64,000 bases of DNA from Sulfuriflexus mobilis. GTDB taxonomy: Bacteria > Pseudomonadota > Gammaproteobacteria > AKS1. The notes under the pieces are model-generated. The model ran no database searches. It was not told the origin of the DNA and saw only the letters and a program-made list of their open reading frames with translations. The position numbers and the translations under genes are program-made. Positions 1 through 64,000 of the stretch are shown piece after piece. The stretch is from NCBI RefSeq assembly GCF_003967195.1, contig NZ_AP018725.1:2170001-2234000 (forward strand), in the 5' to 3' direction. The stretch's first letter is position 1, and every line of letters starts with the position of its first letter.

Positions 1-2
1 AT

Positions 3-227
3 GACCACACGATTTATCCCTTGCAGGTATTAAAGCAGGGTGAATTAACGGAAAGTGTGCTGACTGGCCCCACCTGCGACAGCATTGATGTCGTTGATGA
101 GGGCATCGCGCTCCCAGCACTGGAAATTGGTGACCTGATCATCGGCCATCAAATGGGCGCTTACACGGCCGCAACAAAAACACGCTTCAATCTGCTGCCC
201 GATGCCCGTTTTGTCAGTATTGGTTAA
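3..227 (+). CDS. Ornithine/diaminopimelate-type PLP decarboxylase, C-terminal end (partial)
   Basis: The window opens inside this gene; only the last 74 codons are present, read in frame 3. The C-terminal beta-barrel signature of fold-III PLP decarboxylases is visible: GPTCDSIDVVDE (the Cys-Asp pair that contributes to the active site across the dimer) followed by the GD..IGHQMGAYTAA segment and a terminal FN...RFVSIG. In ornithine decarboxylases this region supplies the catalytic Cys and substrate-binding Asp. Polyamine synthesis (putrescine from ornithine) is therefore the likely role; lysine or carboxynorspermidine decarboxylases share the motif and cannot be excluded from the fragment. 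A CTGGCTG/CAGCCAG inverted repeat lies just after the stop at 236-258, without a T-run. Confidence 0.85.
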   Translation, partial: DHTIYPLQVLKQGELTESVLTGPTCDSIDVVDEGIALPALEIGDLIIGHQMGAYTAATKTRFNLLPDARFVSIG

Positions 228-394
228 AACCTCTACTGGCTGGTACCAGGACAGCCAGCAAGCGAATGCCTGTGAAAGGCCATTGTACTGGGCGACATAT
301 CACAGGCATTTTCTACAAGATTTTTTATATATGATGCTGGTTTTGCACAAGGCGATAATATACTGTATTAGTAACATTAACCGAGGAGAGGGTA

Positions 395-787
395 ATGGAC
401 GATAATATAAAGAAAAACCTGAAAGAAACGACCACCTGGGTACGCGCTCTATACATGCTCATGTATGTGATTATCTACTGGGTTACCGAGATCATTATCG
501 GTGTCGTGATTTTTTTCCAATTCCTCTCGGTACTGATAACCAGTTCCAGGAATGAAAAGCTGTTAACCCTCGGACAAAGTCTGAGCACCTACATATACCA
601 AATCATGACTTACCTGACCTTTAACAGTGAAGCGCGCCCCTATCCTGTTGGTGACTGGCCGACTGGTGCCCCCTCTGAAAATGTTACAGAAACGTCTGTC
701 TTGCCTGAAGCGAAAGCAAAAGCGAAAGGTAAGGATAAGGCAACTGAAGACAGTGCCGACAAGGATGCCGACACAGAAGCCTCTTGA
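395..787 (+). CDS. DUF4389 family membrane protein
   Basis: A 130-residue protein preceded by a strong ribosome site (GAGGAGAGG) seven bases before the ATG. Residues about 18-55 form two closely spaced hydrophobic segments (MYVIIYWVTEIIIGVVIFFQFL), followed by the RNEKLLTLGQSLSTYIYQI helix and a YLTFNSE.RPYP segment that is typical of DUF4389 proteins in gammaproteobacteria. The last 40 residues are a low-complexity Lys/Ala/Asp/Glu tail that would lie in the cytoplasm or periplasm. The family has no established biochemical function; an inner-membrane location is inferred from the hydrophobic helices. Confidence 0.75.
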   Translation: MDDNIKKNLKETTTWVRALYMLMYVIIYWVTEIIIGVVIFFQFLSVLITSSRNEKLLTLGQSLSTYIYQIMTYLTFNSEARPYPVGDWPTGAPSENVTETSVLPEAKAKAKGKDKATEDSADKDADTEAS

Positions 788-907
788 ACGTTGTTACGCC
801 GGTGATTCAGGGACGAATCGCCCCACTCTGCGCTGATAGCTCTTTTCCTCCCGGGCTTTTGCTTTATACTACACACGTTAACAGCTGGCAGGAACAACCT
901 ACATAAC

Positions 908-1888
908 GTGGCATCGACACAACAAAAAACCATTTCCCGGCAACGCGAAACCCTGAGCGAGATGCTCAGACAGCCGCTGCAAACTCTGGCCACTCAGTGT
1001 AGCAAGGTCTTACCAGACCGTGACCTGCTCAACCCCTTACTCAAGGCCGCCCTGCAGGATTTGCCCTTTATTAAGTTCATGTATGTCATGAATACTGATG
1101 CGGTGCAGATCAGCGACAATGTCAGTCACGAGGGGTTTCTGCCCGAACACTTTGGCCGTGATCGTTCAGTGCGCCCTTACACTAAGAACCTGCCAGCCGA
1201 TGAGGCCTTCTTTCTCTCAGATGCCTATATCAGTCTACGCGCCAAGCGGCCATCGATCACGGCCATCCAGGCCATCCATCACGCTGAAACACATACCCTG
1301 CTCGGTTATATCGGTGTGGATGCCGATACCCGTGACCTGCCACTAACACGCAAGCTCGTCGATGAGCCGGCCATCTGGCGTCAAATCAAGGGCGACCCGG
1401 CCATCAGGGCCTCTTTATTTGCCCAACGCCGCGAGGAAAGCCTGGTTGATCAGCATTCCGATGAGGTCATCGCGATCATGGAAGAGCTGATCGTCGACCA
1501 TGGTATCTTCCACGGCAAGATACACTTTTCAAACAGCCGCGCCACCATCTGGCTGGTCGATGACCCGTATCGCTACCGTATCCTCGACTTCGAGGCGATG
1601 ACCGCCCCCGATATTGTCCTCACCTATCCGCGTCGGGACTACCCGGAAAACGCGATTATCCCTGCTGACAGGATCCGTCCGATGCTGGAGCTGTTTCATG
1701 AACTGCGTATGATGGACGATGTGCTCTATCTGCGTGCAGGCTCGATCAATATCTTCAATGGCATCGTTGGCCTAACATTCTCCTGCGATGGCTCGCACTA
1801 CCTGCCCTATGACGAATTTATCCATAAAGGCATCGATTTCTGGTTAGGCAAACCGAGCGATGCCGCCTGTGTCAGTAACCAGGACTAA
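908..1888 (+). CDS. PDC (Cache-like) sensor-domain protein without an output domain
   Basis: A 326-residue protein that begins at a GTG. Residues about 20-150 resemble the PDC/Cache ligand-binding fold: FIKFMYVMNTDAVQISDNV, then GRDRSVRPYTKNL, then LSDAYISLRAKRPSITAIQAI and LLGYIGVDADTRDLPLT, the usual order in extracytoplasmic-type PAS sensors. There is no signal peptide, no transmembrane helix and no kinase, GGDEF or HTH output domain; the C-terminal half (about 150-326) is not recognised. The protein may be a cytoplasmic ligand-binding protein acting through a partner. Family placement is by motif recognition; function is unknown. Confidence 0.6.
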   Translation: MASTQQKTISRQRETLSEMLRQPLQTLATQCSKVLPDRDLLNPLLKAALQDLPFIKFMYVMNTDAVQISDNVSHEGFLPEHFGRDRSVRPYTKNLPADEAFFLSDAYISLRAKRPSITAIQAIHHAETHTLLGYIGVDADTRDLPLTRKLVDEPAIWRQIKGDPAIRASLFAQRREESLVDQHSDEVIAIMEELIVDHGIFHGKIHFSNSRATIWLVDDPYRYRILDFEAMTAPDIVLTYPRRDYPENAIIPADRIRPMLELFHELRMMDDVLYLRAGSINIFNGIVGLTFSCDGSHYLPYDEFIHKGIDFWLGKPSDAACVSNQD

Positions 1889-1979
1889 TACTACTAGTTA
1901 GTCTGCGACTTATTGGCGTGTATTCGGCCATGTGTTAGCTTTACCCGGTTAATAATACCTATAATATTTCGGAGCGGTT

Positions 1980-2354
1980 ATGAAAAACCTGTTAACGATC
2001 TTCGTCGTCGGTCTCTGTCTGTTTATCGGTACGGCAGCCGCCGAAAAACCGGACTGGGCGGGAAAGGACGAACAAGCTAAAGATACCATGGAGGTGCACA
2101 AGGATAAGTACGATCGTGACTATGATGACAAGCACGCCAAAGAGTACAAGGAAAAATATAGGGAAAAGTACAAAGAAAAGTACAAGGAAAAGAACGACCG
2201 CGACGATGATGGCAGCCGCGACAAGCAGGACAAACATGACGAGGCCATAGAACGCCAGCGTGAAAAGAAGTCCGCCAGCGAACAAAAAGAACTGGATAAC
2301 ATCTCAGACAGCGCCGGGGAAAACCGCAAAAAATGGTGGAAATTTTGGGAATAA
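1980..2354 (+). CDS. Small exported, highly charged repeat protein
   Basis: A 124-residue protein with a clear Sec signal peptide (MKNLLTIFVVGLCLFIGTAAA, cleavage near residue 21). The mature part is almost entirely Lys, Glu, Asp, Arg and Tyr. Its centre is four copies of a KYKE-type tetrapeptide encoded by four tandem 12-bp units at 2145-2192. It ends with a short aromatic tail (KKWWKFWE). A GGAG site lies eight bases before the ATG and an intrinsic terminator follows directly, so it is probably a single-gene transcript. No enzymatic motif is visible; a periplasmic, disordered or helical polyampholyte is the most one can say. Confidence 0.7.
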   Translation: MKNLLTIFVVGLCLFIGTAAAEKPDWAGKDEQAKDTMEVHKDKYDRDYDDKHAKEYKEKYREKYKEKYKEKNDRDDDGSRDKQDKHDEAIERQREKKSASEQKELDNISDSAGENRKKWWKFWE

Positions 2355-2377
2355 GCCAGTCAGTGGCCTAAAATATC

Positions 2378-2404
2378 AACGCCCGCTCTAAGCGGGCGTT
2401 TTGT
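2378..2404 (+). terminator. Intrinsic terminator after the charged exported protein
   Basis: AACGCCCGCT / AGCGGGCGTT inverted repeat with a three-base loop, followed by TTTTGTTT. It lies 24 bases after the stop at 2354 and would also partly serve the convergent small gene ending at 2436. Confidence 0.85.
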
Positions 2405-2435
2405 TTAGACTCAGCAGGCCTTTTGTTATGCCTAA

Positions 2436-2606
2436 TTAATCCAGGACAAAACACTCGTTATAATCACCATATTGACTGTCGGCCTCAAGCCAATCGCTAC
2501 ATGACTCGACGGCATCCTCCAGACTGCTAAACGTGGCCACCGTATGGCCAACATCTGAGAGCAGCAACACGGTATTATCAGTACGTTCCTTGATATAAAA
2601 ATTCAT
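2436..2606 (-). CDS. Small acidic protein, 56 residues, unknown function
   Basis: A complete reading frame of 57 codons on the minus strand, ATG at 2606 to TAA at 2436, with an excellent ribosome site (AAGGAGACA) six bases upstream. The protein starts MNFYIKERTDNTVLLLSDVG and ends DYNECFVLD; it is acidic (many Asp and Glu), has two Cys and no signal peptide or membrane helix. The alternation of short hydrophobic strands (FYIKER, TVLLLSD, HTVATFSS) with a helix (LEDAVESCSDWLEA) looks like a small folded beta-beta-alpha domain. The strong ribosome site and clean codon use are the reasons for calling it real. Function unknown. Confidence 0.65.
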   Translation of the reverse strand: MNFYIKERTDNTVLLLSDVGHTVATFSSLEDAVESCSDWLEADSQYGDYNECFVLD

Positions 2607-2836
2607 TCTCTGTCTCCTTTTCTGGTTTTCCCTCTTTTCTCAAGGACGGAGATTAGTAGCGGCTTATGCCAGAATGATGACCGGCGGATGACATTTGCAT
2701 GTCGATTTATGAGCAGGTACTTCCGCTATGTTGCGTAACCTTATGATTTAACACTAGTTTAATCATTATTATCGATGCCAGTGACTAATCCGGTTTATGC
2801 CCAGCATGCATGGAATTTTTTTTCATAATCAGTAAC

Positions 2837-3409
2837 ATGGATAATATGAAGTGCACATATTTAACGACAACACCATTCGCCTGCATGACCCTGCTCATCG
2901 CCATAATTGCCCTGCCAGGCTGTAGTACCCGCGGCATGCATGACACCGCATCAACGCCAGCGACTACCGCGACGGGCAAGCAGGGAAAATCACCCGCCGC
3001 GAAAAAGTCACACCAGCCCTCCAAGGCTCGCGTCAGGCTGGGGCGTGATCAAGATCGCATCCTGCTCTACTCCGAGATCGATGCCAATCGTCATAACGCC
3101 AGTAGCGTCGACCTTGTTTTTGTCTACCGCTCTGATATCAGCCGTCAGTTATCGACACTCAGTGCCCGGGAGTGGTTTGCACAGCGCCAGCAACTGCTCG
3201 GCCAGTATGCAAAAAATATTACAGTTATCCGCCATGAGATACTGCCAGGTCAGAAAAAGCGTCTTCCACGATTCACGCCGAAGCAAAACCGTGCCGATGC
3301 AATGATTATTTTCACTTCCTACCAGTCGGAGGGTGAACACCGAGTGGTTATCAAACCCCGGGACATCAACTATATCTATTTTATGAAGAACCACTTTATC
3401 GCCCAGTAA
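2837..3409 (+). CDS. Putative outer-membrane lipoprotein
   Basis: The N-terminus is a type II signal peptide with a lipobox at LPGC (hydrophobic run TLLIAIIALPGC), so the mature protein would be lipidated at that Cys. I place the start at 2837; starts at 2810 or 2846 are also possible because no site has a strong ribosome site. After a Thr/Lys/Ala-rich linker the C-terminal 120 residues (RVRLGRDQDRILLYSEIDAN ... LVFVYRSDISRQLSTLSARE ... EILPGQKK) have the length and strand pattern of small beta-sandwich lipoproteins; there is a weak resemblance to the TssJ fold. No type VI genes are nearby, so that link is only a possibility. Confidence 0.6.
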   Translation: MDNMKCTYLTTTPFACMTLLIAIIALPGCSTRGMHDTASTPATTATGKQGKSPAAKKSHQPSKARVRLGRDQDRILLYSEIDANRHNASSVDLVFVYRSDISRQLSTLSAREWFAQRQQLLGQYAKNITVIRHEILPGQKKRLPRFTPKQNRADAMIIFTSYQSEGEHRVVIKPRDINYIYFMKNHFIAQ

Positions 3410-3484
3410 TAAAATGAAAAAATAACTGGCAACTATTAAGCATCCGTTCGCCTGCGCCATAAATCTAATAACAAGGATAAAACT

Positions 3485-4408
3485 ATGCGTTTCAGAGTAT
3501 ACCTGGCAATACTTGCACTGAGCCTCTGGGGAAATATCAGTCTGGCAGAGGACGTGTTAAAGACCGTCAAGATCAGCAAGAATGTCTATGCCCTGGTCGG
3601 CCCGCTCGGCAATCGCGCCCCTGATAACCTAGGTAATAATTGTAATTTTGGTGTCATTGTTACCCCGGAGGGTGTTGTGCTGATTGACAGCGGTGCTAGC
3701 TATAAGGGCGCTGAGGCCATTCATGCAAAGATTCAGACCATCACCTCACAACCTGTACGAATCGTCATCAATACCGGTGGACAGGATCACCGCTGGCTGG
3801 GTAACAGCTATTTCATAAAACAGGGCGCCCGCATTATTGCCAACCGTAAGGCCGTTAGCGACCAAAAGGCACGTTTTCAGGCCCAATACAATACGCTCTC
3901 CAGCCTGATTGGCGACAAGCTCCTGGCCGGAACCGAGGCCGTTTATGCCGACAAACAATTTGATTCTGCTATGAAGCTAAGCCTGGGTGGCATTGACCTG
4001 GAGATACATCATGTCGGGCAGGCCCACACACCCGGAGACAGTTTTGTCTGGCTGCCACAGCAAAAAATCGTCTTTACCAGCGACATTGTATATACCGAGC
4101 GTATGCTCGGCGTTTTAGCCTATTCCAACAGCAAGACCTGGCTCGATGCCTTTAACGCCATCGCCGCGCTCCAACCCGCGCACCTGGTGCCCGGTCATGG
4201 CCATCCGACCGACCTGCAAACTGCCCGTCGTGACACCTACGACTACCTGACGTTCCTGCGTACTGCCGTGCGAGACCTCATTGATGCCGGTATCGGCATT
4301 GAAAACGTCGGCAAACTGGACCAGGAAAAATTTTCCTATTTGAAAAATTATGAGATCCTCAAGGGACGTAATGCACAGCGTGTCTACGAGGAAATGGAAT
4401 TCGAATAA
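3485..4408 (+). CDS. Exported MBL-fold metallohydrolase with altered zinc motif
   Basis: A 307-residue protein with a Sec signal peptide (cleavage after SLAE region, about residue 22) and a metallo-beta-lactamase fold: NFGVIVTPEGVVLIDSGAS (strand and Asp loop), then the metal motif, GQAHTPGDSFVWLP (third His), TSDIVYTERM, and VPGHGHPTD (last His). The canonical HxHxDH motif is replaced by TGGQDH: the first two His, which bind Zn1, are Thr and Gly, while Asp-His of the Zn2 site and the later His residues remain. Related periplasmic MBL proteins occur in sulfur- and methyl-oxidising proteobacteria. A single-metal or altered hydrolase is likely; substrate unknown. The neighbouring genes give no clear operon. 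Confidence 0.8.
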   Translation: MRFRVYLAILALSLWGNISLAEDVLKTVKISKNVYALVGPLGNRAPDNLGNNCNFGVIVTPEGVVLIDSGASYKGAEAIHAKIQTITSQPVRIVINTGGQDHRWLGNSYFIKQGARIIANRKAVSDQKARFQAQYNTLSSLIGDKLLAGTEAVYADKQFDSAMKLSLGGIDLEIHHVGQAHTPGDSFVWLPQQKIVFTSDIVYTERMLGVLAYSNSKTWLDAFNAIAALQPAHLVPGHGHPTDLQTARRDTYDYLTFLRTAVRDLIDAGIGIENVGKLDQEKFSYLKNYEILKGRNAQRVYEEMEFE

Positions 4409-4438
4409 GCCTGCCTATAGATAACCGATATAATAATA

Positions 4439-5440
4439 ATGAAGACAAAACTGGCCGTTGTCCTGATCCTCCTGTTGCTTGGCTTTCTCGCTACACGTAT
4501 ACGACTGCCTGACAATGAAGTCTCCCCGGCAATACCAAGCTTGCCGTCATCGACCTCGCTGCCTTCTGTGCCTGCCGCCCCGACCACCTCCGACACGGCT
4601 AGTCCGGAGACTGTTCTGTTTAACCTTAATGGTGAATGGCGAGGCGTATTGGAGCCAGTTCATGGCAACCACCTTGACCCGCGCGACTGGGATCTTGAAC
4701 TTAAATTCTTCATTTTCGGAGATAAGGCCCAGGTCTTTATACGTCGCGGTGAACAATGGCAAGAGGTCAAACCCGGGAAATTCAAACTCGCCCATCACAA
4801 GAGTAATGCCATTTTATACAGCATGGACTCAGGGACTGGTTGGGTCGAATCCTGGGTATTTTCCCTGTCCCGACATGATCAGGAGCGTATCAACGTCTAT
4901 GGCAATCGCCTTATCAATAATTTCAGGCAACTGACCTCACAACAAGGTAGCCGCATTACCTATGGGGCGACAGGAAATTTTGCGCGGGTTTATGAGCGTC
5001 ACCGGACCGAACAAAAAAAGAAATCGGAACCACTTAGCGAGGATGATATCGCTGCACAAATTCAACTGGCAATAGAACGTGGCAAACGGTTAGCTGGCAA
5101 GGCAGGCCCCGGCGGCTTGCGCGTACTTGAGCACCGTATTAGCCATGAAACGAACGATAGCGCCAATCTCTTGGTTAAATATGACTATGACGGGACGGTT
5201 GATGATAATGCCTGGATCAGCGCCATCACCTTCAATGAGGGAAAAAGCACCGGCCACTGGTCTTTCCGCCCGGTCAAGCTAGTGCATGGCAAACGCGTCG
5301 CCCAAATTCATATTGGTATGGGCAGCCAGTCGCCGGCTGAATATTGTTCTGACAGTTTTGTTATTCAGGCCTATATCCCTGGAGGCGGAAATTTCTTTGA
5401 ACAGACAATGCCCTATAAACGATGCTGGTCAAAAGAATAG
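4439..5440 (+). CDS. Membrane-anchored or exported protein of unknown function
   Basis: A 333-residue protein starting 30 bases after the MBL-fold gene and probably co-transcribed with it. Residues 5-20 (LAVVLILLLLGFLATRI) form one hydrophobic segment, either an uncleaved anchor or a signal peptide, followed by a Pro/Ser/Thr-rich linker to about residue 58. The rest contains a beta-rich domain (NLNGEWRGVLEP ... WDLELKFFIFGDKAQVFIRR ... YSMDSGTGWVESWVFSLSR) and an alpha segment (LSEDDIAAQIQLAIERGKRL), then a C-terminal beta-rich half with Cys near the end (EYCSDSF ... YKRCW), perhaps a disulfide. I do not recognise the family. The orientation N-in with a periplasmic body is inferred. Confidence 0.65.
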   Translation: MKTKLAVVLILLLLGFLATRIRLPDNEVSPAIPSLPSSTSLPSVPAAPTTSDTASPETVLFNLNGEWRGVLEPVHGNHLDPRDWDLELKFFIFGDKAQVFIRRGEQWQEVKPGKFKLAHHKSNAILYSMDSGTGWVESWVFSLSRHDQERINVYGNRLINNFRQLTSQQGSRITYGATGNFARVYERHRTEQKKKSEPLSEDDIAAQIQLAIERGKRLAGKAGPGGLRVLEHRISHETNDSANLLVKYDYDGTVDDNAWISAITFNEGKSTGHWSFRPVKLVHGKRVAQIHIGMGSQSPAEYCSDSFVIQAYIPGGGNFFEQTMPYKRCWSKE

Positions 5441-5585
5441 TGTCCAATTGGTTCTTATGACCATACGTCGATTTCCTACAACATTGTCTAGAAATTCCTA
5501 TACCCAGCAGCATCTATAATCTGCTATCTTTCAGATTGTAGTAGTTCACTAAATAATTATTAATAACTAGATAAGGATGAGAAAC

Positions 5586-6212
5586 ATGAAAAGGGGTAGA
5601 GATATGAACGCGATCAAGACTTTCGCAGGCATTGCACTGGCAACGTCTATGTTAATGGCGACTGTGGGCGCAGAGGCGGCTTTTTCTGATCAAGATGATC
5701 GTGCCTACAGCGGTACTCTGGCCTGCGGTGGCAACCACTTCAACCGTGTCGGGGGCACAGAGGCCCAGCGTAGCAGCTATGTCCTGCGTAATTACGGTGA
5801 TACGCCCATCCGCATTGAGCAAATGACCCTGTATGATGCCACCGGTGCCGTCATTTTTAGTGCCGATGGCACGAGCCTGCCACCCTTCCGAAATTCACTC
5901 CTTGGTCCGGGCGATAATGTCCTCATGCCCAATCAAACCACTCAAATCAATACGCAAGACATCCTCGGTGAAAGTGGTCTGGGACGTAATGTTCGGCCGA
6001 TAACCGTGAAATTTGACTGGGCTGCGGATTCAAAAACTATCTTACCTGACTTTAGCTGGGTACGTTTTTCACGCGCCCGTGTCAGGACATTTGACCCCGC
6101 TACCGGTACCACTACCTTTGAATATCGTGAGGAACGTGGTCGTCATCTGAACAACTGTCGCAGTATCAGTACGAACAAAGGCCGCGACGGTGACGACAAG
6201 GACAAAGACTGA
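5586..6212 (+). CDS. Exported protein of unknown function
   Basis: The start at 5586 has AAGGA nine bases upstream; 5604, preceded by AGGGG, is an alternative. A typical signal peptide (MNAIKTFAGIALATSMLMAT ... AEA) precedes a mature domain of about 175 residues with two Cys (LACGG and NNCRS) that could form a disulfide. The middle has immunoglobulin-like strand spacing: SSYVLRNYGDTPIRIEQMTL, DATGAVIF, VLMPNQTTQINTQDILG, RPITVKFDWAAD. It ends in a charged tail (GRDGDDKDKD) directly before a terminator, so it is probably transcribed alone. No family recognised; it is likely periplasmic or secreted. Confidence 0.65.
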   Translation: MKRGRDMNAIKTFAGIALATSMLMATVGAEAAFSDQDDRAYSGTLACGGNHFNRVGGTEAQRSSYVLRNYGDTPIRIEQMTLYDATGAVIFSADGTSLPPFRNSLLGPGDNVLMPNQTTQINTQDILGESGLGRNVRPITVKFDWAADSKTILPDFSWVRFSRARVRTFDPATGTTTFEYREERGRHLNNCRSISTNKGRDGDDKDKD

Positions 6213-6235
6213 TAAAAATTAGTCGCCGCAAACCC

Positions 6236-6263
6236 AAAAGGGCCGTTTCAGACGGCCCTTTTT
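6236..6263 (+). terminator. Intrinsic terminator
   Basis: AAAAGGGCCGT and ACGGCCCTTTTT arms around a short TTTCAG-type loop, ending in a T-run. It lies 24 bases after the exported-protein stop at 6212. The symmetric A/T flanks would let it work in both directions. Confidence 0.85.
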
Positions 6264-6294
6264 CATATCGGCGACTAATGGCATACTCCTGTCT

Positions 6295-6513
6295 ATGCTC
6301 ATCCCACCTGACCAGCTCGCCCCGGATACCCTGCAGGCCCTTATAGAGGAATTCATCAACCGCGAAGGCACCGACTACGGCGAGCAGGAAGTCCCTAAAA
6401 AAACCATGGTTTCCCAGGTGTTACGTCAGCTCGCAGACGGTAGCGTGGTGATTAGCTATGACGAGCATAGCGAGACCTGTACCCTGCTGCCACACTGGCA
6501 GCTTGAACGTTGA
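6295..6513 (+). CDS. yheU: YheU family protein (UPF0270)
   Basis: A 72-residue protein that matches YheU along its length: MLIPPDQLAPDTLQALIEEF, then the diagnostic FINREGTDYGEQE, a helix MVSQVLRQLADG, and the strand pair VVISYDEHSETCTLLP. The family is a small alpha/beta protein of gammaproteobacteria; no function is established. The usual length is 70-75 residues, so the gene is intact. A GACTACG / CGTAGTC hairpin directly follows the stop (6514-6534) but lacks a good T-run, so it may be an mRNA 3-prime structure rather than a terminator. Confidence 0.9.
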   Translation: MLIPPDQLAPDTLQALIEEFINREGTDYGEQEVPKKTMVSQVLRQLADGSVVISYDEHSETCTLLPHWQLER

Positions 6514-6598
6514 GACTACGGTAACTACGTAGTCCGAAGGCTTTTCTTCTGCCGGAATCAGGGTTATGATTTTGTGCAGGGGAAGTGAGGACAGTGCA

Positions 6599-6994
6599 AT
6601 GGAAATTTTTGTGGGAAATCTCTCATCGCAGGTGACGGATAAAGATCTGCAGCGTTTCTTCAAGGGCTATGACAAACAGGCCAGCTTCAAGGTAATGAAG
6701 CTTATTTGTAACCATGGCACCCTGCATTACGGTGTCGCTGAGATTGAGCCTGAAAAACTTGCCTTAAAGGCCATACGTAAACTCAATCATAAGAGCCTTG
6801 AGGGGCGACATATTATCCTCCGCGAATTTCAGTACCGTGCCGGGAATAATGACCGACGCGCTATGAATTGGCGAACCATGCCATGGAACCAGCTAGAACG
6901 CCGTATGCTGGAACGGCGCAAGAAATACCAGGTTAACAGTCAGCACGATCCCGTCTTCAGCGCCTATGACAATCTTGCCTCCAAGGGCTTTTGA
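6599..6994 (+). CDS. RRM-domain RNA-binding protein
   Basis: The ATG at 6599 is chosen because the conserved RRM starts with it (MEIFVGNLSSQVTDKDLQRF, the RNP-2 strand) and AGGGGAAGTGAGG lies upstream. Residues 1-80 form one RRM: RNP-2 IFVGNL, helix 1 TDKDLQRFFKGY, the region equivalent to RNP-1 (LHYGVAEIEPEKLA, degenerate, lacking the usual KGFGFV aromatic pair), helix 2 KLALKAIRKLN, and LEGRHIILREFQ. A basic tail rich in Arg and Met (RRAMNWRTMPWNQLERRMLE) follows. Bacterial RRM proteins bind single-stranded RNA and may help cold adaptation or RNA turnover; the target here is unknown. Confidence 0.85.
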   Translation: MEIFVGNLSSQVTDKDLQRFFKGYDKQASFKVMKLICNHGTLHYGVAEIEPEKLALKAIRKLNHKSLEGRHIILREFQYRAGNNDRRAMNWRTMPWNQLERRMLERRKKYQVNSQHDPVFSAYDNLASKGF

Positions 6995-7122
6995 AGATAC
7001 GCACTACCTATACGCTCTATTACGTTGAACGTCATAGCCTTTCCCAGATGGTCCATGAACAGGGTCGACTGCAGCACAAGGGCCCAGCCCTGAAAGGCAA
7101 AAAATGCCGGGACCACACTTAG
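6991..7122 (+). CDS. Possible small basic protein, 43 residues (weak)
   Basis: An open frame starting with TTG that overlaps the stop of the RRM gene (TTGA) and has AAGGGC five bases before it. It encodes a basic peptide (MKIRTTYTLYYVERHSLSQM ... GKKCRDHT) and ends four bases inside the 3-prime end of truA on the other strand. The coupling arrangement argues for it; the unusual start codon, the short length and the lack of any recognised family argue against. Confidence 0.25.
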   Translation: MKIRTTYTLYYVERHSLSQMVHEQGRLQHKGPALKGKKCRDHT

Positions 7123-7907
7123 GGGAATAAACCCTCGGCCACGGTGTTCGGTATAGCGAATACCTCCGGGTAGGTAACTTGCATAAAATACAGGCCGTTC
7201 GGTGGCGCCGTTATCCCGCCAAGGGTTCTGTCCCGGTAGCCCAGCACCTCCCCCGCCCACTGCTCGGCCTTTTCACCGGCACCAATCGCCATGAGCACTC
7301 CAGCGATATTCCTGACCATGTGATGCAGAAAGGCATTGGCCTCAATATCGATAAAGATGTAATCACCGCAGCGGGATACCTCCAGCCGGTAAATGGTGCG
7401 AACAGGGTTTTTCGCCTGGCACTTTATGGCGCGGTATGAGGAAAAGTCATGCTCGCCGAGCAGATAATTGGCCGCTGTCTGCATACGCGAGACATCCAGA
7501 CGGCGGTAATCCCAACTCACCAGCCGGTCCAGTATGGCCGGCCGTACTGGCTGATTGGCAATGACATAACGGTAATAGCGCTTCAGGGCGGAGAAACGCG
7601 CATGAAATTCCTCCGTAACCGGCTTCGCCCAGTTTACTGCAATATTATCAGGCAAGCGGCTATTCGTACCCATTAGCCAGGCGCGGTCATCACGTATGAC
7701 CTGGCTATCAAAATGCACTACCTGGCCCGCGGCATGCACACCACTATCGGTGCGTCCGGCACAGACCACCTTTACCGGTTCATTCGCCACGAATGACAGG
7801 GCCTTTTCCACGACTTCCTGAACACCCAGGCCATGCTTTTGGCATTGCCAGCCATTATAGGCAGAACCGTTGTATTCAATACCCAGTGCTATCCTGTTCA
7901 AATGCAT
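7119..7907 (-). CDS. truA: tRNA pseudouridine(38-40) synthase TruA
   Basis: A 262-residue protein of normal length for TruA. It opens with IALGIEYNGSAYNGWQ and has the catalytic motif CAGRTDSGVHA, with the nucleophilic Asp at residue 54; later hallmarks are RYYRYVI, GEHDFSSYRA and NAFLHHMVRNIAG. The enzyme isomerises uridines 38, 39 and 40 in the anticodon stem-loop of many tRNAs. It sits downstream of the fimV gene on the same strand, a linkage common in gammaproteobacteria (fimV-truA-trpF), but here trpF does not follow. Seven bases separate it from the upstream membrane-protein gene, so the two are likely co-transcribed. Confidence 0.95.
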   Translation of the reverse strand: MHLNRIALGIEYNGSAYNGWQCQKHGLGVQEVVEKALSFVANEPVKVVCAGRTDSGVHAAGQVVHFDSQVIRDDRAWLMGTNSRLPDNIAVNWAKPVTEEFHARFSALKRYYRYVIANQPVRPAILDRLVSWDYRRLDVSRMQTAANYLLGEHDFSSYRAIKCQAKNPVRTIYRLEVSRCGDYIFIDIEANAFLHHMVRNIAGVLMAIGAGEKAEQWAGEVLGYRDRTLGGITAPPNGLYFMQVTYPEVFAIPNTVAEGLFP

Positions 7908-7914
7908 TCCCGTA

Positions 7915-8601
7915 TCAGCCCAGTGTATAAAAGACGATTGCCAGCAGGACAGGCATTAACCACTGCCATATCGCCGGTGCCATCATGGCAGGCAATACAG
8001 TTTGCTCTTCTTCTAGTGTCATAGCTGATGACTCTATGTCCATCAACAAACGTCCGAGAAGTTTTGTCGCCCTGGAGAACAAATTCTCTTTTTCCTCTAG
8101 TCTGCGCATCTCGCGCTGAATTAATTTCTGCAGCTCCAACACCCGTTCGAGTGTTAATACCAGTAACAATGAGAACTGTTGGGGATTAAGACCTATGATG
8201 ATAAACGGGCGTGTCAACCAGGCTACGGCCGAAACCATTTCGCTTCTCTCTGATGTCTGTAACAAGGCGGAGACCATACTGACAATGGCGACAAGGACTG
8301 CCACCCGCAGCAGACCTGAATACAGTCCATTAATACTGGGTAAAAAGCGACTATCGATCAATGTCTGCTCAAACAACACCGGCCCGGGTGTAAACCAGCC
8401 GTAAACAATCAATATAGACAGATATAGCCATTTTAATCGCCAGATCATTTTTAACAAACCTGGAAAGACCTGCCTGGCTTTAATCAATATCAGCGACAGC
8501 GCCATCACGGCGGCAACTGCCACGGATTGCCAGTCTGGAAATGCCAGAAAGGCGATAACGACCATGACACTGACGATTCTTATAACCGGATGTATAAACA
8601 T
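7915..8601 (-). CDS. CbiQ/EcfT-like energy-coupling transmembrane protein
   Basis: I start it at the ATG 8601 (MFIHPVIRIVSVMVVIAFLA); a longer TTG frame would begin inside the fimV terminator and is unlikely. The protein has several hydrophobic segments: about 7-40, 55-75, 95-125, 135-160 and one at the C-terminus (WLMPVLLAIVFYTLG). The central cytoplasmic region (LTRPFIIIGLNPQQFSLLLV ... LERVLELQKLIQREMRRLEE) resembles the coupling region of CbiQ/EcfT proteins, which link an ABC ATPase to a substrate-binding membrane subunit. No ATPase or S-component gene is adjacent, so its partners are unknown. Family assignment is moderate. Confidence 0.6.
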   Translation of the reverse strand: MFIHPVIRIVSVMVVIAFLAFPDWQSVAVAAVMALSLILIKARQVFPGLLKMIWRLKWLYLSILIVYGWFTPGPVLFEQTLIDSRFLPSINGLYSGLLRVAVLVAIVSMVSALLQTSERSEMVSAVAWLTRPFIIIGLNPQQFSLLLVLTLERVLELQKLIQREMRRLEEKENLFSRATKLLGRLLMDIESSAMTLEEEQTVLPAMMAPAIWQWLMPVLLAIVFYTLG

Positions 8602-8623
8602 TGGTTTATCACTGGTCCTAAAC

Positions 8624-8659
8624 GCAAACAGCCGACGCAATCTTGCGTCGGCTGTTTGC
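8624..8659 (-). terminator. Terminator of fimV
   Basis: A perfect 17-bp inverted repeat (arms 8624-8640 and 8643-8659, GCAAACAGCCGACGCAA) with almost no spacer, so the tip must open to form a loop. It lies 14 bases after the fimV stop on the minus strand and is followed there by GTTT; it stands before the start of the CbiQ-like gene. Confidence 0.8.
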
Positions 8660-8673
8660 CTGGCGATAGAGCA

Positions 8674-11247
8674 TTACAGTTCGTTAATCAGGCCCTGAGC
8701 CTCAGATTTCTGTTCATCATTCCCTTCGTTCATAACTTCATCGAGGATGGCGCGCGCACCATCCGGGTCACCCATGTCGATATAGGCCTTGGCCAGGTCA
8801 AGCTTGGTAGCAACCTCATCGAGGCCCAATACCTCGTCGTCTTCCGCGGTTGCCTCTTCCTCTACCGTCTCAGCCATATCCATCCCGGCAAGTGGTTCTT
8901 CAGCCATGGCCTCGTCAAGTTCGAGATCCAGTTCACCGAGGTCGAATTCTGCAGCTGGCGCCTGTTCTGCTGCAGGCTCAGCCACGCTAGCCGCCTCATC
9001 AAAGGCACTCAGGTCCAGTTCACCCAGATCGCCGCCTGCTGCCTCTTCTTCCAACTCCGGCATATCGAAGCTATCGAGTGATAATTCATCCATATCACTG
9101 GCCAGGTCCGTCAGCTCCTCGACAGGGGCGTCTTCCACATCCAAATCAAGTACATCAGGCTCATTTTCTGCGGCGGGCACTTCTATTTCAGGGATATCGA
9201 GCGAAGATATTTCTTCACTCAGCGACTCGTCGAAATCCGCTTCCAGTTCATCAAGTCCGGCAATACCCTGCAGGTCGGAAAAATCATCCTCCAGCTCGGC
9301 AGCGGCATCGCGGAACATCTCATTATCGGGACAGAGGTCGCGTCCCATTTCCATCGCCTTGCCCCACAAGGCGGCATTCTGATCACCTTTCGCCTCATGC
9401 AGTTCGCTTGCCAGTGCCAGGAAGGCCTCTGCATTTCTGGCAGAATGGTACACCTCCATCAGCTTAAGCTTGAGATCGAGACGTTCAGGCTCCTGCTCAA
9501 TGGCGCTATTCAGCAATTCGACCGCCTGTTGATGTTTGTTATAGGCAATGTATACATCTGCCTCCGAAAGCGGGTCCACTTCGCCGACTTCAGATTCAAT
9601 CGCGCCCCCCATGGCACTCGGGGCAAAATCACTCAGCAACGAGGTTTCTTCTGCGGCAACGCTGTCGGAACCTGAGCCACCGCCTGGCTTACCGGTGAGA
9701 ATACTCTCCGGGAATTGCGCCGCGGCCATACGACGACGCTGGATCAACCATATCAGTGCCAACAGGCCAATCATGACCGCCACCAGCACAGCCAAAATGA
9801 CCACGTTATTCAACAAATCCTTCACGAGGCCAAACAGACCTTCGTCTGCCACCGGCTCGACCGGTGCAGCGCTCACAGCGGGTTGTGTAATTGGCCTTGG
9901 CGCTTGCGGTTTGACCGCCGGAATTTCTGTCTTAACCGTTTCATCCAGGGCAAACGGGTTGGCCAGCTTGTTCCCGGTAGACTTCTTCTCTACCTGAGCT
10001 TCATCGCCAACAGCAGAAGACGCGGGCTCTTCTACTACAGGCGCAACCTCCGGGGCAGCCGCTGTAACCGGGGCAGCAAGCTTGTTCTGCAGCTCAGCCA
10101 GGGATTCCTCTTTCAAATTCAGTAGCCGCTCCATGGAGTCGATCTGGTCCTGCAGTGCCGAAACACGCCCCTTCAGGTCTGTGTTTTCCTGTTCTTTTGA
10201 GGCCAGTTGCTCACTGATCAGCGCCACTTCCTCGGCACTATCACTACTCCCTGCTCCGGCTCCTTGTGCCGTATCCTTGCTGTCGGCCTGCTTCGGTGTG
10301 ACCAGTCGAACAGCCGGCTCGTCAGCAGCAGAGGAGCCACGGCTGGATGGCGCCGCTTCACCCTGAGTACCGGTCGGGGTTTCGCCACGGCTGATGGCTT
10401 CACGGGCATTCCGCCAGAGTTCATTCTGTTCACGGGTCAGGCGAATCGCCTCTGCAGCATCAATCGCCTCAATCATGTCGCGTTCAGGAATCCGCAGGAT
10501 AAATCCGGATTTCAAACCATTGACGTTGCCATTCGTAAAGGCCTGCGGATTGTTTCGCAACAGGGCCATCATCACTTGCTCAATCTCAATTGAGCTGTCC
10601 GGACGCAGGCTTGAGGCTATCGACCACAAGGTATCATTGCGCTTGACCTTATAGGCCTCACCAGCCGCGGTAACTGGCGCACGGCTAACCGGCTCGGAGG
10701 CGACAGCGCCCAGTTCCATACGCGGGAACAGCTCATCACTGCTATCAACAAACGGTGCAGGTGCCGCAACCTGTGGTGCAGGCTCCTCCATAGCCGCCGG
10801 TGCGGCAGTTCTGACAGCCGGGGCCTGTATCGGTGCCGCCTTACGCTGGGCAAACACCGGTGGATCAAGCAACATGGTGTATTCACGGACTAAATGACCA
10901 CTCGTCCAGTCGACCTCTATGAGGAAGTCGAGGAAGGGTTCTTTGATGGGCTTGGTCGATGTGACCTTGATCGAGGCCGAACCGTCCTGATTGTCGATGA
11001 CCTTGAACTTCAGGTAACTCAGTACCAGTGGACGCTCAATACCGGCATTGGCAAAGTCTTTCAGGCTGCCGAGCGTTACACGGATGCCCTCTACATCGCC
11101 GCTACGGACAGAGAACAGTTTTATCTCTGCATCCAGTGGTTGGTTTAATGCCGAGCTGACCCGGATATCGCCAACACCCAATGTGTACGCAATGTTCGAT
11201 GACAACAGACAAATGAGTGTTACAAAAAAGATTTTGAGTTTGCGCAA
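8674..11247 (-). CDS. fimV: Peptidoglycan-binding pilus assembly protein FimV
   Basis: An 857-residue protein with the full FimV plan. Residues 1-25 are a signal peptide; 26-130 is the FimV N-terminal domain (LGVGDIRVSSALNQPLDAEI ... VDWTSGHLVREYTMLLDPP). A LysM domain follows at about 195-255 (YKVKRNDTLWSIASSLRP), then an Ala/Pro linker, a coiled coil (LASKEQENTDLKGRVSALQD), one membrane helix near 480-505 (VVILAVLVAVMIGLLALIWL), a long acidic cytoplasmic region and the C-terminal FimV TPR-like domain (ATKLDLAKAYIDMGDPDGAR). FimV links peptidoglycan to polar type IV pilus and type II secretion machines and affects cAMP signalling in Pseudomonas. The start is TTG, with GGAG upstream. The FimX-like and cyclase genes further along fit the same pilus/motility theme. 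Confidence 0.93.
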   Translation of the reverse strand: MRKLKIFFVTLICLLSSNIAYTLGVGDIRVSSALNQPLDAEIKLFSVRSGDVEGIRVTLGSLKDFANAGIERPLVLSYLKFKVIDNQDGSASIKVTSTKPIKEPFLDFLIEVDWTSGHLVREYTMLLDPPVFAQRKAAPIQAPAVRTAAPAAMEEPAPQVAAPAPFVDSSDELFPRMELGAVASEPVSRAPVTAAGEAYKVKRNDTLWSIASSLRPDSSIEIEQVMMALLRNNPQAFTNGNVNGLKSGFILRIPERDMIEAIDAAEAIRLTREQNELWRNAREAISRGETPTGTQGEAAPSSRGSSAADEPAVRLVTPKQADSKDTAQGAGAGSSDSAEEVALISEQLASKEQENTDLKGRVSALQDQIDSMERLLNLKEESLAELQNKLAAPVTAAAPEVAPVVEEPASSAVGDEAQVEKKSTGNKLANPFALDETVKTEIPAVKPQAPRPITQPAVSAAPVEPVADEGLFGLVKDLLNNVVILAVLVAVMIGLLALIWLIQRRRMAAAQFPESILTGKPGGGSGSDSVAAEETSLLSDFAPSAMGGAIESEVGEVDPLSEADVYIAYNKHQQAVELLNSAIEQEPERLDLKLKLMEVYHSARNAEAFLALASELHEAKGDQNAALWGKAMEMGRDLCPDNEMFRDAAAELEDDFSDLQGIAGLDELEADFDESLSEEISSLDIPEIEVPAAENEPDVLDLDVEDAPVEELTDLASDMDELSLDSFDMPELEEEAAGGDLGELDLSAFDEAASVAEPAAEQAPAAEFDLGELDLELDEAMAEEPLAGMDMAETVEEEATAEDDEVLGLDEVATKLDLAKAYIDMGDPDGARAILDEVMNEGNDEQKSEAQGLINEL

Positions 11248-11596
11248 CGTCCTAACTCCATTCTGTTTTCTTTATCATTGCTACGCTGCGAACCGGCATG
11301 AATACCAGCTCCCCTGCGACCACCCCTGTTATAGACAGGCGCTTGAATGTTATCCGGGCAAGTTCGAATGACCCTTATAATAGTTCTATAACTATACATT
11401 ATAGAAAGTCTTTTACAAATATTTCAGTCATTTGGGACAACCTTTACGAAAGCCCATCAAGTTTAGGCCTTAGCTATGGATAAAACCTTGAATAAGGTCA
11501 AACTTTGAAGATATGGCGCCGCTGCTGACAGGGGCACTCTCTAGCCTACTAGTCGCCCCGGAATGCATTCTATCTAATTGATTAATAATAAAAAAT
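11248..11596. other. Intergenic region upstream of fimV, 402 bp to asd
   Basis: No gene is visible. On the minus strand a TATAAT hexamer at 11398-11403 is a candidate -10 element for fimV, about 150 bases before its start, in an AT-rich patch with short repeats of TTATA. I could not find a convincing -35. The far end of the region holds the asd terminator. Confidence 0.4.
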
Positions 11597-11623
11597 AAAA
11601 TGCCCCCAAGTCGGGGGCATTTT
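11597..11623 (-). terminator. Terminator of asd
   Basis: AAAATGCCCCC / GGGGGCATTTT arms (11597-11607 and 11613-11623) with a five-base loop. On the minus strand it is followed by TATTTTTTATT, a good T-run, 26 bases after the asd stop. Confidence 0.93.
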
Positions 11624-11649
11624 ATCGGTTGGTTTCGCGCTGTCAAAAA

Positions 11650-12759
11650 TCACTTTTCAAGCAAGATCCGCAGCATGCGGCGCAGTGGCTCGGCAGCCCC
11701 CCAGAGCAACTGGTCACCCACGGTGAAGGCCGACAGGTAGTCATTGCCCATGCTCAGCTTCCGCAGCCGGCCAACCGGCACGGCCAGGGTACCGGTGACG
11801 GCCGCCGGGGTCAGTGCCTGCATGGTGATATCACGCTCATTCGGCACGACCTTCACCCAGTCATTGGCCTCGGCGAGGATGCCGTCGATCTCGTCCAGCG
11901 GCACCGCCTTGTTCATCTTGATGGTCAGGGCCTGGCTGTGACAGCGCATGGCACCGATGCGAACACACAGGCCGTCGATGGGAATGGGGTTATCCGAACG
12001 ACCGAGGATCTTGTTGGTCTCGACCTGTGCCTTCCACTCTTCCTTTGATTGGCCAGAATCCAGCGGCACATCGATCCACGGGATCAGGGAGCCAGCCAGC
12101 GGCACGCCCCACTTGTCCTTTGGATAGTCGTCCGAGCGCAGGAACTCAGCCGTCTTGCGGTCAATCTCGAGAATCGCCGAGGCCGGGTCGTCGTTAAGTA
12201 CCTTGACGTTGGCATCAATCGCACCCATTTGCTTGATGAGCTCACGCATATTCTGCGCACCGGCACCTGAGGCGGCCTGGTAGGTCATCGGGGTAATCCA
12301 CTCAACCAGGCCCTTATCGAACAGGCCGCCGATGGCCATCAACATCAGGGAGACCGTGCAGTTACCGCCAACGAACGTCCTGGTGCCATTTGCCAAACCC
12401 TTTTCGATTACTGACTTGTTAACAGGGTCAAGTACGATGATGCTGTCATCCTGCATTCGCAAAGCTGACGCCGCATCGATCCAGTAACCATCCCAACCTG
12501 ACTTGCGTAGTTCCGGGTAAACTTCCTTGGTGTAGTCACCACCCTGGCAGGTGATAATGGCATCCATGGCCTTCAGTTCATCGATATCCTTGGCATCCTT
12601 TAGTGGCGGAACATCCTTGCCCACATCCGGACCGGCCTGACCTGCCTGTGAGGTAGTGAAGAATACAGGCTCGATTAAATCAAAATCATTTTCCTCGCGC
12701 ATTCTCTGCATGAGTACCGAACCCACCATACCGCGCCAACCAATCAAACCTACACGCAT
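11650..12759 (-). CDS. asd: Aspartate-semialdehyde dehydrogenase
   Basis: A 369-residue protein of the gamma-proteobacterial Asd type (family length about 370). It reduces aspartyl phosphate to aspartate semialdehyde with NADPH, the branch point for lysine/diaminopimelate, threonine and methionine. Visible features are the NADP-binding start [20 protein letters not shown], the catalytic Cys in [10 protein letters not shown], the [10 protein letters not shown] segment, and the C-terminal active-site region with [16 protein letters not shown] that carries Arg and His. AGGAG lies seven bases before the ATG. It follows leuB by 33 bases and is probably the last gene of a leuC-leuD-leuB-asd transcript, closed by the terminator downstream. 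Confidence 0.96.
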
Positions 12760-12792
12760 TGTTATTCTCCTGAACCGTAGTATTTCATAATT

Positions 12793-13878
12793 TTATTTGG
12801 CTTCACGCAGTGCGGCGACGACGGCATCGCCCATCTCTGTCGTACCGACCTCCTGCATACCCTCCGACCAGATATCTACCGTACGAATACCTTTGTCGAG
12901 TACGGCACCAACGGCATTCTCGATACGTTGGGCAACATCCGTCTCATCGAAGGTATAGCGCAGCATCATGGCCACTGAAAGGATTGTCGCCAAGGGGTTG
13001 GCCTTGTTCTGGCCGGCAATATCCGGCGCCGAACCATGAATCGGTTCGTACATGCCTTTACCGTTCGCATCCAGCGAGGCCGATGGCAACATGCCAATGG
13101 ATCCGGTCAGCATCGCCGCACAATCCGAGAGGATGTCACCAAACATATTCGTCGTCACCATGACATCAAACTGCTTCGGCGCGCGCACCAGCTGCATGGC
13201 GGCATTGTCCACATACATGTGGCTAAGCTCCACATCGGGATAGTCCTTGGCCACGCTCTCCATGACCTCACGCCATAACTCGGTACACTCAAGCACATTG
13301 GCCTTGTCCACCGAGCACAGGCGACGGTCACGCTTCATGGCGATATCAAAGGCGACACGGCCGATGCGTTCGATCTCAGATTCACTGTAAACCAGCGTAT
13401 TGAAACCTTCACGCTGGCCATCATCACGGATGCGCACACCACGCGGCTGACCAAAGTAGATGCCACCGGTCAGTTCACGCACGATCATGAGATCAAGACC
13501 GGATACCACTTCCGGTTTCAGGGTTGAGGCACCGGCCAGTTGCGGGTACAAAATAGCAGGGCGCAGGTTGGCGAACAGCTCCAGTTCCGCACGCAGACCG
13601 AGCAGACCCTTTTCCGGACGCACCGCGATGTCCAGTGACTCCCATTTGTAACCGCCGACGGCACCGAGCATGACGGCATCGGCGTCTTTGGCCAGTTGCA
13701 AGGTTTCATCCGGAAGGGGCTTGCCATGAGTATCGTAACCGGCGCCACCGACAAGACCCTGTTCGGTTTCAATATCCAGGCCAAAGCCACTGTGTAGGCA
13801 ATCCAGCACCTTCACGGCCTCTGCCATGATCTCAACACCAATCCCGTCACCGGGTAATACTGCAATTTTCATCGTCAT
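12793..13878 (-). CDS. leuB: 3-isopropylmalate dehydrogenase
   Basis: A 361-residue protein of the isocitrate/isopropylmalate dehydrogenase family. It oxidises and decarboxylates 3-isopropylmalate with NAD, the third step of leucine synthesis. Signatures: [15 protein letters not shown] at the start, [10 protein letters not shown], the substrate-binding REL.GGIYFG loop, DKANVLE (catalytic Lys and Asn), the metal-binding VDNAAMQLV, and FGDILSD. Translation may start at MTMK or two codons later (MKIAVL). It lies downstream of leuD, separated by a 228-base stretch that holds a repeat element. Confidence 0.96.
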
Positions 13879-13900
13879 AAGATTAACCTGTATTCAAAGT

Positions 13901-14097
13901 AATAAACGCAAAGTGCGCAAAGACGCAGAGGTCGCAAAGCAATATAAAAGTGTTTCAATCCTACTCGTAAGCTTTTCATTATGGGCAAATTAATTTTTCT
14001 AAATGATCAAAAACAATCAATATACCCTAGAGAAAATTACTTATAGTTCATAAAAACCTTTGCGTTCTTTGCGCCTCCGCGACCTCTGCGTTATTAA
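13901..14097. repeat. MITE-like element with imperfect terminal inverted repeats
   Basis: About 197 bp between leuD and leuB. Both ends consist of degenerate tandem units of the type ACGCAAAG / GCGCAGAG: left end 13901-13940 (AATAAACGCAAAGTGCGCAA and continuing), right end 14058-14097 (reads as AATAACGCAGAGGTCGC on the other strand). The ends are therefore inverted with respect to each other, and the centre is AT-rich with no reading frame. Repeats of this look recur in intergenic DNA of many gammaproteobacteria. It may fold into a long stem when transcribed between leuD and leuB. Confidence 0.6.
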
Positions 14098-14106
14098 CTC
14101 CTGACT

Positions 14107-14742
14107 CTAGAATAGCCATGGAGTTTCCTGTTTACGACGTGCTTCATAGGCCTTGATATCGTCGGTATTCTGCAAGGTCAGGCCAATATCATCCAGACCA
14201 TTCAGCAGACAATGCTTGCGGAAGGCATCCACCTCGAAGGCGATACTTTCACCCGAAGGCGTTGTCACCGTCTGCGCCTCCAGATCGATATTCAGCTGAT
14301 ACCCTTCAGTGGCCTCCACTTCATTAAATAATTGATCAATGACCTGTTCATCAAGGATGATCGGCAAGATGCCATTCTTGAAACAGTTGTTAAAAAATAT
14401 GTCGGCATAGCTCGGTGCGATGACGACACGAAAACCGTAATCGAGTAAAGCCCACGGTGCGTGTTCGCGCGAGGAGCCACAACCAAAGTTTTTACGCGCC
14501 AACAGGATCTGCGCACCTTTATAGCGTGGCTTGTTGAGGACAAAGTCTTCATTCAGCGGGCGCCCGCTGTTATCCACGCCCGGCTCACCGGTATCGAGGT
14601 AACGCCAGTCATCAAACAGATTTACGCCGAAGCCACTACGCTTGATCGACTTCAAAAATTGTTTGGGGATAATCGCATCGGTATCAACGTTGGCACGGTC
14701 CAGAGGCAAAACCAGACCATTCAATTGGGTAAACTTATCCAT
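14107..14742 (-). CDS. leuD: 3-isopropylmalate dehydratase small subunit
   Basis: A 211-residue swivel-domain subunit of isopropylmalate isomerase, which with LeuC converts 2- to 3-isopropylmalate. Hallmarks are [20 protein letters not shown] near the start and the [17 protein letters not shown] loop that closes over the substrate. A GAGGAGG site lies seven bases before the ATG. Only two bases separate it from the leuC stop, so the two are translationally linked. Confidence 0.96.
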
Positions 14743-14744
14743 GC

Positions 14745-16160
14745 TTATGCCTCCTCGCTTAACGTGCGTACATCAACAAAATGCCCTGTCACGGCCGCCG
14801 CCGCCGCCATCGCCGGGCTCACCAGATGCGTGCGCCCGCCACGGCCTTGTCGACCTTCAAAATTGCGGTTAGAGGTGGACGCACAACGCTCCCCCTCTTC
14901 CAGGCGATCTGCATTCATGGCCAGGCACATGGAACAACCCGGTTCACGCCATTCGAAACCGGCCTCGACAAATATTTTGTCCAGGCCTTCGGCCTCTGCC
15001 TGCTCTTTCACCAGGCCGGACCCCGGCACAACCAGCGCCAGTTTAATGTTATCAGCAACCTTACGGCCCCTGGCCACTGCCGCCGCGGCGCGCAGGTCTT
15101 CAATGCGTGAATTCGTGCAGGAACCGATGAAGACCTTGTCCACGCTGATTTCAGTTACCGGCGTGTTCGCAACCAGTCCCATGTACTCGAGCGCACGTTG
15201 CATACCTTCACGCCGGACGGCATCACTTTCATTCGCCGGGTCCGGGACCGTGGCATCGACAGCGACTACCATCTCCGGTGAGGTACCCCAGGTCACCTGT
15301 GGGCGAATGCTGGCGGCATCAATATGCACAACGCGATCAAACTCGGCATCGGCATCACTATGCAGCTCACGCCAGCTGGCCTCGGCCTGTGGCCATTGTT
15401 CGCTCGTCGGCGCAAAGGGACGACCCTTGATATAGTTAATAGTCGTGTCATCCACCGCCACCATGCCGGCACGGGCTCCCGCCTCAATCGCCATGTTACA
15501 GACCGTCATACGGCCTTCCACAGACAAGGCGCGGGTCGCGTCGCCACCGAATTCAATGGCATAACCGGTTCCACCAGCGGTGCCGATCTCACCGATTATC
15601 GCCAACACGATATCTTTCGCCGTAACACCGGCGCCGACCTGTCCGTCGACACTGACCAGCATGCTCCTGGACTTTTTCTGCAACAGGCACTGCGTCGCCA
15701 TAACGTGCTCGACCTCTGAGGTGCCGATACCAAAGGCCAGTGCCCCAAAGGCACCATGCGTTGAGGTATGCGAATCACCACAGACAACCGTCATGCCCGG
15801 CAAGGTCGCACCCTGCTCAGGACCGATCACATGCACGATACCCTGACGATGATCGGCCATATCAAATTCGGTTATGCCGAACTCGTGACAGTTTTGGCCC
15901 AGGGTCTCTACCTGCAGACGCGATACGGGATCGCTGATGCCGGCACGGCGATCGGTGGTCGGCACATTATGATCCGGGGTAGCCAGAATCGAGTTCGTCC
16001 GCCAGACCTTGCGACCGGCCATGCGCAGCCCCTCGAAGGCCTGCGGTGAGGTCACTTCGTGCACAAGGTGACGATCTATATAGAGTAAGGCGGTGCCGTC
16101 ATCATCGACGCGCACTACGTGGCTATCCCAAAGTTTGTCGTAAAGTGTCTTGCCTGCCAT
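14745..16160 (-). CDS. leuC: 3-isopropylmalate dehydratase large subunit
   Basis: A 471-residue aconitase-family subunit. The start at 16160 ([16 protein letters not shown]) matches the family and has GGAG upstream; an extension to 16220 is unlikely. It carries the 4Fe-4S ligands: one Cys in [16 protein letters not shown] and two in [11 protein letters not shown]. Other hallmarks are [37 protein letters not shown] and the E.G...GMVAVDDTT region. It forms the leucine isomerase with LeuD. It is transcribed divergently from a LysR-type regulator with 112 bases between, an arrangement known from Pseudomonas, and that spacer holds dyad sequences that may be the operator. Confidence 0.96.
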
Positions 16161-16234
16161 GGTTTGTCTCCGTTTCGAGAGGGGTAGACTACGCCTGCAT
16201 GAATCATTACTCAAATTCATATTTATTATAGTTT

Positions 16235-16263
16235 CTATTCCAATAGGTTATATTTAGACCTAT
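16235..16263. promoter_or_regulatory. Dyad repeats between leuC and the LysR gene (candidate operator)
   Basis: Two overlapping inverted repeats: CTATT-CC-AATAG at 16235-16246 and ATAGGT-N9-ACCTAT at 16243-16263. The second has the size of a LysR-family site (interrupted dyad with T-N11-A symmetry). It ends ten bases before the regulator ATG, so the regulator could repress itself here while acting on leuC. Confidence 0.5.
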
Positions 16264-16272
16264 ACTTTGATA

Positions 16273-17154
16273 ATGGATATCGCCAATCTGCAGGCCTTCA
16301 TCAGTGTCGCCGAGCACAGCTCCTTCTCGCTGGCCGCCGAACATATACACATCAGCCAGCCCGCCGTCAGCAAGCGCATCGCGGCCCTTGAGGCCGAGCT
16401 CAACACCCGTCTGTTCGACCGCATCGGCCGCCAGACCCTGCTCACCGAGGCCGGGCAGGCACTTTTGCCGCGCGCCCAGCGTATCCTCGCCGAGGTGCAG
16501 GACAGTCGCCGGGCGATCAGCAACCTCTCCGGAGAGATCGGTGGTCGCCTCAGTATCGGCACCAGTCACCATATCGGCCTGCACCGCCTGCCAAGCGTAC
16601 TGCGCGCCTTTAATCAGCGCTATGCAGAGGTGGAACTCGACCTGCACTTTATGGATTCGGAAGAGGCCTGCGAGGCCGTCTTGCATGGTGAACTGGAGCT
16701 GGGCATCGTCACCCTGCCCTTATCGCCCTCGCCCAGTCTGGCCTGCACGCCAGTCTGGCAGGATGACTTACGGGTGGTGGTGGGCCCGGACCATCCCCTG
16801 CATGGTCGACGAAGTATTGAACTGGTGACACTGGCCGGGTACCCGGCGATCCTGCCGGCACACGGCACCTTCACCCGCGAGGTGATTGAGGATGCCTTTC
16901 GCCCCTATGGTATCGAGCCATTGTTAAGGCTTTCTACAAATTACCTGGAGACGATCAAGATGATGGTCTCGATCGGCCTGGGCTGGAGTATCCTGCCCGA
17001 GAGCATGATCGATGGGGAGCTGCGCGCCTTAAAGGTGCCCGGTCTGAAACTGGTGCGCGAACTGGGTGTGGCACGGCATACCGAGCGCACCCTGTCGAAT
17101 GCGGCCGAGGCATTAATCAGGTTATTGCCTCTGACGCATGCGGCGCATGGATAA
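16273..17154 (+). CDS. LysR-family regulator divergent from leuC
   Basis: A 293-residue protein with an N-terminal winged HTH (residues 1-60: MDIANLQAFISVAEHSSFSL ... SQPAVSKRIAALEAEL) and a C-terminal periplasmic-binding-like effector domain (about 90-290). The ATG at 16273 is preferred over a TTG two codons earlier. Sequence and position closely match the regulator found next to leuC in Pseudomonas. It probably controls leuC and perhaps the leu transcript in response to an intermediate such as isopropylmalate; that ligand is inference. Its last 38 bases overlap the 3-prime end of the convergent MFS gene. Confidence 0.9.
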   Translation: MDIANLQAFISVAEHSSFSLAAEHIHISQPAVSKRIAALEAELNTRLFDRIGRQTLLTEAGQALLPRAQRILAEVQDSRRAISNLSGEIGGRLSIGTSHHIGLHRLPSVLRAFNQRYAEVELDLHFMDSEEACEAVLHGELELGIVTLPLSPSPSLACTPVWQDDLRVVVGPDHPLHGRRSIELVTLAGYPAILPAHGTFTREVIEDAFRPYGIEPLLRLSTNYLETIKMMVSIGLGWSILPESMIDGELRALKVPGLKLVRELGVARHTERTLSNAAEALIRLLPLTHAAHG

Positions 17155-18298
17155 AACGCCAGCTAATCAGCAAGGCCAACACCGCCAGTAGTGCGGCGAT
17201 GTTATAGGTCACTCCGGCACCCAGGCTGGTCCAGGCATACCCTCCCAGCAAGGCACCCAGCGCACCACCGGCACCAAAACTCATACTGCTATACAACGCC
17301 TGCCCTCGCCCCTGGTGCATGCCGGTGAAGTGGATATGAAAATATTGAATGGCCACCGCATGGAAAATACCAAAGGTCGCGGCATGACAAACCTGCACGA
17401 ACAACATCATGCCCATGGACTCAACATATTCACCGAGCAGGACCCAGCGCACGGCGGCAACCAGCAGGCTGAACATAAGTAGCCTACGCAGGCCAAAGCG
17501 CGGTATCAGATGATGCATGATCATGAACACCCCTATCTCGGCAATGACACCGAGCGCCCATAACCAGCCAATCAGGGTTTTTGAGTAACCGTGCTCTTCG
17601 AGGTAAATACTGTAGAAGGTATAAAACGGTCCGTGACTGGCCTGCATTAAAAACACGACAATAATCAGTGCCAGAACATCCGGGCGACGCATGACCTTGA
17701 AGATGGATTCTTTATCCAGGCGAAGGTGACCCGCGGCACGTTCCGGCACGATCAGACTCATTAACCAGATCGCGATAAACAGACTGACCAAAACCACCGG
17801 CAGTATTTCTGGCTCCTGATTTTCCAGGGCCATGCCGAGTAGGGCCACGGCGACAACAAAACCGATGGAACCCCACAGGCGGATCGAACTATAACGATGT
17901 GTATCCTGACCAAGGTGGGTGAAGGTGGTCGCCTCAAACTGTGGCAAGGTGGCGTTCCAGAAAAAACTGAAGGCCGCCATGACCATGGCCAACCACCAGT
18001 ACTGCTGGCCGAAAAACACACCGGCAAAACAAAGAAACGCCAATAGTGAACCGCCGCGGACGATCAGCATGCGCTTGCCGGTATGGTCGGCGACCCAACC
18101 CCATACGTTGGGGGCAACAACCTTGGTCGCCATGATCACGGCCATGAGCTCACCAATCGCGCTCGGCGTGAATCCCAGTGACTTCAGGTACAACGGCCAG
18201 TACGGCACCAGCACACCGATCGAAGCGAAGTAGAACAGGTAGAAACCTGACAGGCGCCAGTAAGGGGCTGCTGGCTCAGTCTTCATGGGGGAGGTCAC
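17117..18298 (-). CDS. MFS transporter, PPP/HcaT-like family
   Basis: A 393-residue protein with about 12 hydrophobic helices. The first ones (GFYLFYFASIGVLVPYWPLY, then GFTPSAIGELMAVIMATKV and PNVWGWVADHTGKR) carry the family A-loop motif, and later RLWGSIGFVVAVALLG and QGRGQALYSSMSFGAGGALG fit the HcaT/LacY-related group. Substrate is unknown; aromatic acids are carried by HcaT itself. It starts with GTG 16 bases after the aroC stop and has no clear ribosome site, so translation may rely on coupling to aroC. An aroC-MFS pair is common in this group. Confidence 0.85.
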   Translation of the reverse strand: MTSPMKTEPAAPYWRLSGFYLFYFASIGVLVPYWPLYLKSLGFTPSAIGELMAVIMATKVVAPNVWGWVADHTGKRMLIVRGGSLLAFLCFAGVFFGQQYWWLAMVMAAFSFFWNATLPQFEATTFTHLGQDTHRYSSIRLWGSIGFVVAVALLGMALENQEPEILPVVLVSLFIAIWLMSLIVPERAAGHLRLDKESIFKVMRRPDVLALIIVVFLMQASHGPFYTFYSIYLEEHGYSKTLIGWLWALGVIAEIGVFMIMHHLIPRFGLRRLLMFSLLVAAVRWVLLGEYVESMGMMLFVQVCHAATFGIFHAVAIQYFHIHFTGMHQGRGQALYSSMSFGAGGALGALLGGYAWTSLGAGVTYNIAALLAVLALLISWRFIHAPHASEAIT

Positions 18299-18314
18299 GC
18301 GCGAGGAGGCTGAC

Positions 18315-19415
18315 TTAGTCTCTGCTGGCCGGTATCACCGGGGTGACCGACTCGACATCCATATTCTGGGCACGCTGGCGCAACATATGATCCATGAGCA
18401 CAATGGCGAGCATGGCCTCGGCGATCGGTGTGGCGCGGATACCAACGCATGGGTCATGGCGACCCTTGGTTATCACCTCTATCGCTTCACCCTGCAGGTT
18501 CACACTTTGCCCCGGCAGGCGCAGGCTCGAGGTCGGCTTCATGGCAATGCTGGCGACAATGTCCTGACCACTGGAGATACCACCGAGTACACCACCGGCA
18601 TGGTTGCCGATAAAACCCTCCGGCGTGATCTCATCACGATGCTCGGTGCCCTTTTGCTCGACGCAGGCAAAACCGGCACCGATCTCAACACCCTTGACGG
18701 CATTGATGCTCATGAGCGCATGCGCAATATCGGCATCAAGACGATCAAAAACAGGTTCCCCCAGACCCGGCGGCACACCGGTAGCGACCACGGTCACCCG
18801 TGCACCAATCGAGTCGCCCTCTTTACGCAGGGCGTCCATATAGGCCTCGAGCTCGGCGACCTTGCCGGCATCGGGGCAGAAAAAGGCATTGTTACCGACC
18901 TCGTCCCAGTCAAAGGCCTCGGGCGTGATCGGTCCGAGTTGTGACAGGTAACCGCGGATCTCGATACCGTAACGTTGCTTGAGCCATTTCTTGGCAATCG
19001 CCCCGGCGGCCACGCGCATCGCGGTCTCACGCGCAGAGGAACGCCCGCCGCCACGGTAATCGCGGACACCATACTTTTGCTGATAGGTGTAGTCGGCATG
19101 GCCCGGGCGGAAACGGTCCATGATCTCGGAATAATCCTTGGAGCGCTGATCGGTGTTGTGAATAATAAGACCGATTGGCGTACCGGTGGTCTTGCCCTCG
19201 AACACACCCGAGAGGATCTGTACCGCATCGGCCTCACGACGTTGCGTGGTATGGCGCGAGGTACCCGGCTTGCGGCGATCCAGGTCAATCTGCAGATCGG
19301 CCTCGTTCAACTCCAGTCCGGGGGGACAACCGTCAACGGTGGCACCGAGCGCCGGCCCGTGGCTCTCGCCAAAGCTGGTGACGGTGAATAATTTTCCAAT
19401 GCTGTTTCCTGACAT
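18315..19415 (-). CDS. aroC: Chorismate synthase
   Basis: A 366-residue protein of typical length. It converts 5-enolpyruvylshikimate 3-phosphate to chorismate using reduced FMN, the last shared step of aromatic amino acid synthesis. All three family signatures are present: [18 protein letters not shown] near the N-terminus, the [20 protein letters not shown] segment, and the C-terminal [20 protein letters not shown]-binding His residues are in GESHG and in the RPGHADYTY region. Confidence 0.97.
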
Positions 19416-19457
19416 GCGGGATATTGTAGCCGTTTCTTGGCAGCGCGTCAGCGTCGA

Positions 19458-20852
19458 TTAGATCACCTTTGAGAACTGCTGTGCCGATTTTTGCAGGTAG
19501 GCATCAAAGACCATGCAGATATTGCGAATCAACAGCCTCCCGGCTGGCCGAACCTGGATGCCCGTTTCACTGACCGCTAACAGGCCGTCCGCCTGCATCG
19601 ACGACAATTGTTGTATTTCTTTGGCGAAGTAATCCCGACAATCAATGCCCAGCTCGGCATTCATGACGGCAAAATCGAGGGCAAAGTGACAAATCAGGGC
19701 CTGGATCACGCGACGGCGGATGCGGTCATCCTCGCTCAGACGCATACCACGCAGCAGGGGTAACTGCTCGGCCTCGATCGCCGCGTAATACGGCCCCACT
19801 TCGCGCTGGTTCTGGCTGTAGCTGTCGCCGATCTGGCCAATTGCCGTCACGCCAAGGGCAATGAGATCACAGTCGGCGTGCGTTGAATAACCCTGGAAGT
19901 TGCGATGCAGTTTGCCCTCACGCTGGGCCACGGCCAGTTCATCATCCGGGCGGGCAAAGTGGTCCATACCGATATAGACATAACCGGCCTTGCCGAGGTG
20001 TTCGATACTGGCCTGCAGGATATCGAGCTTGGTCTGCGCGTCCGGTAGCTCATCGTCATTAATACGGCGTTGTGGCTTGAACAGGGTCGGCATGTGCGCA
20101 TAGTTAAACAGCGACAGGCGATCCGGTTCGGCCTGCAGCACCCGGTCCAGGGTGCGGATAAAACTCTCTGTCGTCTGGTGCGGCAGGCCATACATGAGGT
20201 CCAGGCTGATCGAACGAAAACCCTCTGCACGCGCGGCATCGATCACCGCGAAGGTCTCCTGCTCTGACTGAATGCGGTTCACCGCCTGTTGTACACGTTC
20301 GTCGAGATCCTGCACCCCCAGGCTCAGGCGGTTAAAACCGATTTCTCGCAATACGGCGATGGTCTCGACACTGGCCTCACGTGGGTCAATCTCAATGGAA
20401 TACTCGCCCGTGGCATCATCGGCAAGGCTAAAGTGTTGACGGATGCATTGCATCAACTCAGTCATTTGTGCATGACTGATAAAGGTCGGCGTGCCGCCAC
20501 CCCAGTGTAATTGTTCGACTACGCGATGACTGTCGAACAAGGCCGCCTGCATGGCGATTTCCTTGTGCAGGTGTTGCAGATAGGGAATAGCGCGTGACCT
20601 GTCCTTGGTGACGATCTTGTTACAGGCGCAGTAGTAACAAATCGTGTCGCAAAATGGCAGGTGCACATACAGGGACAATGGCCGCGAAACCGCAGCGGCC
20701 TGACTGTCGGCAATACAGGCACGGTAATCCTGTTCGGTGAATGCCGTCGTAAACTGTGGCGCGGTCGGGTAAGAAGTATAACGGGGGCCACTGATGTCGT
20801 ATTTCTTCAGCAGCTCCAGGTCAAAGACGACTTGTTGTTCGATCTGTTTCAT
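19458..20852 (-). CDS. hemN: Oxygen-independent coproporphyrinogen III oxidase (HemN)
   Basis: A 464-residue radical SAM enzyme of normal HemN length. The 4Fe-4S cluster Cys are at 68, 72 and 75 (FCDTICYYCACN). Other features: YDISGPRYTSYPTA at the N-terminus, HWGGGTPTF, the NRLSLGVQD motif and the C-terminal HemN domain (VMNAELGIDCRDYF). It decarboxylates coproporphyrinogen III during heme synthesis when oxygen is scarce. An Anr/Fnr-type site stands 63-76 bases upstream of the ATG, consistent with induction under low oxygen. It separates aroC from prmB, which are often adjacent in this group. Confidence 0.95.
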   Translation of the reverse strand: MKQIEQQVVFDLELLKKYDISGPRYTSYPTAPQFTTAFTEQDYRACIADSQAAAVSRPLSLYVHLPFCDTICYYCACNKIVTKDRSRAIPYLQHLHKEIAMQAALFDSHRVVEQLHWGGGTPTFISHAQMTELMQCIRQHFSLADDATGEYSIEIDPREASVETIAVLREIGFNRLSLGVQDLDERVQQAVNRIQSEQETFAVIDAARAEGFRSISLDLMYGLPHQTTESFIRTLDRVLQAEPDRLSLFNYAHMPTLFKPQRRINDDELPDAQTKLDILQASIEHLGKAGYVYIGMDHFARPDDELAVAQREGKLHRNFQGYSTHADCDLIALGVTAIGQIGDSYSQNQREVGPYYAAIEAEQLPLLRGMRLSEDDRIRRRVIQALICHFALDFAVMNAELGIDCRDYFAKEIQQLSSMQADGLLAVSETGIQVRPAGRLLIRNICMVFDAYLQKSAQQFSKVI

Positions 20853-20914
20853 GCGTCTAATGACTTCTCCAGTGAATAGTGCAGGAATTATGCAGCCCCC
20901 ACCGGCCGGTAACT

Positions 20915-20928
20915 ATGATCTGGATCAA
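20915..20928 (-). promoter_or_regulatory. Anr/Fnr box upstream of hemN
   Basis: On the minus strand TTGAT-CCAG-ATCAT matches the consensus TTGAT-N4-ATCAA in nine of ten positions. Its centre is about 69 bases before the hemN ATG, where a class II activator site would place the transcription start about 28 bases before the ATG. hemN is a known Anr/Fnr target in Pseudomonas and relatives. Confidence 0.7.
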
Positions 20929-20973
20929 TCCTCGTCAATATCCAGGCCATGTTAGGTTTCATACTGGTAGCCT

Positions 20974-21912
20974 TTATCCCGCCGCGCGCAGCTGACCGGC
21001 AAATTCCTGCTGATGTTCCCTGACCTGCTTCGAGGTTAACAGGAAAACACCCTCACCACCGCGTTCAAATTCCAGCCAGAGGAAGGGTACCAGCGGGAAG
21101 CGTTCAACCAGTGCCCCGGCGCTGTTACCGACTTCGACAACGAGAATACCCTCCTCGTTTAACCAGTGACTTGCCTCGGCGAGAATTTCAACACAGGCAT
21201 CCAGGCCGTCATCCCCGGAGGCCAGACCCAGTTCGGGTTCATGGTGATATTCCTCCGGCAGCGAGGCCATTTCCTCAGCCGATACATAAGGTGGGTTACT
21301 GACGATAATGTCATAACGCTGCGGTGGCAGATCGGAGAATAGATTAGATTCGTAAAGATTTAACACCCCTTCCATACCATGCTGCGCAATATTTTTCTCT
21401 GCCACGGCAAGGGCATCTGTCGAGATGTCTGCGGCATCGACCTGTGCATACGGAAAGGCGTGTGCGCAGGCAATTGCAATACAGGCACTACCCGTGCACA
21501 TATCCAGCACATGGCCGACCTGTTCGGGCTCGACCCATGGTTCAAACTGCTGCTCGATCAATTCCGCGATAGGTGAACGCGGCACCAGTACACGTTCGTC
21601 TACATAAAATGACAAGCCGGCAAACCAGGCCTGATTTGTCAGATAGGGCACCGGGATGCGTTTTTCATAACGTTGTCGGAGCAGGTCAAAGACGCGTTGT
21701 TTTTCATCGCGCGTCAGATTGGCAGAAAAGAGTTCCGGCGCCAGTCCATGCTGCAGGTGCAGGGCATGCAGTACCAGGGTCAGGGCATCGTCTACGGCAT
21801 TGCTGGTGCCATGGCCGTAATGCAGGCCAGCCTCGTTAAAACGACTCGCTCCCCAGCGAATAAAATCGGTGAGGCTATGCAGTTCTTCTCTCGGCAGTTG
21901 TGACGGGCTCAT
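20974..21912 (-). CDS. prmB: Ribosomal protein uL3 glutamine methyltransferase PrmB
   Basis: A 312-residue protein of PrmB length. It methylates a Gln of ribosomal protein L3. The N-terminal helical domain has LTDFIRWGASRFNEAGLHYG; the methyltransferase half carries the SAM-binding VLDMCTGSACIAIACAHAFP, the acidic loop DAADISTDALAVAEKNI and the catalytic NPPYV motif. Its start codon overlaps the stop of the upstream S24-like gene (ATGA), indicating translational coupling. Confidence 0.95.
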   Translation of the reverse strand: MSPSQLPREELHSLTDFIRWGASRFNEAGLHYGHGTSNAVDDALTLVLHALHLQHGLAPELFSANLTRDEKQRVFDLLRQRYEKRIPVPYLTNQAWFAGLSFYVDERVLVPRSPIAELIEQQFEPWVEPEQVGHVLDMCTGSACIAIACAHAFPYAQVDAADISTDALAVAEKNIAQHGMEGVLNLYESNLFSDLPPQRYDIIVSNPPYVSAEEMASLPEEYHHEPELGLASGDDGLDACVEILAEASHWLNEEGILVVEVGNSAGALVERFPLVPFLWLEFERGGEGVFLLTSKQVREHQQEFAGQLRAAG

Positions 21913-22259
21913 GTATTGGTACGAACAACAGCAATCTCTTCCGTGGTCCAGTCGTAATGCTTGCGCTTGCGCTTGTAATACTTCTGGATGACGACGCCAC
22001 GAACACTGAAGGCCTCGACCATCTCGACGGTTTCATAGGCATCATTGAGGGGCTTCATGTATTTCTTGCCGTTTTCTTCGACGTACTGGCGAAAATGGGT
22101 TTCGCCCAGGTAGTCGAGCACCACATAGGAACCGTTGCCACAAGGCGCGGCCTGATCGACGATAATGATCGCACCGTCTTCGAACTCAGGCTCCATGCTG
22201 TCACCCAGTGCCTGCAGGGCAAACGGTTCAGTTACGTCTGAGGTACATCCACCACTCAT
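21909..22259 (-). CDS. S24/LexA-type peptidase-like protein without DNA-binding domain
   Basis: A 116-residue protein that is only the LexA/UmuD C-terminal fold. It has the Ser motif in ALGDSMEPEFEDGAIIIVD and strands equivalent to LexA (GNGSYVVLDYLGETHFRQYV, KYMKPLND). In LexA the general-base Lys sits in a TVKRL strand; the aligned stretch here is THFRQYV, with Arg at that point, so the Ser-Lys dyad may be lost. No N-terminal helix-turn-helix is present. It overlaps prmB by four bases. Whether it cleaves itself or anything else is uncertain. Confidence 0.8.
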   Translation of the reverse strand: MSGGCTSDVTEPFALQALGDSMEPEFEDGAIIIVDQAAPCGNGSYVVLDYLGETHFRQYVEENGKKYMKPLNDAYETVEMVEAFSVRGVVIQKYYKRKRKHYDWTTEEIAVVRTNT

Positions 22260-22404
22260 GGCTTACTCCTGGTTGATCATTCTTGGGTTGAACGCTATTG
22301 GTCTGCGCACACTATAAGGAATAGGGTGGCTGGCTAAATCAGTAGGCTTGGCAGTCTAGGGCGCGCGGCCATGAAGTCAAGTAAAAAGCGGAGAAACCCG
22401 GCCA

Positions 22405-23487
22405 TTACCCCGCAAAATCGGCCAAATGCACGGGCTGGCGGCGTGCGCCCCACTGCCCCGGTTCGGCCTCGAAGACCCCGGCACAGGCCGTACCACACTG
22501 CTTACACTGGCCCTTTTCATCAAGCTGCCAGGCTTTCAATTCATACCAGTCACGGACAATGAGTTTTTCCCCACAGCTGTGGCAATAGGTGGTACCGCCC
22601 TCCTCATCGTGAACATTGCCGGTATAGGCATAACGCACACCATTTTTGATGGCGATTTCACGCGCCCGGGTCAGGGTCTCGTATGGTGTCGACGGCACAT
22701 CCATCATTTTATAATCGGGGTGAAAGGCGGTAAAGTGCATCGGCATATCCGGGCCAAGGTGCTCCACCACCCACTGTGTCATTTCCTCGATTTCCTTCTC
22801 ACTGTCGTTCTTACCGGGGATCAATAGCGTGGTCGTTTCCAGCCAGACGTCCGTTTCATGTTTAATGTATTGCAAGGTGTCCAGCACTGGCTGCAGGTGG
22901 CCACCTGTGATCTTGTAGTAAAACTCTTCAGTAAAGGCCTTCAGGTCAATGTTCGCTGCATCCATGTGCTGGTAGAACTCCGCCCGCGGTTCAGGACAGA
23001 CATAACCGGCACTCACCGACACCGATTTCACGCCGACCTCATGACAGGCCTTTGCGACATCAATGGCATACTCGTGGAAGATCACCGGGTCATTGTAGGT
23101 ATACGCCACGCTACGACAGTCCAGGGATTTCGCTACCCTGGCGATCAGTTCCGGAGAGGCTGCATCGGCAAGTGTATCTATCTCGCGTGACTTGCTGATA
23201 TCCCAGTTTTGGCAAAATTTACAGGCCAGGTTGCAACCGGCCGTGCCAAACGACAGCACCGGGCTGCCGGGTAGAAAATGGTTCAGGGGTTTTTTCTCGA
23301 TAGGGTCAATGCAATAGCCGCTGGAACGGCCATAGCTGGTCATAACAATACTGTCGTTCTCGTTGGCGCGGACAAAACACAGTCCACGCTGACCGGCATG
23401 CAGCTTGCAAAACCTTGGGCACAGGTCGCACTGTATCCGCCCGTCATCAAGGCGGTGCCAGTATTTCGTGGCCACGGTATCTGTCAT
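22405..23487 (-). CDS. amrS: AmmeMemoRadiSam system radical SAM enzyme
   Basis: A 360-residue protein; the ATG at 23487 is chosen for its AAGGAA site. It has an N-terminal Cys cluster (CDLCPRFCKLHAGQRGLC), the radical SAM motif CNLACKFCQNW, the family DIS and SVAYTYNDPVIFHEYAIDVA segments, and a C-terminal zinc-ribbon-like region with two CxxC pairs (CHSCGEKL and CKQCGTAC). The neighbouring divergent genes encode the other two members of the set, so this is a complete AmmeMemoRadiSam system. The reaction it performs is not established in the literature known to me; a radical modification of a substrate protein or small molecule is assumed. The start lies 137 bases from the divergent partner. 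Confidence 0.92.
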   Translation of the reverse strand: MTDTVATKYWHRLDDGRIQCDLCPRFCKLHAGQRGLCFVRANENDSIVMTSYGRSSGYCIDPIEKKPLNHFLPGSPVLSFGTAGCNLACKFCQNWDISKSREIDTLADAASPELIARVAKSLDCRSVAYTYNDPVIFHEYAIDVAKACHEVGVKSVSVSAGYVCPEPRAEFYQHMDAANIDLKAFTEEFYYKITGGHLQPVLDTLQYIKHETDVWLETTTLLIPGKNDSEKEIEEMTQWVVEHLGPDMPMHFTAFHPDYKMMDVPSTPYETLTRAREIAIKNGVRYAYTGNVHDEEGGTTYCHSCGEKLIVRDWYELKAWQLDEKGQCKQCGTACAGVFEAEPGQWGARRQPVHLADFAG

Positions 23488-23624
23488 GGGGGTTTCCTTC
23501 ATATTTAATATATAGGTATCGACCATACTCAATTCAATACCCGAAATATAGCAGGGTAATATCCTTGCAAGTCATATGGACTTTTGGCAGGATAGCTATT
23601 AGATATCCGACGGAGGAAGACAGG

Positions 23625-24419
23625 GTGGCAAGCATCAGAGAGGCCGCTGTCGCGGATCTTTTCTACCCGGCCAACCCGGCCGAGCTTAACCAGCAGCTTG
23701 ACGAATTCATTGGCCAGGCAGGGGCGGATCGTGAACCGGCTCTGGCCTTGGTTGTCCCGCATGCAGGCTACATCTATTCCGGTCCTGTCGCTGCCAGTGC
23801 CTACGTCCACCTGCAACCCTTACGCGGCAAGATTCGCCGAGTTGTCCTGCTCGGCCCCTCCCATCGCGTCAGTTTTTATGGCCTGGCCACGAGCAGCGCG
23901 GACTTTTTTGCCACGCCACTGGGAAACATCCCCCTGGACCGCCCAGCACTCGACGGCCTGCTCGAGCTGCCACAGGTGCACCAGTTCGACCAGGCCCATG
24001 TCGAGGAGCACAGCCTTGAGGTACAACTGCCTTTCCTGCAAAAAATGCTGGGCAATTTTGCACTGGTACCGCTGGTGGTCGGTGATGCGGAACCGGCCGA
24101 GGTTGCCGAGGTCATTGACCGTCTCTGGTCTGATGAACAGACCCTGGTCGTGATCAGTTCTGACCTCAGTCACTACCATGACTACCCTACGGCACAGAAA
24201 ATGGATCGAAAGACCTGCGAGGCCATCGAGACCCTGCACCCTGAGGCCATTGATTATGAAAGCGCCTGCGGCCGCAACCCGTTAAGGGGACTACTCGATG
24301 TGGTCCGGCAACGCGGTCTGCAAGTACGGACCCTGGACTTGCGTAATTCCGGGGATACCGCCGGTCCGGCCGATCGCGTGGTCGGTTATGGGGCCTGGAT
24401 GGTGACGCCCCGCCCATGA
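23625..24419 (+). CDS. amrB: AmmeMemoRadiSam system protein B (Memo-like)
   Basis: A 264-residue protein starting with GTG at 23625, with CGGAGGAAG just upstream. It is a Memo/LigB-fold dioxygenase-like protein: VVPHAGYIYSGPVAASAYVH, LLGPSHRVSFYGLA, HSLEVQLPFLQKML and VVISSDLSHYHDYP, containing the His residues that line the metal-like pocket in Memo proteins. Its stop overlaps the start of the AMMECR1 gene by four bases. It belongs with the divergent radical SAM enzyme. Confidence 0.92.
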   Translation: MASIREAAVADLFYPANPAELNQQLDEFIGQAGADREPALALVVPHAGYIYSGPVAASAYVHLQPLRGKIRRVVLLGPSHRVSFYGLATSSADFFATPLGNIPLDRPALDGLLELPQVHQFDQAHVEEHSLEVQLPFLQKMLGNFALVPLVVGDAEPAEVAEVIDRLWSDEQTLVVISSDLSHYHDYPTAQKMDRKTCEAIETLHPEAIDYESACGRNPLRGLLDVVRQRGLQVRTLDLRNSGDTAGPADRVVGYGAWMVTPRP

Positions 24420-24988
24420 ACCTGACACCTGCCGACAAGGCTACGCTGTTAAAACTGGCCAGAGACTCCATCACCCATGGAATGGAACACGGCGTGCCAC
24501 TCCCGGTCAGCCTGGAGGAACATAGTGATATTCTCCAACAGCCCGGTGCCAGCTTCATCACCCTGCACCTGAACCAGGAGTTGCGCGGTTGTATTGGCAG
24601 CCTCGCCCCGCACCGCCCCCTCATCAAGGACGTGGCGCAAAATGCCTTTAGTGCTGCCTTTCGTGATCCGCGCTTTACCCCGGTACGCCGTGATGAACTG
24701 GATACTCTCCATATCCATATCGAGGTCCTGAGCCCGACGCAGTTACTACAATTTGGCTCCGAAACCGAATTGCAACGGATGATACGCCCCGGCATCGATG
24801 GCCTGGTCCTGCGTGATGGCGTCTATAGCGGTACCTTTCTGCCCAGTGTCTGGCAGTCATTGCCTGACGTGCAAACGTTTTTGCAGCAGCTCAAGAGAAA
24901 GGCCGGCCTGCCCGCCAACTACTGGTCGGACAGCCTCGAAGTCGAGCGCTACACGACCGAGTCCTTCGAAGAACCCGTCCAGGAATAG
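24416..24988 (+). CDS. amrA: AmmeMemoRadiSam system protein A (AMMECR1 domain)
   Basis: A 190-residue AMMECR1-family protein. The invariant LRGCIGSL motif (residues about 56-63) is present with [13 protein letters not shown] and the C-terminal [14 protein letters not shown] overlaps the end of the Memo-like gene. The family is conserved from bacteria to humans, and its biochemical role is unsettled; the invariant Cys in the motif is thought to be catalytic. Genetic linkage to proteins B and S is the main functional clue. Confidence 0.92.
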
Positions 24989-25023
24989 CAGACGCCTCCC
25001 CGTGTGCGTGGCATAATCCCCTT

Positions 25024-26058
25024 ATGCAAACACTGACCCTGACACAACCTGATGACTGGCACCTGCATGTCCGCGATGCTGACGTACTATCCAGCGTAAT
25101 GCCACATACGGCCAGGCAGTTTGCCCGCGCTATCATCATGCCCAACCTGAAACCACCCGTGACTAACGTCGAGGCGGCAATGGCCTATCGCCAGCGTATT
25201 CTCGATAGCTGTCCTCAGGGCAGCCCGTTTCAGCCCCTGATGACCCTGTACCTGACAGACAAGACCTCGGCTGAAGAAATTGCCCGGGCGGCCGAAAACG
25301 CATTTGTGCATGCCGTAAAACTCTATCCCTCAGGTGCCACTACCAACTCGGATGCCGGTGTAACCGATATCCGGCATACCCATGCCGCACTGGCCGCCAT
25401 GCAGGAAACCGGCCTGCCCTTGCTCATTCACGGTGAGGTGACGGACCCGGCCATTGATGTCTTTGACCGTGAGACCGTCTTTATCCATGAACAGCTGCTG
25501 CCCCTGCTGGAGAAGTTCCCTGATCTGAAGGTTGTCCTTGAACACATTACCACGGGTGATGCCGCGGACTTCGTCCTCAATGCACCGGACAACGTCGCCG
25601 CCACCATTACGGCACATCATTTGTTAATGAACCGCAATGCCATGTTCGTGGGCGGCATACGACCGCACCACTATTGCCTGCCCATACTCAAGCGCGAGGA
25701 ACATCGGCAGATCCTTGTCGATGTCGCGACCAGTGGTAACAAGAAGTTTTTCCTCGGCACCGACAGCGCCCCCCATGCACAAGGGGCAAAGGAGAGTGCC
25801 TGTGGTTGTGCCGGCATGTACACGGCCCACGCCGCGATCGAATTATATGCCGAGGCCTTCGAGGCGGCGGGGGCGCTGGATAAACTTGAGGGTTTTGCCA
25901 GTTTCCATGGCGCGGATTTCTATGGCCTGCCCAGGAATACCGGCACGATCACCCTGGAACAGAGACCATGGCAGGTGCCAGACAGCTATCCACTCGGTGA
26001 TGAAGTCCTTATCCCCTTACGTGCCGGCGAAACGCTACGCTGGTCTGTCCGTCAGTAG
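25024..26058 (+). CDS. pyrC: Dihydroorotase
   Basis: A 344-residue class II dihydroorotase, the usual length for this group. It cyclises carbamoyl aspartate to dihydroorotate in pyrimidine synthesis. Metal ligands are visible in DDWHLHVRD, the carboxylated Lys in [15 protein letters not shown], then [18 protein letters not shown] and the catalytic Asp in [10 protein letters not shown]. Its last seven bases overlap the end of the convergent PqiA-like gene. Confidence 0.96.
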
Positions 26059-26570
26059 CCAGACTCGGCCTGTTTAAGGCAGGCATCGGTCAGTTTGATC
26101 ACGCGGGCGGTAATATACATCGTTAGCAATACGGCGAGGGCAAAGGCATACAGGCCAATATGTACCTGCACGGCAAAGAGATAACCCAGTTTTAGTGCGA
26201 CGATCAGAATGGCAACGACAAAGACATCCAGCATCGACCACTTGCCATAATCATGCATATACCTGAGGTGGCGCTGAGAATTCGAGTCCGTAGCGCTACC
26301 CGCCACCAGTCGATACAGAACAACTATTTTCATCAAGGGCAAGATGATGCTGAATGTCGCTAACAGCAAAAATAACAGCCATTGCCCTTCCCTTAATAAT
26401 TCGAATACCCCGCTCACCACAGAGAATGTGTTTTCGAGCACGATAAACTTTTCAATGGTCAGCATCGGCGCAAACAGACCGACAGCCAGACACAGCAGGT
26501 TCAGGCCAATGAGCCAGCGAAGCCATCTTGCCTGACGGGGGAATTGTGTTGAAATGGTCTTGTCTGCCAT
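26052..26570 (-). CDS. PqiA-family inner-membrane protein
   Basis: A 172-residue protein started at 26570 ([20 protein letters not shown]); the longer frame to 26627 lacks support. It has four hydrophobic segments and the paraquat-inducible protein A pattern: [33 protein letters not shown], then [20 protein letters not shown] (the family GKWSM.D motif). E. coli PqiA is part of a lipid-transport envelope system with MCE proteins, but no MCE partner is adjacent. It is about half the length of E. coli PqiA, with a single PqiA domain. Confidence 0.8.
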
Positions 26571-26627
26571 CCCAGCACAATAATCAAAATGGCACGGGCT
26601 TTCAAATGCCGCGCCGTCATTACCCAC

Positions 26628-27920
26628 TCAGAAGGTATAAGGGAACTTCATGCTGAAGGTCACATCCGGCGCATCAGTATTCAGCCCAATGCCAATATTC
26701 GTGATCCAGGATGACATATCACTCAAGGCATAGGTTGCACCAATGTTTAGCTGGGCACTATTCGCGTCACTGCCTATAATCGACTGCCAATCACCAGTGC
26801 TATCCAGCTTTTGACGTGACTTGCCGGTAAAGCTCTGATTATAACCAAAGCTCATACTGGTGCGCTCATTCAGGGCAAAGGCAATACCGAGACCGTAGCT
26901 AAAGGTCGAGCCCAGATCGATACTCCCTGGCTGTTTGCCGTCAGCCGAACTAATATCGCCAAAGTCATCCTCGAGGTTATGTGTGTAATTGACGCTGGCA
27001 AACAGGATAGCCGGGTCTACTGTCCTGACAAATGACAATCCTGTAGATAGTGCCCATAGGCCATTACCACTGGGCAATTCTTCCGGAATCATCAGGTTAC
27101 CTGAACCGTCAACATCGATAATCGAGATACCGTATGGGTCACTACCCGTCGGTGCCTTGACCCGGACATTCCAGACAACATCAGGCCAATTAGTTTGTTC
27201 TTTGACTAACTGGTAGTAAAAACCGGCACTCACATCACCAAGTTCTGTGTCCAGGGTAATATCTTCTTCAATCAGACTGGTTGATGCGCCACCAGCGCCA
27301 ACAGACTGGTAATTGGTATTTCTGTAAACAAAGGGAATATTAAAATCGAGTTGTATTCTGTCAGTCAGGCCATAACGTCCTGCCAAGTCGAGAGTCAGAA
27401 TCTGTGCTTCGACCTCATCGACGCTGATTGTACCTAAAAATATAGAATCAAGGGCGAGGAAGCCGTTTAACAATAACTGGTTACGGTCAAAGCTAGTGTA
27501 AGTAAAACCCGGCTCAAAAGTAAACTTTCTGTCAAACAGCGCATGCTGTTCCTGATAGACGGCCTGCGTACTACGACTGGCTGGGGCCTCCCTTATCACC
27601 TCTTCCTCAGCCGCCCTCTTAGCCGGTGGTTTTGCCTGTTGGCTGGTCGTATTATCCTGTGCCAACTGAATGTTCTTGTCCCCCTTATACACCGTCTTAA
27701 CAATGCCGCCAGTCTGTTGATAGGACGGCTTGCTATAGAAGGCCAAGCGATCGAGACGCGCCTCCAGCTTCATCAGGCGCAAGGCCTGTTCATCGTACTT
27801 TCCCCTCAAGTCATTAAGTTCACTACGTAGACGTTCAGTCTCTGCATTGTCGGCAACAGCAGACGTCGCGAACATAGTGCCAATGACGACGGCAAGATAT
27901 CTCTTCCTGATAATAGACAT
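26628..27920 (-). CDS. FapF-like outer-membrane beta-barrel with N-terminal coiled coil
   Basis: A 430-residue exported protein that closes the amyloid-type operon. A signal peptide (about residues 1-23, ending SAVA) is followed by a coiled coil (ETERLRSELNDLRGKYDEQA), a linker with Gln, Pro and Ala, and from about residue 130 a membrane beta-barrel with alternating strands ending in the C-terminal aromatic (FSMKFPYTF). Pseudomonas FapF, the Fap amyloid exporter, has the same plan: a coiled coil, an N-terminal plug region and a 12-strand barrel, at nearly the same length. The gene position (last, after C39 peptidase and repeat protein) also matches. Annotation pipelines may call it simply a transporter. 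Homology to FapF is inferred from architecture and context. Confidence 0.65.
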   Translation of the reverse strand: MSIIRKRYLAVVIGTMFATSAVADNAETERLRSELNDLRGKYDEQALRLMKLEARLDRLAFYSKPSYQQTGGIVKTVYKGDKNIQLAQDNTTSQQAKPPAKRAAEEEVIREAPASRSTQAVYQEQHALFDRKFTFEPGFTYTSFDRNQLLLNGFLALDSIFLGTISVDEVEAQILTLDLAGRYGLTDRIQLDFNIPFVYRNTNYQSVGAGGASTSLIEEDITLDTELGDVSAGFYYQLVKEQTNWPDVVWNVRVKAPTGSDPYGISIIDVDGSGNLMIPEELPSGNGLWALSTGLSFVRTVDPAILFASVNYTHNLEDDFGDISSADGKQPGSIDLGSTFSYGLGIAFALNERTSMSFGYNQSFTGKSRQKLDSTGDWQSIIGSDANSAQLNIGATYALSDMSSWITNIGIGLNTDAPDVTFSMKFPYTF

Positions 27921-28045
27921 AGCGTTCCCTTTTTCTTATCTGACAACGGCAATTATTTGCTTCCCCCATCGCCAACACGCATATAACAAAACCAGTTTTT
28001 ACAGTAAGTTATATGGTATTGGCGACACCTCAATCTCATGCTCCT

Positions 28046-28084
28046 CACAATTCCAGTCAATACGTATTTTTGCGTATAATTGTG
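28046..28084. repeat. Nested inverted repeat after the third repeat-protein gene
   Basis: Outer arms CACAATT / AATTGTG (28046-28052 and 28078-28084) and inner arms ATACG / CGTAT (28060-28064 and 28073-28077). It lies just downstream of the stop at 28101 on the minus strand, between that gene and the barrel gene. It may be an operon-internal mRNA structure or a regulator site. Confidence 0.4.
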
Positions 28085-28100
28085 TTATGTGGCTGCTACC

Positions 28101-28967
28101 CTATAGTCTGCCAATGCTCTGCAGACCACGCAGACTGCTAAGGGCCGTCCCTAGCTCTGGTCGCTGCAGGCCATTTGCGACCTGCTGCTGTCTGGCAACA
28201 ATATTAATTACATTGCTAACCTGGTACTGGTTGCTACTTATCTGTACACGTTGACTGATACCATTAGCCTGGTTCTGAGCCGCATTACGGACATTCTGTG
28301 ATACCTCGATATCACCGGGCAAAGCGACGGTGTAACCAAAACCATCTTTATTCAGACTGAAGGTAGTGGTCGTGCCTGCATCGCCAGTGATACTTTTTGT
28401 GCCAGGGCCATCAAAGTTACTGCTGACTTCCCCCCTATCAGAAAAAAAGCTTTCTGGGCCGCCGACATCACTTGATATATCAATAGCAAGCTCATTACTA
28501 ACCTCGTTCAGGTCACCCGCAATCTGGATACTCTGACTGACACCCTCAATGTTATCCAGACCATCAGAGCTAATACTGGTCAAGTTGTTTGCGCCGAAAC
28601 TTGAGCCACCAGCACCTTCAACAGCTGCCGTACTGGAATGGTAGACCGTGACGGTTGGGCGGATAGCAGTCGATGAAACAATATTGGTAGCAAACTCTAT
28701 ACCTGCTGTGGTGATCCGCCCCGTGTTGCTGGCCACTTTTGTATACATTTCTACACCAAAATAGGTAATCTGGTTCCCGCCTGTATAACGGCCACGTAGA
28801 CCTCCGAGCTCCTCATCGGATAGCTCAATCTCATCATTGAAAGCATACAAATCGCTATCGATCATTGCGTGTGCCGTAGGTATGAATAATAGACCGCAAC
28901 CCAGAACTACTACGGCCGAAATGCCAGTGATACGAACTCGTGAATGTCTGTTCATCATCTTCCCCAT
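28101..28967 (-). CDS. Exported repeat protein in the FapE position, with leader-like motif
   Basis: A 288-residue exported protein (start may also be the second or third Met). Signal peptide residues about 10-34 (AVVVLGCGLLFIPTAHA). Residues 48-60 read ELSDEELGGLRGR, similar to the leader peptides cut by C39 peptidases, and a C39 peptidase gene lies just upstream. Residues 142-162 and 236-256 are two copies of the G-x8-G-x2-N-x3-N-x-LA repeat seen in the two amyloid-like proteins of the same operon; the second copy is degenerate (the second Gly is Ser and the first Asn is Tyr). The remaining sequence is rich in Ser, Thr, Asn and Gly. By position it corresponds to Pseudomonas FapE; sequence similarity to FapE itself is not clear to me. 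Confidence 0.6.
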   Translation of the reverse strand: MGKMMNRHSRVRITGISAVVVLGCGLLFIPTAHAMIDSDLYAFNDEIELSDEELGGLRGRYTGGNQITYFGVEMYTKVASNTGRITTAGIEFATNIVSSTAIRPTVTVYHSSTAAVEGAGGSSFGANNLTSISSDGLDNIEGVSQSIQIAGDLNEVSNELAIDISSDVGGPESFFSDRGEVSSNFDGPGTKSITGDAGTTTTFSLNKDGFGYTVALPGDIEVSQNVRNAAQNQANGISQRVQISSNQYQVSNVINIVARQQQVANGLQRPELGTALSSLRGLQSIGRL

Positions 28968-29078
28968 GAAAATTTAAACAGCGATTTAATAACACACCTG
29001 TTTTTCTCAGCAACATATTTTTTGGAATAATGTGTAATTTGCGCCGCACCAATTAATAAAAAATACCCACGCCTTACT

Positions 29079-29807
29079 TTAAAAAAGTTCTGCATGGGTA
29101 AAACCGAACTTCAATAAATCATTGTTTGTTAGCGGGATATGTGCTCGCGCTAAACCACGTGCTGTCACCGGCGCCGCGGGTTGCATCAAAACCGTATTAC
29201 GGTCAAAGCCCTTGCCAATTACAGCAAATACCACCCCATTCCAAATCTTGTTAAACTCTTCAAAACTCAGTATTTTGTTACCCAGTGCCGGGTCAGCAAT
29301 GTAGACCTTGCCATCACGATAGGTCTTAAAGACCACGAAGTGTTTATAGCCACGTATATCAACCAGGGCAATGATGGGAATTTTGATCCTTGATAATGTG
29401 CCTGACTTTACCTTATAACCACGGCCCCTCAGTCCGATAGATTGTGTATAACGCTTGATATCCAGTAGTGAAAAACCCCTTTTCCTGACCGTCTCCGGGT
29501 CACTTACTTTCAACATGCCACGCAGCACTGACTCCTCTGTGACATCACGACCATAGGCATACTTGAGAATGGTGGCTAGGGCAGCAGCGCCACAACTGAA
29601 ATCTGTATCTTGCCTAACCAGATTCACATAACGCTGTTCGCGCAGACTAATAACTTGTTTATTAATCACGCCAGCACCAGGTAGGATGCTACCAAAACGC
29701 ACCTCACTGGCCCCTGTCATTGATGACATGAAGAGTAATAGCATCAAGCTAAGAGCACTGACATACCTCATCAGACAATACGTAATTCGATCGTTATCAT
29801 TTTTCAT
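29079..29807 (-). CDS. C39-family cysteine peptidase (FapD-like)
   Basis: A 242-residue exported peptidase (start at 29807 chosen; 29825 possible). A signal peptide (about 1-30) precedes the C39 domain: the catalytic Cys in DFSCGAAALATILKYAYG, preceded by Asp-Thr-Asp in VRQDTDFSC, a central strand GRGYKVKSGTLSRIKIP, the catalytic His in RGYKHFVVFK, and the Asp in YIADPALGNK. It has no membrane domain or ABC ATPase, unlike bacteriocin exporters, which matches Pseudomonas FapD, a stand-alone C39 peptidase needed for amyloid export. It probably trims a protein of this operon in the periplasm. Confidence 0.85.
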   Translation of the reverse strand: MKNDNDRITYCLMRYVSALSLMLLLFMSSMTGASEVRFGSILPGAGVINKQVISLREQRYVNLVRQDTDFSCGAAALATILKYAYGRDVTEESVLRGMLKVSDPETVRKRGFSLLDIKRYTQSIGLRGRGYKVKSGTLSRIKIPIIALVDIRGYKHFVVFKTYRDGKVYIADPALGNKILSFEEFNKIWNGVVFAVIGKGFDRNTVLMQPAAPVTARGLARAHIPLTNNDLLKFGFTHAELF

Positions 29808-29841
29808 GTTCAAGTAGCCTGTCATATATTATTGATTGGAA

Positions 29842-29871
29842 TATGCCGACCGGATGATTCCGGCCGGCATA
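29842..29871 (-). terminator. Hairpin between the major repeat protein and the C39 peptidase
   Basis: TATGCCGACCGG and CCGGCCGGCATA arms, one mismatch, six-base loop. There is no T-run, so it may act as an mRNA 3-prime stabiliser that raises the level of the upstream amyloid message relative to the peptidase, rather than as a full terminator. Confidence 0.5.
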
Positions 29872-29888
29872 CCAGTCAGTAGGTGATA

Positions 29889-31055
29889 TCAGAACTCACC
29901 ACCAGGCATACCTGTACCAGTCGATACACCGAGCGCAAGGCTGTTGTTCTGCTGGTTACCCGTGCCTGAAGCGATGTTCACCCCGATATTACCCGAGGCA
30001 CCTGCCAATGCGTTGCCTGACAGGCTTGCATTGTTGACGGAAGGTATATAGACATCCCAGGACTGCGAATAAGAGCCACTGAAATAACCTGACAGGTGAA
30101 TCTCACCTACTTCGTTGAAGGCCAGCGCACCGCCATCACCATTAAGGTCTTGTGCACCCTGAGCCTCACTATCAAAATCACTATGGCCCAGGAGAGCGCC
30201 ATCTGTAGGATGATTAGGTAGACCTGTAGTGCCTGCAGCCCAGTTATCTACATACAGGTCGCCGATCTGATCCGAGGTGCCTTCGTATCCACCCCACAGT
30301 TCAGTTTCTCCGGAGAAACTGCCACTCTTCGATAGCGTGACTACCTTGCCAGTATTATGAGTAATATTACGATCAGATTCCTGATCGGACGTCACCATGG
30401 CAAGTCCCACGCCGCCGGTGGATACGGCTGCAGCCAGGTTGTTCTTCTGCTGGTTGCTGTTGCCAGCCGAGATGTTTACGCCGATGTTGCCAGTAGCACC
30501 TTTTAACACATTGTCACGCACACTTGCGTTGTTATACACACCATAATTTTCAGTGTAGTTGAACTCACCGTCTTGCGAGGAATGAGCCTGTCCATCGGCT
30601 GCACCAAACGTCATCTCGGCATCAGCCACGGCCAGGGCAGCGGCATTATCCTGCTGGTTGTTGGTACCCGCTGTGATGTTGAGGCCAATATTACCTGCGG
30701 CGTTACTGAGGGAATCTCCTGAGGCATTGGCATTGTTATTATGCCCGTCATTGTAGACCTCATTAAGCTTATTACTCTGCTTGTCGTCGGTTACCGCCCG
30801 AGCATAGGCGTTAGGGTCCAGATCAACACCTATATTGACTTCAACACTTTCGTCATAGTCAAAGTCTTTCTCAATATTGACATCCACATTGTTGCTACTT
30901 GTCGTGATGTCAAGGTCAAGATTTAGCTCGAGGTCTGCCTTAGCGGTAAAGGTATGGTCATTATCGTCATGACTCTCTGTGGCAAAGGTCAGCGGTGACG
31001 CGATGAGCGCAGCAACTGCCAGGGCCATAGGTGTGTATTTAAATTGCATCTTCAT
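29889..31055 (-). CDS. Major amyloid-like repeat protein (FapC-like)
   Basis: A 388-residue protein with a signal peptide (MALAVAALIASPLTFA, cut near 26) and an Asp-rich start (residues 28-85). Three copies of a 21-residue unit occupy 121-141, 189-209 and 355-375, each reading close to GNIGVNIASGTGNQQNNSLA, preceded by NNAS-type segments. The linkers are unequal: 47 and 145 residues, the second rich in Gly, Ser, Asp and aromatic residues. Three repeats with a long second linker is the plan of Pseudomonas FapC, whose repeats form the fibre core. There is no Cys at all, unlike FapC, which has a C-terminal Cys motif. AGGAGA lies six bases before the ATG. Confidence 0.7.
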   Translation of the reverse strand: MKMQFKYTPMALAVAALIASPLTFATESHDDNDHTFTAKADLELNLDLDITTSSNNVDVNIEKDFDYDESVEVNIGVDLDPNAYARAVTDDKQSNKLNEVYNDGHNNNANASGDSLSNAAGNIGLNITAGTNNQQDNAAALAVADAEMTFGAADGQAHSSQDGEFNYTENYGVYNNASVRDNVLKGATGNIGVNISAGNSNQQKNNLAAAVSTGGVGLAMVTSDQESDRNITHNTGKVVTLSKSGSFSGETELWGGYEGTSDQIGDLYVDNWAAGTTGLPNHPTDGALLGHSDFDSEAQGAQDLNGDGGALAFNEVGEIHLSGYFSGSYSQSWDVYIPSVNNASLSGNALAGASGNIGVNIASGTGNQQNNSLALGVSTGTGMPGGEF

Positions 31056-31142
31056 AGTAGTTCTCCTAGTTGGTGTTTACAGTGTTTATGGTTATACCCC
31101 GTCCCTTATATTCCATCCCGCCGGGGTCGTGCAGGGGGGAAT

Positions 31143-31772
31143 TCATTTCGCACCCGTAGAGATGCGTAGTGCAAAATTATTTCTCGTTGCATTGCCGGAA
31201 CCAGCTGTCTGGTTAATTTGCACAATGCCACGACTATTCTCGAACGCTGTTGATTCGATATCCGCTATACGGATACCTGGTTTGTCTAGCCCCTTGACAA
31301 CCGGGGCAATTGCATAACCTGTAATCGACTGCGACAATTCCACATCGGTAATCGCCTCAACACCCACACCATAGGCAATACCGTTAGCCTGCGTATTACT
31401 TACCCCACTTATCTGGTTGATGGAGAGGATACCGGTAGAATTAGAAAAGGCATTGCCGCGAATACTGGTTATACTGATATCAGGAACAGTCCCTTGGCCC
31501 AGAGCCGTTGCTTGGTGGCTGGCTATTCTGCTTCTCGCGATCCCGGTTGCACTGATGGCAATGGCCGCAGCATTAGCCTGTAGGTTGGCATCACCTGCCA
31601 CCAGATTAATTCCCACTGCGCCGTTGACGCCGGCAAGTGCATCACCCTCGACAATTGATTCAGTTATATATGACGGCAACACCACCTCAAAGTCATTTGC
31701 CTGTGCCGATATGGGTAGACTGCTTGTTATGCTGCTCAACACTGCGAGCAAGGCCCCTGTATAATGATTCAT
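31143..31772 (-). CDS. Minor amyloid-like repeat protein (FapB-like nucleator candidate)
   Basis: A 209-residue protein, started at 31772 because AGGA lies seven bases upstream of that ATG. After a signal peptide (about 1-27, ending SAQA) it is nearly all repeat. The 21-residue units are at about 51-71, 114-134 and 182-202, for example GAVGINLVAGDANLQANAAA and GILSINQISGVSNTQANGIA. Their G, N, Q/A, G, N and N positions match those of the larger repeat protein. FapB of Pseudomonas, the nucleator, likewise has three repeats with short linkers and precedes fapC. Function is inferred from this. Confidence 0.65.
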   Translation of the reverse strand: MNHYTGALLAVLSSITSSLPISAQANDFEVVLPSYITESIVEGDALAGVNGAVGINLVAGDANLQANAAAIAISATGIARSRIASHQATALGQGTVPDISITSIRGNAFSNSTGILSINQISGVSNTQANGIAYGVGVEAITDVELSQSITGYAIAPVVKGLDKPGIRIADIESTAFENSRGIVQINQTAGSGNATRNNFALRISTGAK

Positions 31773-31813
31773 TATCATGTCCTGGTTACGCTCTATGTTC
31801 CACGTTCAAATAT

Positions 31814-32251
31814 TTATTTTGAACTTGAATAAAACAATGACATCCAAAGAATTTTTCTAAGCATTGCCACACCCTTTGCATTCATCTTACGGTGTCGCGG
31901 ATTATTCCGGGTAATAGCCTCTTCAGGCTTTACCACTATCTCTTCAACCATTTCTTGTTCGGAATTATCCATATCCTGTACATAACCATCCGGCTCGGTT
32001 GCTAACCCTTCCTCTATGTTCAACAAGTCACCCTCTATCAGACTATCTGCCGGGGCCGAAATGGACTTGATACTGGCATCAAGTTTATGCCTCGAAAAAT
32101 TAGGCAACGCATCATTCTCGACCAGTGCGATATCTTCCTGCATTGGCGTTAAGCCCTGAGTTGACTCTTGCGACCAGACCACATCAGACCCCAGCAGAAC
32201 AATCATCATGCTTGCAATCTTCCATAAACTCTTCTGTGTCAGATTCCGCAT
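31814..32251 (-). CDS. Exported acidic protein in the amyloid-type operon
   Basis: A 145-residue protein with a signal peptide (IASMMIVLLGSDVVWS) and a mature part that is acidic and poorly ordered (ADSLIEGDLLNIEEGLATEP, DNSEQEMVEEIVVKPEEA), closed by a basic segment with RHRKMNAKGVAMLRKILWM. A GAGG site is nine bases before the ATG; the upstream gene ends 14 bases earlier. By position and by its disordered character it could do the job of FapA, the small periplasmic chaperone of Pseudomonas, but I see no direct sequence similarity, so the role is a guess. Confidence 0.6.
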   Translation of the reverse strand: MRNLTQKSLWKIASMMIVLLGSDVVWSQESTQGLTPMQEDIALVENDALPNFSRHKLDASIKSISAPADSLIEGDLLNIEEGLATEPDGYVQDMDNSEQEMVEEIVVKPEEAITRNNPRHRKMNAKGVAMLRKILWMSLFYSSSK

Positions 32252-32265
32252 GATATATACCTCGG

Positions 32266-32580
32266 CTAATTTCTGTTAAACCTCACGCTCACATTCTGTG
32301 TGTTTCCACTACCGCTCATGCTGTTATGCTGCACTGATTGTTTGCCACTGCCTTTTTCATCCCAGAGAATGACAGACACTGCCTCTGGTCGGTTTGGCGT
32401 ATGGCCATCGGCGCCTTTGCCACTAATTTCATGTAATTCACTATCCTCGACATGTTCACCATCTATTAGCGCTGCGTCCGCCAGAATGAAGGCCTTATCA
32501 TTACCCTCGGCATGTAACACACCACTGACCAGCAGCAACAAGCTTGCTATGAAACATGTGGCATAAATATGTTTTTTCAT
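32266..32580 (-). CDS. Small exported protein with C39-leader-like motif, first gene of operon
   Basis: A 104-residue protein with a signal peptide (about 1-24, ending VLHA). Residues 45-57 read VEDSELHEISGKG, which lines up with ELSDEELGGLRGR of the third repeat protein in this operon (shared D-x-E-L-x2-I/L-x-G-K/R), close to the L-x2-E-L-x2-I-x-G leader pattern cut by C39 peptidases. The part after the motif is Gly, Ser and Asn rich (KGSGKQSVQHNSMSGSGNTQ). It follows the sigma-54 promoter, 54 bases from the -12 element, and a GAGG site lies eight bases before its ATG. Function unknown; it could be a processed structural or signalling peptide. Confidence 0.6.
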   Translation of the reverse strand: MKKHIYATCFIASLLLLVSGVLHAEGNDKAFILADAALIDGEHVEDSELHEISGKGADGHTPNRPEAVSVILWDEKGSGKQSVQHNSMSGSGNTQNVSVRFNRN

Positions 32581-32634
32581 TTCCCGACCTCAAGCCGCTA
32601 TGCATTATTTGGCGTTGATGTTTATTGTTTATAG

Positions 32635-32650
32635 TGCAACCGCCATGCCA
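32635..32650 (-). promoter_or_regulatory. Sigma-54 promoter (-24/-12) of the amyloid-type operon
   Basis: The minus strand reads TGGCATGGCGGTTGCA. This is TGGCAY-N5-TTGCA with exactly the spacing sigma-54 requires, and both invariant GG and GC pairs are present. The -12 element is about 55 bases before the first ATG of the operon. A sigma-54 activator gene (with GAFTGA) lies directly upstream. Confidence 0.8.
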
Positions 32651-32830
32651 AAAACATAAGCTGCTGTACTGACTGAGGTTTTTCTGAGGCGCTACGTAAA
32701 CGGGTTTTGCGGATGTATATAATGTGAAACACCATCTTGCGGGAAGGGCCTGTCAGCTATTAGATAACAAACACTTAAACCACATTGTAAGGTGTAAAGC
32801 TTTTGTATAAGTAAGATCACGCGGCGGGGA

Positions 32831-32847
32831 GGTGCACGCCATGCACC
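32831..32847. promoter_or_regulatory. GGTGCA-N5-TGCACC dyad, candidate activator site
   Basis: Perfect 6-bp arms around CGCCA. It lies about 200 bases upstream of the sigma-54 promoter and 55 bases after the stop of the VpsR-like activator gene, so it may be its enhancer site or a hairpin ending that gene. Confidence 0.4.
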
Positions 32848-32901
32848 AGCTACTGTGGCGCATACTGCATATACGGGGGAACAACAGGAAACTAATTACA
32901 G

Positions 32902-34245
32902 CTAGAGAGAGATGGAATGTTTTTCCATGAGGCGATAGAGCGTCACACGTGAGACGCCCAGATTCTTAGCCGCCAGTGAGACATTATTTCTACATTGTTT
33001 CAGACCGGCGATGATCGTATCTACCTCAGCATTATTACGCGCATCATCAAGGCGCTGAATCCGACGGCACGGACCGCGTCTTTCCAAACCAAGGTCAGCC
33101 GCACTGATCAGACGACCCTCACACATCAGCATTGCACGTCTTACCTTGTTAATCATCTCGCGGACATTGCCCGGCCAGGGATAATCATTCAGCGCCTGCA
33201 GGGCATGCTGGCTAAAGCCGTTGACGCCATTGCCGGCCTCGTTATGGAATTTTTTAAAAAAATACTTTGCCAGCACTTCTATATCATCGACGCGCTCACG
33301 CAACGGCGGCACATATAAATTTACGACATTTAGCCGATAATACAGGTCTTCACGAAACCGTCCTGCCTGCACCGCCTGCTCGAGGTCAACATGCGTGGCG
33401 GCAATCACCCTGACATCAATATGTAATGAACTGGTTCCACCTACCCGCTCAATCGTCTTCTCCTGTAAAAACCTCAACAGGCTGGTCTGTTGCTCAAGCG
33501 GCAAATCACCGATCTCGTCCAGAAACAGTGTGCCACCAGTGGCTGCCTCTATCTTGCCGATTTTCCGCTGATGAGCACCTGTGAACGCACCCTTCTCATG
33601 CCCGAAGAGTTCGGTCTGGATCAGCTTTTCAGGTAATGCGCCACAGTTGACGGCTACAAACGGGGAATTACTCCGTTCTGAACGTTCATGAATAGCCAAC
33701 GCTGAAAGTTCCTTGCCGGTTCCGGATTCTCCATTAATGAGAACCGGGGCATCGACCCGGGCAAGCTTGCGTATATTGGCAAAATGCACCCGCATAACCG
33801 GGCTTACGCCTACCATTTCATCCTCATCACTGGATACAGTAATTTCTTCTGATAGCCTGTTTTTCAGGGTTGACATGCCATAGGCATGTCCCAGAGTGTT
33901 CAGCAGAATCTTCGGACGAGTAGGCAGGGTATGATAATCGTAGAATCCGTTAAGAATGGTGTTCCTGCACAAGTCATTATCAAGTAGTTCACGCCTGGTG
34001 AGCAGGGCCACCCACTCCGCCCGTGAGCGGATAAGGATATTTTCTAACTGTTTTATCTGTTGAGGATTATTCGTATCCAGGTGGGCCAGGCCGACCCTGT
34101 ATTCATGCTTTTCCAGAAGTTCCAACGCCTCTTTCTCGGAGTGTGCGGTATGAATATACCAGCGATCGGTATTTATTTTGTTAATGGCATCTTCATGCAC
34201 ATGCATGGGATTCCAGTAGAAAATATTTCGCCCCCCCGTATCCAT
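32902..34245 (-). CDS. VpsR-like sigma-54-dependent transcriptional activator
   Basis: A 447-residue enhancer-binding protein. Residues 1-130 form a receiver-like VpsR-type domain (FYWNPMHVHEDA ... NGFYDYHTLPTRPKILLNTLGHAYGM). The AAA+ domain (about 145-375) has Walker A GESGTGKE, the sigma-54 contact loop GAFTGAHQ, Walker B GGTLFLDEIGD and the arginine region REDLYYRLNVV. The C-terminus is a Fis-type helix-turn-helix (NVSLAAKNLGVSRVTLYRLM). The receiver-like domain lacks a clear phosphorylation Asp. VpsR regulates biofilm matrix in Vibrio in response to c-di-GMP. Here the sigma-54 promoter of the amyloid-type operon is directly downstream, making that operon the likely target. Confidence 0.85.
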   Translation of the reverse strand: MDTGGRNIFYWNPMHVHEDAINKINTDRWYIHTAHSEKEALELLEKHEYRVGLAHLDTNNPQQIKQLENILIRSRAEWVALLTRRELLDNDLCRNTILNGFYDYHTLPTRPKILLNTLGHAYGMSTLKNRLSEEITVSSDEDEMVGVSPVMRVHFANIRKLARVDAPVLINGESGTGKELSALAIHERSERSNSPFVAVNCGALPEKLIQTELFGHEKGAFTGAHQRKIGKIEAATGGTLFLDEIGDLPLEQQTSLLRFLQEKTIERVGGTSSLHIDVRVIAATHVDLEQAVQAGRFREDLYYRLNVVNLYVPPLRERVDDIEVLAKYFFKKFHNEAGNGVNGFSQHALQALNDYPWPGNVREMINKVRRAMLMCEGRLISAADLGLERRGPCRRIQRLDDARNNAEVDTIIAGLKQCRNNVSLAAKNLGVSRVTLYRLMEKHSISL

Positions 34246-34397
34246 GAACAGCCTCCCGTGCTTGATATTATTATTAGTTAATGAAATTTCCCCGCATGAC
34301 TACTTGCATAAATCGTATACGCCCAATCTGGCTCGCGAAATACGTACTACTACCTGAGGCTGTGATTTTCTTATTTAATAGCTTGAATTAAAAATCA

Positions 34398-35006
34398 TTA
34401 TGCTGATGTAATACCTGCGCGCACAACGTCAGAGATAGTGCTCGCATGCAACTTATTCATAATCTTTGCACGGTGCAGCTCCACTGTGCGAGGACTAATA
34501 TCCAGTTCCCTGGCAATTTCCTTGTTCTGACAGCCGTTCACCAACAAGTCCATCACTTGACGCTCACGTGTCGTTAGTGATTGTATTCTTTTTTGTGATT
34601 TTTCTCTGTACAAGGCTTTTTCTCTGTAATCCTCACATTGCAGCAAACAACCCCTGACGATCTTGATGAGTTTGTCATTATCAAAGGGCTTTTCGATAAA
34701 ATCAAGCACACCCTCTTTCATAGCCTTCACCGCTATACTAATATCTCCGCACCCTGACATCATCACCACAGGCATATAAATAGATTCGCATTCCATTTTT
34801 TCAATCAGCTCAAGCCCTGTCATTCCAGGCATCTTTACGTCGGCCAGCACACAGCCCTGCGCATCTCTGTTTACCTTCACGAGAAAATCCTCTGCTGATG
34901 CAAAAATACTGCTGACGATGCCCTCCGATTCCATAAGCCCCGATATAGCAAGCCTGACACTTTCATCATCATCAATAATATGTACAGCATTACCTGTTTC
35001 AGACAT
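34398..35006 (-). CDS. FixJ/NarL-type response regulator
   Basis: A 202-residue protein; ATG at 35006 has AAAGGA six bases upstream. The receiver domain (about 1-120) has DDDESVR, the phosphorylated Asp in GCVLADVKMPGMTG, the switch Ser in VVMMSGCGD and Lys in FIEKPFDN. The C-terminal LuxR-type helix-turn-helix is SLTTRERQVMDLLVNGCQNK ... LDISPRTVELHRAKIMNKL. The FixJ-like receiver plus the FixL-like kinase upstream point to a redox- or oxygen-linked system in the family, although the signal here is unknown. The kinase stop overlaps the region of the first possible ATG (35012). Confidence 0.92.
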   Translation of the reverse strand: MSETGNAVHIIDDDESVRLAISGLMESEGIVSSIFASAEDFLVKVNRDAQGCVLADVKMPGMTGLELIEKMECESIYMPVVMMSGCGDISIAVKAMKEGVLDFIEKPFDNDKLIKIVRGCLLQCEDYREKALYREKSQKRIQSLTTRERQVMDLLVNGCQNKEIARELDISPRTVELHRAKIMNKLHASTISDVVRAGITSA

Positions 35007-35008
35007 GA

Positions 35009-35887
35009 TCATTCCTTTGTAATATCAAGCATAAAATAAAACTTACTACCACAGCCCTTGGCGCTATTCAGGCATAGGCAACTATTATGTGCATTTATAA
35101 TTGAATGACTAATTGCCAGACCCAGCCCCATGCCATTTGGTTTTGAGGTATAAAAAGGCTGAAAAACCTTTTCCGCCTCAAGCAAAGTCATACCAGAACC
35201 GTTGTCTTTAATAATTACTGCCACGTTATCATCGATGCGTATGACGCTCAATTCAATTTTCTTTGGTTTATTCACATTTCCTTTTACGGCATCTATCGAG
35301 TTTCTTATTAAATTCACTATCACCTGGCCAATCAATAACCTATCGACATTGACTGTCACATCCTGTTCGCTCATATTAATGACAAACATTATGTCATTCA
35401 GTCGCACCTCTATTTCAACAAGCTCGACTACCTCGCTGATAATGTCATTCATAGACATCATCGTTCTTTCAAGATCCTTTTCGACAGTCAAGCGTTTTAA
35501 GCCCTTAATGACTTCGCCTGCTCGCTTTGCCTGTATGCCTATGGTTTTGAGAGAAGTGAGTATTGCATCTTGTCCATGGCTTTCCCTAGCCATGATCTTT
35601 ATTGCCGTATCGGTCAGTATTGAGATCGCCGTAAGTGGCTGGTTAAGTTCATGCGTTAACTCCGCTATTACGCGGTTAATCGCATTTGTTCTTACTGAAT
35701 CAATAATGAGAAGTGGATTGTTGCCATCATGTCCGACTGCTTCGGGCTGATGACTATTTAAGTGTGATTGTGACTGCTGCTGTTGATTGGGTGCCTCTAT
35801 CTGCGTGTGGAAACTTAACTCTGCAGAAGAGAGCCTAATAAATCGACCGTACCATAGAGGTAATACGGCAGCAGTTGGCTTATCCAT
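35009..35887 (-). CDS. FixL-like sensor histidine kinase without visible sensor domain
   Basis: A 292-residue protein started at 35887 (MDKPTAAVLPLW), which has GAGGA seven bases before it; a longer frame reaches 35941. The N-terminal 75 residues hold a Gln/His/Ser-rich linker (IEAPNQQQQSQSHLNSHQPE) and no PAS, heme pocket or membrane helix. The kinase core is complete: HisKA with phospho-His in ELTHELNQPLTAISILT, N box NLIRNSIDAVKG, G1 IKDNGSGMTLLEAEKVFQPF, and GLGLAISHSII. It is probably cytoplasmic and co-transcribed with the response regulator. Input is likely a partner protein. Confidence 0.9.
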   Translation of the reverse strand: MDKPTAAVLPLWYGRFIRLSSAELSFHTQIEAPNQQQQSQSHLNSHQPEAVGHDGNNPLLIIDSVRTNAINRVIAELTHELNQPLTAISILTDTAIKIMARESHGQDAILTSLKTIGIQAKRAGEVIKGLKRLTVEKDLERTMMSMNDIISEVVELVEIEVRLNDIMFVINMSEQDVTVNVDRLLIGQVIVNLIRNSIDAVKGNVNKPKKIELSVIRIDDNVAVIIKDNGSGMTLLEAEKVFQPFYTSKPNGMGLGLAISHSIINAHNSCLCLNSAKGCGSKFYFMLDITKE

Positions 35888-36362
35888 ACTGGATCCTCTC
35901 ACATAGGTTGCTGTCTTCACACTCGGAGCAACCTTGTTCATTCAACAGTGGATTCTTTGCCCCATCTTGTCAATCTATTACTGACTTGATGGTAACGCTT
36001 TCTAAGTACCCTCTCCCCAGAGTGGGTTGTAGCATGTGAAGTGGCTTTTTTACTTTTTTACAAAATCCAAACCACTCCCAGAGCAAGCATCCTACGCTAT
36101 CCTCTAAGACTATGATAATACGTAATTATACTTAACTATACCACCATATACATGCTTTTATAATGGGTATTATTGAGCGTGGTTGATAACCGAAAGCACG
36201 GCTCTGTAAAAAAAATCGGCCCTTTAAGGGGGGTGGGGGAAAGGGCCGATACAAATGAAAGTGCAAGTGTATAACCTGATTGACTGCAGGAAAGTACAAA
36301 CAATATTATTTATGTTTGTGGTACAAAAATATATACGGCCTAATACTTAAAATCCGTTACAT
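35888..36362. other. Intergenic region between the kinase gene and a small membrane protein gene
   Basis: About 475 bp with no convincing gene. It holds a terminator at 36215-36250 for the gene on its right. On the minus strand a TATAAT at 36125-36130 is a possible -10 for the kinase gene, roughly 240 bases before its start. The region is AT-rich. Confidence 0.4.
36215..36250 (-). terminator. Terminator of the small membrane protein gene
   Basis: ATCGGCCCTTT / AAAGGGCCGAT arms around a 14-base G-rich loop; on the minus strand it runs into TTTTTTTTAC. It lies about 110 bases after the stop of the membrane protein gene. Confidence 0.85.
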
Positions 36363-36692
36363 TTATATTACACAACTATCTGACGGCTTCACCTTCCGCA
36401 TCAGGCCTTTAATAATGGTTACAATACCAATAATAAAGGATATCAATAGCAGTGGCCCAATGACTACTATATCAGCACGGGAGTCAATATTCGTCAATTC
36501 CGGTTTCCACTGCGCCAGAAACACCTCCCAGTATCCGTAAATCAGCCACATGACGGCGCAAAAGATCAAAACTATTTTATAGCGAATAATATAACGCGGG
36601 AAAAAAACCGGGATAACAAATATCAGTGCCACCAGCATTACGGCCAGTGGATGGGCAGACAAAAACGCGAAGAGTGGATACAAGTATTGCAC
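36363..36692 (-). CDS. Small inner-membrane protein of unknown function
   Basis: A 109-residue protein starting with GTG and preceded by GGAGGAAGGAA, an excellent ribosome site. Three hydrophobic helices are clear: LAVMLVALIFVIPVFF, VLIFCAVMWLIYGYWEVFL, and IVVIGPLLLISFIIGIVTII, followed by a basic tail (KGLMRKVKPS). No family was recognised. It stands between two long gene-free stretches and ends with its own terminator. Confidence 0.7.
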   Translation of the reverse strand: MQYLYPLFAFLSAHPLAVMLVALIFVIPVFFPRYIIRYKIVLIFCAVMWLIYGYWEVFLAQWKPELTNIDSRADIVVIGPLLLISFIIGIVTIIKGLMRKVKPSDSCVI

Positions 36693-37234
36693 TTCCTTCC
36701 TCCATCTTTTTTATATTTGGCCTTCTAACCAGCCTATCGTTTTACATGCTCTTTGAACTGCATTTATATGGGGATGGAGGGAATACGCCTTGCCCAGGGA
36801 TATTATCACTGGCACGGCCTACTAACAGGCAAGCTCTTTACTTTCCCGACATCCATACTTATTTTTTTACCGTTTATGCGCCGGCTGGGGCCATAACGGA
36901 AGATATTCGGTGTCAACCACGATGGGCAACTGGCTTTATTATGCGTTTATTTTTCCGTATTGGGAAGGGCCTGCGGCGTGTCGCGGACATTGCCTACGGC
37001 GATATGCCCGTCACTTTATCCAGGCAAAATACTGCGTGATTTTGCCCGCGCAGGCTCGCCCTGACGCTACGCGGCCTGCCCTGGAAGGGTGCTCAGGGTC
37101 GTGACGGCCTCAACAGCCGTAGCGCCCTGCCCCCGAGGCGTCCACAGCATTCTGGCAGGCGCAGAAACAGATGATACATACGCCCGCCAGCGAATTTGAT
37201 ATACTGATCTGCCACGAACAGAAAACACTACAAC
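36693..37234. other. Gene-poor stretch upstream of the SCO1-like gene
   Basis: About 540 bp with no gene I can support on either strand. The only long frame (to 37039 on plus) starts inside the membrane protein gene, has no ribosome site and shows no protein-like character. Base composition shifts from AT-rich at the left to GC-rich near 37020-37140. It may be a decayed gene. Confidence 0.4.
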
Positions 37235-37894
37235 ATGTCGCATTTACCCCGTATTTTCCGCCACAGGACCTCTCTGCTGATCGTTACCATCGCCCTGCTT
37301 GGCGCCATCGCCGGTCAGTGGCTATACCACAGTACCCGCACATCCAGTCCCGACCTGCGTGAACTCAATGCCACCGTCTTTAGCAGCCCGCGGGATGTCC
37401 AGCCCTTTCGTTTACTCGACCATCATGGCAACGTCTTCACCGAGGCAAGCCTGGCCGGGGAATGGTCCTTTGTGTTTTTTGGTTATAGCAACTGCCCGGA
37501 TGTCTGTCCCTCTACCCTGACCATGTTAAACCTCATGCTCAAGGCGCTTTCAAAGCAGTCGGCGGAGATGGCCCTGCCCCGGGTCATGATGGTCTCGATT
37601 GACCCGGAACGCGATACCGTTGATCAACTTGCGCAATATATGCCTTACTTCAACCCGGAATTTGTTGGTCTGACGGCCGGCTCACCGGCAGAGATTGATA
37701 TCCTTACCCGACAGTTTGGCATCGCCTACCTGTTAAACAAAAAATCCGCTGATGACAAGGAATATAGTGTCGACCATAGTGGTGCTGTGTTGCTCATCAA
37801 CCCACAAGGCAGGCTACACGCCCTGTTCTCTGCCCCGCATGACCCCATCACTATGGCCAGTGAGTTTGCCCTCATTCGAGGCGCACATGAATAG
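37235..37894 (+). CDS. SCO1/SenC family copper-binding protein
   Basis: A 219-residue protein with one N-terminal membrane anchor (residues about 12-32, LLIVTIALLGAIAGQWL) and a thioredoxin-fold domain. The copper ligands are the Cys pair in NCPDVCPSTL and the His in SVDHSGAVLLI, in the family positions. SCO proteins deliver copper to the CuA site of cytochrome c oxidase or act as thiol reductases. The next gene, a PCuAC chaperone, overlaps its stop by eight bases, so the two work together. No oxidase gene is in the window. Confidence 0.9.
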   Translation: MSHLPRIFRHRTSLLIVTIALLGAIAGQWLYHSTRTSSPDLRELNATVFSSPRDVQPFRLLDHHGNVFTEASLAGEWSFVFFGYSNCPDVCPSTLTMLNLMLKALSKQSAEMALPRVMMVSIDPERDTVDQLAQYMPYFNPEFVGLTAGSPAEIDILTRQFGIAYLLNKKSADDKEYSVDHSGAVLLINPQGRLHALFSAPHDPITMASEFALIRGAHE

Positions 37895-38348
37895 GCCGTT
37901 TATCTTTCTGGCCCTGCTTGCCAACCTGCTTTTCAGCCCGTTGAGCAGGGCAAGTGAACTGTCTATTGAAGATGCCTGGATTCGCGAGGCGCCCCCGGTC
38001 AGTAAGGTACAGGCGGCCTATATGCTTATCCACAACCGCAGCAGCGATGACATTGCCATCACCTCGGCCAGCAGTCCATTGTTTACCCGTATCGAGTTTC
38101 ATCGCACGGAAATGACTAATGGCCTTATGCGCATGCTGCAGGAAGACACGCTGACCATTCCGGCGAAGGGCGAGAAACACCTGCAGCCCGATGGCACGCA
38201 CATGATGCTGTTTAATCCTCAACGACCATTAAAGGCCGGAGACAAGGTGCCCGTCACATTAAGACTCGGCGAGCATGGTAACTTTGCGTTCGAGGTCACG
38301 GTAAAGAAGGCCGGTGATGAGGCTCACCACCCTCATCAACACCACTAA
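37887..38348 (+). CDS. Periplasmic copper chaperone PCu(A)C
   Basis: A 153-residue exported protein starting at 37887 inside the end of the SCO1 gene. A signal peptide (MNRPFIFLALLANLLFSPLS) precedes the cupredoxin-like PCuAC domain, beginning ELSIEDAWIREAPPVSKVQA. The copper ligands fit the H-M-...-H-M pattern: EFHRTEM, MRML and THMMLF. The C-terminus is His-rich (EAHHPHQHH), which may bind extra metal. It passes copper to SCO or to oxidase CuA. Confidence 0.9.
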   Translation: MNRPFIFLALLANLLFSPLSRASELSIEDAWIREAPPVSKVQAAYMLIHNRSSDDIAITSASSPLFTRIEFHRTEMTNGLMRMLQEDTLTIPAKGEKHLQPDGTHMMLFNPQRPLKAGDKVPVTLRLGEHGNFAFEVTVKKAGDEAHHPHQHH

Positions 38349-38363
38349 CCATCGCCTGGAATC

Positions 38364-39215
38364 ATGAATACTCTTTTTTCCCGACTCGTTAGCCTGCTCC
38401 CCGCACATGCGATTTCCGGGCTTGTTTACAAACTCACCCGGGTCCGTCTGGTGTGGCTTAAAAACGCGCTCATCCGTTTGTTCATCAAAGTATTCCACGT
38501 CGACATGCGCCAGGCCGCTGAACCGGATGCCTGCGCCTATAAGGACTTTAACAGTTTCTTCACCCGTGCCCTGCGCCAGGATGCCCGCCCCCTGGCCACG
38601 GAGGCCGCCGCCATCCTTTGTCCTGTCGATGGCCAGGTCAGCCAACTCGGCGAGATTGAAGATAAACAAATCTTTCAGGCCAAACATCACCATTACTCAC
38701 TCACGGCCCTGCTCGGCGGTTCCGAGGCGCTGGCCAATCATTTTATCAATGGCCGGTTCTGCACCATTTATCTCTCACCGCGCGACTATCACCGCATTCA
38801 CATGCCTCTGTCAGGCCAGTTACGTGAAATGACCTATGTGCCGGGGAAACTCTTTAGTGTTAATCAGACCACTGTCCGCATGATCCCTGGCCTGTTTGCC
38901 CGCAATGAGCGTGTGATCAATATCTTTGATACCGAACAGGGTCCCATGGCCATGATCATGGTCGGGGCAATCAATGTCGGCAGTATGGAAACCGTCTGGC
39001 ATGGCTGTATCACCCCACCTTACCGTAACGAGGTGATAACCTGGCGCTATGACCCGCAGACCGTTTCTCTCGATGCCGGTGATGAAATGGGCCGCTTTAA
39101 TATGGGCTCTACCGTTATCCTGTTATTCGGCAAGGAAACGATGGACTGGAATGAAGCCTTGCAGGATGCATCGAGGGTGCAAATGGGACAACTCCTCGGT
39201 CGCCTGAATAACTAG
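38364..39215 (+). CDS. psd: Phosphatidylserine decarboxylase proenzyme
   Basis: A 283-residue class I PSD of normal length. It makes phosphatidylethanolamine at the inner membrane. The self-cleavage site that creates the pyruvoyl group is in FNMGSTVILLF (Gly-Ser-Thr); the catalytic Asp-His elements are in CPVDGQVSQLG and SPRDYHRIHMP. It lies 15 bases after the PCuAC gene. Its last four bases overlap the end of the convergent epmA. Confidence 0.95.
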   Translation: MNTLFSRLVSLLPAHAISGLVYKLTRVRLVWLKNALIRLFIKVFHVDMRQAAEPDACAYKDFNSFFTRALRQDARPLATEAAAILCPVDGQVSQLGEIEDKQIFQAKHHHYSLTALLGGSEALANHFINGRFCTIYLSPRDYHRIHMPLSGQLREMTYVPGKLFSVNQTTVRMIPGLFARNERVINIFDTEQGPMAMIMVGAINVGSMETVWHGCITPPYRNEVITWRYDPQTVSLDAGDEMGRFNMGSTVILLFGKETMDWNEALQDASRVQMGQLLGRLNN

Positions 39216-40219
39216 GCCCTGTCGACAGCAAAGGCCAGCACCTCATCGATCGCCGTGGCACCACTCATCAGCATGAGCAGGCGATCAAGTCCCACTGCCA
39301 CCCCGGCGCAATCCGGCAGGCCGCTTTGCAATGCCGAAAGAAAGTGTTCATCGACCGGTAGCTCTGCCCGCCCTGTCAGACGACGATGTGCGTTGTCAGC
39401 AAGCAGGCGTTGCCGTTGTTCACGGGCATCCGTCAGTTCATGGAAACCATTTGCTAATTCAACACCATTAATAAAACATTCAAAACGTTCGGCGACACGC
39501 GCATCCTCTTCACTGAGACGTGCCAGCGCAGCCTGTGAGGCCGGGTAGTCATAGATAAAGACCAGCCCCTCACCGAGGGCGGGCACGACCACCTGGTCCA
39601 TGCATAAGTCCAGCCAGGCATCGTGATCGTCTTTATCCAGTCCAACAATATCGCCCAGGCCATGTCGTTCGGCGCAGGCCTGCAGGGCTTGTTGCTCCAC
39701 CTCCAGTGGGTCGATGCCGGCGTGTTCGATAAAGGCCTGTCGATAGCTTAGGCGGTTTGTCTTGCCCAGCCCCGGCATCAGGACCCGCAGCAGCGCTTCG
39801 ACCTCGGCCATCAAGGCATGCTGGTCCATACCGAGTCGATACCATTCGAGCAGGGTAAACTCGGGGTTATGCCGGCGACCGGCCTCGCCGTTACGAAAGA
39901 CCCTGGCAATCTGAAAGATGTCACCACTGCCCGCGGCAAGTAATCGCTTCATGGCATATTCCGGTGAGGTATGCAGATACATCTGACCATCAGGCGGGGC
40001 ATGAGGGCCGTCATAGTGCACGGTAAAGCTATTAATATTGATATCGGTATTACCGGCGGCGGATAACACCGGGGTTTCGACTTCCATCACCCGATGGGCA
40101 TGAAAAAACGCGCGGACCTGCTGTAACAGTGCCGCGCGTTTGCTGATGCTCTCCAGCGACGCAGAGGGTCGCCAGTCATGTGACAAGGTATCAGCCCTCT
40201 TCCTTGGCACGTGAGACAT
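39212..40219 (-). CDS. epmA: EF-P--(R)-beta-lysine ligase EpmA (GenX/PoxA)
   Basis: A truncated lysyl-tRNA-synthetase-like enzyme of about 335 residues that attaches beta-lysine to EF-P. Class II motifs are present: [19 protein letters not shown] (motif 1), [20 protein letters not shown] and [20 protein letters not shown] (motif 2), and the C-terminal [13 protein letters not shown] (motif 3). There is no anticodon-binding domain, as expected. The start is uncertain: ATG at 40219 would overlap efp by 29 bases, while TTG at 40186, preceded by AGGAAGAGGG, would give the E. coli-like N-terminus. It is directly downstream of its substrate gene. Confidence 0.94.
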
Positions 40220-40766
40220 ATTCACCGGTTCGGGTATCGACCTTGAGTAACTCACCTTCGTCGATAAACAGTGGCACACGCACCACCGCACCGGTTTCCA
40301 GTGTGGCCGGCTTGCCCCCCCCCCCTGAGGTATCACCGCGTACACCCGGATCGGTCTCCACCACTTTAAGTACGGTGAAGTTTGGTGGTGTCACCGTCAA
40401 CGGCGTGCCGTTCCATAGGGTCACGGTATACATATCCTGTTCCTTGAGCCACTTCAGGGCATCACTGACGGCATTTGCATCGGCACCGATCTGTTCATAA
40501 CTCGCCGGGTCCATGAAGTACCAGAACTCACCATCATTGTAGAGATACTGCATATCGGTATCGATGACATCTGCAGCCTCAACACTTTCACCCGACTTGT
40601 AGGTACGATCGATGACACGACCGGTCTTCAGGTTACGGATTTTGACGCGGTTAAAGGCCTGACCCTTACCCGGTTTCACAAATTCGTTTTCGACGATGGC
40701 ACAGGGATCACCATCGATCATGAGTTTAAGGCCACTGCGAAATTCACTAGTACTGTAGCTTGCCAT
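40191..40766 (-). CDS. efp: Elongation factor P
   Basis: A 191-residue EF-P. It rescues ribosomes stalled at polyproline. The modification site is Lys34 in [10 protein letters not shown], which EpmA and EpmB beta-lysylate in this organism type; both genes are present nearby. Domains: KOW-like N-terminal (1-65), then two OB domains ([15 protein letters not shown] and the C-terminal [16 protein letters not shown]). An uninterrupted run of 11 C (plus strand 40315-40325) encodes SGGGG in the third domain, a slippery spot for replication or sequencing. Confidence 0.96.
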
Positions 40767-40853
40767 GCTTTCCTCTCAATATTCACTCCAGCCGCGAGCC
40801 TGACCCCGGCAGATACGGTATGATGCCGCCTGGGCGACACTCACAAAGCGCAT

Positions 40854-41861
40854 ATGATACAGGGTTCCAGCACTTCTTTGCAGACAAGCTGCCACTGGCG
40901 ACAGGTGCTGGCCACGGCGATCACCGACCCGACCGAGCTGTGGCAACGGCTCGGCCTGCCCGCCGAACTCCTGCCCGCGGCCCGACAAGCGGCAGAGTTA
41001 TTTAGCCTCAGGGTCACCGAGCCCTACCTGGCGCGCATCCGGCATGGCGACCCCACCGACCCGCTGCTGCGCCAGGTATTGCCGGTTTCATCAGAACTTA
41101 TTGATAAAGAAGGGTTTACAGCCAACCCTGTGGGTGACCTCGAGGCCATGTCGATACCCGGGCTGTTGCATAAATATGCGGGGCGCGCCCTGCTGCTGGC
41201 CACTGCCGCCTGCGGTATCCACTGCCGTTATTGTTTCCGTCGTACCTTTCCCTATACCGAGGCGAACCCGAGCCGCAATGACTGGGCGGAGGCCCTTGCC
41301 CATATCCAGGCCGATACATCGATATCGGAGGTCATCCTCAGCGGTGGCGACCCACTCAGCCTCAGCGACCAGCGCCTGGCCCAGTTGGCGAAAAAACTGG
41401 CCCGAATCCCACAACTTCGACGCCTGCGACTCCACACGCGGCTACCCGTGGTCGTTCCCAGCCGAGTCGACGATGCCCTCTGTGAGTGGTTGGCCGCAAG
41501 CCCCCTGCAGACCGTGATGGTCCTGCATATCAACCACCCGAACGAGATAGATGCGGCGGTAGAACAGGCCTGTAGTCGCCTGCGTGGCACCGGCACGACC
41601 CTGCTGAATCAGGCCGTGCTGCTGGCCGGGGTCAATGACGACATCGATACACAAACACGGCTCAGTGAGCGCTTATTTGAGGCCGGTGTCCTGCCCTATT
41701 ACCTCCACCAGCTGGACCGAGTCCAGGGGGCCGCGCATTTTGAAGTTGCCGATGAGACTGCCCGCCGCCTGCAGCAGCAACTCCGCCAGCGTCTGCCCGG
41801 TTACCTGGTGCCAAAACTGGTCAGGGAGCAGGCCGGCGCCGACAGTAAACAGCCCCTCTAG
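40854..41861 (+). CDS. epmB: EF-P beta-lysylation radical SAM enzyme EpmB
   Basis: A 335-residue lysine 2,3-aminomutase-like enzyme that makes (R)-beta-lysine for EF-P. The radical SAM cluster motif is CGIHCRYCFRRTFPY; others are ILSGGDPLSLSD, RLHTRLPVVVP and the C-terminal GVLPYYLHQLDRVQGAAHFE (PLP Lys region). It lacks the long C-terminal extension of clostridial aminomutase, as is normal for EpmB. It is divergent from efp, with 87 bases between. Confidence 0.94.
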   Translation: MIQGSSTSLQTSCHWRQVLATAITDPTELWQRLGLPAELLPAARQAAELFSLRVTEPYLARIRHGDPTDPLLRQVLPVSSELIDKEGFTANPVGDLEAMSIPGLLHKYAGRALLLATAACGIHCRYCFRRTFPYTEANPSRNDWAEALAHIQADTSISEVILSGGDPLSLSDQRLAQLAKKLARIPQLRRLRLHTRLPVVVPSRVDDALCEWLAASPLQTVMVLHINHPNEIDAAVEQACSRLRGTGTTLLNQAVLLAGVNDDIDTQTRLSERLFEAGVLPYYLHQLDRVQGAAHFEVADETARRLQQQLRQRLPGYLVPKLVREQAGADSKQPL

Positions 41862-41988
41862 GGCCTCCTTTTATATACATCGTAGTAATACGTGATCAAA
41901 CCTAGAAGAAATCTTGCTATACTTTATATAGTTGCTGCGGTGGGGGCCGTACAACTATTGATCATAGACCTTAAGGAAGGGGTGTCCT

Positions 41989-43809
41989 ATGTCTAGCGGT
42001 ATCGATCTCAAGGGTCTGGCTATCCCTGCGCAAAAACGGCCGAACAAGGCATCCTTTGATGCTCGTCCCAGATTCATTGAGGCCTGGACCGCCAATCTGC
42101 CCATGGCCAACCTTGGCGAAACCTCACGCCGGGTCTTCAAGGCCATGATTGAAATTAACCGTTTGCAACTGCCGATAGAGGACCGTTACCGATCGCTCGA
42201 GGCCCTGTGTGAACCCTGCCAGCATGTGACCGCGTCCCTGGAAAAACACTTTATCGGCCGTCCGCTGCCCCTGAATAAAAAAAACCGCAAGATATCCGAG
42301 CTGGACCGGGCGCTGATGTCCGAACTGGCACTCGGTTACAAGATCGTTGCCCGCCAGCTTGTTGAAGAGTCTGCTCGACCGGATCAAAAGCTGCTCCTCA
42401 ACGCCCTGCAGCGCGCGACGTTCTACCTCGGCCTGTTGTTACTTCGCTCCTATCAGGTTTATGCACCCTACCCGCGAAATGTCTGGCGTGAATTGCACAG
42501 CATTTACCGTTATGCCGAACACCACAAGTTGCTGGACAAAATCAGCAAGTCGCCCGTCAGTCCCGAGCTGGGTCATAACAACACCATCAACTTCCTCTAC
42601 AGCAAGGTCCAACTGCTGGCCCTGGCCATGCCCTATCGGCTACATCGTGGTGAAGTGGAAAAGGTTTGTGTTCTGCTCAACCAGCTGGTGCCACTGGTCA
42701 GCCCCCAGACAATCCCGCTACAACAGGACTCACAAGGCCTGTTTATCATTGACCTGAACAGTGACCGGCAAGCCAGCTACCTCGCCCTCTACCCCGGTCA
42801 AAACTATCAGGACTGCCGATTACTCAATACACATGCCCTGGTAATGAACCTGCGACAACGCCTGGCAGACAAGGAACCAGCACTGTTGGACATCCTCTCT
42901 GAAGACTTGATTCAGCGTCTGTTGGCCTCCTGGAGCATCATGTCAACACGCAGCTTTTCACGTATTTCCAAGTGGTCTGAGCAGGTCGAGGTGGCCTTTG
43001 GCCTCAGCGCCGCACACTACTTCGTCAGTGGCGAGAAACCCTTTTCATTTGATGACACAACCAGGGATGAACTGTCCATACATGATGATCACACGTCTTC
43101 ATTCAATACTACAAAGGTGAATGCGATCTCTGATCAATATACCGGCCCGGATGTCTGGACAACGAACTACACCTATTCCGGTAATGACCCACATAATGCC
43201 GTAGCAGATACCTATGCATTGAATAACACTGCCCGACATATCCAGTCCCTTGGTTTTCAAAGCTCACAATTAACCGTAAACAATGCCAGTGCCGGAGGCT
43301 ATTGCCTGCTATCACAGCCCAATGGGAATATCTCGGTACATATTGGCGACCTGCTGACGATACGGGAATCTAATGGTAAAAGTATTGAGCAATGGGCCAT
43401 TGGTGTTGTCCGCCGCATGATAAGCACTCGGCATGGTTGTCTCGAACTCGGGGTGCAAATGCTCACGCCGAATGCCCTTGCCGTGGCAGCCCGAGTCGAA
43501 GCTTATAATGGCAGAGCCTGTAACTCAGAATTCATGCGTTGCCTGATGCTGCCAGAACTGGGGGCGATTGAACAACCGGCTACCCTCATCACTCCGGCAT
43601 TACCCTTCAAGAAAGGCAGCCAAATTCGTATAAGTCTGGATGACAAACAGGTCATTGCAACCCTGACCCGGCAAATGGAAACAACGCGTAGCTTCTCTCA
43701 GTTCGAGTTCAGCGTACGGGAGGCAGAACAAGCCATCGCCCCTGTCAGGGTCACGAAAGGTGAAATCCACTCGCGGGCAAACTTTGATTCCCTCTGGTCT
43801 ACGCTGTAG
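41989..43809 (+). CDS. Large cytoplasmic protein with possible PilZ-like C-terminal region
   Basis: A 606-residue protein without signal peptide or membrane helix. Residues 1-370 are helical (RPRFIEAWTANLPMANLGET, LLNALQRATFYLGLLLLRSY and so on) and not recognised. Residues about 425-510 carry a D/NxSxxG element (NNASAGGYCLL) and the pattern IGDLLTIRE ... WAIGVVRRM ... LELGVQMLTPNALAVAAR, typical of a small beta-barrel related to PilZ domains. The RxxxR c-di-GMP motif in front is not clear, so ligand binding is doubtful. A FimX-type c-di-GMP receptor lies 0.8 kb downstream. Not a named family that I can confirm. Confidence 0.6.
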   Translation: MSSGIDLKGLAIPAQKRPNKASFDARPRFIEAWTANLPMANLGETSRRVFKAMIEINRLQLPIEDRYRSLEALCEPCQHVTASLEKHFIGRPLPLNKKNRKISELDRALMSELALGYKIVARQLVEESARPDQKLLLNALQRATFYLGLLLLRSYQVYAPYPRNVWRELHSIYRYAEHHKLLDKISKSPVSPELGHNNTINFLYSKVQLLALAMPYRLHRGEVEKVCVLLNQLVPLVSPQTIPLQQDSQGLFIIDLNSDRQASYLALYPGQNYQDCRLLNTHALVMNLRQRLADKEPALLDILSEDLIQRLLASWSIMSTRSFSRISKWSEQVEVAFGLSAAHYFVSGEKPFSFDDTTRDELSIHDDHTSSFNTTKVNAISDQYTGPDVWTTNYTYSGNDPHNAVADTYALNNTARHIQSLGFQSSQLTVNNASAGGYCLLSQPNGNISVHIGDLLTIRESNGKSIEQWAIGVVRRMISTRHGCLELGVQMLTPNALAVAARVEAYNGRACNSEFMRCLMLPELGAIEQPATLITPALPFKKGSQIRISLDDKQVIATLTRQMETTRSFSQFEFSVREAEQAIAPVRVTKGEIHSRANFDSLWSTL

Positions 43810-43819
43810 AAAAGACGGT

Positions 43820-44341
43820 TCAATACATCGATAAAAACGGCGCGCTATAATGCACAATGCCACCGCCCTTTAGCGCGCCTTTATCAAGTTCGATCAACAT
43901 TACGGCATCTTCCGGTACGGGCAGATTACAGCGAACTGACCACTTGCTGGCAGGCTCAAAACCCAGGCGACTATAATAATCAGGCTTGCCGACTGCTATC
44001 ATGGCTGCCATACCCTCCGACTTTGCCTTGTCCTTGGCCTCCTCGACGAGGACCGTACCAATACCACGGTGAGACTGTGAGGGCACCACGGCCATTGGCG
44101 CGATAATCATAATAGGGGTATTAGTGTTTGCCCCTGCCAGGGTGCCCGCTGTCATCATCAAGTGTCCGACAGGACGGCCATTAAACTCCGCCACCAGTGA
44201 AAAATCCGCTCGATAACCCGGCTGCTCGCGTAAACTCGCCACCAGTTTCGCCTCATCATCCCCTTCAAAGGCGCTCAGGTTTACCACATCTATCGCCTGG
44301 TAGTCCTCCGGCCGCTCTGCCCTGACAACAATCTTACTCAT
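43820..44341 (-). CDS. GNAT family N-acetyltransferase
   Basis: A 173-residue YhbS-like acetyltransferase. The acetyl-CoA loop is VVPSQSHRGIGTVLVEEAKD; upstream strands are FSLVAEFNGRPVGHLMMTAG and MIIAPMAVVP; downstream AAMIAVGKPDYYSRLGFEP is the usual C-terminal region. The substrate is not predictable. It converges on the large protein gene, with only 10 bases between the stops. Confidence 0.9.
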   Translation of the reverse strand: MSKIVVRAERPEDYQAIDVVNLSAFEGDDEAKLVASLREQPGYRADFSLVAEFNGRPVGHLMMTAGTLAGANTNTPIMIIAPMAVVPSQSHRGIGTVLVEEAKDKAKSEGMAAMIAVGKPDYYSRLGFEPASKWSVRCNLPVPEDAVMLIELDKGALKGGGIVHYSAPFLSMY

Positions 44342-44583
44342 ATCTCACCTCCAGAGGACTGAAATGTAAATTTTAATTAACTATGCTTATTAGTAGCAGC
44401 TGTCACCAGACCTGACAACCTCTTTCGTGCATGATCATCCCAGGCCAATAACGAGTCCGGTATCAGGGCCTGAAAATAATCCCGGTCTATAGGTCAAATT
44501 TATGATTTATCGGCGGTTATACTATAGAATTTATCGATAATCTGGATAATACTTTCGAAGAATAAAAATTCTCAGGGGTAGTA

Positions 44584-46659
44584 ATGGAAAGGGATAATAC
44601 ACTTCACCTGCTCATCGTCGATGAATCCTCCAATGATGCAGAGGTAATCACCAACATACTGCGCAATGCAGGGCATGCAGTGCGCGCTACCCGCGTTGAG
44701 GATGAGGAGGACATGCAGGAGGCACTGGAGAAACAGAGCTGGGACCTGATCATAACGGCCGAGAAACTGACCAATATGAATGCCCAAAAGGCCATCCAGT
44801 TATTACGACAAACCGAAAAGGATATTCCGCTTGTCATTGCCGCCAATAATAGTCATGACCTGACCGCAGGGGCGGCACTCCAGGCGGGTGCCTGCGACTA
44901 CTTCAGAAAAGACGAAGAACCCGAGCACCTGCAATATATTGTTAAGCGTGAGATCAGGGCCCTTAACGACCGACGCCAGCTGCGTAAATTTAACAAGGCG
45001 GCCAGGGAAAGCGAAAAACGCTGCCGCAGCCTGCTCGACAGTTCGCGGGATGCCATCACCTATGTGCATGAGGGTATGCACCTGTATGCCAACCCGGTGT
45101 ACATGGAATTATTTGGTTATGATGACCCGGAAGAGATTGACGGCATGCCCATCATGGATATGGTTGCCCCGGCCGATCACGAGGTCTTTAAAAAATTCTT
45201 ACGCAAATTTTCCAGTAATCAGGATGAAATGCAGGGAGAGATCGAAGTCAGGGGGATTCGCACCGATGCCAGCGAGTTCAATGCCGTCATGGAATTTACC
45301 CCGGCCTCAGTAGACGGCGAAGCCTGTACCCAGATTATTATACGTAGCGCCTCAGACAAAGATCTGGAAAAACAAATAAACCTCCTCAGCAAACAGGATC
45401 TGCTCACTGGCCTGTATAACCGACAATATTTTACCGAAACACTTGAGCAGACACTTTCCCGGGTAGCCCTGGAGTCCAGTCAGGCGGCCATGCTGTATAT
45501 TGAGATCGATGATTTCGAATCTATTAAGGATAGTGTCGGCCTGGCTGCCAGCGATCTGGTCATTAGCGATATTGCCAAGGAATTGCGTACCAGTATCGAA
45601 GAACCTGACATCATTGCACGCTTTGGTGACTTCAGCTTTGCCATCCTGCTTGAAAAGGCAAACCATGAATCATCGGAGAAATTTGCTGAGAGCCTGCGTA
45701 AAAAAATTGAAGACCATATTTCGGATATTGGTGGGCAAACCATCACCGCAACAGTCAGTATTGGCATTTGCCCGATTGGTGAAAACTCCAGCAGTGCACA
45801 GGATGTGTTAAGCCGTGCCAGCAATGCCTGTAACACGGCTGGTGCTAACCATATCCATGTCTTCAACCTGATGGCCGTAGAACAGAAGGACAAAGAGCGC
45901 AATGCAGTCTGGGTGGAAACCCTGCGCGAAGCCTTGTCAAATGACCAGTTCTTCCTGACCTATCAACCTATTGTCAGCCTGCACGGTGATACCAAGGAAA
46001 ACTATGAAGTACTGCTTCGCCTTCAGAATGCAAGCGGTGAACATATACTGCCGCAAGAATTTATCCCCACTGCTGAACAAACCTCATTGATGCCGGACAT
46101 TGACCGTTGGGTAATTCGTAATGCACTGCAACGTCTGGCCGCAGAACATGTTAACAACAAACAAACCAACTTCTTTATCAAACTCTCCGGCTATTCTCTC
46201 AATGATCCGAGCCTGCTGCCCTGGTTGAGTGAACAACTCAAGGAGTACCGGGTATCCGGTGATGCCGTGGTGTTTGAGCTGGATGAGGCCAGTGCCTTTA
46301 TGCACCTGAATGAGTCAAAGAACCTTATTGCCGGCCTCAAGCAACTGCACTGCAAGGTCGTACTTGATCACTTTGGCAGTGGGCTCAATTCCATCAAGAA
46401 TCTCCGGCACCTGGATGTGGATTACCTGAAGATAGATGGAGACCTTATTAATGGCCTCGCCGACGATAACCAGAGTCAGGAAGCGGTCAAATCCATTATT
46501 CAAACCGCACACTCGATGGGTAAACTGACCATCGCCGAATTCGTACAGGATGCCAATTGTCTCGCCCTGCTTTGGCAATATGGTGTCAATTACATCCAGG
46601 GTTACTTCCTGCAAGAACCCAGCACGGAACTAAACTACGACTTTACCGCCAACTCCTGA
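44584..46659 (+). CDS. fimX: FimX-like c-di-GMP receptor (REC-PAS-GGDEF-EAL)
   Basis: A 691-residue protein, the same length as Pseudomonas FimX. Domain order: receiver-like 1-130 (the phospho-acceptor position in DLIITAEKL is not Asp, so it is a pseudoreceiver), PAS about 145-265 (ESEKRCRSLLDSSRDAITYV), GGDEF about 280-430, EAL about 440-680. GGDEF is replaced by FGDFS (residue about 345) and EAL by EVLLR (about 474), as in FimX, where the EAL domain binds but does not cleave c-di-GMP. FimX drives type IV pilus assembly through PilZ and PilB. FimV is encoded in the same window. AGGGG precedes the ATG. Confidence 0.85.
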   Translation: MERDNTLHLLIVDESSNDAEVITNILRNAGHAVRATRVEDEEDMQEALEKQSWDLIITAEKLTNMNAQKAIQLLRQTEKDIPLVIAANNSHDLTAGAALQAGACDYFRKDEEPEHLQYIVKREIRALNDRRQLRKFNKAARESEKRCRSLLDSSRDAITYVHEGMHLYANPVYMELFGYDDPEEIDGMPIMDMVAPADHEVFKKFLRKFSSNQDEMQGEIEVRGIRTDASEFNAVMEFTPASVDGEACTQIIIRSASDKDLEKQINLLSKQDLLTGLYNRQYFTETLEQTLSRVALESSQAAMLYIEIDDFESIKDSVGLAASDLVISDIAKELRTSIEEPDIIARFGDFSFAILLEKANHESSEKFAESLRKKIEDHISDIGGQTITATVSIGICPIGENSSSAQDVLSRASNACNTAGANHIHVFNLMAVEQKDKERNAVWVETLREALSNDQFFLTYQPIVSLHGDTKENYEVLLRLQNASGEHILPQEFIPTAEQTSLMPDIDRWVIRNALQRLAAEHVNNKQTNFFIKLSGYSLNDPSLLPWLSEQLKEYRVSGDAVVFELDEASAFMHLNESKNLIAGLKQLHCKVVLDHFGSGLNSIKNLRHLDVDYLKIDGDLINGLADDNQSQEAVKSIIQTAHSMGKLTIAEFVQDANCLALLWQYGVNYIQGYFLQEPSTELNYDFTANS

Positions 46660-47901
46660 TTAGTCAAGAACGTGTGACACCAGGCCATCTGCGAGCTTGG
46701 GTTCAAACCAGGTTGACTTCGGCGGCATTACGTTTCCCGAATCGGCTACTGCCATCAGCTGCTCAATGCGAGTTGGGTAAAGTGAAAAGGCCACGGCCAT
46801 TTTGCCACTGTTCACGCGCCGCTCAAGTTCGGCCAACCCCCGGATACCACCGACAAAGTCGATACGTTTGTCACGACGCGGGTCACTGATACCTAACACG
46901 GGTTCAATAAGCTGATCAGCCAACAGACTAACATCAAGGCTCGCCACCGGGTCATCCACCGGAACGCGATCAGCGTGGATATTCAGCCTATACCAGCCAC
47001 CCTTCAGGTACATACCAAACTCACCATTTTGCGTTGGTGAAACGGCGCTGGCACTTACTTCAACATCAAAAGCCGTAGCGGCTTTTTCCAGAAATGCCTC
47101 GACTGAAAGTCCATTCAAATCTGTTATGACACGGTTGTAATCCAGTATCTTCATCTGATTATCAGGGAAAATCACCGAGAGAAAATAATTATAACTCTCC
47201 TGGCCATTGTGCGATGCATTGCTCGCCTTACGGGCAGCGCAGACACGTGATGCAGCAGCCGAGCGGTGATGGCCATCTGCAATGTACAGGCAATCCATGG
47301 CATCAAATGTCTCTGTGAGTTTCTTTACCTGTGCCGGGACATTGACGGCCCAGAGGGTATGCCTGACACCATCGTCTGCTGTGATATCTACATCTGCTGA
47401 AGTTTGCGTCACTTGCCGTGCGATCTCGTCAATCACCTGTGAGTGTCTATAGGTCAGGAATACCGGTCCCGTCTGGGCGTTGAGGGCATCGATATTACGA
47501 ACCCGGTCATCTTCCTTGTCCGGGCGAGTGAACTCATGCTTGCGAATACGATTACTGTCGTAATCCGCTACCGATGCGACGGCGACCAGGCCGATCTGCT
47601 CGTGCTCGCCCATGATCAGGCGATAAAAGTAGTAACAGTCTTGTGTATCACGGGCGAGTACAGCCTGTTCGACCATCGCCTGCAGGTTCGCCGCCCCTTT
47701 GGCATAGACCTCGTCGCTGTATGGGTCGGTGCCCTCAGGGAGGTCAATCTCCGGCTTGGAAATATGCAAAAAACTCCATTCACGCCCTTTGGCACGCTGA
47801 CGCGCCTCTTCGGTATTCAGTACATCATAAGGCGGGGCAGCCACATCGGCGGCTCGCCCCGCTACCGGGCGTAAACCCTTAAATGGACGGATCAGGCTCA
47901 T
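46660..47901 (-). CDS. DUF1015 family protein
   Basis: A 413-residue protein of the DUF1015 family: IRPFKGLRPVAGRAADVAAP, PPYDVLNTEEA, FTRPDKEDDRVRNIDALNAQ, the conserved YIADGHHRSAAASRV and the C-terminal VAFSLYPTRIEQLMAVADSG with MPPKSTWFEPK. The invariant DGHHR looks like an active site (metal or nucleotide-binding His pair), yet no activity is known. GGAG is eight bases before the ATG. It ends one base after the fimX stop, convergently, with no terminator between. Confidence 0.9.
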   Translation of the reverse strand: MSLIRPFKGLRPVAGRAADVAAPPYDVLNTEEARQRAKGREWSFLHISKPEIDLPEGTDPYSDEVYAKGAANLQAMVEQAVLARDTQDCYYFYRLIMGEHEQIGLVAVASVADYDSNRIRKHEFTRPDKEDDRVRNIDALNAQTGPVFLTYRHSQVIDEIARQVTQTSADVDITADDGVRHTLWAVNVPAQVKKLTETFDAMDCLYIADGHHRSAAASRVCAARKASNASHNGQESYNYFLSVIFPDNQMKILDYNRVITDLNGLSVEAFLEKAATAFDVEVSASAVSPTQNGEFGMYLKGGWYRLNIHADRVPVDDPVASLDVSLLADQLIEPVLGISDPRRDKRIDFVGGIRGLAELERRVNSGKMAVAFSLYPTRIEQLMAVADSGNVMPPKSTWFEPKLADGLVSHVLD

Positions 47902-48150
47902 TTAACACTCCAGACGGTCATAAAACGTGATTTTAGGCCGCGTATTCTACACGTTCTGTCCCCGGGCAGACAGCACCGCCCATGCCCTCTACCACCAGAA
48001 GATAATACACTGATTTATAATGTGAATATTCTGCCAAAATGTGCACCGGTTCACAAAACCTGCTCGCCAGACAGCTGGCCGTCATTCGATCTCGGCGAAT
48101 GTGTAATGACATGCTATTCTTTCATAAGTTGTTGATAAGGAATTTAGGTA

Positions 48151-49707
48151 ATGTTCGGCATAAAGACAGAAAAAACAACCACGTATCCCCCCGCCTCCCT
48201 GGGTGAGGAGGCGCGTGGTGGCCTGAAACGGCTGTGGCAACAGCTGAACGCCTACCTGCCGCGACATATCCCTATTGCCGTCAAGCTCTCCTTCGCTATC
48301 TCCCTGCTGGTCACCCTTGGTATGGTCTTGCTCGGCTCGGTCGTGATCACCAATCAGGAAAAACTGCTACGCAGTCAGATTAATGCACACGGGAATACTG
48401 TCGCGATTCAATTGGCCGAATCGTCCAAGGAATTGATCCTGGCCGATGATAAGTTAAGCCTCGGAGTACTGACCCGGAACATGTCCAATGATGAAAGCAT
48501 TCTCGGCACCAGTGTTTTCGACGATAAGGGTAACATCCTTGCCAGTGCCGGCATGACCCCACTGAAAGACGGCAACCAGCTGATCAATATACGTAAATTG
48601 ATGGATGGCAACACCCATAACCTGGAGTGGCGTCAGCAAAGCACCGATGACGCCCAGAAAAATCTGGTTTCCTTTCTGCACCCGATTACGTATCAGGGCC
48701 TGCAGGTCGGCTATGTTTTGATTACCTTCAGCCGTGCAACACTCGACACGGCCCTCAGCGACTCAGTTCGCGCCATTACTGCAGCGACCATACTAATGAT
48801 CATCCTTGCGATCGTTATTTCCTTTGTCATGTCGAAAAAGGTCTCGAGACCCATTAATTACCTTATGGATGCCAGCAAGGCCATTGATGAAGGACGTCTG
48901 ACCTACCGTATTTCTGAACGGCGTAATGATGAAATCGGCAACCTGATTACCGCCTTTAATTCCATGGCAGATGGCTTGCTGAAAAAGAGCCAGGTAGAGG
49001 ATGCCTTCTCCCGCTTTGTTTCGACCAATGTCGCCAAGCAAATCATGAACGACCTCGACCACGTAGAAATTGGTGGCGAGCATGTTCACGGCACGGTTCT
49101 GTTCGCGGATATTGTCGGTTATACCGACATCTCTGAAAACATGCCGCCGCAGGATATTGCCCAGTTACTGAATGAATACTTTTCCTACATCGGTGCTGCC
49201 ACCAAACTGTATAATGGCACTATTGATAAATATATGGGCGATTGCGCCATGATTGTGTTTGGGATTCCGCAACAAGACCCTCAACACATTTTCAATGCCG
49301 TCGCCTGCGCAGTACTGATTCAGCGGCTCGTAGAAAGGCTGAATACCATTCGTTTGGATAAGGGGCTGTTCCCGGTACATTTCCGCCTGGGAATCAATTC
49401 CGGTGAAATGCTCGCAGGTAATATGGGCTATAATGATCGCATGGAATTCACGGTAGTAGGCGACTCTGTTAACCTGGCTTCACGCCTTTGTACCTTTGCT
49501 GCCCCAGGTGAAATTGTCATTAACAAGGATACCTATATCGAACCGGGTATCAGTCAGCAGATCATTGCCCGCGAACATAAACCCATCAAGTTACGCAATC
49601 GCAAACACCCTGTTACCACCTATATAGTCGATGGCCTGGCACCACAACAAGAAGCCCTGATGAAAAAACAAATTGAACAAATCCTCGCCGGCAAGGCTGC
49701 TGCATGA
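48151..49707 (+). CDS. Membrane class III adenylate/guanylate cyclase with HAMP
   Basis: A 518-residue protein. Membrane helices at about 43-68 and 208-232 flank a periplasmic sensor of about 140 residues (Cache-like: QINAHGNTVAIQLAESSKEL, SVFDDKGNILASAGM). A HAMP linker (KKVSRPINYLMDASKAIDEG) leads to a class III cyclase domain at about 310-490: metal Asp in VLFADIVGYTDIS (near 319) and in YMGDCAMIVFG (near 363), VVGDSVNLASRLC with Asn and Arg of the transition-state site. The cyclase core appears intact. Product is most likely cAMP, but guanylate specificity cannot be ruled out. The next gene overlaps by four bases. Confidence 0.88.
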   Translation: MFGIKTEKTTTYPPASLGEEARGGLKRLWQQLNAYLPRHIPIAVKLSFAISLLVTLGMVLLGSVVITNQEKLLRSQINAHGNTVAIQLAESSKELILADDKLSLGVLTRNMSNDESILGTSVFDDKGNILASAGMTPLKDGNQLINIRKLMDGNTHNLEWRQQSTDDAQKNLVSFLHPITYQGLQVGYVLITFSRATLDTALSDSVRAITAATILMIILAIVISFVMSKKVSRPINYLMDASKAIDEGRLTYRISERRNDEIGNLITAFNSMADGLLKKSQVEDAFSRFVSTNVAKQIMNDLDHVEIGGEHVHGTVLFADIVGYTDISENMPPQDIAQLLNEYFSYIGAATKLYNGTIDKYMGDCAMIVFGIPQQDPQHIFNAVACAVLIQRLVERLNTIRLDKGLFPVHFRLGINSGEMLAGNMGYNDRMEFTVVGDSVNLASRLCTFAAPGEIVINKDTYIEPGISQQIIAREHKPIKLRNRKHPVTTYIVDGLAPQQEALMKKQIEQILAGKAAA

Positions 49708-50789
49708 AGGCGCTTCGCATTCTGGTCATTAGTGGCCTGCTTCTTACACAAAGCGCCTGTAGTTTTCTTGAAGTGCAAGGCACTATTCCGAGTATGGAAA
49801 GAATTGATGCCTGGGTTGCCGACGATGAGTTTGGTCAGGCACTGAGTTCACTTGAACATATCCCGGCCGAGACGCCGAATTTTTCTGCCTATGTTAGCAA
49901 GCGCAAAGAGGTCGCACTTCTAGCCGATAATTATGAGCGCCGTATACTTGCTGAACTGGACAACAATACCAACAAACAAGACTCTGCCAGCCGCTTGTCA
50001 CTGCTCGACAAGGCCCTCGGAAAATATCCTGATAGTGAAGCCCTGCGTAAAAAACACAAGGCACTGCTTACACAGCACCTGCGCAGGGTCCGTAAACTTG
50101 ATGCAGAGGCTCTGCTGGTACGCGCACAGCTCCTGTATAACAAGCTACCCTTGCACGAACAGGATGCCCGCGAATCGCCCATTAATATTTCGGCACAATT
50201 CAAGCTGCAAAGCATGCGTAGCGAAATTGCAGACATGCATAATCGTCTGACGGCTATGGCCCAACTCCTGCTCGATGATAAAGACTATGCACTGGCCAAT
50301 CGTTGCCTGGCCCAGGCACGCCAATTCCCGGCAGGACAGGATTCACTCGAGCAACTCGAAGTCTTGCAGAAACAAATTAATACGCGACAGAAATCCATTG
50401 CTGCCAAGAAATCCAAAAAACTGGGTAAAAAGAAGAAAGACCGCAGTAATCGTCTGCAACAAGATATTGATACGGCTATTAATAATAACCAACTGGTCAA
50501 GGCAAGTAAATTACTTGACGAACTGGGAAAGCTTGACCATAACAACGCGAATTATTTACGTCTGAAGTTACAACACCAGGAAAAAGTTACCGCCATCGTC
50601 AAGAAAAAAATTAATGATGGCAATACCCTCTATCGTCAGGAGAATATCCTGCAGGCAAAAAAGGTCTGGGAAGAGGCCCTTAGACTGGACCCCGGTAACA
50701 AGACCCTGCAAACCAGCATACTGCGTGCAAAACATGTGCTGAAAAAACTCGAGCGACTTCGTCAGCAACAAAGCGCCACTGACAACTAA
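49704..50789 (+). CDS. TPR-like lipoprotein coupled to the cyclase gene
   Basis: A 361-residue protein with a lipobox at TQSAC (signal peptide MKALRILVISGLLL) and a long helical body of TPR-like pairs (ALSSLEHIPAETPNFSAYVS, RLSLLDKALGKYPDSEALRK, ALANRCLAQARQFPAGQDSL, NGNTLYRQENILQAKKVWEE and a DPGNKTLQ turn). A Lys-rich patch lies at about 235-248. ATG overlaps the cyclase stop by four bases. It may tether to the inner or outer membrane and relay a signal to the cyclase sensor; this is inferred from the coupling. It ends three bases before the convergent parC. Confidence 0.8.
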   Translation: MKALRILVISGLLLTQSACSFLEVQGTIPSMERIDAWVADDEFGQALSSLEHIPAETPNFSAYVSKRKEVALLADNYERRILAELDNNTNKQDSASRLSLLDKALGKYPDSEALRKKHKALLTQHLRRVRKLDAEALLVRAQLLYNKLPLHEQDARESPINISAQFKLQSMRSEIADMHNRLTAMAQLLLDDKDYALANRCLAQARQFPAGQDSLEQLEVLQKQINTRQKSIAAKKSKKLGKKKKDRSNRLQQDIDTAINNNQLVKASKLLDELGKLDHNNANYLRLKLQHQEKVTAIVKKKINDGNTLYRQENILQAKKVWEEALRLDPGNKTLQTSILRAKHVLKKLERLRQQQSATDN

Positions 50790-50792
50790 CGA

Positions 50793-53096
50793 TCACTTGT
50801 CCACAACAACCAGAGCATCGACTTTCTGGTAACCCTGCGGTAATTTGCGTCCACGCTTACCACGTTCATGCATGTAATGTTCAAGGTCTGTCTGGCTCAA
50901 AGTGACATGTCGCTTTCCTGCCTGAATGCGCAATTTCTGATCACCGGTGATTACGGCCATCGCCGAGGTGTATTCCTCACCCGTCTTGAGTTTTGCCGAG
51001 GGGATGTTTAATAGTTTGATGCCCTTGCCCTTCGCCATAACAGGCAAGTCAGCAACATCGATCACCAGCAAGTGACCCTCACTACTAACCAGAGCCAGCC
51101 AGTCTGTTTCCATATCAGTGATCTTTGATACGCCAAGAGCCCTGGAAAACTTGCCGGTATTAAGCATGCTCTTACCGTTTTTGTTCTTCGCGTACAGGTC
51201 AGCCAGTCTGGTCACGAAACCATAACCACTGGTGCTGGCAACCACGTAAAGATCATCGGGCTTGCCAATCATCACACCTTCGAAAGTCGCGCCATCGGGT
51301 GGGTTAACGCGACCCGATAACGGTTCACCCAGACCTCTTGCCGATGGCAAGCTGTGCGTGGTTACGGTGTAAACACGCCCCGTAGAATCAAGGAAGACAC
51401 TCGGCTCGGTACTGCGACCACGGGCGGCATCCCTGAAAGCATCCCCTGCCTTGTAGTTCATTTGCAGCGGATCAACATCATGGCCCTTGGCTGCACGTAT
51501 CCAGCCCTTCGTTGACAACACCACGGTAACCGGTTCGGCGGAAACCAGGGCAGTTTCATCCATGGCCTGTGCGGCCTCACGGCTCACGATGGGTGAGCGG
51601 CGATCATCCCCGTATTTCTCGGCATCCTCAGTGAGCTCGGTTTTGATCAGACTTTTCATGCGCTGCTTCGAACCCAGAGTCTTTTCAATCGTCTCACGTT
51701 CCTTTGCCAATTCCTTCTGCTCGGTGAGGATCTTAATTTCTTCCAATTTGGCAAGGTGGCGTAGCTTCAGCTCCAGTATCGACTCGGCCTGACGATCAGA
51801 TATCCTAAAGCGCTTCATCAATACCGGCTTCGGTTCATCTTCCCGGCGAATAATGGCGATCACTTCATCAATATTCAGGAAGGCAATCAGCAGGCCCTCC
51901 AGCACATGCAGACGATCAGTGACCTTTTCAAGACGGTGCTCAAGGCGACGTCTGACCGTGTTGGTTCTAAAAGTCAGCCACTCACTGAGAATCTCTTTCA
52001 GGTTGCGTACCCGTGGCCGACCATCGGTACCGATCATGTTCAGATTAACACGGTAGGTACGCTCCAGGTCGGTCGTTGCAAACAGGTGTGCCATGAGTTC
52101 ATCGATATTGATTCGGTTGGAACGCGGTACTATCACCAGACGCGTCGGATTTTCGTGATCCGATTCATCGCGCAGGTCTTCAACCATAGGCAATTTCTTT
52201 GCCGTCATCTGTCCGGCGATCTGTTCAAGTATCTTGCCGCCCGAGACCTGGTGCGGCAAGGCGATGATTACCGCCTCGCCATTCTCCTTAACATAACGGG
52301 CCCGCATGCGGATGCTGCCATGCCCGGTCTCGTACATATTGCGGATCTCTGTTTTCGGGCTGATGATCTCGGCATCGGTCGGATAATCCGGTCCCGGGAT
52401 ATGCCTGGCCAGATCAGCCAGGCTGCTCTTGCTGTTATCCAGTAAATGGATGCAGGCAGAGACGACTTCACGCAGATTGTGCGGCGGAATATCTGTGGCC
52501 ATACCTACAGCAATACCGGTGGTACCATTAAGCAGTATATTCGGTACGCGTGCTGGCAGCAGAGATGGCTCTCGCAGGCTACCATCAAAATTCGGCACCC
52601 AATCAACTGTACCCTGCTCAAGTTCAGACAACAGGGCCTGTGCATAAGGTGTTAGCTTTGATTCCGTATAACGCATCGCGGCAAAGGACTTTGGGTCATC
52701 CTGCGAACCCCAGTTACCCTGACCATCGATAATCGGATAACGGTAAGAGAACGGCTGCGCCATCAGCACCATAGCCTCATAACAAGCGCTGTCGCCGTGC
52801 GGGTGGAATTTACCCAGCACATCACCGACGGTACGTGCTGACTTTTTATACTTCGAACTGGCTGACAGACCCAACTCGGACATAGCATAGGTAATACGAC
52901 GCTGCACCGGCTTCAAACCATCACCGATATGTGGCAGGGCACGATCGAGAATGACGTACATCGAGTAATTGAGGTAGGCCTTCTCGGTGAAATCCTTTAA
53001 AGGCATTTGCTCAATCGAATCAAAATCAATCTCCGCAGTTTTTTCAACCACGGCTTTGGATTTGCTCTTGCGTGCTGTTTTTTTCTTACCGGCCAT
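50793..53096 (-). CDS. parC: DNA topoisomerase IV subunit A
   Basis: A 767-residue type IIA topoisomerase subunit, decatenating enzyme. Catalytic Tyr is in [15 protein letters not shown] (the conserved RYTE motif). The quinolone-resistance region reads [13 protein letters not shown] with the wild-type Ser. The C-terminal beta-pinwheel is shorter than in GyrA and lacks a GyrA box, which marks it as ParC. The start follows parE by 19 bases. Confidence 0.96.
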
Positions 53097-53115
53097 AATC
53101 TTTCATCAACTCTTT

Positions 53116-55005
53116 CTAGTGCACCTCAGCGATGTCACCATTTTGTTCCAGCCAAGCCTTGCGATCAGCGGCACGTTTCTTGGATAACAACATATCCATT
53201 ATCTCAGAGCTATTGTCTTTTGCCGCAATCGTCAGTCGCACCAGACGCCGGGTATCCGGGGCAATTGAGGTTTCACGCAATTGCAGTGGATTCATCTCAC
53301 CCAGGCCTTTGAATCGTTGCACATTGACCTTGCCGCGCTTCTTCTCGGCACTGATACGGTCGAGAATACCCTGCTTCTCATCATCGTCGAGGGCGTAATA
53401 CACCTCTTTACCCACATCGATGCGGTAAAGTGGCGGCATGGCGACATAGATATGCCCTGCCTCAACCAGTGGCCGAAAATGTTGCAGGAACAAGGCGCAT
53501 AACAGGGTGGCGATATGCGCACCATCAGAGTCCGCATCAGCAAGAATACAAATTCGGCCATAACGCAGCCCGGCGAGCTTATCAGAGCCGGGGTCGACGC
53601 CAATCGCGACACTGATGTCATGCACCTCCTGTGAGGCCAGCACCTGGGTAGACGCCACTTCCCAGGTATTCAGAATCTTGCCGCGTAGCGGCATCACCGC
53701 CTGGAATTCGCGATCGCGTGCCTGCTTGGCTGAGCCACCTGCCGAGTCGCCTTCGACCAGGAACAATTCACTGCGACGTACATCCTGCAGGCTGCAGTCG
53801 GCCAGTTTACCCGGCAAGGCAGGGCCAACGGTGACCTTTTTACGCGCCACCTTCTTACCTGCCGCCAAACGCGTTTGTGCATTGGATACCGCCAGCATGG
53901 CAATCCGTTCACCGCCCTCCGGATGCTGATTCAACCACAGGCTGAAGGCATCTTTCGTCACCCCTGAGACAAAGGCCGCACACTCGCGTGATGACAGTCG
54001 CTCCTTGGTCTGTCCGGAGAATTGCGGGTCATGGTGTTTCAGAGAGATAATGTAGCAACAACGGTCCCAGACATCTTCCGGGCTGATCTTGACCCCGCGC
54101 GGCAGTAACTTGCGGAACTCACAAAATTCACGGATTGCATCGGTCAGCCCCGTACGCAAACCATTAACATGTGTCCCCCCCTGAACGGTCGGGATCAGGT
54201 TGACGTAACTTTCGGCCACCATCTCGCCACCTTCCGGCAGCCAGACCACGGCCCAGTCAACGGCCTCTTTCTCACCCTTCATCACTCCCATAAAGGGCTC
54301 TTCAGGTTCAATAGGTTGTTTGCCGATCGCCTCGAGCAGATAATCCTTCAGACCATCCTCATAACACCAGCTGATGGTGTCCTTGGTCTTCTCATTTGTA
54401 AACGTAACTTCCAGTCCCGGGCAAAGTACCGCCTTGGCCCGCAGCACGTGCATAAGTCGTGGCAGGGAATAATTTGTGGAGTCGAAGTATTTTTCATCCG
54501 GCCAGAAGCGTACCGTGGTACCGGTATTGCGCTGACCAACCGTACCGACCACTTCCAGTTTTGAGGCCAGTTTGCCACCCTTGAAGGCAATGTTGTATTC
54601 CTTGCCCCCACGACGGATCCAGACCTCGAGGTGTTTGGATAACGCATTCACCACCGAGACACCCACACCGTGCAGGCCACCCGAGAACTCGTAGTTCGAG
54701 TTTGAAAACTTACCGCCAGCGTGCAGGCGGGTAAGGATCACCTCAACACCGGGGATCTTTTCCTTTGGGTGTTTGTCGACTGGCATACCACGACCATCAT
54801 CCCTGACCTCCAGCGAGCCATCCTTAAACAGGGTAACCTCGATCTTCGAGGCGTGACCGGCCATGGCCTCATCGACACTGTTGTCGATAACTTCCTGGGC
54901 AAGGTGATTGGGACGCGTGGTATCGGTATACATCCCCGGACGTTTACGCACCGGGTCAAGACCACTCAGTACCTCGATCGACGAGGCATCATACTTACTG
55001 CTCAT
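53116..55005 (-). CDS. parE: DNA topoisomerase IV subunit B
   Basis: A 629-residue GHKL ATPase subunit that pairs with ParC. Visible are the ATP site NSVDEAMAGHASKIE, the DGRGMPVD loop, GGLHGVGVSVVNAL, and the Toprim region ELFLVEGDSAGGSAKQARDR with PLRGKILN and DADSDGAHIATLL. Length and sequence fit ParE rather than GyrB. It is the first gene of a parE-parC operon. Confidence 0.96.
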   Translation of the reverse strand: MSSKYDASSIEVLSGLDPVRKRPGMYTDTTRPNHLAQEVIDNSVDEAMAGHASKIEVTLFKDGSLEVRDDGRGMPVDKHPKEKIPGVEVILTRLHAGGKFSNSNYEFSGGLHGVGVSVVNALSKHLEVWIRRGGKEYNIAFKGGKLASKLEVVGTVGQRNTGTTVRFWPDEKYFDSTNYSLPRLMHVLRAKAVLCPGLEVTFTNEKTKDTISWCYEDGLKDYLLEAIGKQPIEPEEPFMGVMKGEKEAVDWAVVWLPEGGEMVAESYVNLIPTVQGGTHVNGLRTGLTDAIREFCEFRKLLPRGVKISPEDVWDRCCYIISLKHHDPQFSGQTKERLSSRECAAFVSGVTKDAFSLWLNQHPEGGERIAMLAVSNAQTRLAAGKKVARKKVTVGPALPGKLADCSLQDVRRSELFLVEGDSAGGSAKQARDREFQAVMPLRGKILNTWEVASTQVLASQEVHDISVAIGVDPGSDKLAGLRYGRICILADADSDGAHIATLLCALFLQHFRPLVEAGHIYVAMPPLYRIDVGKEVYYALDDDEKQGILDRISAEKKRGKVNVQRFKGLGEMNPLQLRETSIAPDTRRLVRLTIAAKDNSSEIMDMLLSKKRAADRKAWLEQNGDIAEVH

Positions 55006-55041
55006 GCGGGGGACCTTCTCACATGCGAATCATATGTAAAG

Positions 55042-55602
55042 TTACCAATCACTACGGGGACCACCATCATTAAAATCCAGTGGGTAACGAATTCGCCGTA
55101 ACATCTCTTTGACGGAGTACGGTTGATTTAGCTGATCACACATATAATAACGTTTAAAATTTATCCTGTGCGCCATCACACCCTCGTCATTAATACGCTC
55201 CCAGTGACTGCTACGTGCCTCGCTAAAGCCACCGTCACTGTTACCATAGGCATAAGTGCGATACTCACCCGCAGCGCAATTCAAACCCTCAAACATGACA
55301 TTACGTGCACCACTATCTGATTCAATCACAACACTGTAGCGAACAACTCCGCTGTCGCTCACACTGAGATTCTTTTCATCAACATAAAAGGTATACGGTC
55401 GATTGGCATTATCGACGTCAACCTTCAGCAAATCATCGGCTGATGGGTAGGCAGGGATAGAGACATTGCCCTCCTCCCAGGCAGGACCTTCAATATAACC
55501 GCCGCCAAGGTCCGGTTCGGCATCTTCAAGTGCGGAAAGTGGTACCGACAGCAGCAGGCCGCTGCAAAAAAAGGAAAGAGTGAGCCAGATAGTCTTGTTC
55601 AT
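55042..55602 (-). CDS. CNP1-like family exported protein
   Basis: A 186-residue protein, started at 55602 (MNKTIWLTLSFFCSGLLLSV), with a signal peptide. The mature part has the CNP1-like pattern: PAYPSADDLLKVDVDNANRP, YTFYVDEKNLSVSDSGVVRY, VMFEGLNCAAGEYRTYAYG and a C-terminal Cys (YYMCDQLNQPY), so one disulfide is likely. The family is named from a gene of Neisseria and has no defined function; it is common beside parE or other housekeeping genes in proteobacteria. Confidence 0.8.
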   Translation of the reverse strand: MNKTIWLTLSFFCSGLLLSVPLSALEDAEPDLGGGYIEGPAWEEGNVSIPAYPSADDLLKVDVDNANRPYTFYVDEKNLSVSDSGVVRYSVVIESDSGARNVMFEGLNCAAGEYRTYAYGNSDGGFSEARSSHWERINDEGVMAHRINFKRYYMCDQLNQPYSVKEMLRRIRYPLDFNDGGPRSDW

Positions 55603-55689
55603 ATCCGCACAGTGTACCCCAGCATGGCGCGGGGACAAAGTACCAGAGTAATATCTTCCCCGGAACAGGCCCGGAGAATATCATGGTGT

Positions 55690-56268
55690 TCAGGCCAGAT
55701 CGGCCGCCAGACTATCACGGATATTGGCTGGCAGTGCGGCAATACTCTCATTGTAGGCATCGTGCTCAATACCGGCGCCGATATCGGCACCCGCCTTCGC
55801 CGCGTTAACCATCTCCGGCGTTAATTCAAAGCGCATAAAGTGTACTGCGGAAGTTTTTTCCGTATTATTGCGCTCCAGATCCTCATCGGCGATGGCATAT
55901 ACCCGTTCATGGCCAGCGACCTGCATCCAGACCTTGTCTTCGATACCGATCATCTTCGCCAACGCAGCCTTACGGGCATTTTCGTCAGTGAATTCGATCA
56001 TGAAGGTGGCCTTCCAGTTACTGCCATCCGGGATCAGCGGATTATAGGTATCCAGTTCTTCCTTGATACCCTCGGCATCAAAGATACGTTCGATGCGCAG
56101 CATTTCCTGTATCTGGTATTGCATGGTCAGACGATCTTCAAAGTACAGGGTCGCATTCGCACCCAACTGCACCCGTCGGTCCTTCTTATGCGCAATCACC
56201 CGGGCACGAAATTCCGCGCGCTGTTCCGCGTAGGTTTCGAGACTCATCAAATCATCACGGTTCAACAT
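55690..56268 (-). CDS. DUF3501 family protein, third gene of rubrerythrin operon
   Basis: A 192-residue protein (LNRDDLMSLETYAEQRAEFR, HKKDRRVQLGANATLYFEDR, QYQIQEMLRIERIFDAEGIK) that matches the DUF3501 pattern. It has no membrane or signal segment. It follows the iron-sulfur protein gene by 17 bases. Rubrerythrin, a CCG iron-sulfur protein and DUF3501 are found together in many bacteria; the shared context suggests a role in peroxide reduction or electron transfer, without direct proof. Confidence 0.88.
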   Translation of the reverse strand: MLNRDDLMSLETYAEQRAEFRARVIAHKKDRRVQLGANATLYFEDRLTMQYQIQEMLRIERIFDAEGIKEELDTYNPLIPDGSNWKATFMIEFTDENARKAALAKMIGIEDKVWMQVAGHERVYAIADEDLERNNTEKTSAVHFMRFELTPEMVNAAKAGADIGAGIEHDAYNESIAALPANIRDSLAADLA

Positions 56269-56285
56269 GAGAAAACTCCTTCGAA

Positions 56286-57623
56286 TTAAATGCCGTAAGC
56301 CTTACGCAACAGGCTCAGGGGGTGTTCGGGCTGACTGCCATCGGCGAGGCCATTGGCGATATGCTGACCTGCCATCGGACAATCACTGGAATAGTGGTCA
56401 GCCTTCGCCTGCTTGACACGATTAACCACCGGGCGGCCAATCTTCATTGATACCTCGTGGAATTCTTTCTTCACCGCATAGGTACCATCATGCCCGGAAC
56501 AACGTTCGATGGCGTCAACCTCGGTATCCGGTATCAATTTCAATATATCGCGCGTCTTCATACCAATATTCTGTACGCGCTGGTGACAGGCCACGTGGTA
56601 GCTGATCTTGCCCAGGGCCTGGCTAAAGTCAGTACGCAGTTTGCCGTGCTTGTGGCGCAGCATCAGGTATTCAAACGGGTCATAGATGGCCGCAGCCACC
56701 TTTTGAACCTCGGCATCGTCCGGGAACATCAGGCGCAATTCCTGCTTGAACATGAGTACACAGGAAGGTATCGGGGCGACGATATCCCAACCCTCATCGA
56801 CCAGCCTGGCCAGCACAGGGATATTCGCCTCTTTCGCCTTGCGTACGGCTTCGAGATCACCCAGTTCCAGTTTCGGCATACCGCAACACTGTTCCTTCTC
56901 TGCCAGCTTCAGCGGGATCCCATTGTGTTCAAACACGGCGACCAGGTCTTCGCCGAGTTGCGGCGCATTGTAGTTACCGTAACAGGTTGCAAACATGGCG
57001 ACCTTGCCACGGGTTTCTGCCGTCGGCGTGGCCCTGGTCTCGTCAACGACATGGTCTGCGAGGCGCTTGCGCATTGTTTTGCTATGATATGCCGGCAGCA
57101 CGGCATCGGCATGAACGCCAAGTGTCGCCTCAAGCACCTTGCGCAACGGCCGGTTCCGGTTAACCGCATTGACAATGCCGCTGACGACCGGGATACCGGT
57201 CAGGCTGCCAACTTGATCTGTTGAGGTCATTATCTTGTCGCGCGTGCTCGCGCCCTGCTTGCGGAACTTTATCGCCTTGGCGCGTAACATCAGGTGGGGA
57301 AAATCCAGGTTCCACTCGTGCGGCGGCACATAGGGACACTTGGTCATGTAACACAGGTCGCACAGGAAACAGTGGTCAACGACCTTCCAGTAATCCTTTT
57401 TGTCGACACCATCGACTTCCATGGTCTCGGACTCATCGACAAGGTCAAACAGGGTCGGGAACGACTGGCACAGACTCACACAGCGACGACAGCCATGACA
57501 GATATCATAGACACGCTCAAGTTCTGCATTCAGCTTGTCTTCATCCCAGAACGACTCGCTTTGCCAGTCCAGCGCGTGGCGTGTCGGAGCCTCAAGATTG
57601 CCTTCACGAATACCTGCTGCCAT
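56286..57623 (-). CDS. CCG-domain iron-sulfur protein (GlpC/HdrD-like), second gene of rubrerythrin operon
   Basis: A 445-residue protein with two 4Fe-4S motifs near the N-terminus ([15 protein letters not shown] and [14 protein letters not shown]) and two CCG-type regions, one with the classic [10 protein letters not shown] and one with [13 protein letters not shown] and [12 protein letters not shown]. The FATCYGNY and [10 protein letters not shown] Cys fit the CCG repeat plan, as in glycerol-3-phosphate dehydrogenase subunit C and heterodisulfide reductase. It probably carries electrons to or from rubrerythrin. No flavin or membrane domain is present. Confidence 0.9.
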
Positions 57624-57664
57624 GGTTTAGTTTCTCCCGCTCGAAAAAAATCTGCTATGGAAAT

Positions 57665-57693
57665 ATCACGGCCGGCATCATGCCGGCCGTGAT
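57665..57693 (-). terminator. Hairpin between rubrerythrin and the iron-sulfur protein gene
   Basis: A perfect 13-bp stem (ATCACGGCCGGCA and its complement) with a TCA loop. On the minus strand it follows the rubrerythrin stop by 21 bases but is followed only by ATTTCC, so it is likely a partial terminator or message stabiliser that lets the small rubrerythrin be made in excess. Confidence 0.6.
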
Positions 57694-57714
57694 AGGGACT
57701 ACAGCGTGGAGCGA

Positions 57715-58134
57715 TTATGCGTCCAGGCTATCCAGGGCCTTCTGGAAACGGTTGGCGTGTGAACGCTCAGCCTTGCCCAGGGTTTCAAACCAGTCGGCAA
57801 TTTCGTCAAAGCCTTCTTCACGAGCGGCCTTGGCCATACCCGGGTACATATCGGTGTACTCATGGGTTTCACCGGCAACGGATGCCTTCAGGTTGTCACC
57901 GGTTGGACCGATAGGCAGGCCAGTGGCCGGATCGCCAACGGCTTCCAGGTATTCAAGATGGCCGTGGGCATGACCGGTCTCGCCTTCCGCCGTGGAGCGA
58001 AATACCGCGGCAACATCGTTGTAGCCTTCAACGTCGGCCTTGGCTGCGAAGTACAGGTAACGACGGTTGGCCTGTGATTCGCCTGCAAAGGCGTCTTTCA
58101 GATTTTGTTCGGTCTTGCTACCTTTCAGATCCAT
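57715..58134 (-). CDS. Rubrerythrin, di-iron domain only
   Basis: A 139-residue ferritin-like protein. Two carboxylate-His motifs are clear: [14 protein letters not shown] and [10 protein letters not shown], with Glu residues in [15 protein letters not shown] and [15 protein letters not shown]. There is no C-terminal rubredoxin domain with its CxxC pairs, so an outside electron donor is needed; the downstream iron-sulfur protein is the natural candidate. The family reduces hydrogen peroxide. A CGGAGGAAAG site precedes the ATG, with a dyad 35 bases further upstream. Other names such as erythrin or sulerythrin apply to single-domain members. Confidence 0.93.
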
Positions 58135-58169
58135 GTTTGCTTTCCTCCGGATTGGGGTTAATTATCGAT

Positions 58170-58184
58170 TTAGACCAAGTCTAA
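58170..58184. promoter_or_regulatory. Dyad upstream of rubrerythrin operon
   Basis: TTAGAC-CAA-GTCTAA, perfect 6-bp arms, 36 to 50 bases before the rubrerythrin ATG. An overlapping ACCAAG-N7-CTTGGT dyad lies at 58174-58192. Position and symmetry suit a repressor that senses peroxide or iron-sulfur state, for example of the Rrf2 or Fur type; identity is not proved. Confidence 0.5.
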
Positions 58185-58320
58185 TTCTTGGTAAGTATTA
58201 TGCCCGATGCCCATACATTGTCAATAGTCCGACAGACTACACAGCCTATATCAGCCCAGGGTTTGACGCTAGCCATCGCGCTGGGGTAACGTACGCGCGA
58301 AACCAATGAGAATCCTGATT

Positions 58321-58584
58321 GTGGCCGAAACAAGAAAGAAGACAAGCAAAAAATCCAGCGGTAAAGCCAGTGACTTTGAAGGGGCACTCGATGAGCTTGA
58401 GCAACTTGTTGAACGCATGGAAAAGGGCGAAACCCGCCTGGAAGATGCCCTGCAGGATTTTGAGCGCGGTATCGCCCTGACGCGCAGCTGCCAGAAATCC
58501 CTGGCCGAGGCAGAGCAAAAAGTGCAGATCCTCCTCGAACAGAATACCGATGCCAGCCCTGAAGACTTTGACCCAGACCACTGA
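58321..58584 (+). CDS. xseB: Exodeoxyribonuclease VII small subunit
   Basis: An 87-residue protein from the GTG at 58321 (VAETRKKTSKKSS); an ATG at 58306 would add five residues. The XseB pattern is clear: DFEGALDELEQLVERMEKGE, LEDALQDFERGIALTRSCQK, LAEAEQKVQIL. It binds XseA to form exonuclease VII; xseA is not in the window. The last 35 bases overlap ispA. Confidence 0.93.
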   Translation: MAETRKKTSKKSSGKASDFEGALDELEQLVERMEKGETRLEDALQDFERGIALTRSCQKSLAEAEQKVQILLEQNTDASPEDFDPDH

Positions 58585-59476
58585 AAACCCCGCCTTGCAG
58601 CCATTAATGCAGACCTACCAGGCACGCACCGAGACCGTGCTGGGGCACTGGCTGCCCACCGGCAACACCCACCCCGCCGAGCTGCATGCGGCCATGCGTT
58701 ATAGCGTGCTCGGCGGTGGCAAACGTGTGCGGGCGGTCCTCGTCTACCTGACCGGCCAGGCACTCGGTATCCCCCTGGAGCAACTCGATGGCCCGGCCAG
58801 CACAGTGGAACTCATCCATGCCTACTCACTCATCCACGATGACCTGCCGGCCATGGACGATGACGACCTGCGCCGTGGCAAGCCCACCTGTCACAAGGCC
58901 TTTAACGAGGCGATTGCGGTGCTGGCCGGTGACGCCCTGCACTCACTGGCCTTTCATATCCTTGCCCATGACCCGGCCATGCAGTGTGCCGCAGCCTCAC
59001 GCCTGATGATGGTCGATGTACTCGCACGGGCCATCGGTTCCCGTGGCATGGCCGGTGGCCAGGCCATCGACCTGGCCAGTGAAGGCAAGACCCTGAGTCT
59101 GCCGGAACTGGAGAATATGCACATCCACAAGACCGGTGCCCTGATCCGGGCCAGCGTACAACTCGGTTGCCTGAGCGGCGAATACAGCGAGGCACAATAT
59201 AAGGCCCTCGACCACTATGCCGAATACATCGGCCTGGCCTTCCAGATCCGTGATGATATCCTCGATGTAGAGGCCGATACCGCAACCCTCGGCAAGGCCC
59301 AGGGGGCGGACATCGCCCGGGATAAGTCTACCTACCCCTCCCTGCTCGGCATGGCCGAGGCCAAAAAAATGGCCCAACAATGTCACACGGATGCCCTGCA
59401 AGCCATTGCAGGCTTTGATGAAAAGGCCGACCCGTTGCGCTGGCTGTCGGCCTATATCATCGAGCGCGGTCACTAA
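58550..59476 (+). CDS. ispA: Farnesyl diphosphate synthase
   Basis: A 308-residue trans-prenyltransferase. The first aspartate-rich motif is HDDLPAMDDDDLRRGKPTCH, the second DDILDVEADTATLGKAQGAD; the chain-length region before the first motif (ELIHAYSLIHDD) and GGGKRVRAVLVYLTG fit FPP synthase. It joins IPP and DMAPP to geranyl then farnesyl diphosphate. xseB-ispA-dxs is a classic gammaproteobacterial run. Confidence 0.95.
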   Translation: MPALKTLTQTTENPALQPLMQTYQARTETVLGHWLPTGNTHPAELHAAMRYSVLGGGKRVRAVLVYLTGQALGIPLEQLDGPASTVELIHAYSLIHDDLPAMDDDDLRRGKPTCHKAFNEAIAVLAGDALHSLAFHILAHDPAMQCAAASRLMMVDVLARAIGSRGMAGGQAIDLASEGKTLSLPELENMHIHKTGALIRASVQLGCLSGEYSEAQYKALDHYAEYIGLAFQIRDDILDVEADTATLGKAQGADIARDKSTYPSLLGMAEAKKMAQQCHTDALQAIAGFDEKADPLRWLSAYIIERGH

Positions 59477-59565
59477 ACACGACTTTTTAGTCGTTTTCAG
59501 CCTGCCGGCCTTGCATGTTCGCGGCCAAACACCGATCATAACGGGCTCATTTTCGGACCCTCAAG

Positions 59566-61461
59566 ATGGCTGACCTAGAGACCTATCCCCTGCTGGAGAA
59601 TATTGACGATCCCGCCGACCTGCGCGCGCTGCCCGAGCAGCAGCTGCCCCCCCTGGCCGAGGAGTTACGTCACTTTCTTATCGACACGGTGAGCCGCACG
59701 GGTGGCCACCTGGCCGCCAACCTCGGCACGGTCGAGCTCAGCATTGCCCTGCATTATGTATTCGCCACCCCGGAAGATCGCCTGGTCTGGGATGTGGGTC
59801 ACCAGAGTTATATCCACAAGATCCTCACCGGTCGCCGTCAGGCCATGGGTACGATTCGCCAGCATGGCGGTATCGCGGGCTTTCCAAAACGCAGTGAGAG
59901 TGAGTACGACAGCTTTGGTGTGGGTCACTCGAGTACTTCGATCAGCGCCGCACTCGGCATGGCCATCGCCGCCGCCCGCGAGGGCAAGGACCGGCGTGTT
60001 GCCGCCATTATCGGTGACGGCGCGATGACCGCTGGCATGGCCTTCGAGGCCCTTAATCATGCCGGTGATCTCGATGCCAACCTGCTGGTCATCCTCAATG
60101 ACAATGACATGTCGATCTCCAACAATGTCGGTGGTCTGTCGAATTACCTGGCCCGGGTCCTGTCCGGAAAACTTTATTCGAGTATGCGCGAGGGCAGTAA
60201 AAAGGTCCTCAGCACCATCCCGCCGGTCTGGGAACTCGCCCGCCGTGCTGAAGAACACATGAAGGGCATGGTGGTGCCCGGTACGCTGTTTGAGGAACTG
60301 GGTTTTAACTATATTGGTCCCATCGATGGTCATGACCTGCCGACCCTGATTAAGACCCTGCGCAACCTGCGCCAGCTACCCGGCCCGCAATTCCTGCACA
60401 TCGTTACGCAAAAGGGCAAGGGTTATGCCCCGGCCGAAGACAACCCCTGCGGCTTCCACGGCGTCTCGACGTTTGACCCGGAGAGTGGTGAAACACTGGC
60501 CGCCCCCGGTAGTAAGCCAAGCTATACGCAGGTCTTTGGCGACTGGCTATGTGACATGGCTGCAGCCGATGAACGTCTGTTCGGCATCACCCCGGCCATG
60601 AGTGAGGGCTCCGGGCTGGTGCGGTTCTCCGAGGAGTTCCCAGACCGTTATTACGATGTCGGCATTGCCGAGCAACACAGCGTGACGATGGCCGCCGGCC
60701 TGGCCTGCGAAGGACTCAAACCGGTCGTGGCGATTTATTCGACCTTCCTGCAACGTGCCTATGACCAGTTGATCCACGATGTCGCCCTGCAGGACTTGCC
60801 GGTATTATTTGCGATTGACCGTGCCGGCCTGGTCGGTGCCGATGGCCCCACCCATGCCGGCGCCTTTGACCTGTCCTTCCTGCGCTGTATCCCGAACATG
60901 CTCATCATGGCACCGAGTGATGAAAATGAATGCCGACAGATGCTCAGTACCGGCTTTCAGCATAATGGCCCGGCCGCCGTGCGCTACCCACGTGGTAGCG
61001 GTCCCGGTGCCACCGTGGTCAAGGACCTGCAAACCCTGCCTATCGGCAAGGGACGGATTCGCCGCGAGGGTAAAGGTGTCGCCTTGCTCGCCTTCGGCAG
61101 CGTCGTCACCGAGGGCCTTGTCGCCGCGAAATCACTCAATGCCACCCTGGCCGATATGCGTTTCGTCAAACCGATCGACGATGCCCTTATCGCGCAACTG
61201 GCCGCCAATCACGACCTGCTGGTCACGATTGAAGAAAATGCCAGCATGGGTGGCGCCGGCAGTGCCGTGCAGGAATCCCTGGCGGCGCAGGGCATTACCG
61301 TGGCCGTGCTGCAACTGGGCCTGCCGGACCGTTTTGTCGACCAGGGCGACACAAATGCCCTGCTCGCCGAGTGTGGGCTCGATTCCAGTGCTATAATCCG
61401 CGCCGTGGAAAACCGGCGTGCCGATGTCGATTGCATGAGCCCGTCACTACACGTAAAATAA
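59566..61461 (+). CDS. dxs: 1-deoxy-D-xylulose-5-phosphate synthase
   Basis: A 631-residue thiamine-diphosphate enzyme of normal DXS length. It condenses pyruvate with glyceraldehyde 3-phosphate, the first step of the MEP isoprenoid route. Motifs: [32 protein letters not shown], the ThDP/Mg motif [18 protein letters not shown] with NDNDMSIS, and in the C-terminal half [20 protein letters not shown] with His and Asp of the active site. It follows ispA by 89 bases. Confidence 0.96.
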
Positions 61462-61502
61462 TACCTTAGTACTTTACTAGGATATTTCGGATAGAGAAGT
61501 TC

Positions 61503-61883
61503 ATGGCCGCACGCTATACCTTGAAAGTAGTTACCGATTTTGCGTCGGCACACACCCTGCGGGATTACCCGGGTGCCTGCAGCCGTATGCATGGTCATAA
61601 CTGGAAGGTCGAGGTTGAGGTCCGTGCCAGCCGCCTTGATGATACCGGCATGGCCATCGACTTCAAACACATCAAGCGGGCCGCACGCGAGCTGGGCGAT
61701 AAACTGGATCACCGTTACCTGAACGAGATCCCGCCGTTTGACAAGATTAATCCGACAGCAGAAAACATCGCTGCCTATCTCTATCGTGGTATAGGCGAAC
61801 AAATCAATAATGAACACATCCAGGTCTGCGCTGTGACTTTATGGGAAACCGAGCGTGCCTGTGTCAGGTACACAGAGGAATGA
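61503..61883 (+). CDS. queD: 6-carboxy-5,6,7,8-tetrahydropterin synthase QueD
   Basis: A 126-residue PTPS-family enzyme of the QueD subgroup. Zinc-binding His are in [13 protein letters not shown] and [13 protein letters not shown]; catalytic Cys in [11 protein letters not shown]; the later [20 protein letters not shown] and ETERACVRY complete the fold. It makes 6-carboxytetrahydropterin for queuosine. Its stop overlaps the region of the folE2 start. Confidence 0.94.
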
Positions 61884-61888
61884 ACGAT

Positions 61889-62692
61889 ATGACAGACGCT
61901 ACACCGGCCACAGAAATCGCTGACGTACAAAACAGCGCTGACACGCGGCAGATCGCCATCGACAAGGTGGGTATCAAGGACATCCGCCACCCGGTTTTGA
62001 TTAATGACCGTAGCGGCCAGGAACAGCATGTTGTCGCCAACTTCAATATGTATGTGAACCTGCCTCACAATTTCAAGGGCACCCACATGTCACGCTTTGT
62101 TGAGATCCTCAACCTGCATGAGCGTGAACTGACCGTGAAGTCCTTCAAGGAAGTTCTGCACGAAATGATTGAGCGCCTCGATGCCGAGGCCGGCCACATT
62201 GAGATGAGCTTCCCGTTCTTCGTCAACAAACAGGCCCCCATCTCCGGCGTAAAGAGTCTGCTCGACTATGACGTCACCTTCATCGGTGAGATCAGCCAAA
62301 ACACCCCGTCTGTAACCGTTAAGGTCGTCGTGCCGGTGACCAGTCTGTGTCCGTGTTCGAAAAAGATCTCCGACTACGGCGCACACAACCAGCGTTCACA
62401 TGTCACCGTGACCGTACTGCCTAACTGTTTTGTCTGGATCGAAGACCTGATCGATATCGTTGAGAGTGAGGCTTCATGCCAGCTCTATGGCCTGCTCAAG
62501 CGTCCGGATGAAAAGCATGTAACCGAATATGCCTATGACAACCCGAAGTTCGTCGAGGACATGGTCCGTGACGTCGCTGCGCGTCTGAATAGCGATGACA
62601 GGATCCTTGCCTACACGGTGGAATCCGAAAACTTCGAGTCAATCCATAACCACTCGGCCTACGCCCTGATCAGCAAGGATAAGCGCGACTAA
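61889..62692 (+). CDS. folE2: GTP cyclohydrolase FolE2 (type IB)
   Basis: A 267-residue protein; the ATG at 61889 has GAGGA nine bases upstream, an earlier ATG at 61880 is too close to it. Hallmarks: [34 protein letters not shown], the metal-binding Cys in [20 protein letters not shown], and the C-terminal [13 protein letters not shown]-like stretch ([15 protein letters not shown]). It opens GTP to dihydroneopterin triphosphate without strict zinc need. It supplies the QueD substrate; the two are coupled here, consistent with queuosine or folate synthesis. Confidence 0.95.
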
Positions 62693-62710
62693 TTGGATTG
62701 ATGATTTATG

Positions 62711-62742
62711 AATGATGATCGATGAATGAAAAAATCATCATT
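62711..62742 (+). terminator. AT-rich hairpin after folE2
   Basis: AATGATGA / TCATCATT arms with a 16-base loop, followed by TATTATTT. It is a weak intrinsic terminator candidate 19 bases after the folE2 stop. Confidence 0.45.
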
Positions 62743-62865
62743 TATTATTTGGCAGCCGTTCTCAGCCGCACTGTAGAATCCCTTCGGGCTTCATTCAGCA
62801 CTACTTCACTCCCGTTTAGGTCGTCCATGGCCTTCACGGCATAAGTACATCCCTGTACAAAATCA

Positions 62866-63513
62866 TCAATATTTTTTCTTCAGTTTCATCGCCTCGTTGC
62901 TGTTATTCATCTCGAGTCGGCCCAGAAAGGACATGCCAAGCAACACGCCCGAGCTGCTGACGGCATCGATCACCGTACCCTCAACATTGCGAAGTTCCAC
63001 GTCACCGACCTGGACCTGATCAAGCCGTACCCGCCAGCCACGTTCGAAACCCGAGGCGGTAGAAATCCCAATCGGCGTACCGTGCAGACGGTAATCAATT
63101 CCAAGACGATCGGCCTCTTTACGGTTCATGGCCACCGACGAGGCCCCGGTATCGACGAGAAAGTTGACCGGGAAGCCATTGATACTACCGACGGTGGTAA
63201 ACATGCCACGCTCATTACGAAAAATTGAAACACTCGGTTGCTTATCACGTTTGAAACGTGTGCTGATATGACTGCCGAGTACATAGGTATTGCGACTCCC
63301 CTCAAATTCCAGCACCGCGCCGTTACTGTCAGAGGCGATCAGCAATACCCCTTCTGGGCTGGCCTTGCCGGGTTTGAGGATATGTTGCTTGCCATCAATT
63401 TTAACAATGGCCTTGTTGCGAAACAGACCCATGACGATAATATCGATGGCCAGTGCATTTGCACTGAGGCCAAACAACAGCGCAAACACGACAAGTCTGA
63501 AACGAGGGGACAT
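62866..63513 (-). CDS. Retropepsin-like aspartic protease, TIGR02281-type, exported
   Basis: A 215-residue protein with a signal peptide (MSPRFRLVVFALLFGLSANALA). The single aspartic-protease half has the active-site motif FLVDTGASSVAMNRKEADRL and the later GVLLGMSFLGRLEM strand, typical of clan AA single-domain proteases of proteobacteria that act as dimers. The N-terminal part (AIDIIVMGLFRNKAIVKIDG, LEFEGSRNTYVLGSHISTRF) is an additional beta-rich region that may regulate it. It overlaps the next upstream gene by one base. Confidence 0.88.
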   Translation of the reverse strand: MSPRFRLVVFALLFGLSANALAIDIIVMGLFRNKAIVKIDGKQHILKPGKASPEGVLLIASDSNGAVLEFEGSRNTYVLGSHISTRFKRDKQPSVSIFRNERGMFTTVGSINGFPVNFLVDTGASSVAMNRKEADRLGIDYRLHGTPIGISTASGFERGWRVRLDQVQVGDVELRNVEGTVIDAVSSSGVLLGMSFLGRLEMNNSNEAMKLKKKY

Positions 63514-63920
63514 TACTGACGGCGAATGTGGTAACGATCGCCGCTGGAGGTGCTCAGGTCCACCCTCACCCGCTGCCGGCTCCAGCCATGCTGCTTGTCA
63601 TGAGCCTCGACAAAGATGATATCGGTGCCTGGCGGGATATTGATATTACTCAGACTGCGGGTAAAGGGCTGTTCATTGACATGTGGGTGATAGAGGACAC
63701 GGGTAGCGATGAGTTTGCCCGTGGCATTGACGACTCGCCAGGCATCCGCATAATGTTCCCAGCCGGTATCAGCGTGTTTAAGCGTAACCTCGGCCTGCCA
63801 TGTCGAGTCATGCTGCTGTAAATAGACATTCTGGATCTCGACCTCACCGGCCCGCACCGCAGCCGTGACCAGCAGAGCCGATATCATTGCCCACATCATC
63901 GATCGCTTACACAGCCTCAC
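63513..63920 (-). CDS. Exported protein of unknown function, partner of the protease
   Basis: A 135-residue protein, started at GTG 63920 because AGGGG lies six bases before it (a longer GTG frame begins at 63947). It has a signal peptide (MRLCKRSMMWAMISALLVTA, cut near AVRA). The mature part is a beta-sandwich-like segment: EIQNVYLQQHDSTWQAEVTL, HADTGWEHYADAWRVVNATG, RVLYHPHVNEQPFTRSL and IFVEAHDKQHGWSRQRVRVD, with several His. Its last base overlaps the first of the protease gene. No family was recognised; a periplasmic substrate or inhibitor of the protease is possible. Confidence 0.65.
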   Translation of the reverse strand: MRLCKRSMMWAMISALLVTAAVRAGEVEIQNVYLQQHDSTWQAEVTLKHADTGWEHYADAWRVVNATGKLIATRVLYHPHVNEQPFTRSLSNINIPPGTDIIFVEAHDKQHGWSRQRVRVDLSTSSGDRYHIRRQ

Positions 63921-64000
63921 GCGTTTCCCCTTTTCTGAAATTGTCACCGCACCTGACTACTCAGACCGGTATCAGAGCAGAATGTTCATCCTTGTTACAG

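Follow-up and report, generated by a model that had tools for sequence, protein, structure and literature searches.

A divergent Fap-type operon of Sulfuriflexus mobilis with a recurring seventh gene and a candidate FapD-read leader

The fapABCDEF operon of Pseudomonas encodes the three-repeat proteins FapB and FapC, the periplasmic C39 peptidase FapD, FapE and the barrel FapF, in the order B-C-D-E-F after fapA (PMC3684753, PMC5557850), and is expressed from a sigma-54 promoter under the control of RpoN and of BrfA, an enhancer-binding protein encoded nearby (PMC9207406). Secretion of Pseudomonas FapC depends on the FapD cysteine; no peptides were detected within the N-terminal ~70 residues of FapE, and FapA-D were without processing (PMC5557850). 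FapD is essential for the secretion of Fap amyloid, but papers of 2017 and 2018 gave its target as unknown (PMC5557850, PMC6173800). Among other C39 enzymes, LahT requires L-12, L-7 and V-4 of the leader, and the narrowing of the pocket at -1 makes canonical members prefer Gly, Ala or Ser at that position (PMC6363468). A C39 peptidase and a FapF-related barrel also lie beside leader-bearing small proteins in the nap island of Neisseria, where these proteins are bacteriocin-like GG-motif peptides and not amyloid repeat subunits (PMC11798529).

The window, that is the whole stretch of 64,000 nucleotides analysed here, carries at 26628-32580 seven co-directional open reading frames in the order gene0-P0002-fapB-fapC-fapD-fapE-fapF, confirming the seven minus-strand genes recognized in a first-pass annotation of the bare sequence. 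The features considered are as follows.

26628..27920, minus strand: FapF, trimeric coiled-coil/12-strand barrel exporter (NCBIfam FapF, 456.5 bits, E 7.5e-137)
27968..28026, minus strand: RNA hairpin in the fapE/fapF gap (121-nt stretch, MFE -32.7 kcal/mol, z -2.2)
28101..28967, minus strand: FapE, 288 aa, two repeats, exported, with leader (NCBIfam FapE, 80.5 bits, E 1e-22)
28788..28823, minus strand: FapE leader, residues 49-60, LSDEELGGLRGR, predicted cut before Tyr61
29079..29825, minus strand: FapD, predicted periplasmic C39 peptidase (NCBIfam FapD, 280.7 bits, E 6.5e-84)
29841..29875, minus strand: strong RNA hairpin in the fapC/fapD gap (MFE -28.9 kcal/mol, z -4.6)
29889..31055, minus strand: FapC, 388 aa, major fibre subunit (NCBIfam FapC, 211.6 bits, cut-off 195)
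31143..31778, minus strand: FapB, 211 aa, three repeats (NCBIfam FapB, 83.6 bits, E 1.3e-23)
31814..32251, minus strand: P0002, FapA candidate by position, 145 aa, exported
32266..32580, minus strand: gene0, 104 aa, with signal peptide, C39-type leader and VILWDE core
32416..32451, minus strand: gene0 leader, residues 44-55, VEDSELHEISGK, predicted cut before Gly56
32635..32650, minus strand: sigma-54 (-24/-12) promoter, TGGCATGGCGGTTGCA, 70 bp upstream of gene0
32902..34245, minus strand: sigma-54 activator with VpsR-type N-domain (Pfam Sigma54_activat 5.5e-71, VpsR 3.3e-14)
34398..35012, minus strand: FixJ-type response regulator (NCBIfam FixJ, 232.9 bits)
35009..35941, minus strand: probable sensor histidine kinase, from the translation read by eye, overlapping the response regulator gene

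The locus is almost certainly a Fap operon. Its proposed Fap-type identity is borne out by NCBIfam profiles run against the barrel, the peptidase and the repeat proteins, which identify FapB, FapC, FapD, FapE and FapF. Both matches called for in the first-pass annotation, of the barrel to FapF and of the peptidase to FapD, were thereby obtained. The label 'divergent' given to it earlier is also fair, since FapC alone passes its curated cut-off, the scores of FapB, FapD, FapE and FapF lying below cut-offs of 190, 330, 250 and 700 bits, respectively. Residues 115-430 of FapF match the solved FapF structure (PDB 5o65, E 1.7e-98), and FapC, the putative fibre former, matches solved FapC fibre structures (chains 9nqd and 9u4u, E 3.9e-22); FapB is presumed to be the minor repeat subunit or nucleator. 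Three GNIGxN..AG..NQQ.N repeats and zero Cys were read in the FapC translation. The lack of Cys had been noted correctly but is not unusual, because FapC of P. putida and P. entomophila is also without the CXXC motif (PMC3684753). The two-repeat protein, previously regarded as not clearly FapE, is FapE. The parallel drawn with fapA-F holds for B-C-D-E-F, whereas P0002 corresponds to FapA by position alone, as a comparison of profiles found no similarity. FapA is frequently missing across the Fap family. A PqiA-like gene downstream, P0008, was considered as a member of the system and rejected, since an unrelated gene takes its place in the same-genus operon.

As in Pseudomonas, a -24/-12 promoter and an adjacent enhancer-binding protein are both present. 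The single promoter proposed earlier was recovered as TGGCATGGCGGTTGCA, which is by its sequence a perfect sigma-54 promoter site and the sole match to the consensus in the 64 kb, where 0.20 would be expected by chance. The same-genus operon has a similar site at -96, and others are found close to the first gene in most other Fap operons; rpoN was found in the genome. A sigma-54 activator adjoins nearly all Fap operons examined, and the VpsR-domain activator of this locus is a probable BrfA counterpart. The FixJ-type response regulator, found at the same location in L002, is a possible upstream regulator of the operon. The Fap family matches, the sigma-54 promoter and the VpsR-domain activator together place the system among those of a known kind.

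The locus differs from fapABCDEF, beyond its divergent sequences, in its additional first gene, gene0, the product of which had zero matches in Pfam and NCBIfam and carries one short Fap-like SGNTQN motif. Related loci were collected by whole-genome searches, since a search of genome contigs by FapF alone had returned one. A gene0 profile finds counterparts in other Fap operons and in C39/barrel loci; the gene occurs in the Fap operons of ~10 genomes, adjoining fapB or fapA, and the order gene0-fapA-fapB, on which the placing of P0002 as FapA candidate is based, is present in L043 and L117. Of the 16 genomes picked solely for a strong match to FapF, seven carry it; further carriers from later searches are G334, G663 and G444, the last of which has a copy in both of its fap operons. 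The same place in the operon is kept across several bacterial families, and the LWD core is invariant in ten divergent sequences, with VILWDE nearly so, beside the leader. Neither the Aeromonas operon nor that of G417, whose FapE passes the curated cut-off, yielded the gene, and broader searches in three orders, covering few genomes, added nothing. As about half of the sampled Fap operons are without gene0, it is not essential to Fap. One gene0-related copy, in L118, appears truncated. The gene product is very likely a genuine Fap component, and what the first-pass annotation had described as an extra first gene is, as a real and recurring seventh component, new and previously undescribed; its putative role is considered below.

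The gene0 protein and FapE have in common a 13-residue motif downstream of the signal peptide, which is newly described here; a leader-like motif in two proteins had been noted before. The motif is spaced like a C39 double-glycine leader, with hydrophobic residues at -12, -7 and -4 and Gly at -2 in both proteins, but Arg or Lys stands at -1. All 21 FapE sequences collected, which are related and do not represent 21 independent events, have Leu/Val/Ile at -12, Leu/Met at -7, Arg at -3, Gly at -2, Arg/Lys at -1 and Tyr/Phe at +1, with a hydrophobic -4 in 18. In gene0 proteins the three hydrophobic positions are kept in 13/13 and Gly -2 in 12/13, and -1 is mostly Arg/Lys, with one Ala (L059). With a leader profile trained on other systems, FapE ranked first and gene0 third among the 284 open reading frames of the window. 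With one trained on the GG leaders of sister systems only, ignoring -1 and +1, and applied to 1766 open reading frames, the 17 FapE proteins then collected all fell within the top 32, and eight of nine gene0 proteins within the top 75. The gene0 leader of the window exceeds shuffled sequences (p 0.002), which those of L052 and L056 individually do not (p 0.084 and 0.064). A profile-profile match between gene0 and FapE is limited to the leader segment (E 8.1e-6). The curated FapE profile loses bits at each motif position tested and at -1 prefers R > K > A > G; a FapE scoring 347.5 bits with it, above the cut-off, in a 6.2-Mb genome reads LKDQELAQLRGK/Y. FapB and FapC are without a leader, and no comparable leader was seen in the Acinetobacter Fil locus. 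A plasmid search for FapE gave no match. A leader-like stretch at residue 30 of the window FapF lies inside the coiled coil and was taken as chance.

In FapD, Q72, C78, H162 and D178 align to Q21, C27, H101 and D117 of LahT (PMC6363468), so that the full catalytic set is kept. It is likely that the leader serves as the FapD recognition signal, and a cut exactly after the Arg or Lys is predicted with slightly better than even confidence; FapB and FapC would probably not be cut. LahT/PCAT-type C39 domains share the peptidase family, the catalytic residues, the -12/-7/-4 hydrophobic spacing and Gly -2, but are cytoplasmic, require a small -1 residue and are parts of ABC transporters (PMC6363468). 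Sister C39/FapF-like systems were found in L058-L062, L074 and L097-L103 and share the C39 peptidase, the barrel and often a sigma-54 activator. In most of them the protein at the FapE position bears a leader, which reads LxxxELxxLRGG/F, with the canonical GG at -2/-1; its alignment with the FapE leader is a second hhalign match only (E 0.012). FapC is not recognized in these systems, and their FapD is without the C-terminal FGFTHADLF tail. Other FapD differences between the Fap and sister clades, e.g. Ala80/Ser, Arg135/Asp and Ile203/Arg, were considered as a candidate -1 pocket. An AlphaFold model of FapD built on two sequences had a pLDDT of 44 and was too poor for inspection of the pocket.

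Considered as a whole, the locus is probably a sigma-54-controlled Fap export operon with a seventh component and a FapD-read leader. By analogy with BrfA, the VpsR-domain activator and RpoN would turn on gene0-P0002-fapBCDEF at commitment to biofilm, and Sec would carry all products into the periplasm, where a helical leader may stay on FapE and the gene0 protein once the signal peptide is removed. FapD may then bind the leader hydrophobic residues at -12, -7 and -4, like bacterial C39 peptidases, and cut after Gly-Arg/Lys, between R60 and Y61 of FapE and between K55 and G56 of the gene0 protein. It is proposed that the trimmed proteins help to open or prime FapF, so that FapB and FapC exit and polymerise. 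On balance we favour, by a little, the view that FapD recognizes a C39 leader of the bacteriocin type, transferred to the periplasm and changed there to end in Gly-Arg/Lys, which is carried by FapE family-wide and by the seventh protein, and that export is gated by removal of the leader from minor subunits and not from the fibre subunit. If true, amyloid export, Nap-like and other C39/barrel systems would form one class reading a common leader. The exactly spaced, family-wide motif and its predicted scissile bond make the question of the FapD target testable, and gene0 is a conserved addition to the inventory of Fap components.

The shared motif might instead be a docking or export signal, the leader helix being bound by FapD or by the FapF coiled coil to recruit FapE and the gene0 protein, with other proteases removing the FapE N-terminus. 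Arg or Lys at -1, where C39 enzymes would have Gly, is unusual and counts against the proposed cleavage, and some C39-like domains merely bind their substrates (PMC5557850). We nevertheless regard docking as rather unlikely, as Pseudomonas secretion requires the catalytic Cys and complete N-terminal processing was reported there for FapE alone (PMC5557850), the sister systems have the canonical GG at the aligned place, and this FapD has every catalytic residue.

As for gene0, it could be a dispensable lineage accessory that Fap biogenesis does not generally need, either a decayed FapE-like paralogue or a minor tip subunit, as its patchy occurrence, with none found in the Aeromonas and G417 operons, and the truncated look of the L118 copy would suggest; the near-invariant core beside the leader, the constant operon place and its presence in both G444 operons make this doubtful, if slightly less so than docking. 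A C39/barrel peptide exporter of the Nap or Fil type, in place of an amyloid system, is highly improbable: FapD and FapF do belong to wider families that include such systems, as seen in FilB/FilC matches and in the Neisseria nap island (PMC11798529), but FapC scores above its cut-off and has fibre structures among its matches, FapB and FapE accompany it in the Fap order, and the FapF profile scores 456 bits here against 163 in one sister system.

An Rfam search of 26000-36500 gave zero family matches for the two intergenic RNA hairpins or any other element. The structure in the fapE-fapF gap of L002 is different but stronger, and the fapC-fapD hairpin has counterparts at the same location in most Fap operons.

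Translation of the window places seven ORFs at 26628-32580, all on the minus strand and in the order described in the first-pass annotation. In the closest relative found, a same-genus MAG named Sulfuriflexus sp., the arrangement is identical: FixJ regulator, sigma-54 activator, gene0 (the first operon gene), a counterpart of P0002 (the next gene, in the fapA position), and fapB to fapF. In NCBIfam profile searches, FapC scored 211.6 bits, above its curated cut-off of 195, with FapF at 456.5 (cut-off 700), FapD at 280.7 (330), FapB at 83.6 (190), and FapE at 80.5 (250); the E-values of the five span 1e-22 to 1e-136. These matches, including those of the barrel (FapF) and the peptidase (FapD), bear out the proposed Fap-type operon. 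Residues 115-430 of the window FapF match crystallised FapF (E 1.7e-98), the window FapC matches two chains of FapC fibres, 9nqd and 9u4u, and FapD Q72, C78, H162, and D178 align to Q21, C27, H101, and D117 named in the C39 peptidase domain LahT (PMC6363468). Judged by its gene order and components, the locus is a Fap operon, a known kind of system. Two supposed peculiarities fall away: the two-repeat protein regarded as not clearly FapE matches the FapE profile, and FapC without Cys also occurs in P. putida and P. entomophila (PMC3684753). Profile comparison of P0002 (145 aa) with FapA showed no similarity; fapA is often deleted within the Fap family (PMC3792158). Elsewhere, FapD at L044 11148-11681, one of several fap loci in genome G264, is apparently frameshifted, its alignment covering the C-terminal half only.

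The extra first gene, gene0 (32266-32580, minus strand), had no match in Pfam or NCBIfam, and no description of it was found in the Fap literature searched. It recurs in other Fap operons. A profile built from its homologues matched few genomes, and each strong match examined sits either within a Fap operon or next to a C39 peptidase and barrel pair (G002, G142, G152, G157, G243, G264 in two places, G281, G334, as well as G663 and the two complete operons of G444). The two G444 gene sets stand in tandem, gene0 in each (L117, G444:C78:1-20000). Among 16 genomes picked by a strong FapF match alone, 7 carried gene0, usually before fapB or before fapA-fapB (L043, L117). Besides a signal peptide and a leader motif, its protein has a core in which LWD is invariant (most copies read VILWDE) and a short Asn/Gln motif resembling a single Fap repeat fragment. 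On this genomic evidence, gene0 is a conserved, undescribed component of Fap operons.

The FapE motif spans -12 to +1 around the predicted cut, the window sequence being LSDEELGGLRGR/Y. Across 21 FapE proteins, including those of Aeromonas caviae and of a 6.2-Mb genome (347.5 bits, above the curated FapE cut-off), position -12 is L/V/I, -7 is L/M, and -4 mostly M/L/I, whereas -3 R, -2 G, -1 R or K, and +1 Y or F hold in 21/21. Against the curated FapE profile, single substitutions in the window FapE cost 2.7-6.3 bits at each of the motif positions tested; at -1, Gly scores below Ala. The putative leader motif therefore belongs to the FapE family and is not peculiar to this genome.

The motif has the same spacing as the double-glycine leaders read by C39 peptidases, in which L-12, L-7, and V-4 occupy a hydrophobic groove (PMC6363468). 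Sister systems share the FapD-like peptidase and FapF-like barrel with Fap loci, and their protein in the FapE place has a leader ending in the canonical GG, among the examples LTDHELSSLRGG/F, VSNQELDQLRGG/F, and ITDYELATMRGG/I. A leader profile was trained on 13 such leaders, picked by eye with -1 and +1 omitted, and tested on different loci. Of 1766 ORFs from Fap loci, the 32 best-scoring included all 17 FapE proteins in the set, with the window FapE 8th and gene0 31st, while the window FapB came 181st and FapC 431st; among the window's 284 ORFs, FapE came 1st and gene0 3rd, which upholds the leader-like motif noted in two proteins. Independently of this profile, hhalign aligned gene0 with FapE over the leader segment only (E 8.1e-6), and FapE with the sister proteins over the C-terminal repeats (E 4.6e-6) and next over the leader, RGRY on RGGF (E 0.012). 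Together, spacing, sister leaders, ranks, and alignments argue for a C39-type leader with an altered -1 residue and a predicted cut site in both FapE and gene0. Some sister systems encode a further small secreted protein whose leader is a variant form (L060 1566, RGMF; L100 7415, RGMN; L101 6893, RAKG; L102 4578, SGRA; L099 13054, RGQG), which suggests that periplasmic C39 peptidases tolerate several residues at -1. Leader-like stretches also occur in some FapF proteins, at no conserved place (window 26628-27920, minus strand, residues 30-42; L043 and L044 near residue 85); FapF cleavage has been suggested (PMC5557850).

In Pseudomonas, FapC secretion requires the FapD cysteine, the first ~70 residues of FapE gave no peptides, and FapA-D showed no processing (PMC5557850). 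The FapD target was left open, Fap proteins being said to lack canonical C39 sequences (PMC5557850, PMC6173800). The predicted leader of the window FapE ends at residue 60, which fits the missing stretch if FapE of Pseudomonas strain UK4 is laid out alike. Neisseria already offers a precedent for the leader principle, a described C39 and FapF-like pair encoded next to GG peptides (PMC11798529); the new step is its application to FapE and gene0, with a changed -1 residue and predicted cleavage. The predicted leader gives a testable answer to what FapD acts on.

A promoter ahead of the operon was confirmed as TGGCATGGCGGTTGCA at 32635-32650 (minus strand); nothing else in the window matches the sigma-54 consensus (0.20 matches expected). 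In the same-genus operon, a site of this kind stands 96 bp upstream of gene0. Most Fap operons have a good site near the first gene, a few being weak or absent (L045, L057). The adjoining sigma-54 activator contains a VpsR domain, and rpoN is found in the genome. In P. fluorescens, fapA-E likewise have a promoter of the RpoN type and depend on BrfA, an enhancer-binding protein that a later report describes as c-di-GMP sensing (PMC9207406, PMC13101488); the regulation is therefore of a known kind. Just beyond the activator, 34398-35941 (minus strand) encodes a FixJ-type regulator and what is probably a histidine kinase; the FixJ-type regulator holds the same position in the same-genus operon.

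Intergenic RNA hairpins of the operon.
29841-29875, minus strand: strong hairpin after fapC, in the fapC-fapD gap (-28.9 kcal/mol, z -4.6)
27968-28026, minus strand: hairpin between fapE and fapF (also at L002:8750-9000, the same-genus operon)

In the 18 Fap operons whose fapC-fapD gap was inspected, most have a hairpin of quite different sequence, some with a T run behind them (L073). By partial termination or by protecting the fapC transcript, such a hairpin may keep the subunits in excess over the products of the export genes. The fapE-fapF hairpin occurs in both same-genus operons; in strain PF07 of P. fluorescens, induction of fapA-E does not extend to fapF (PMC9207406).
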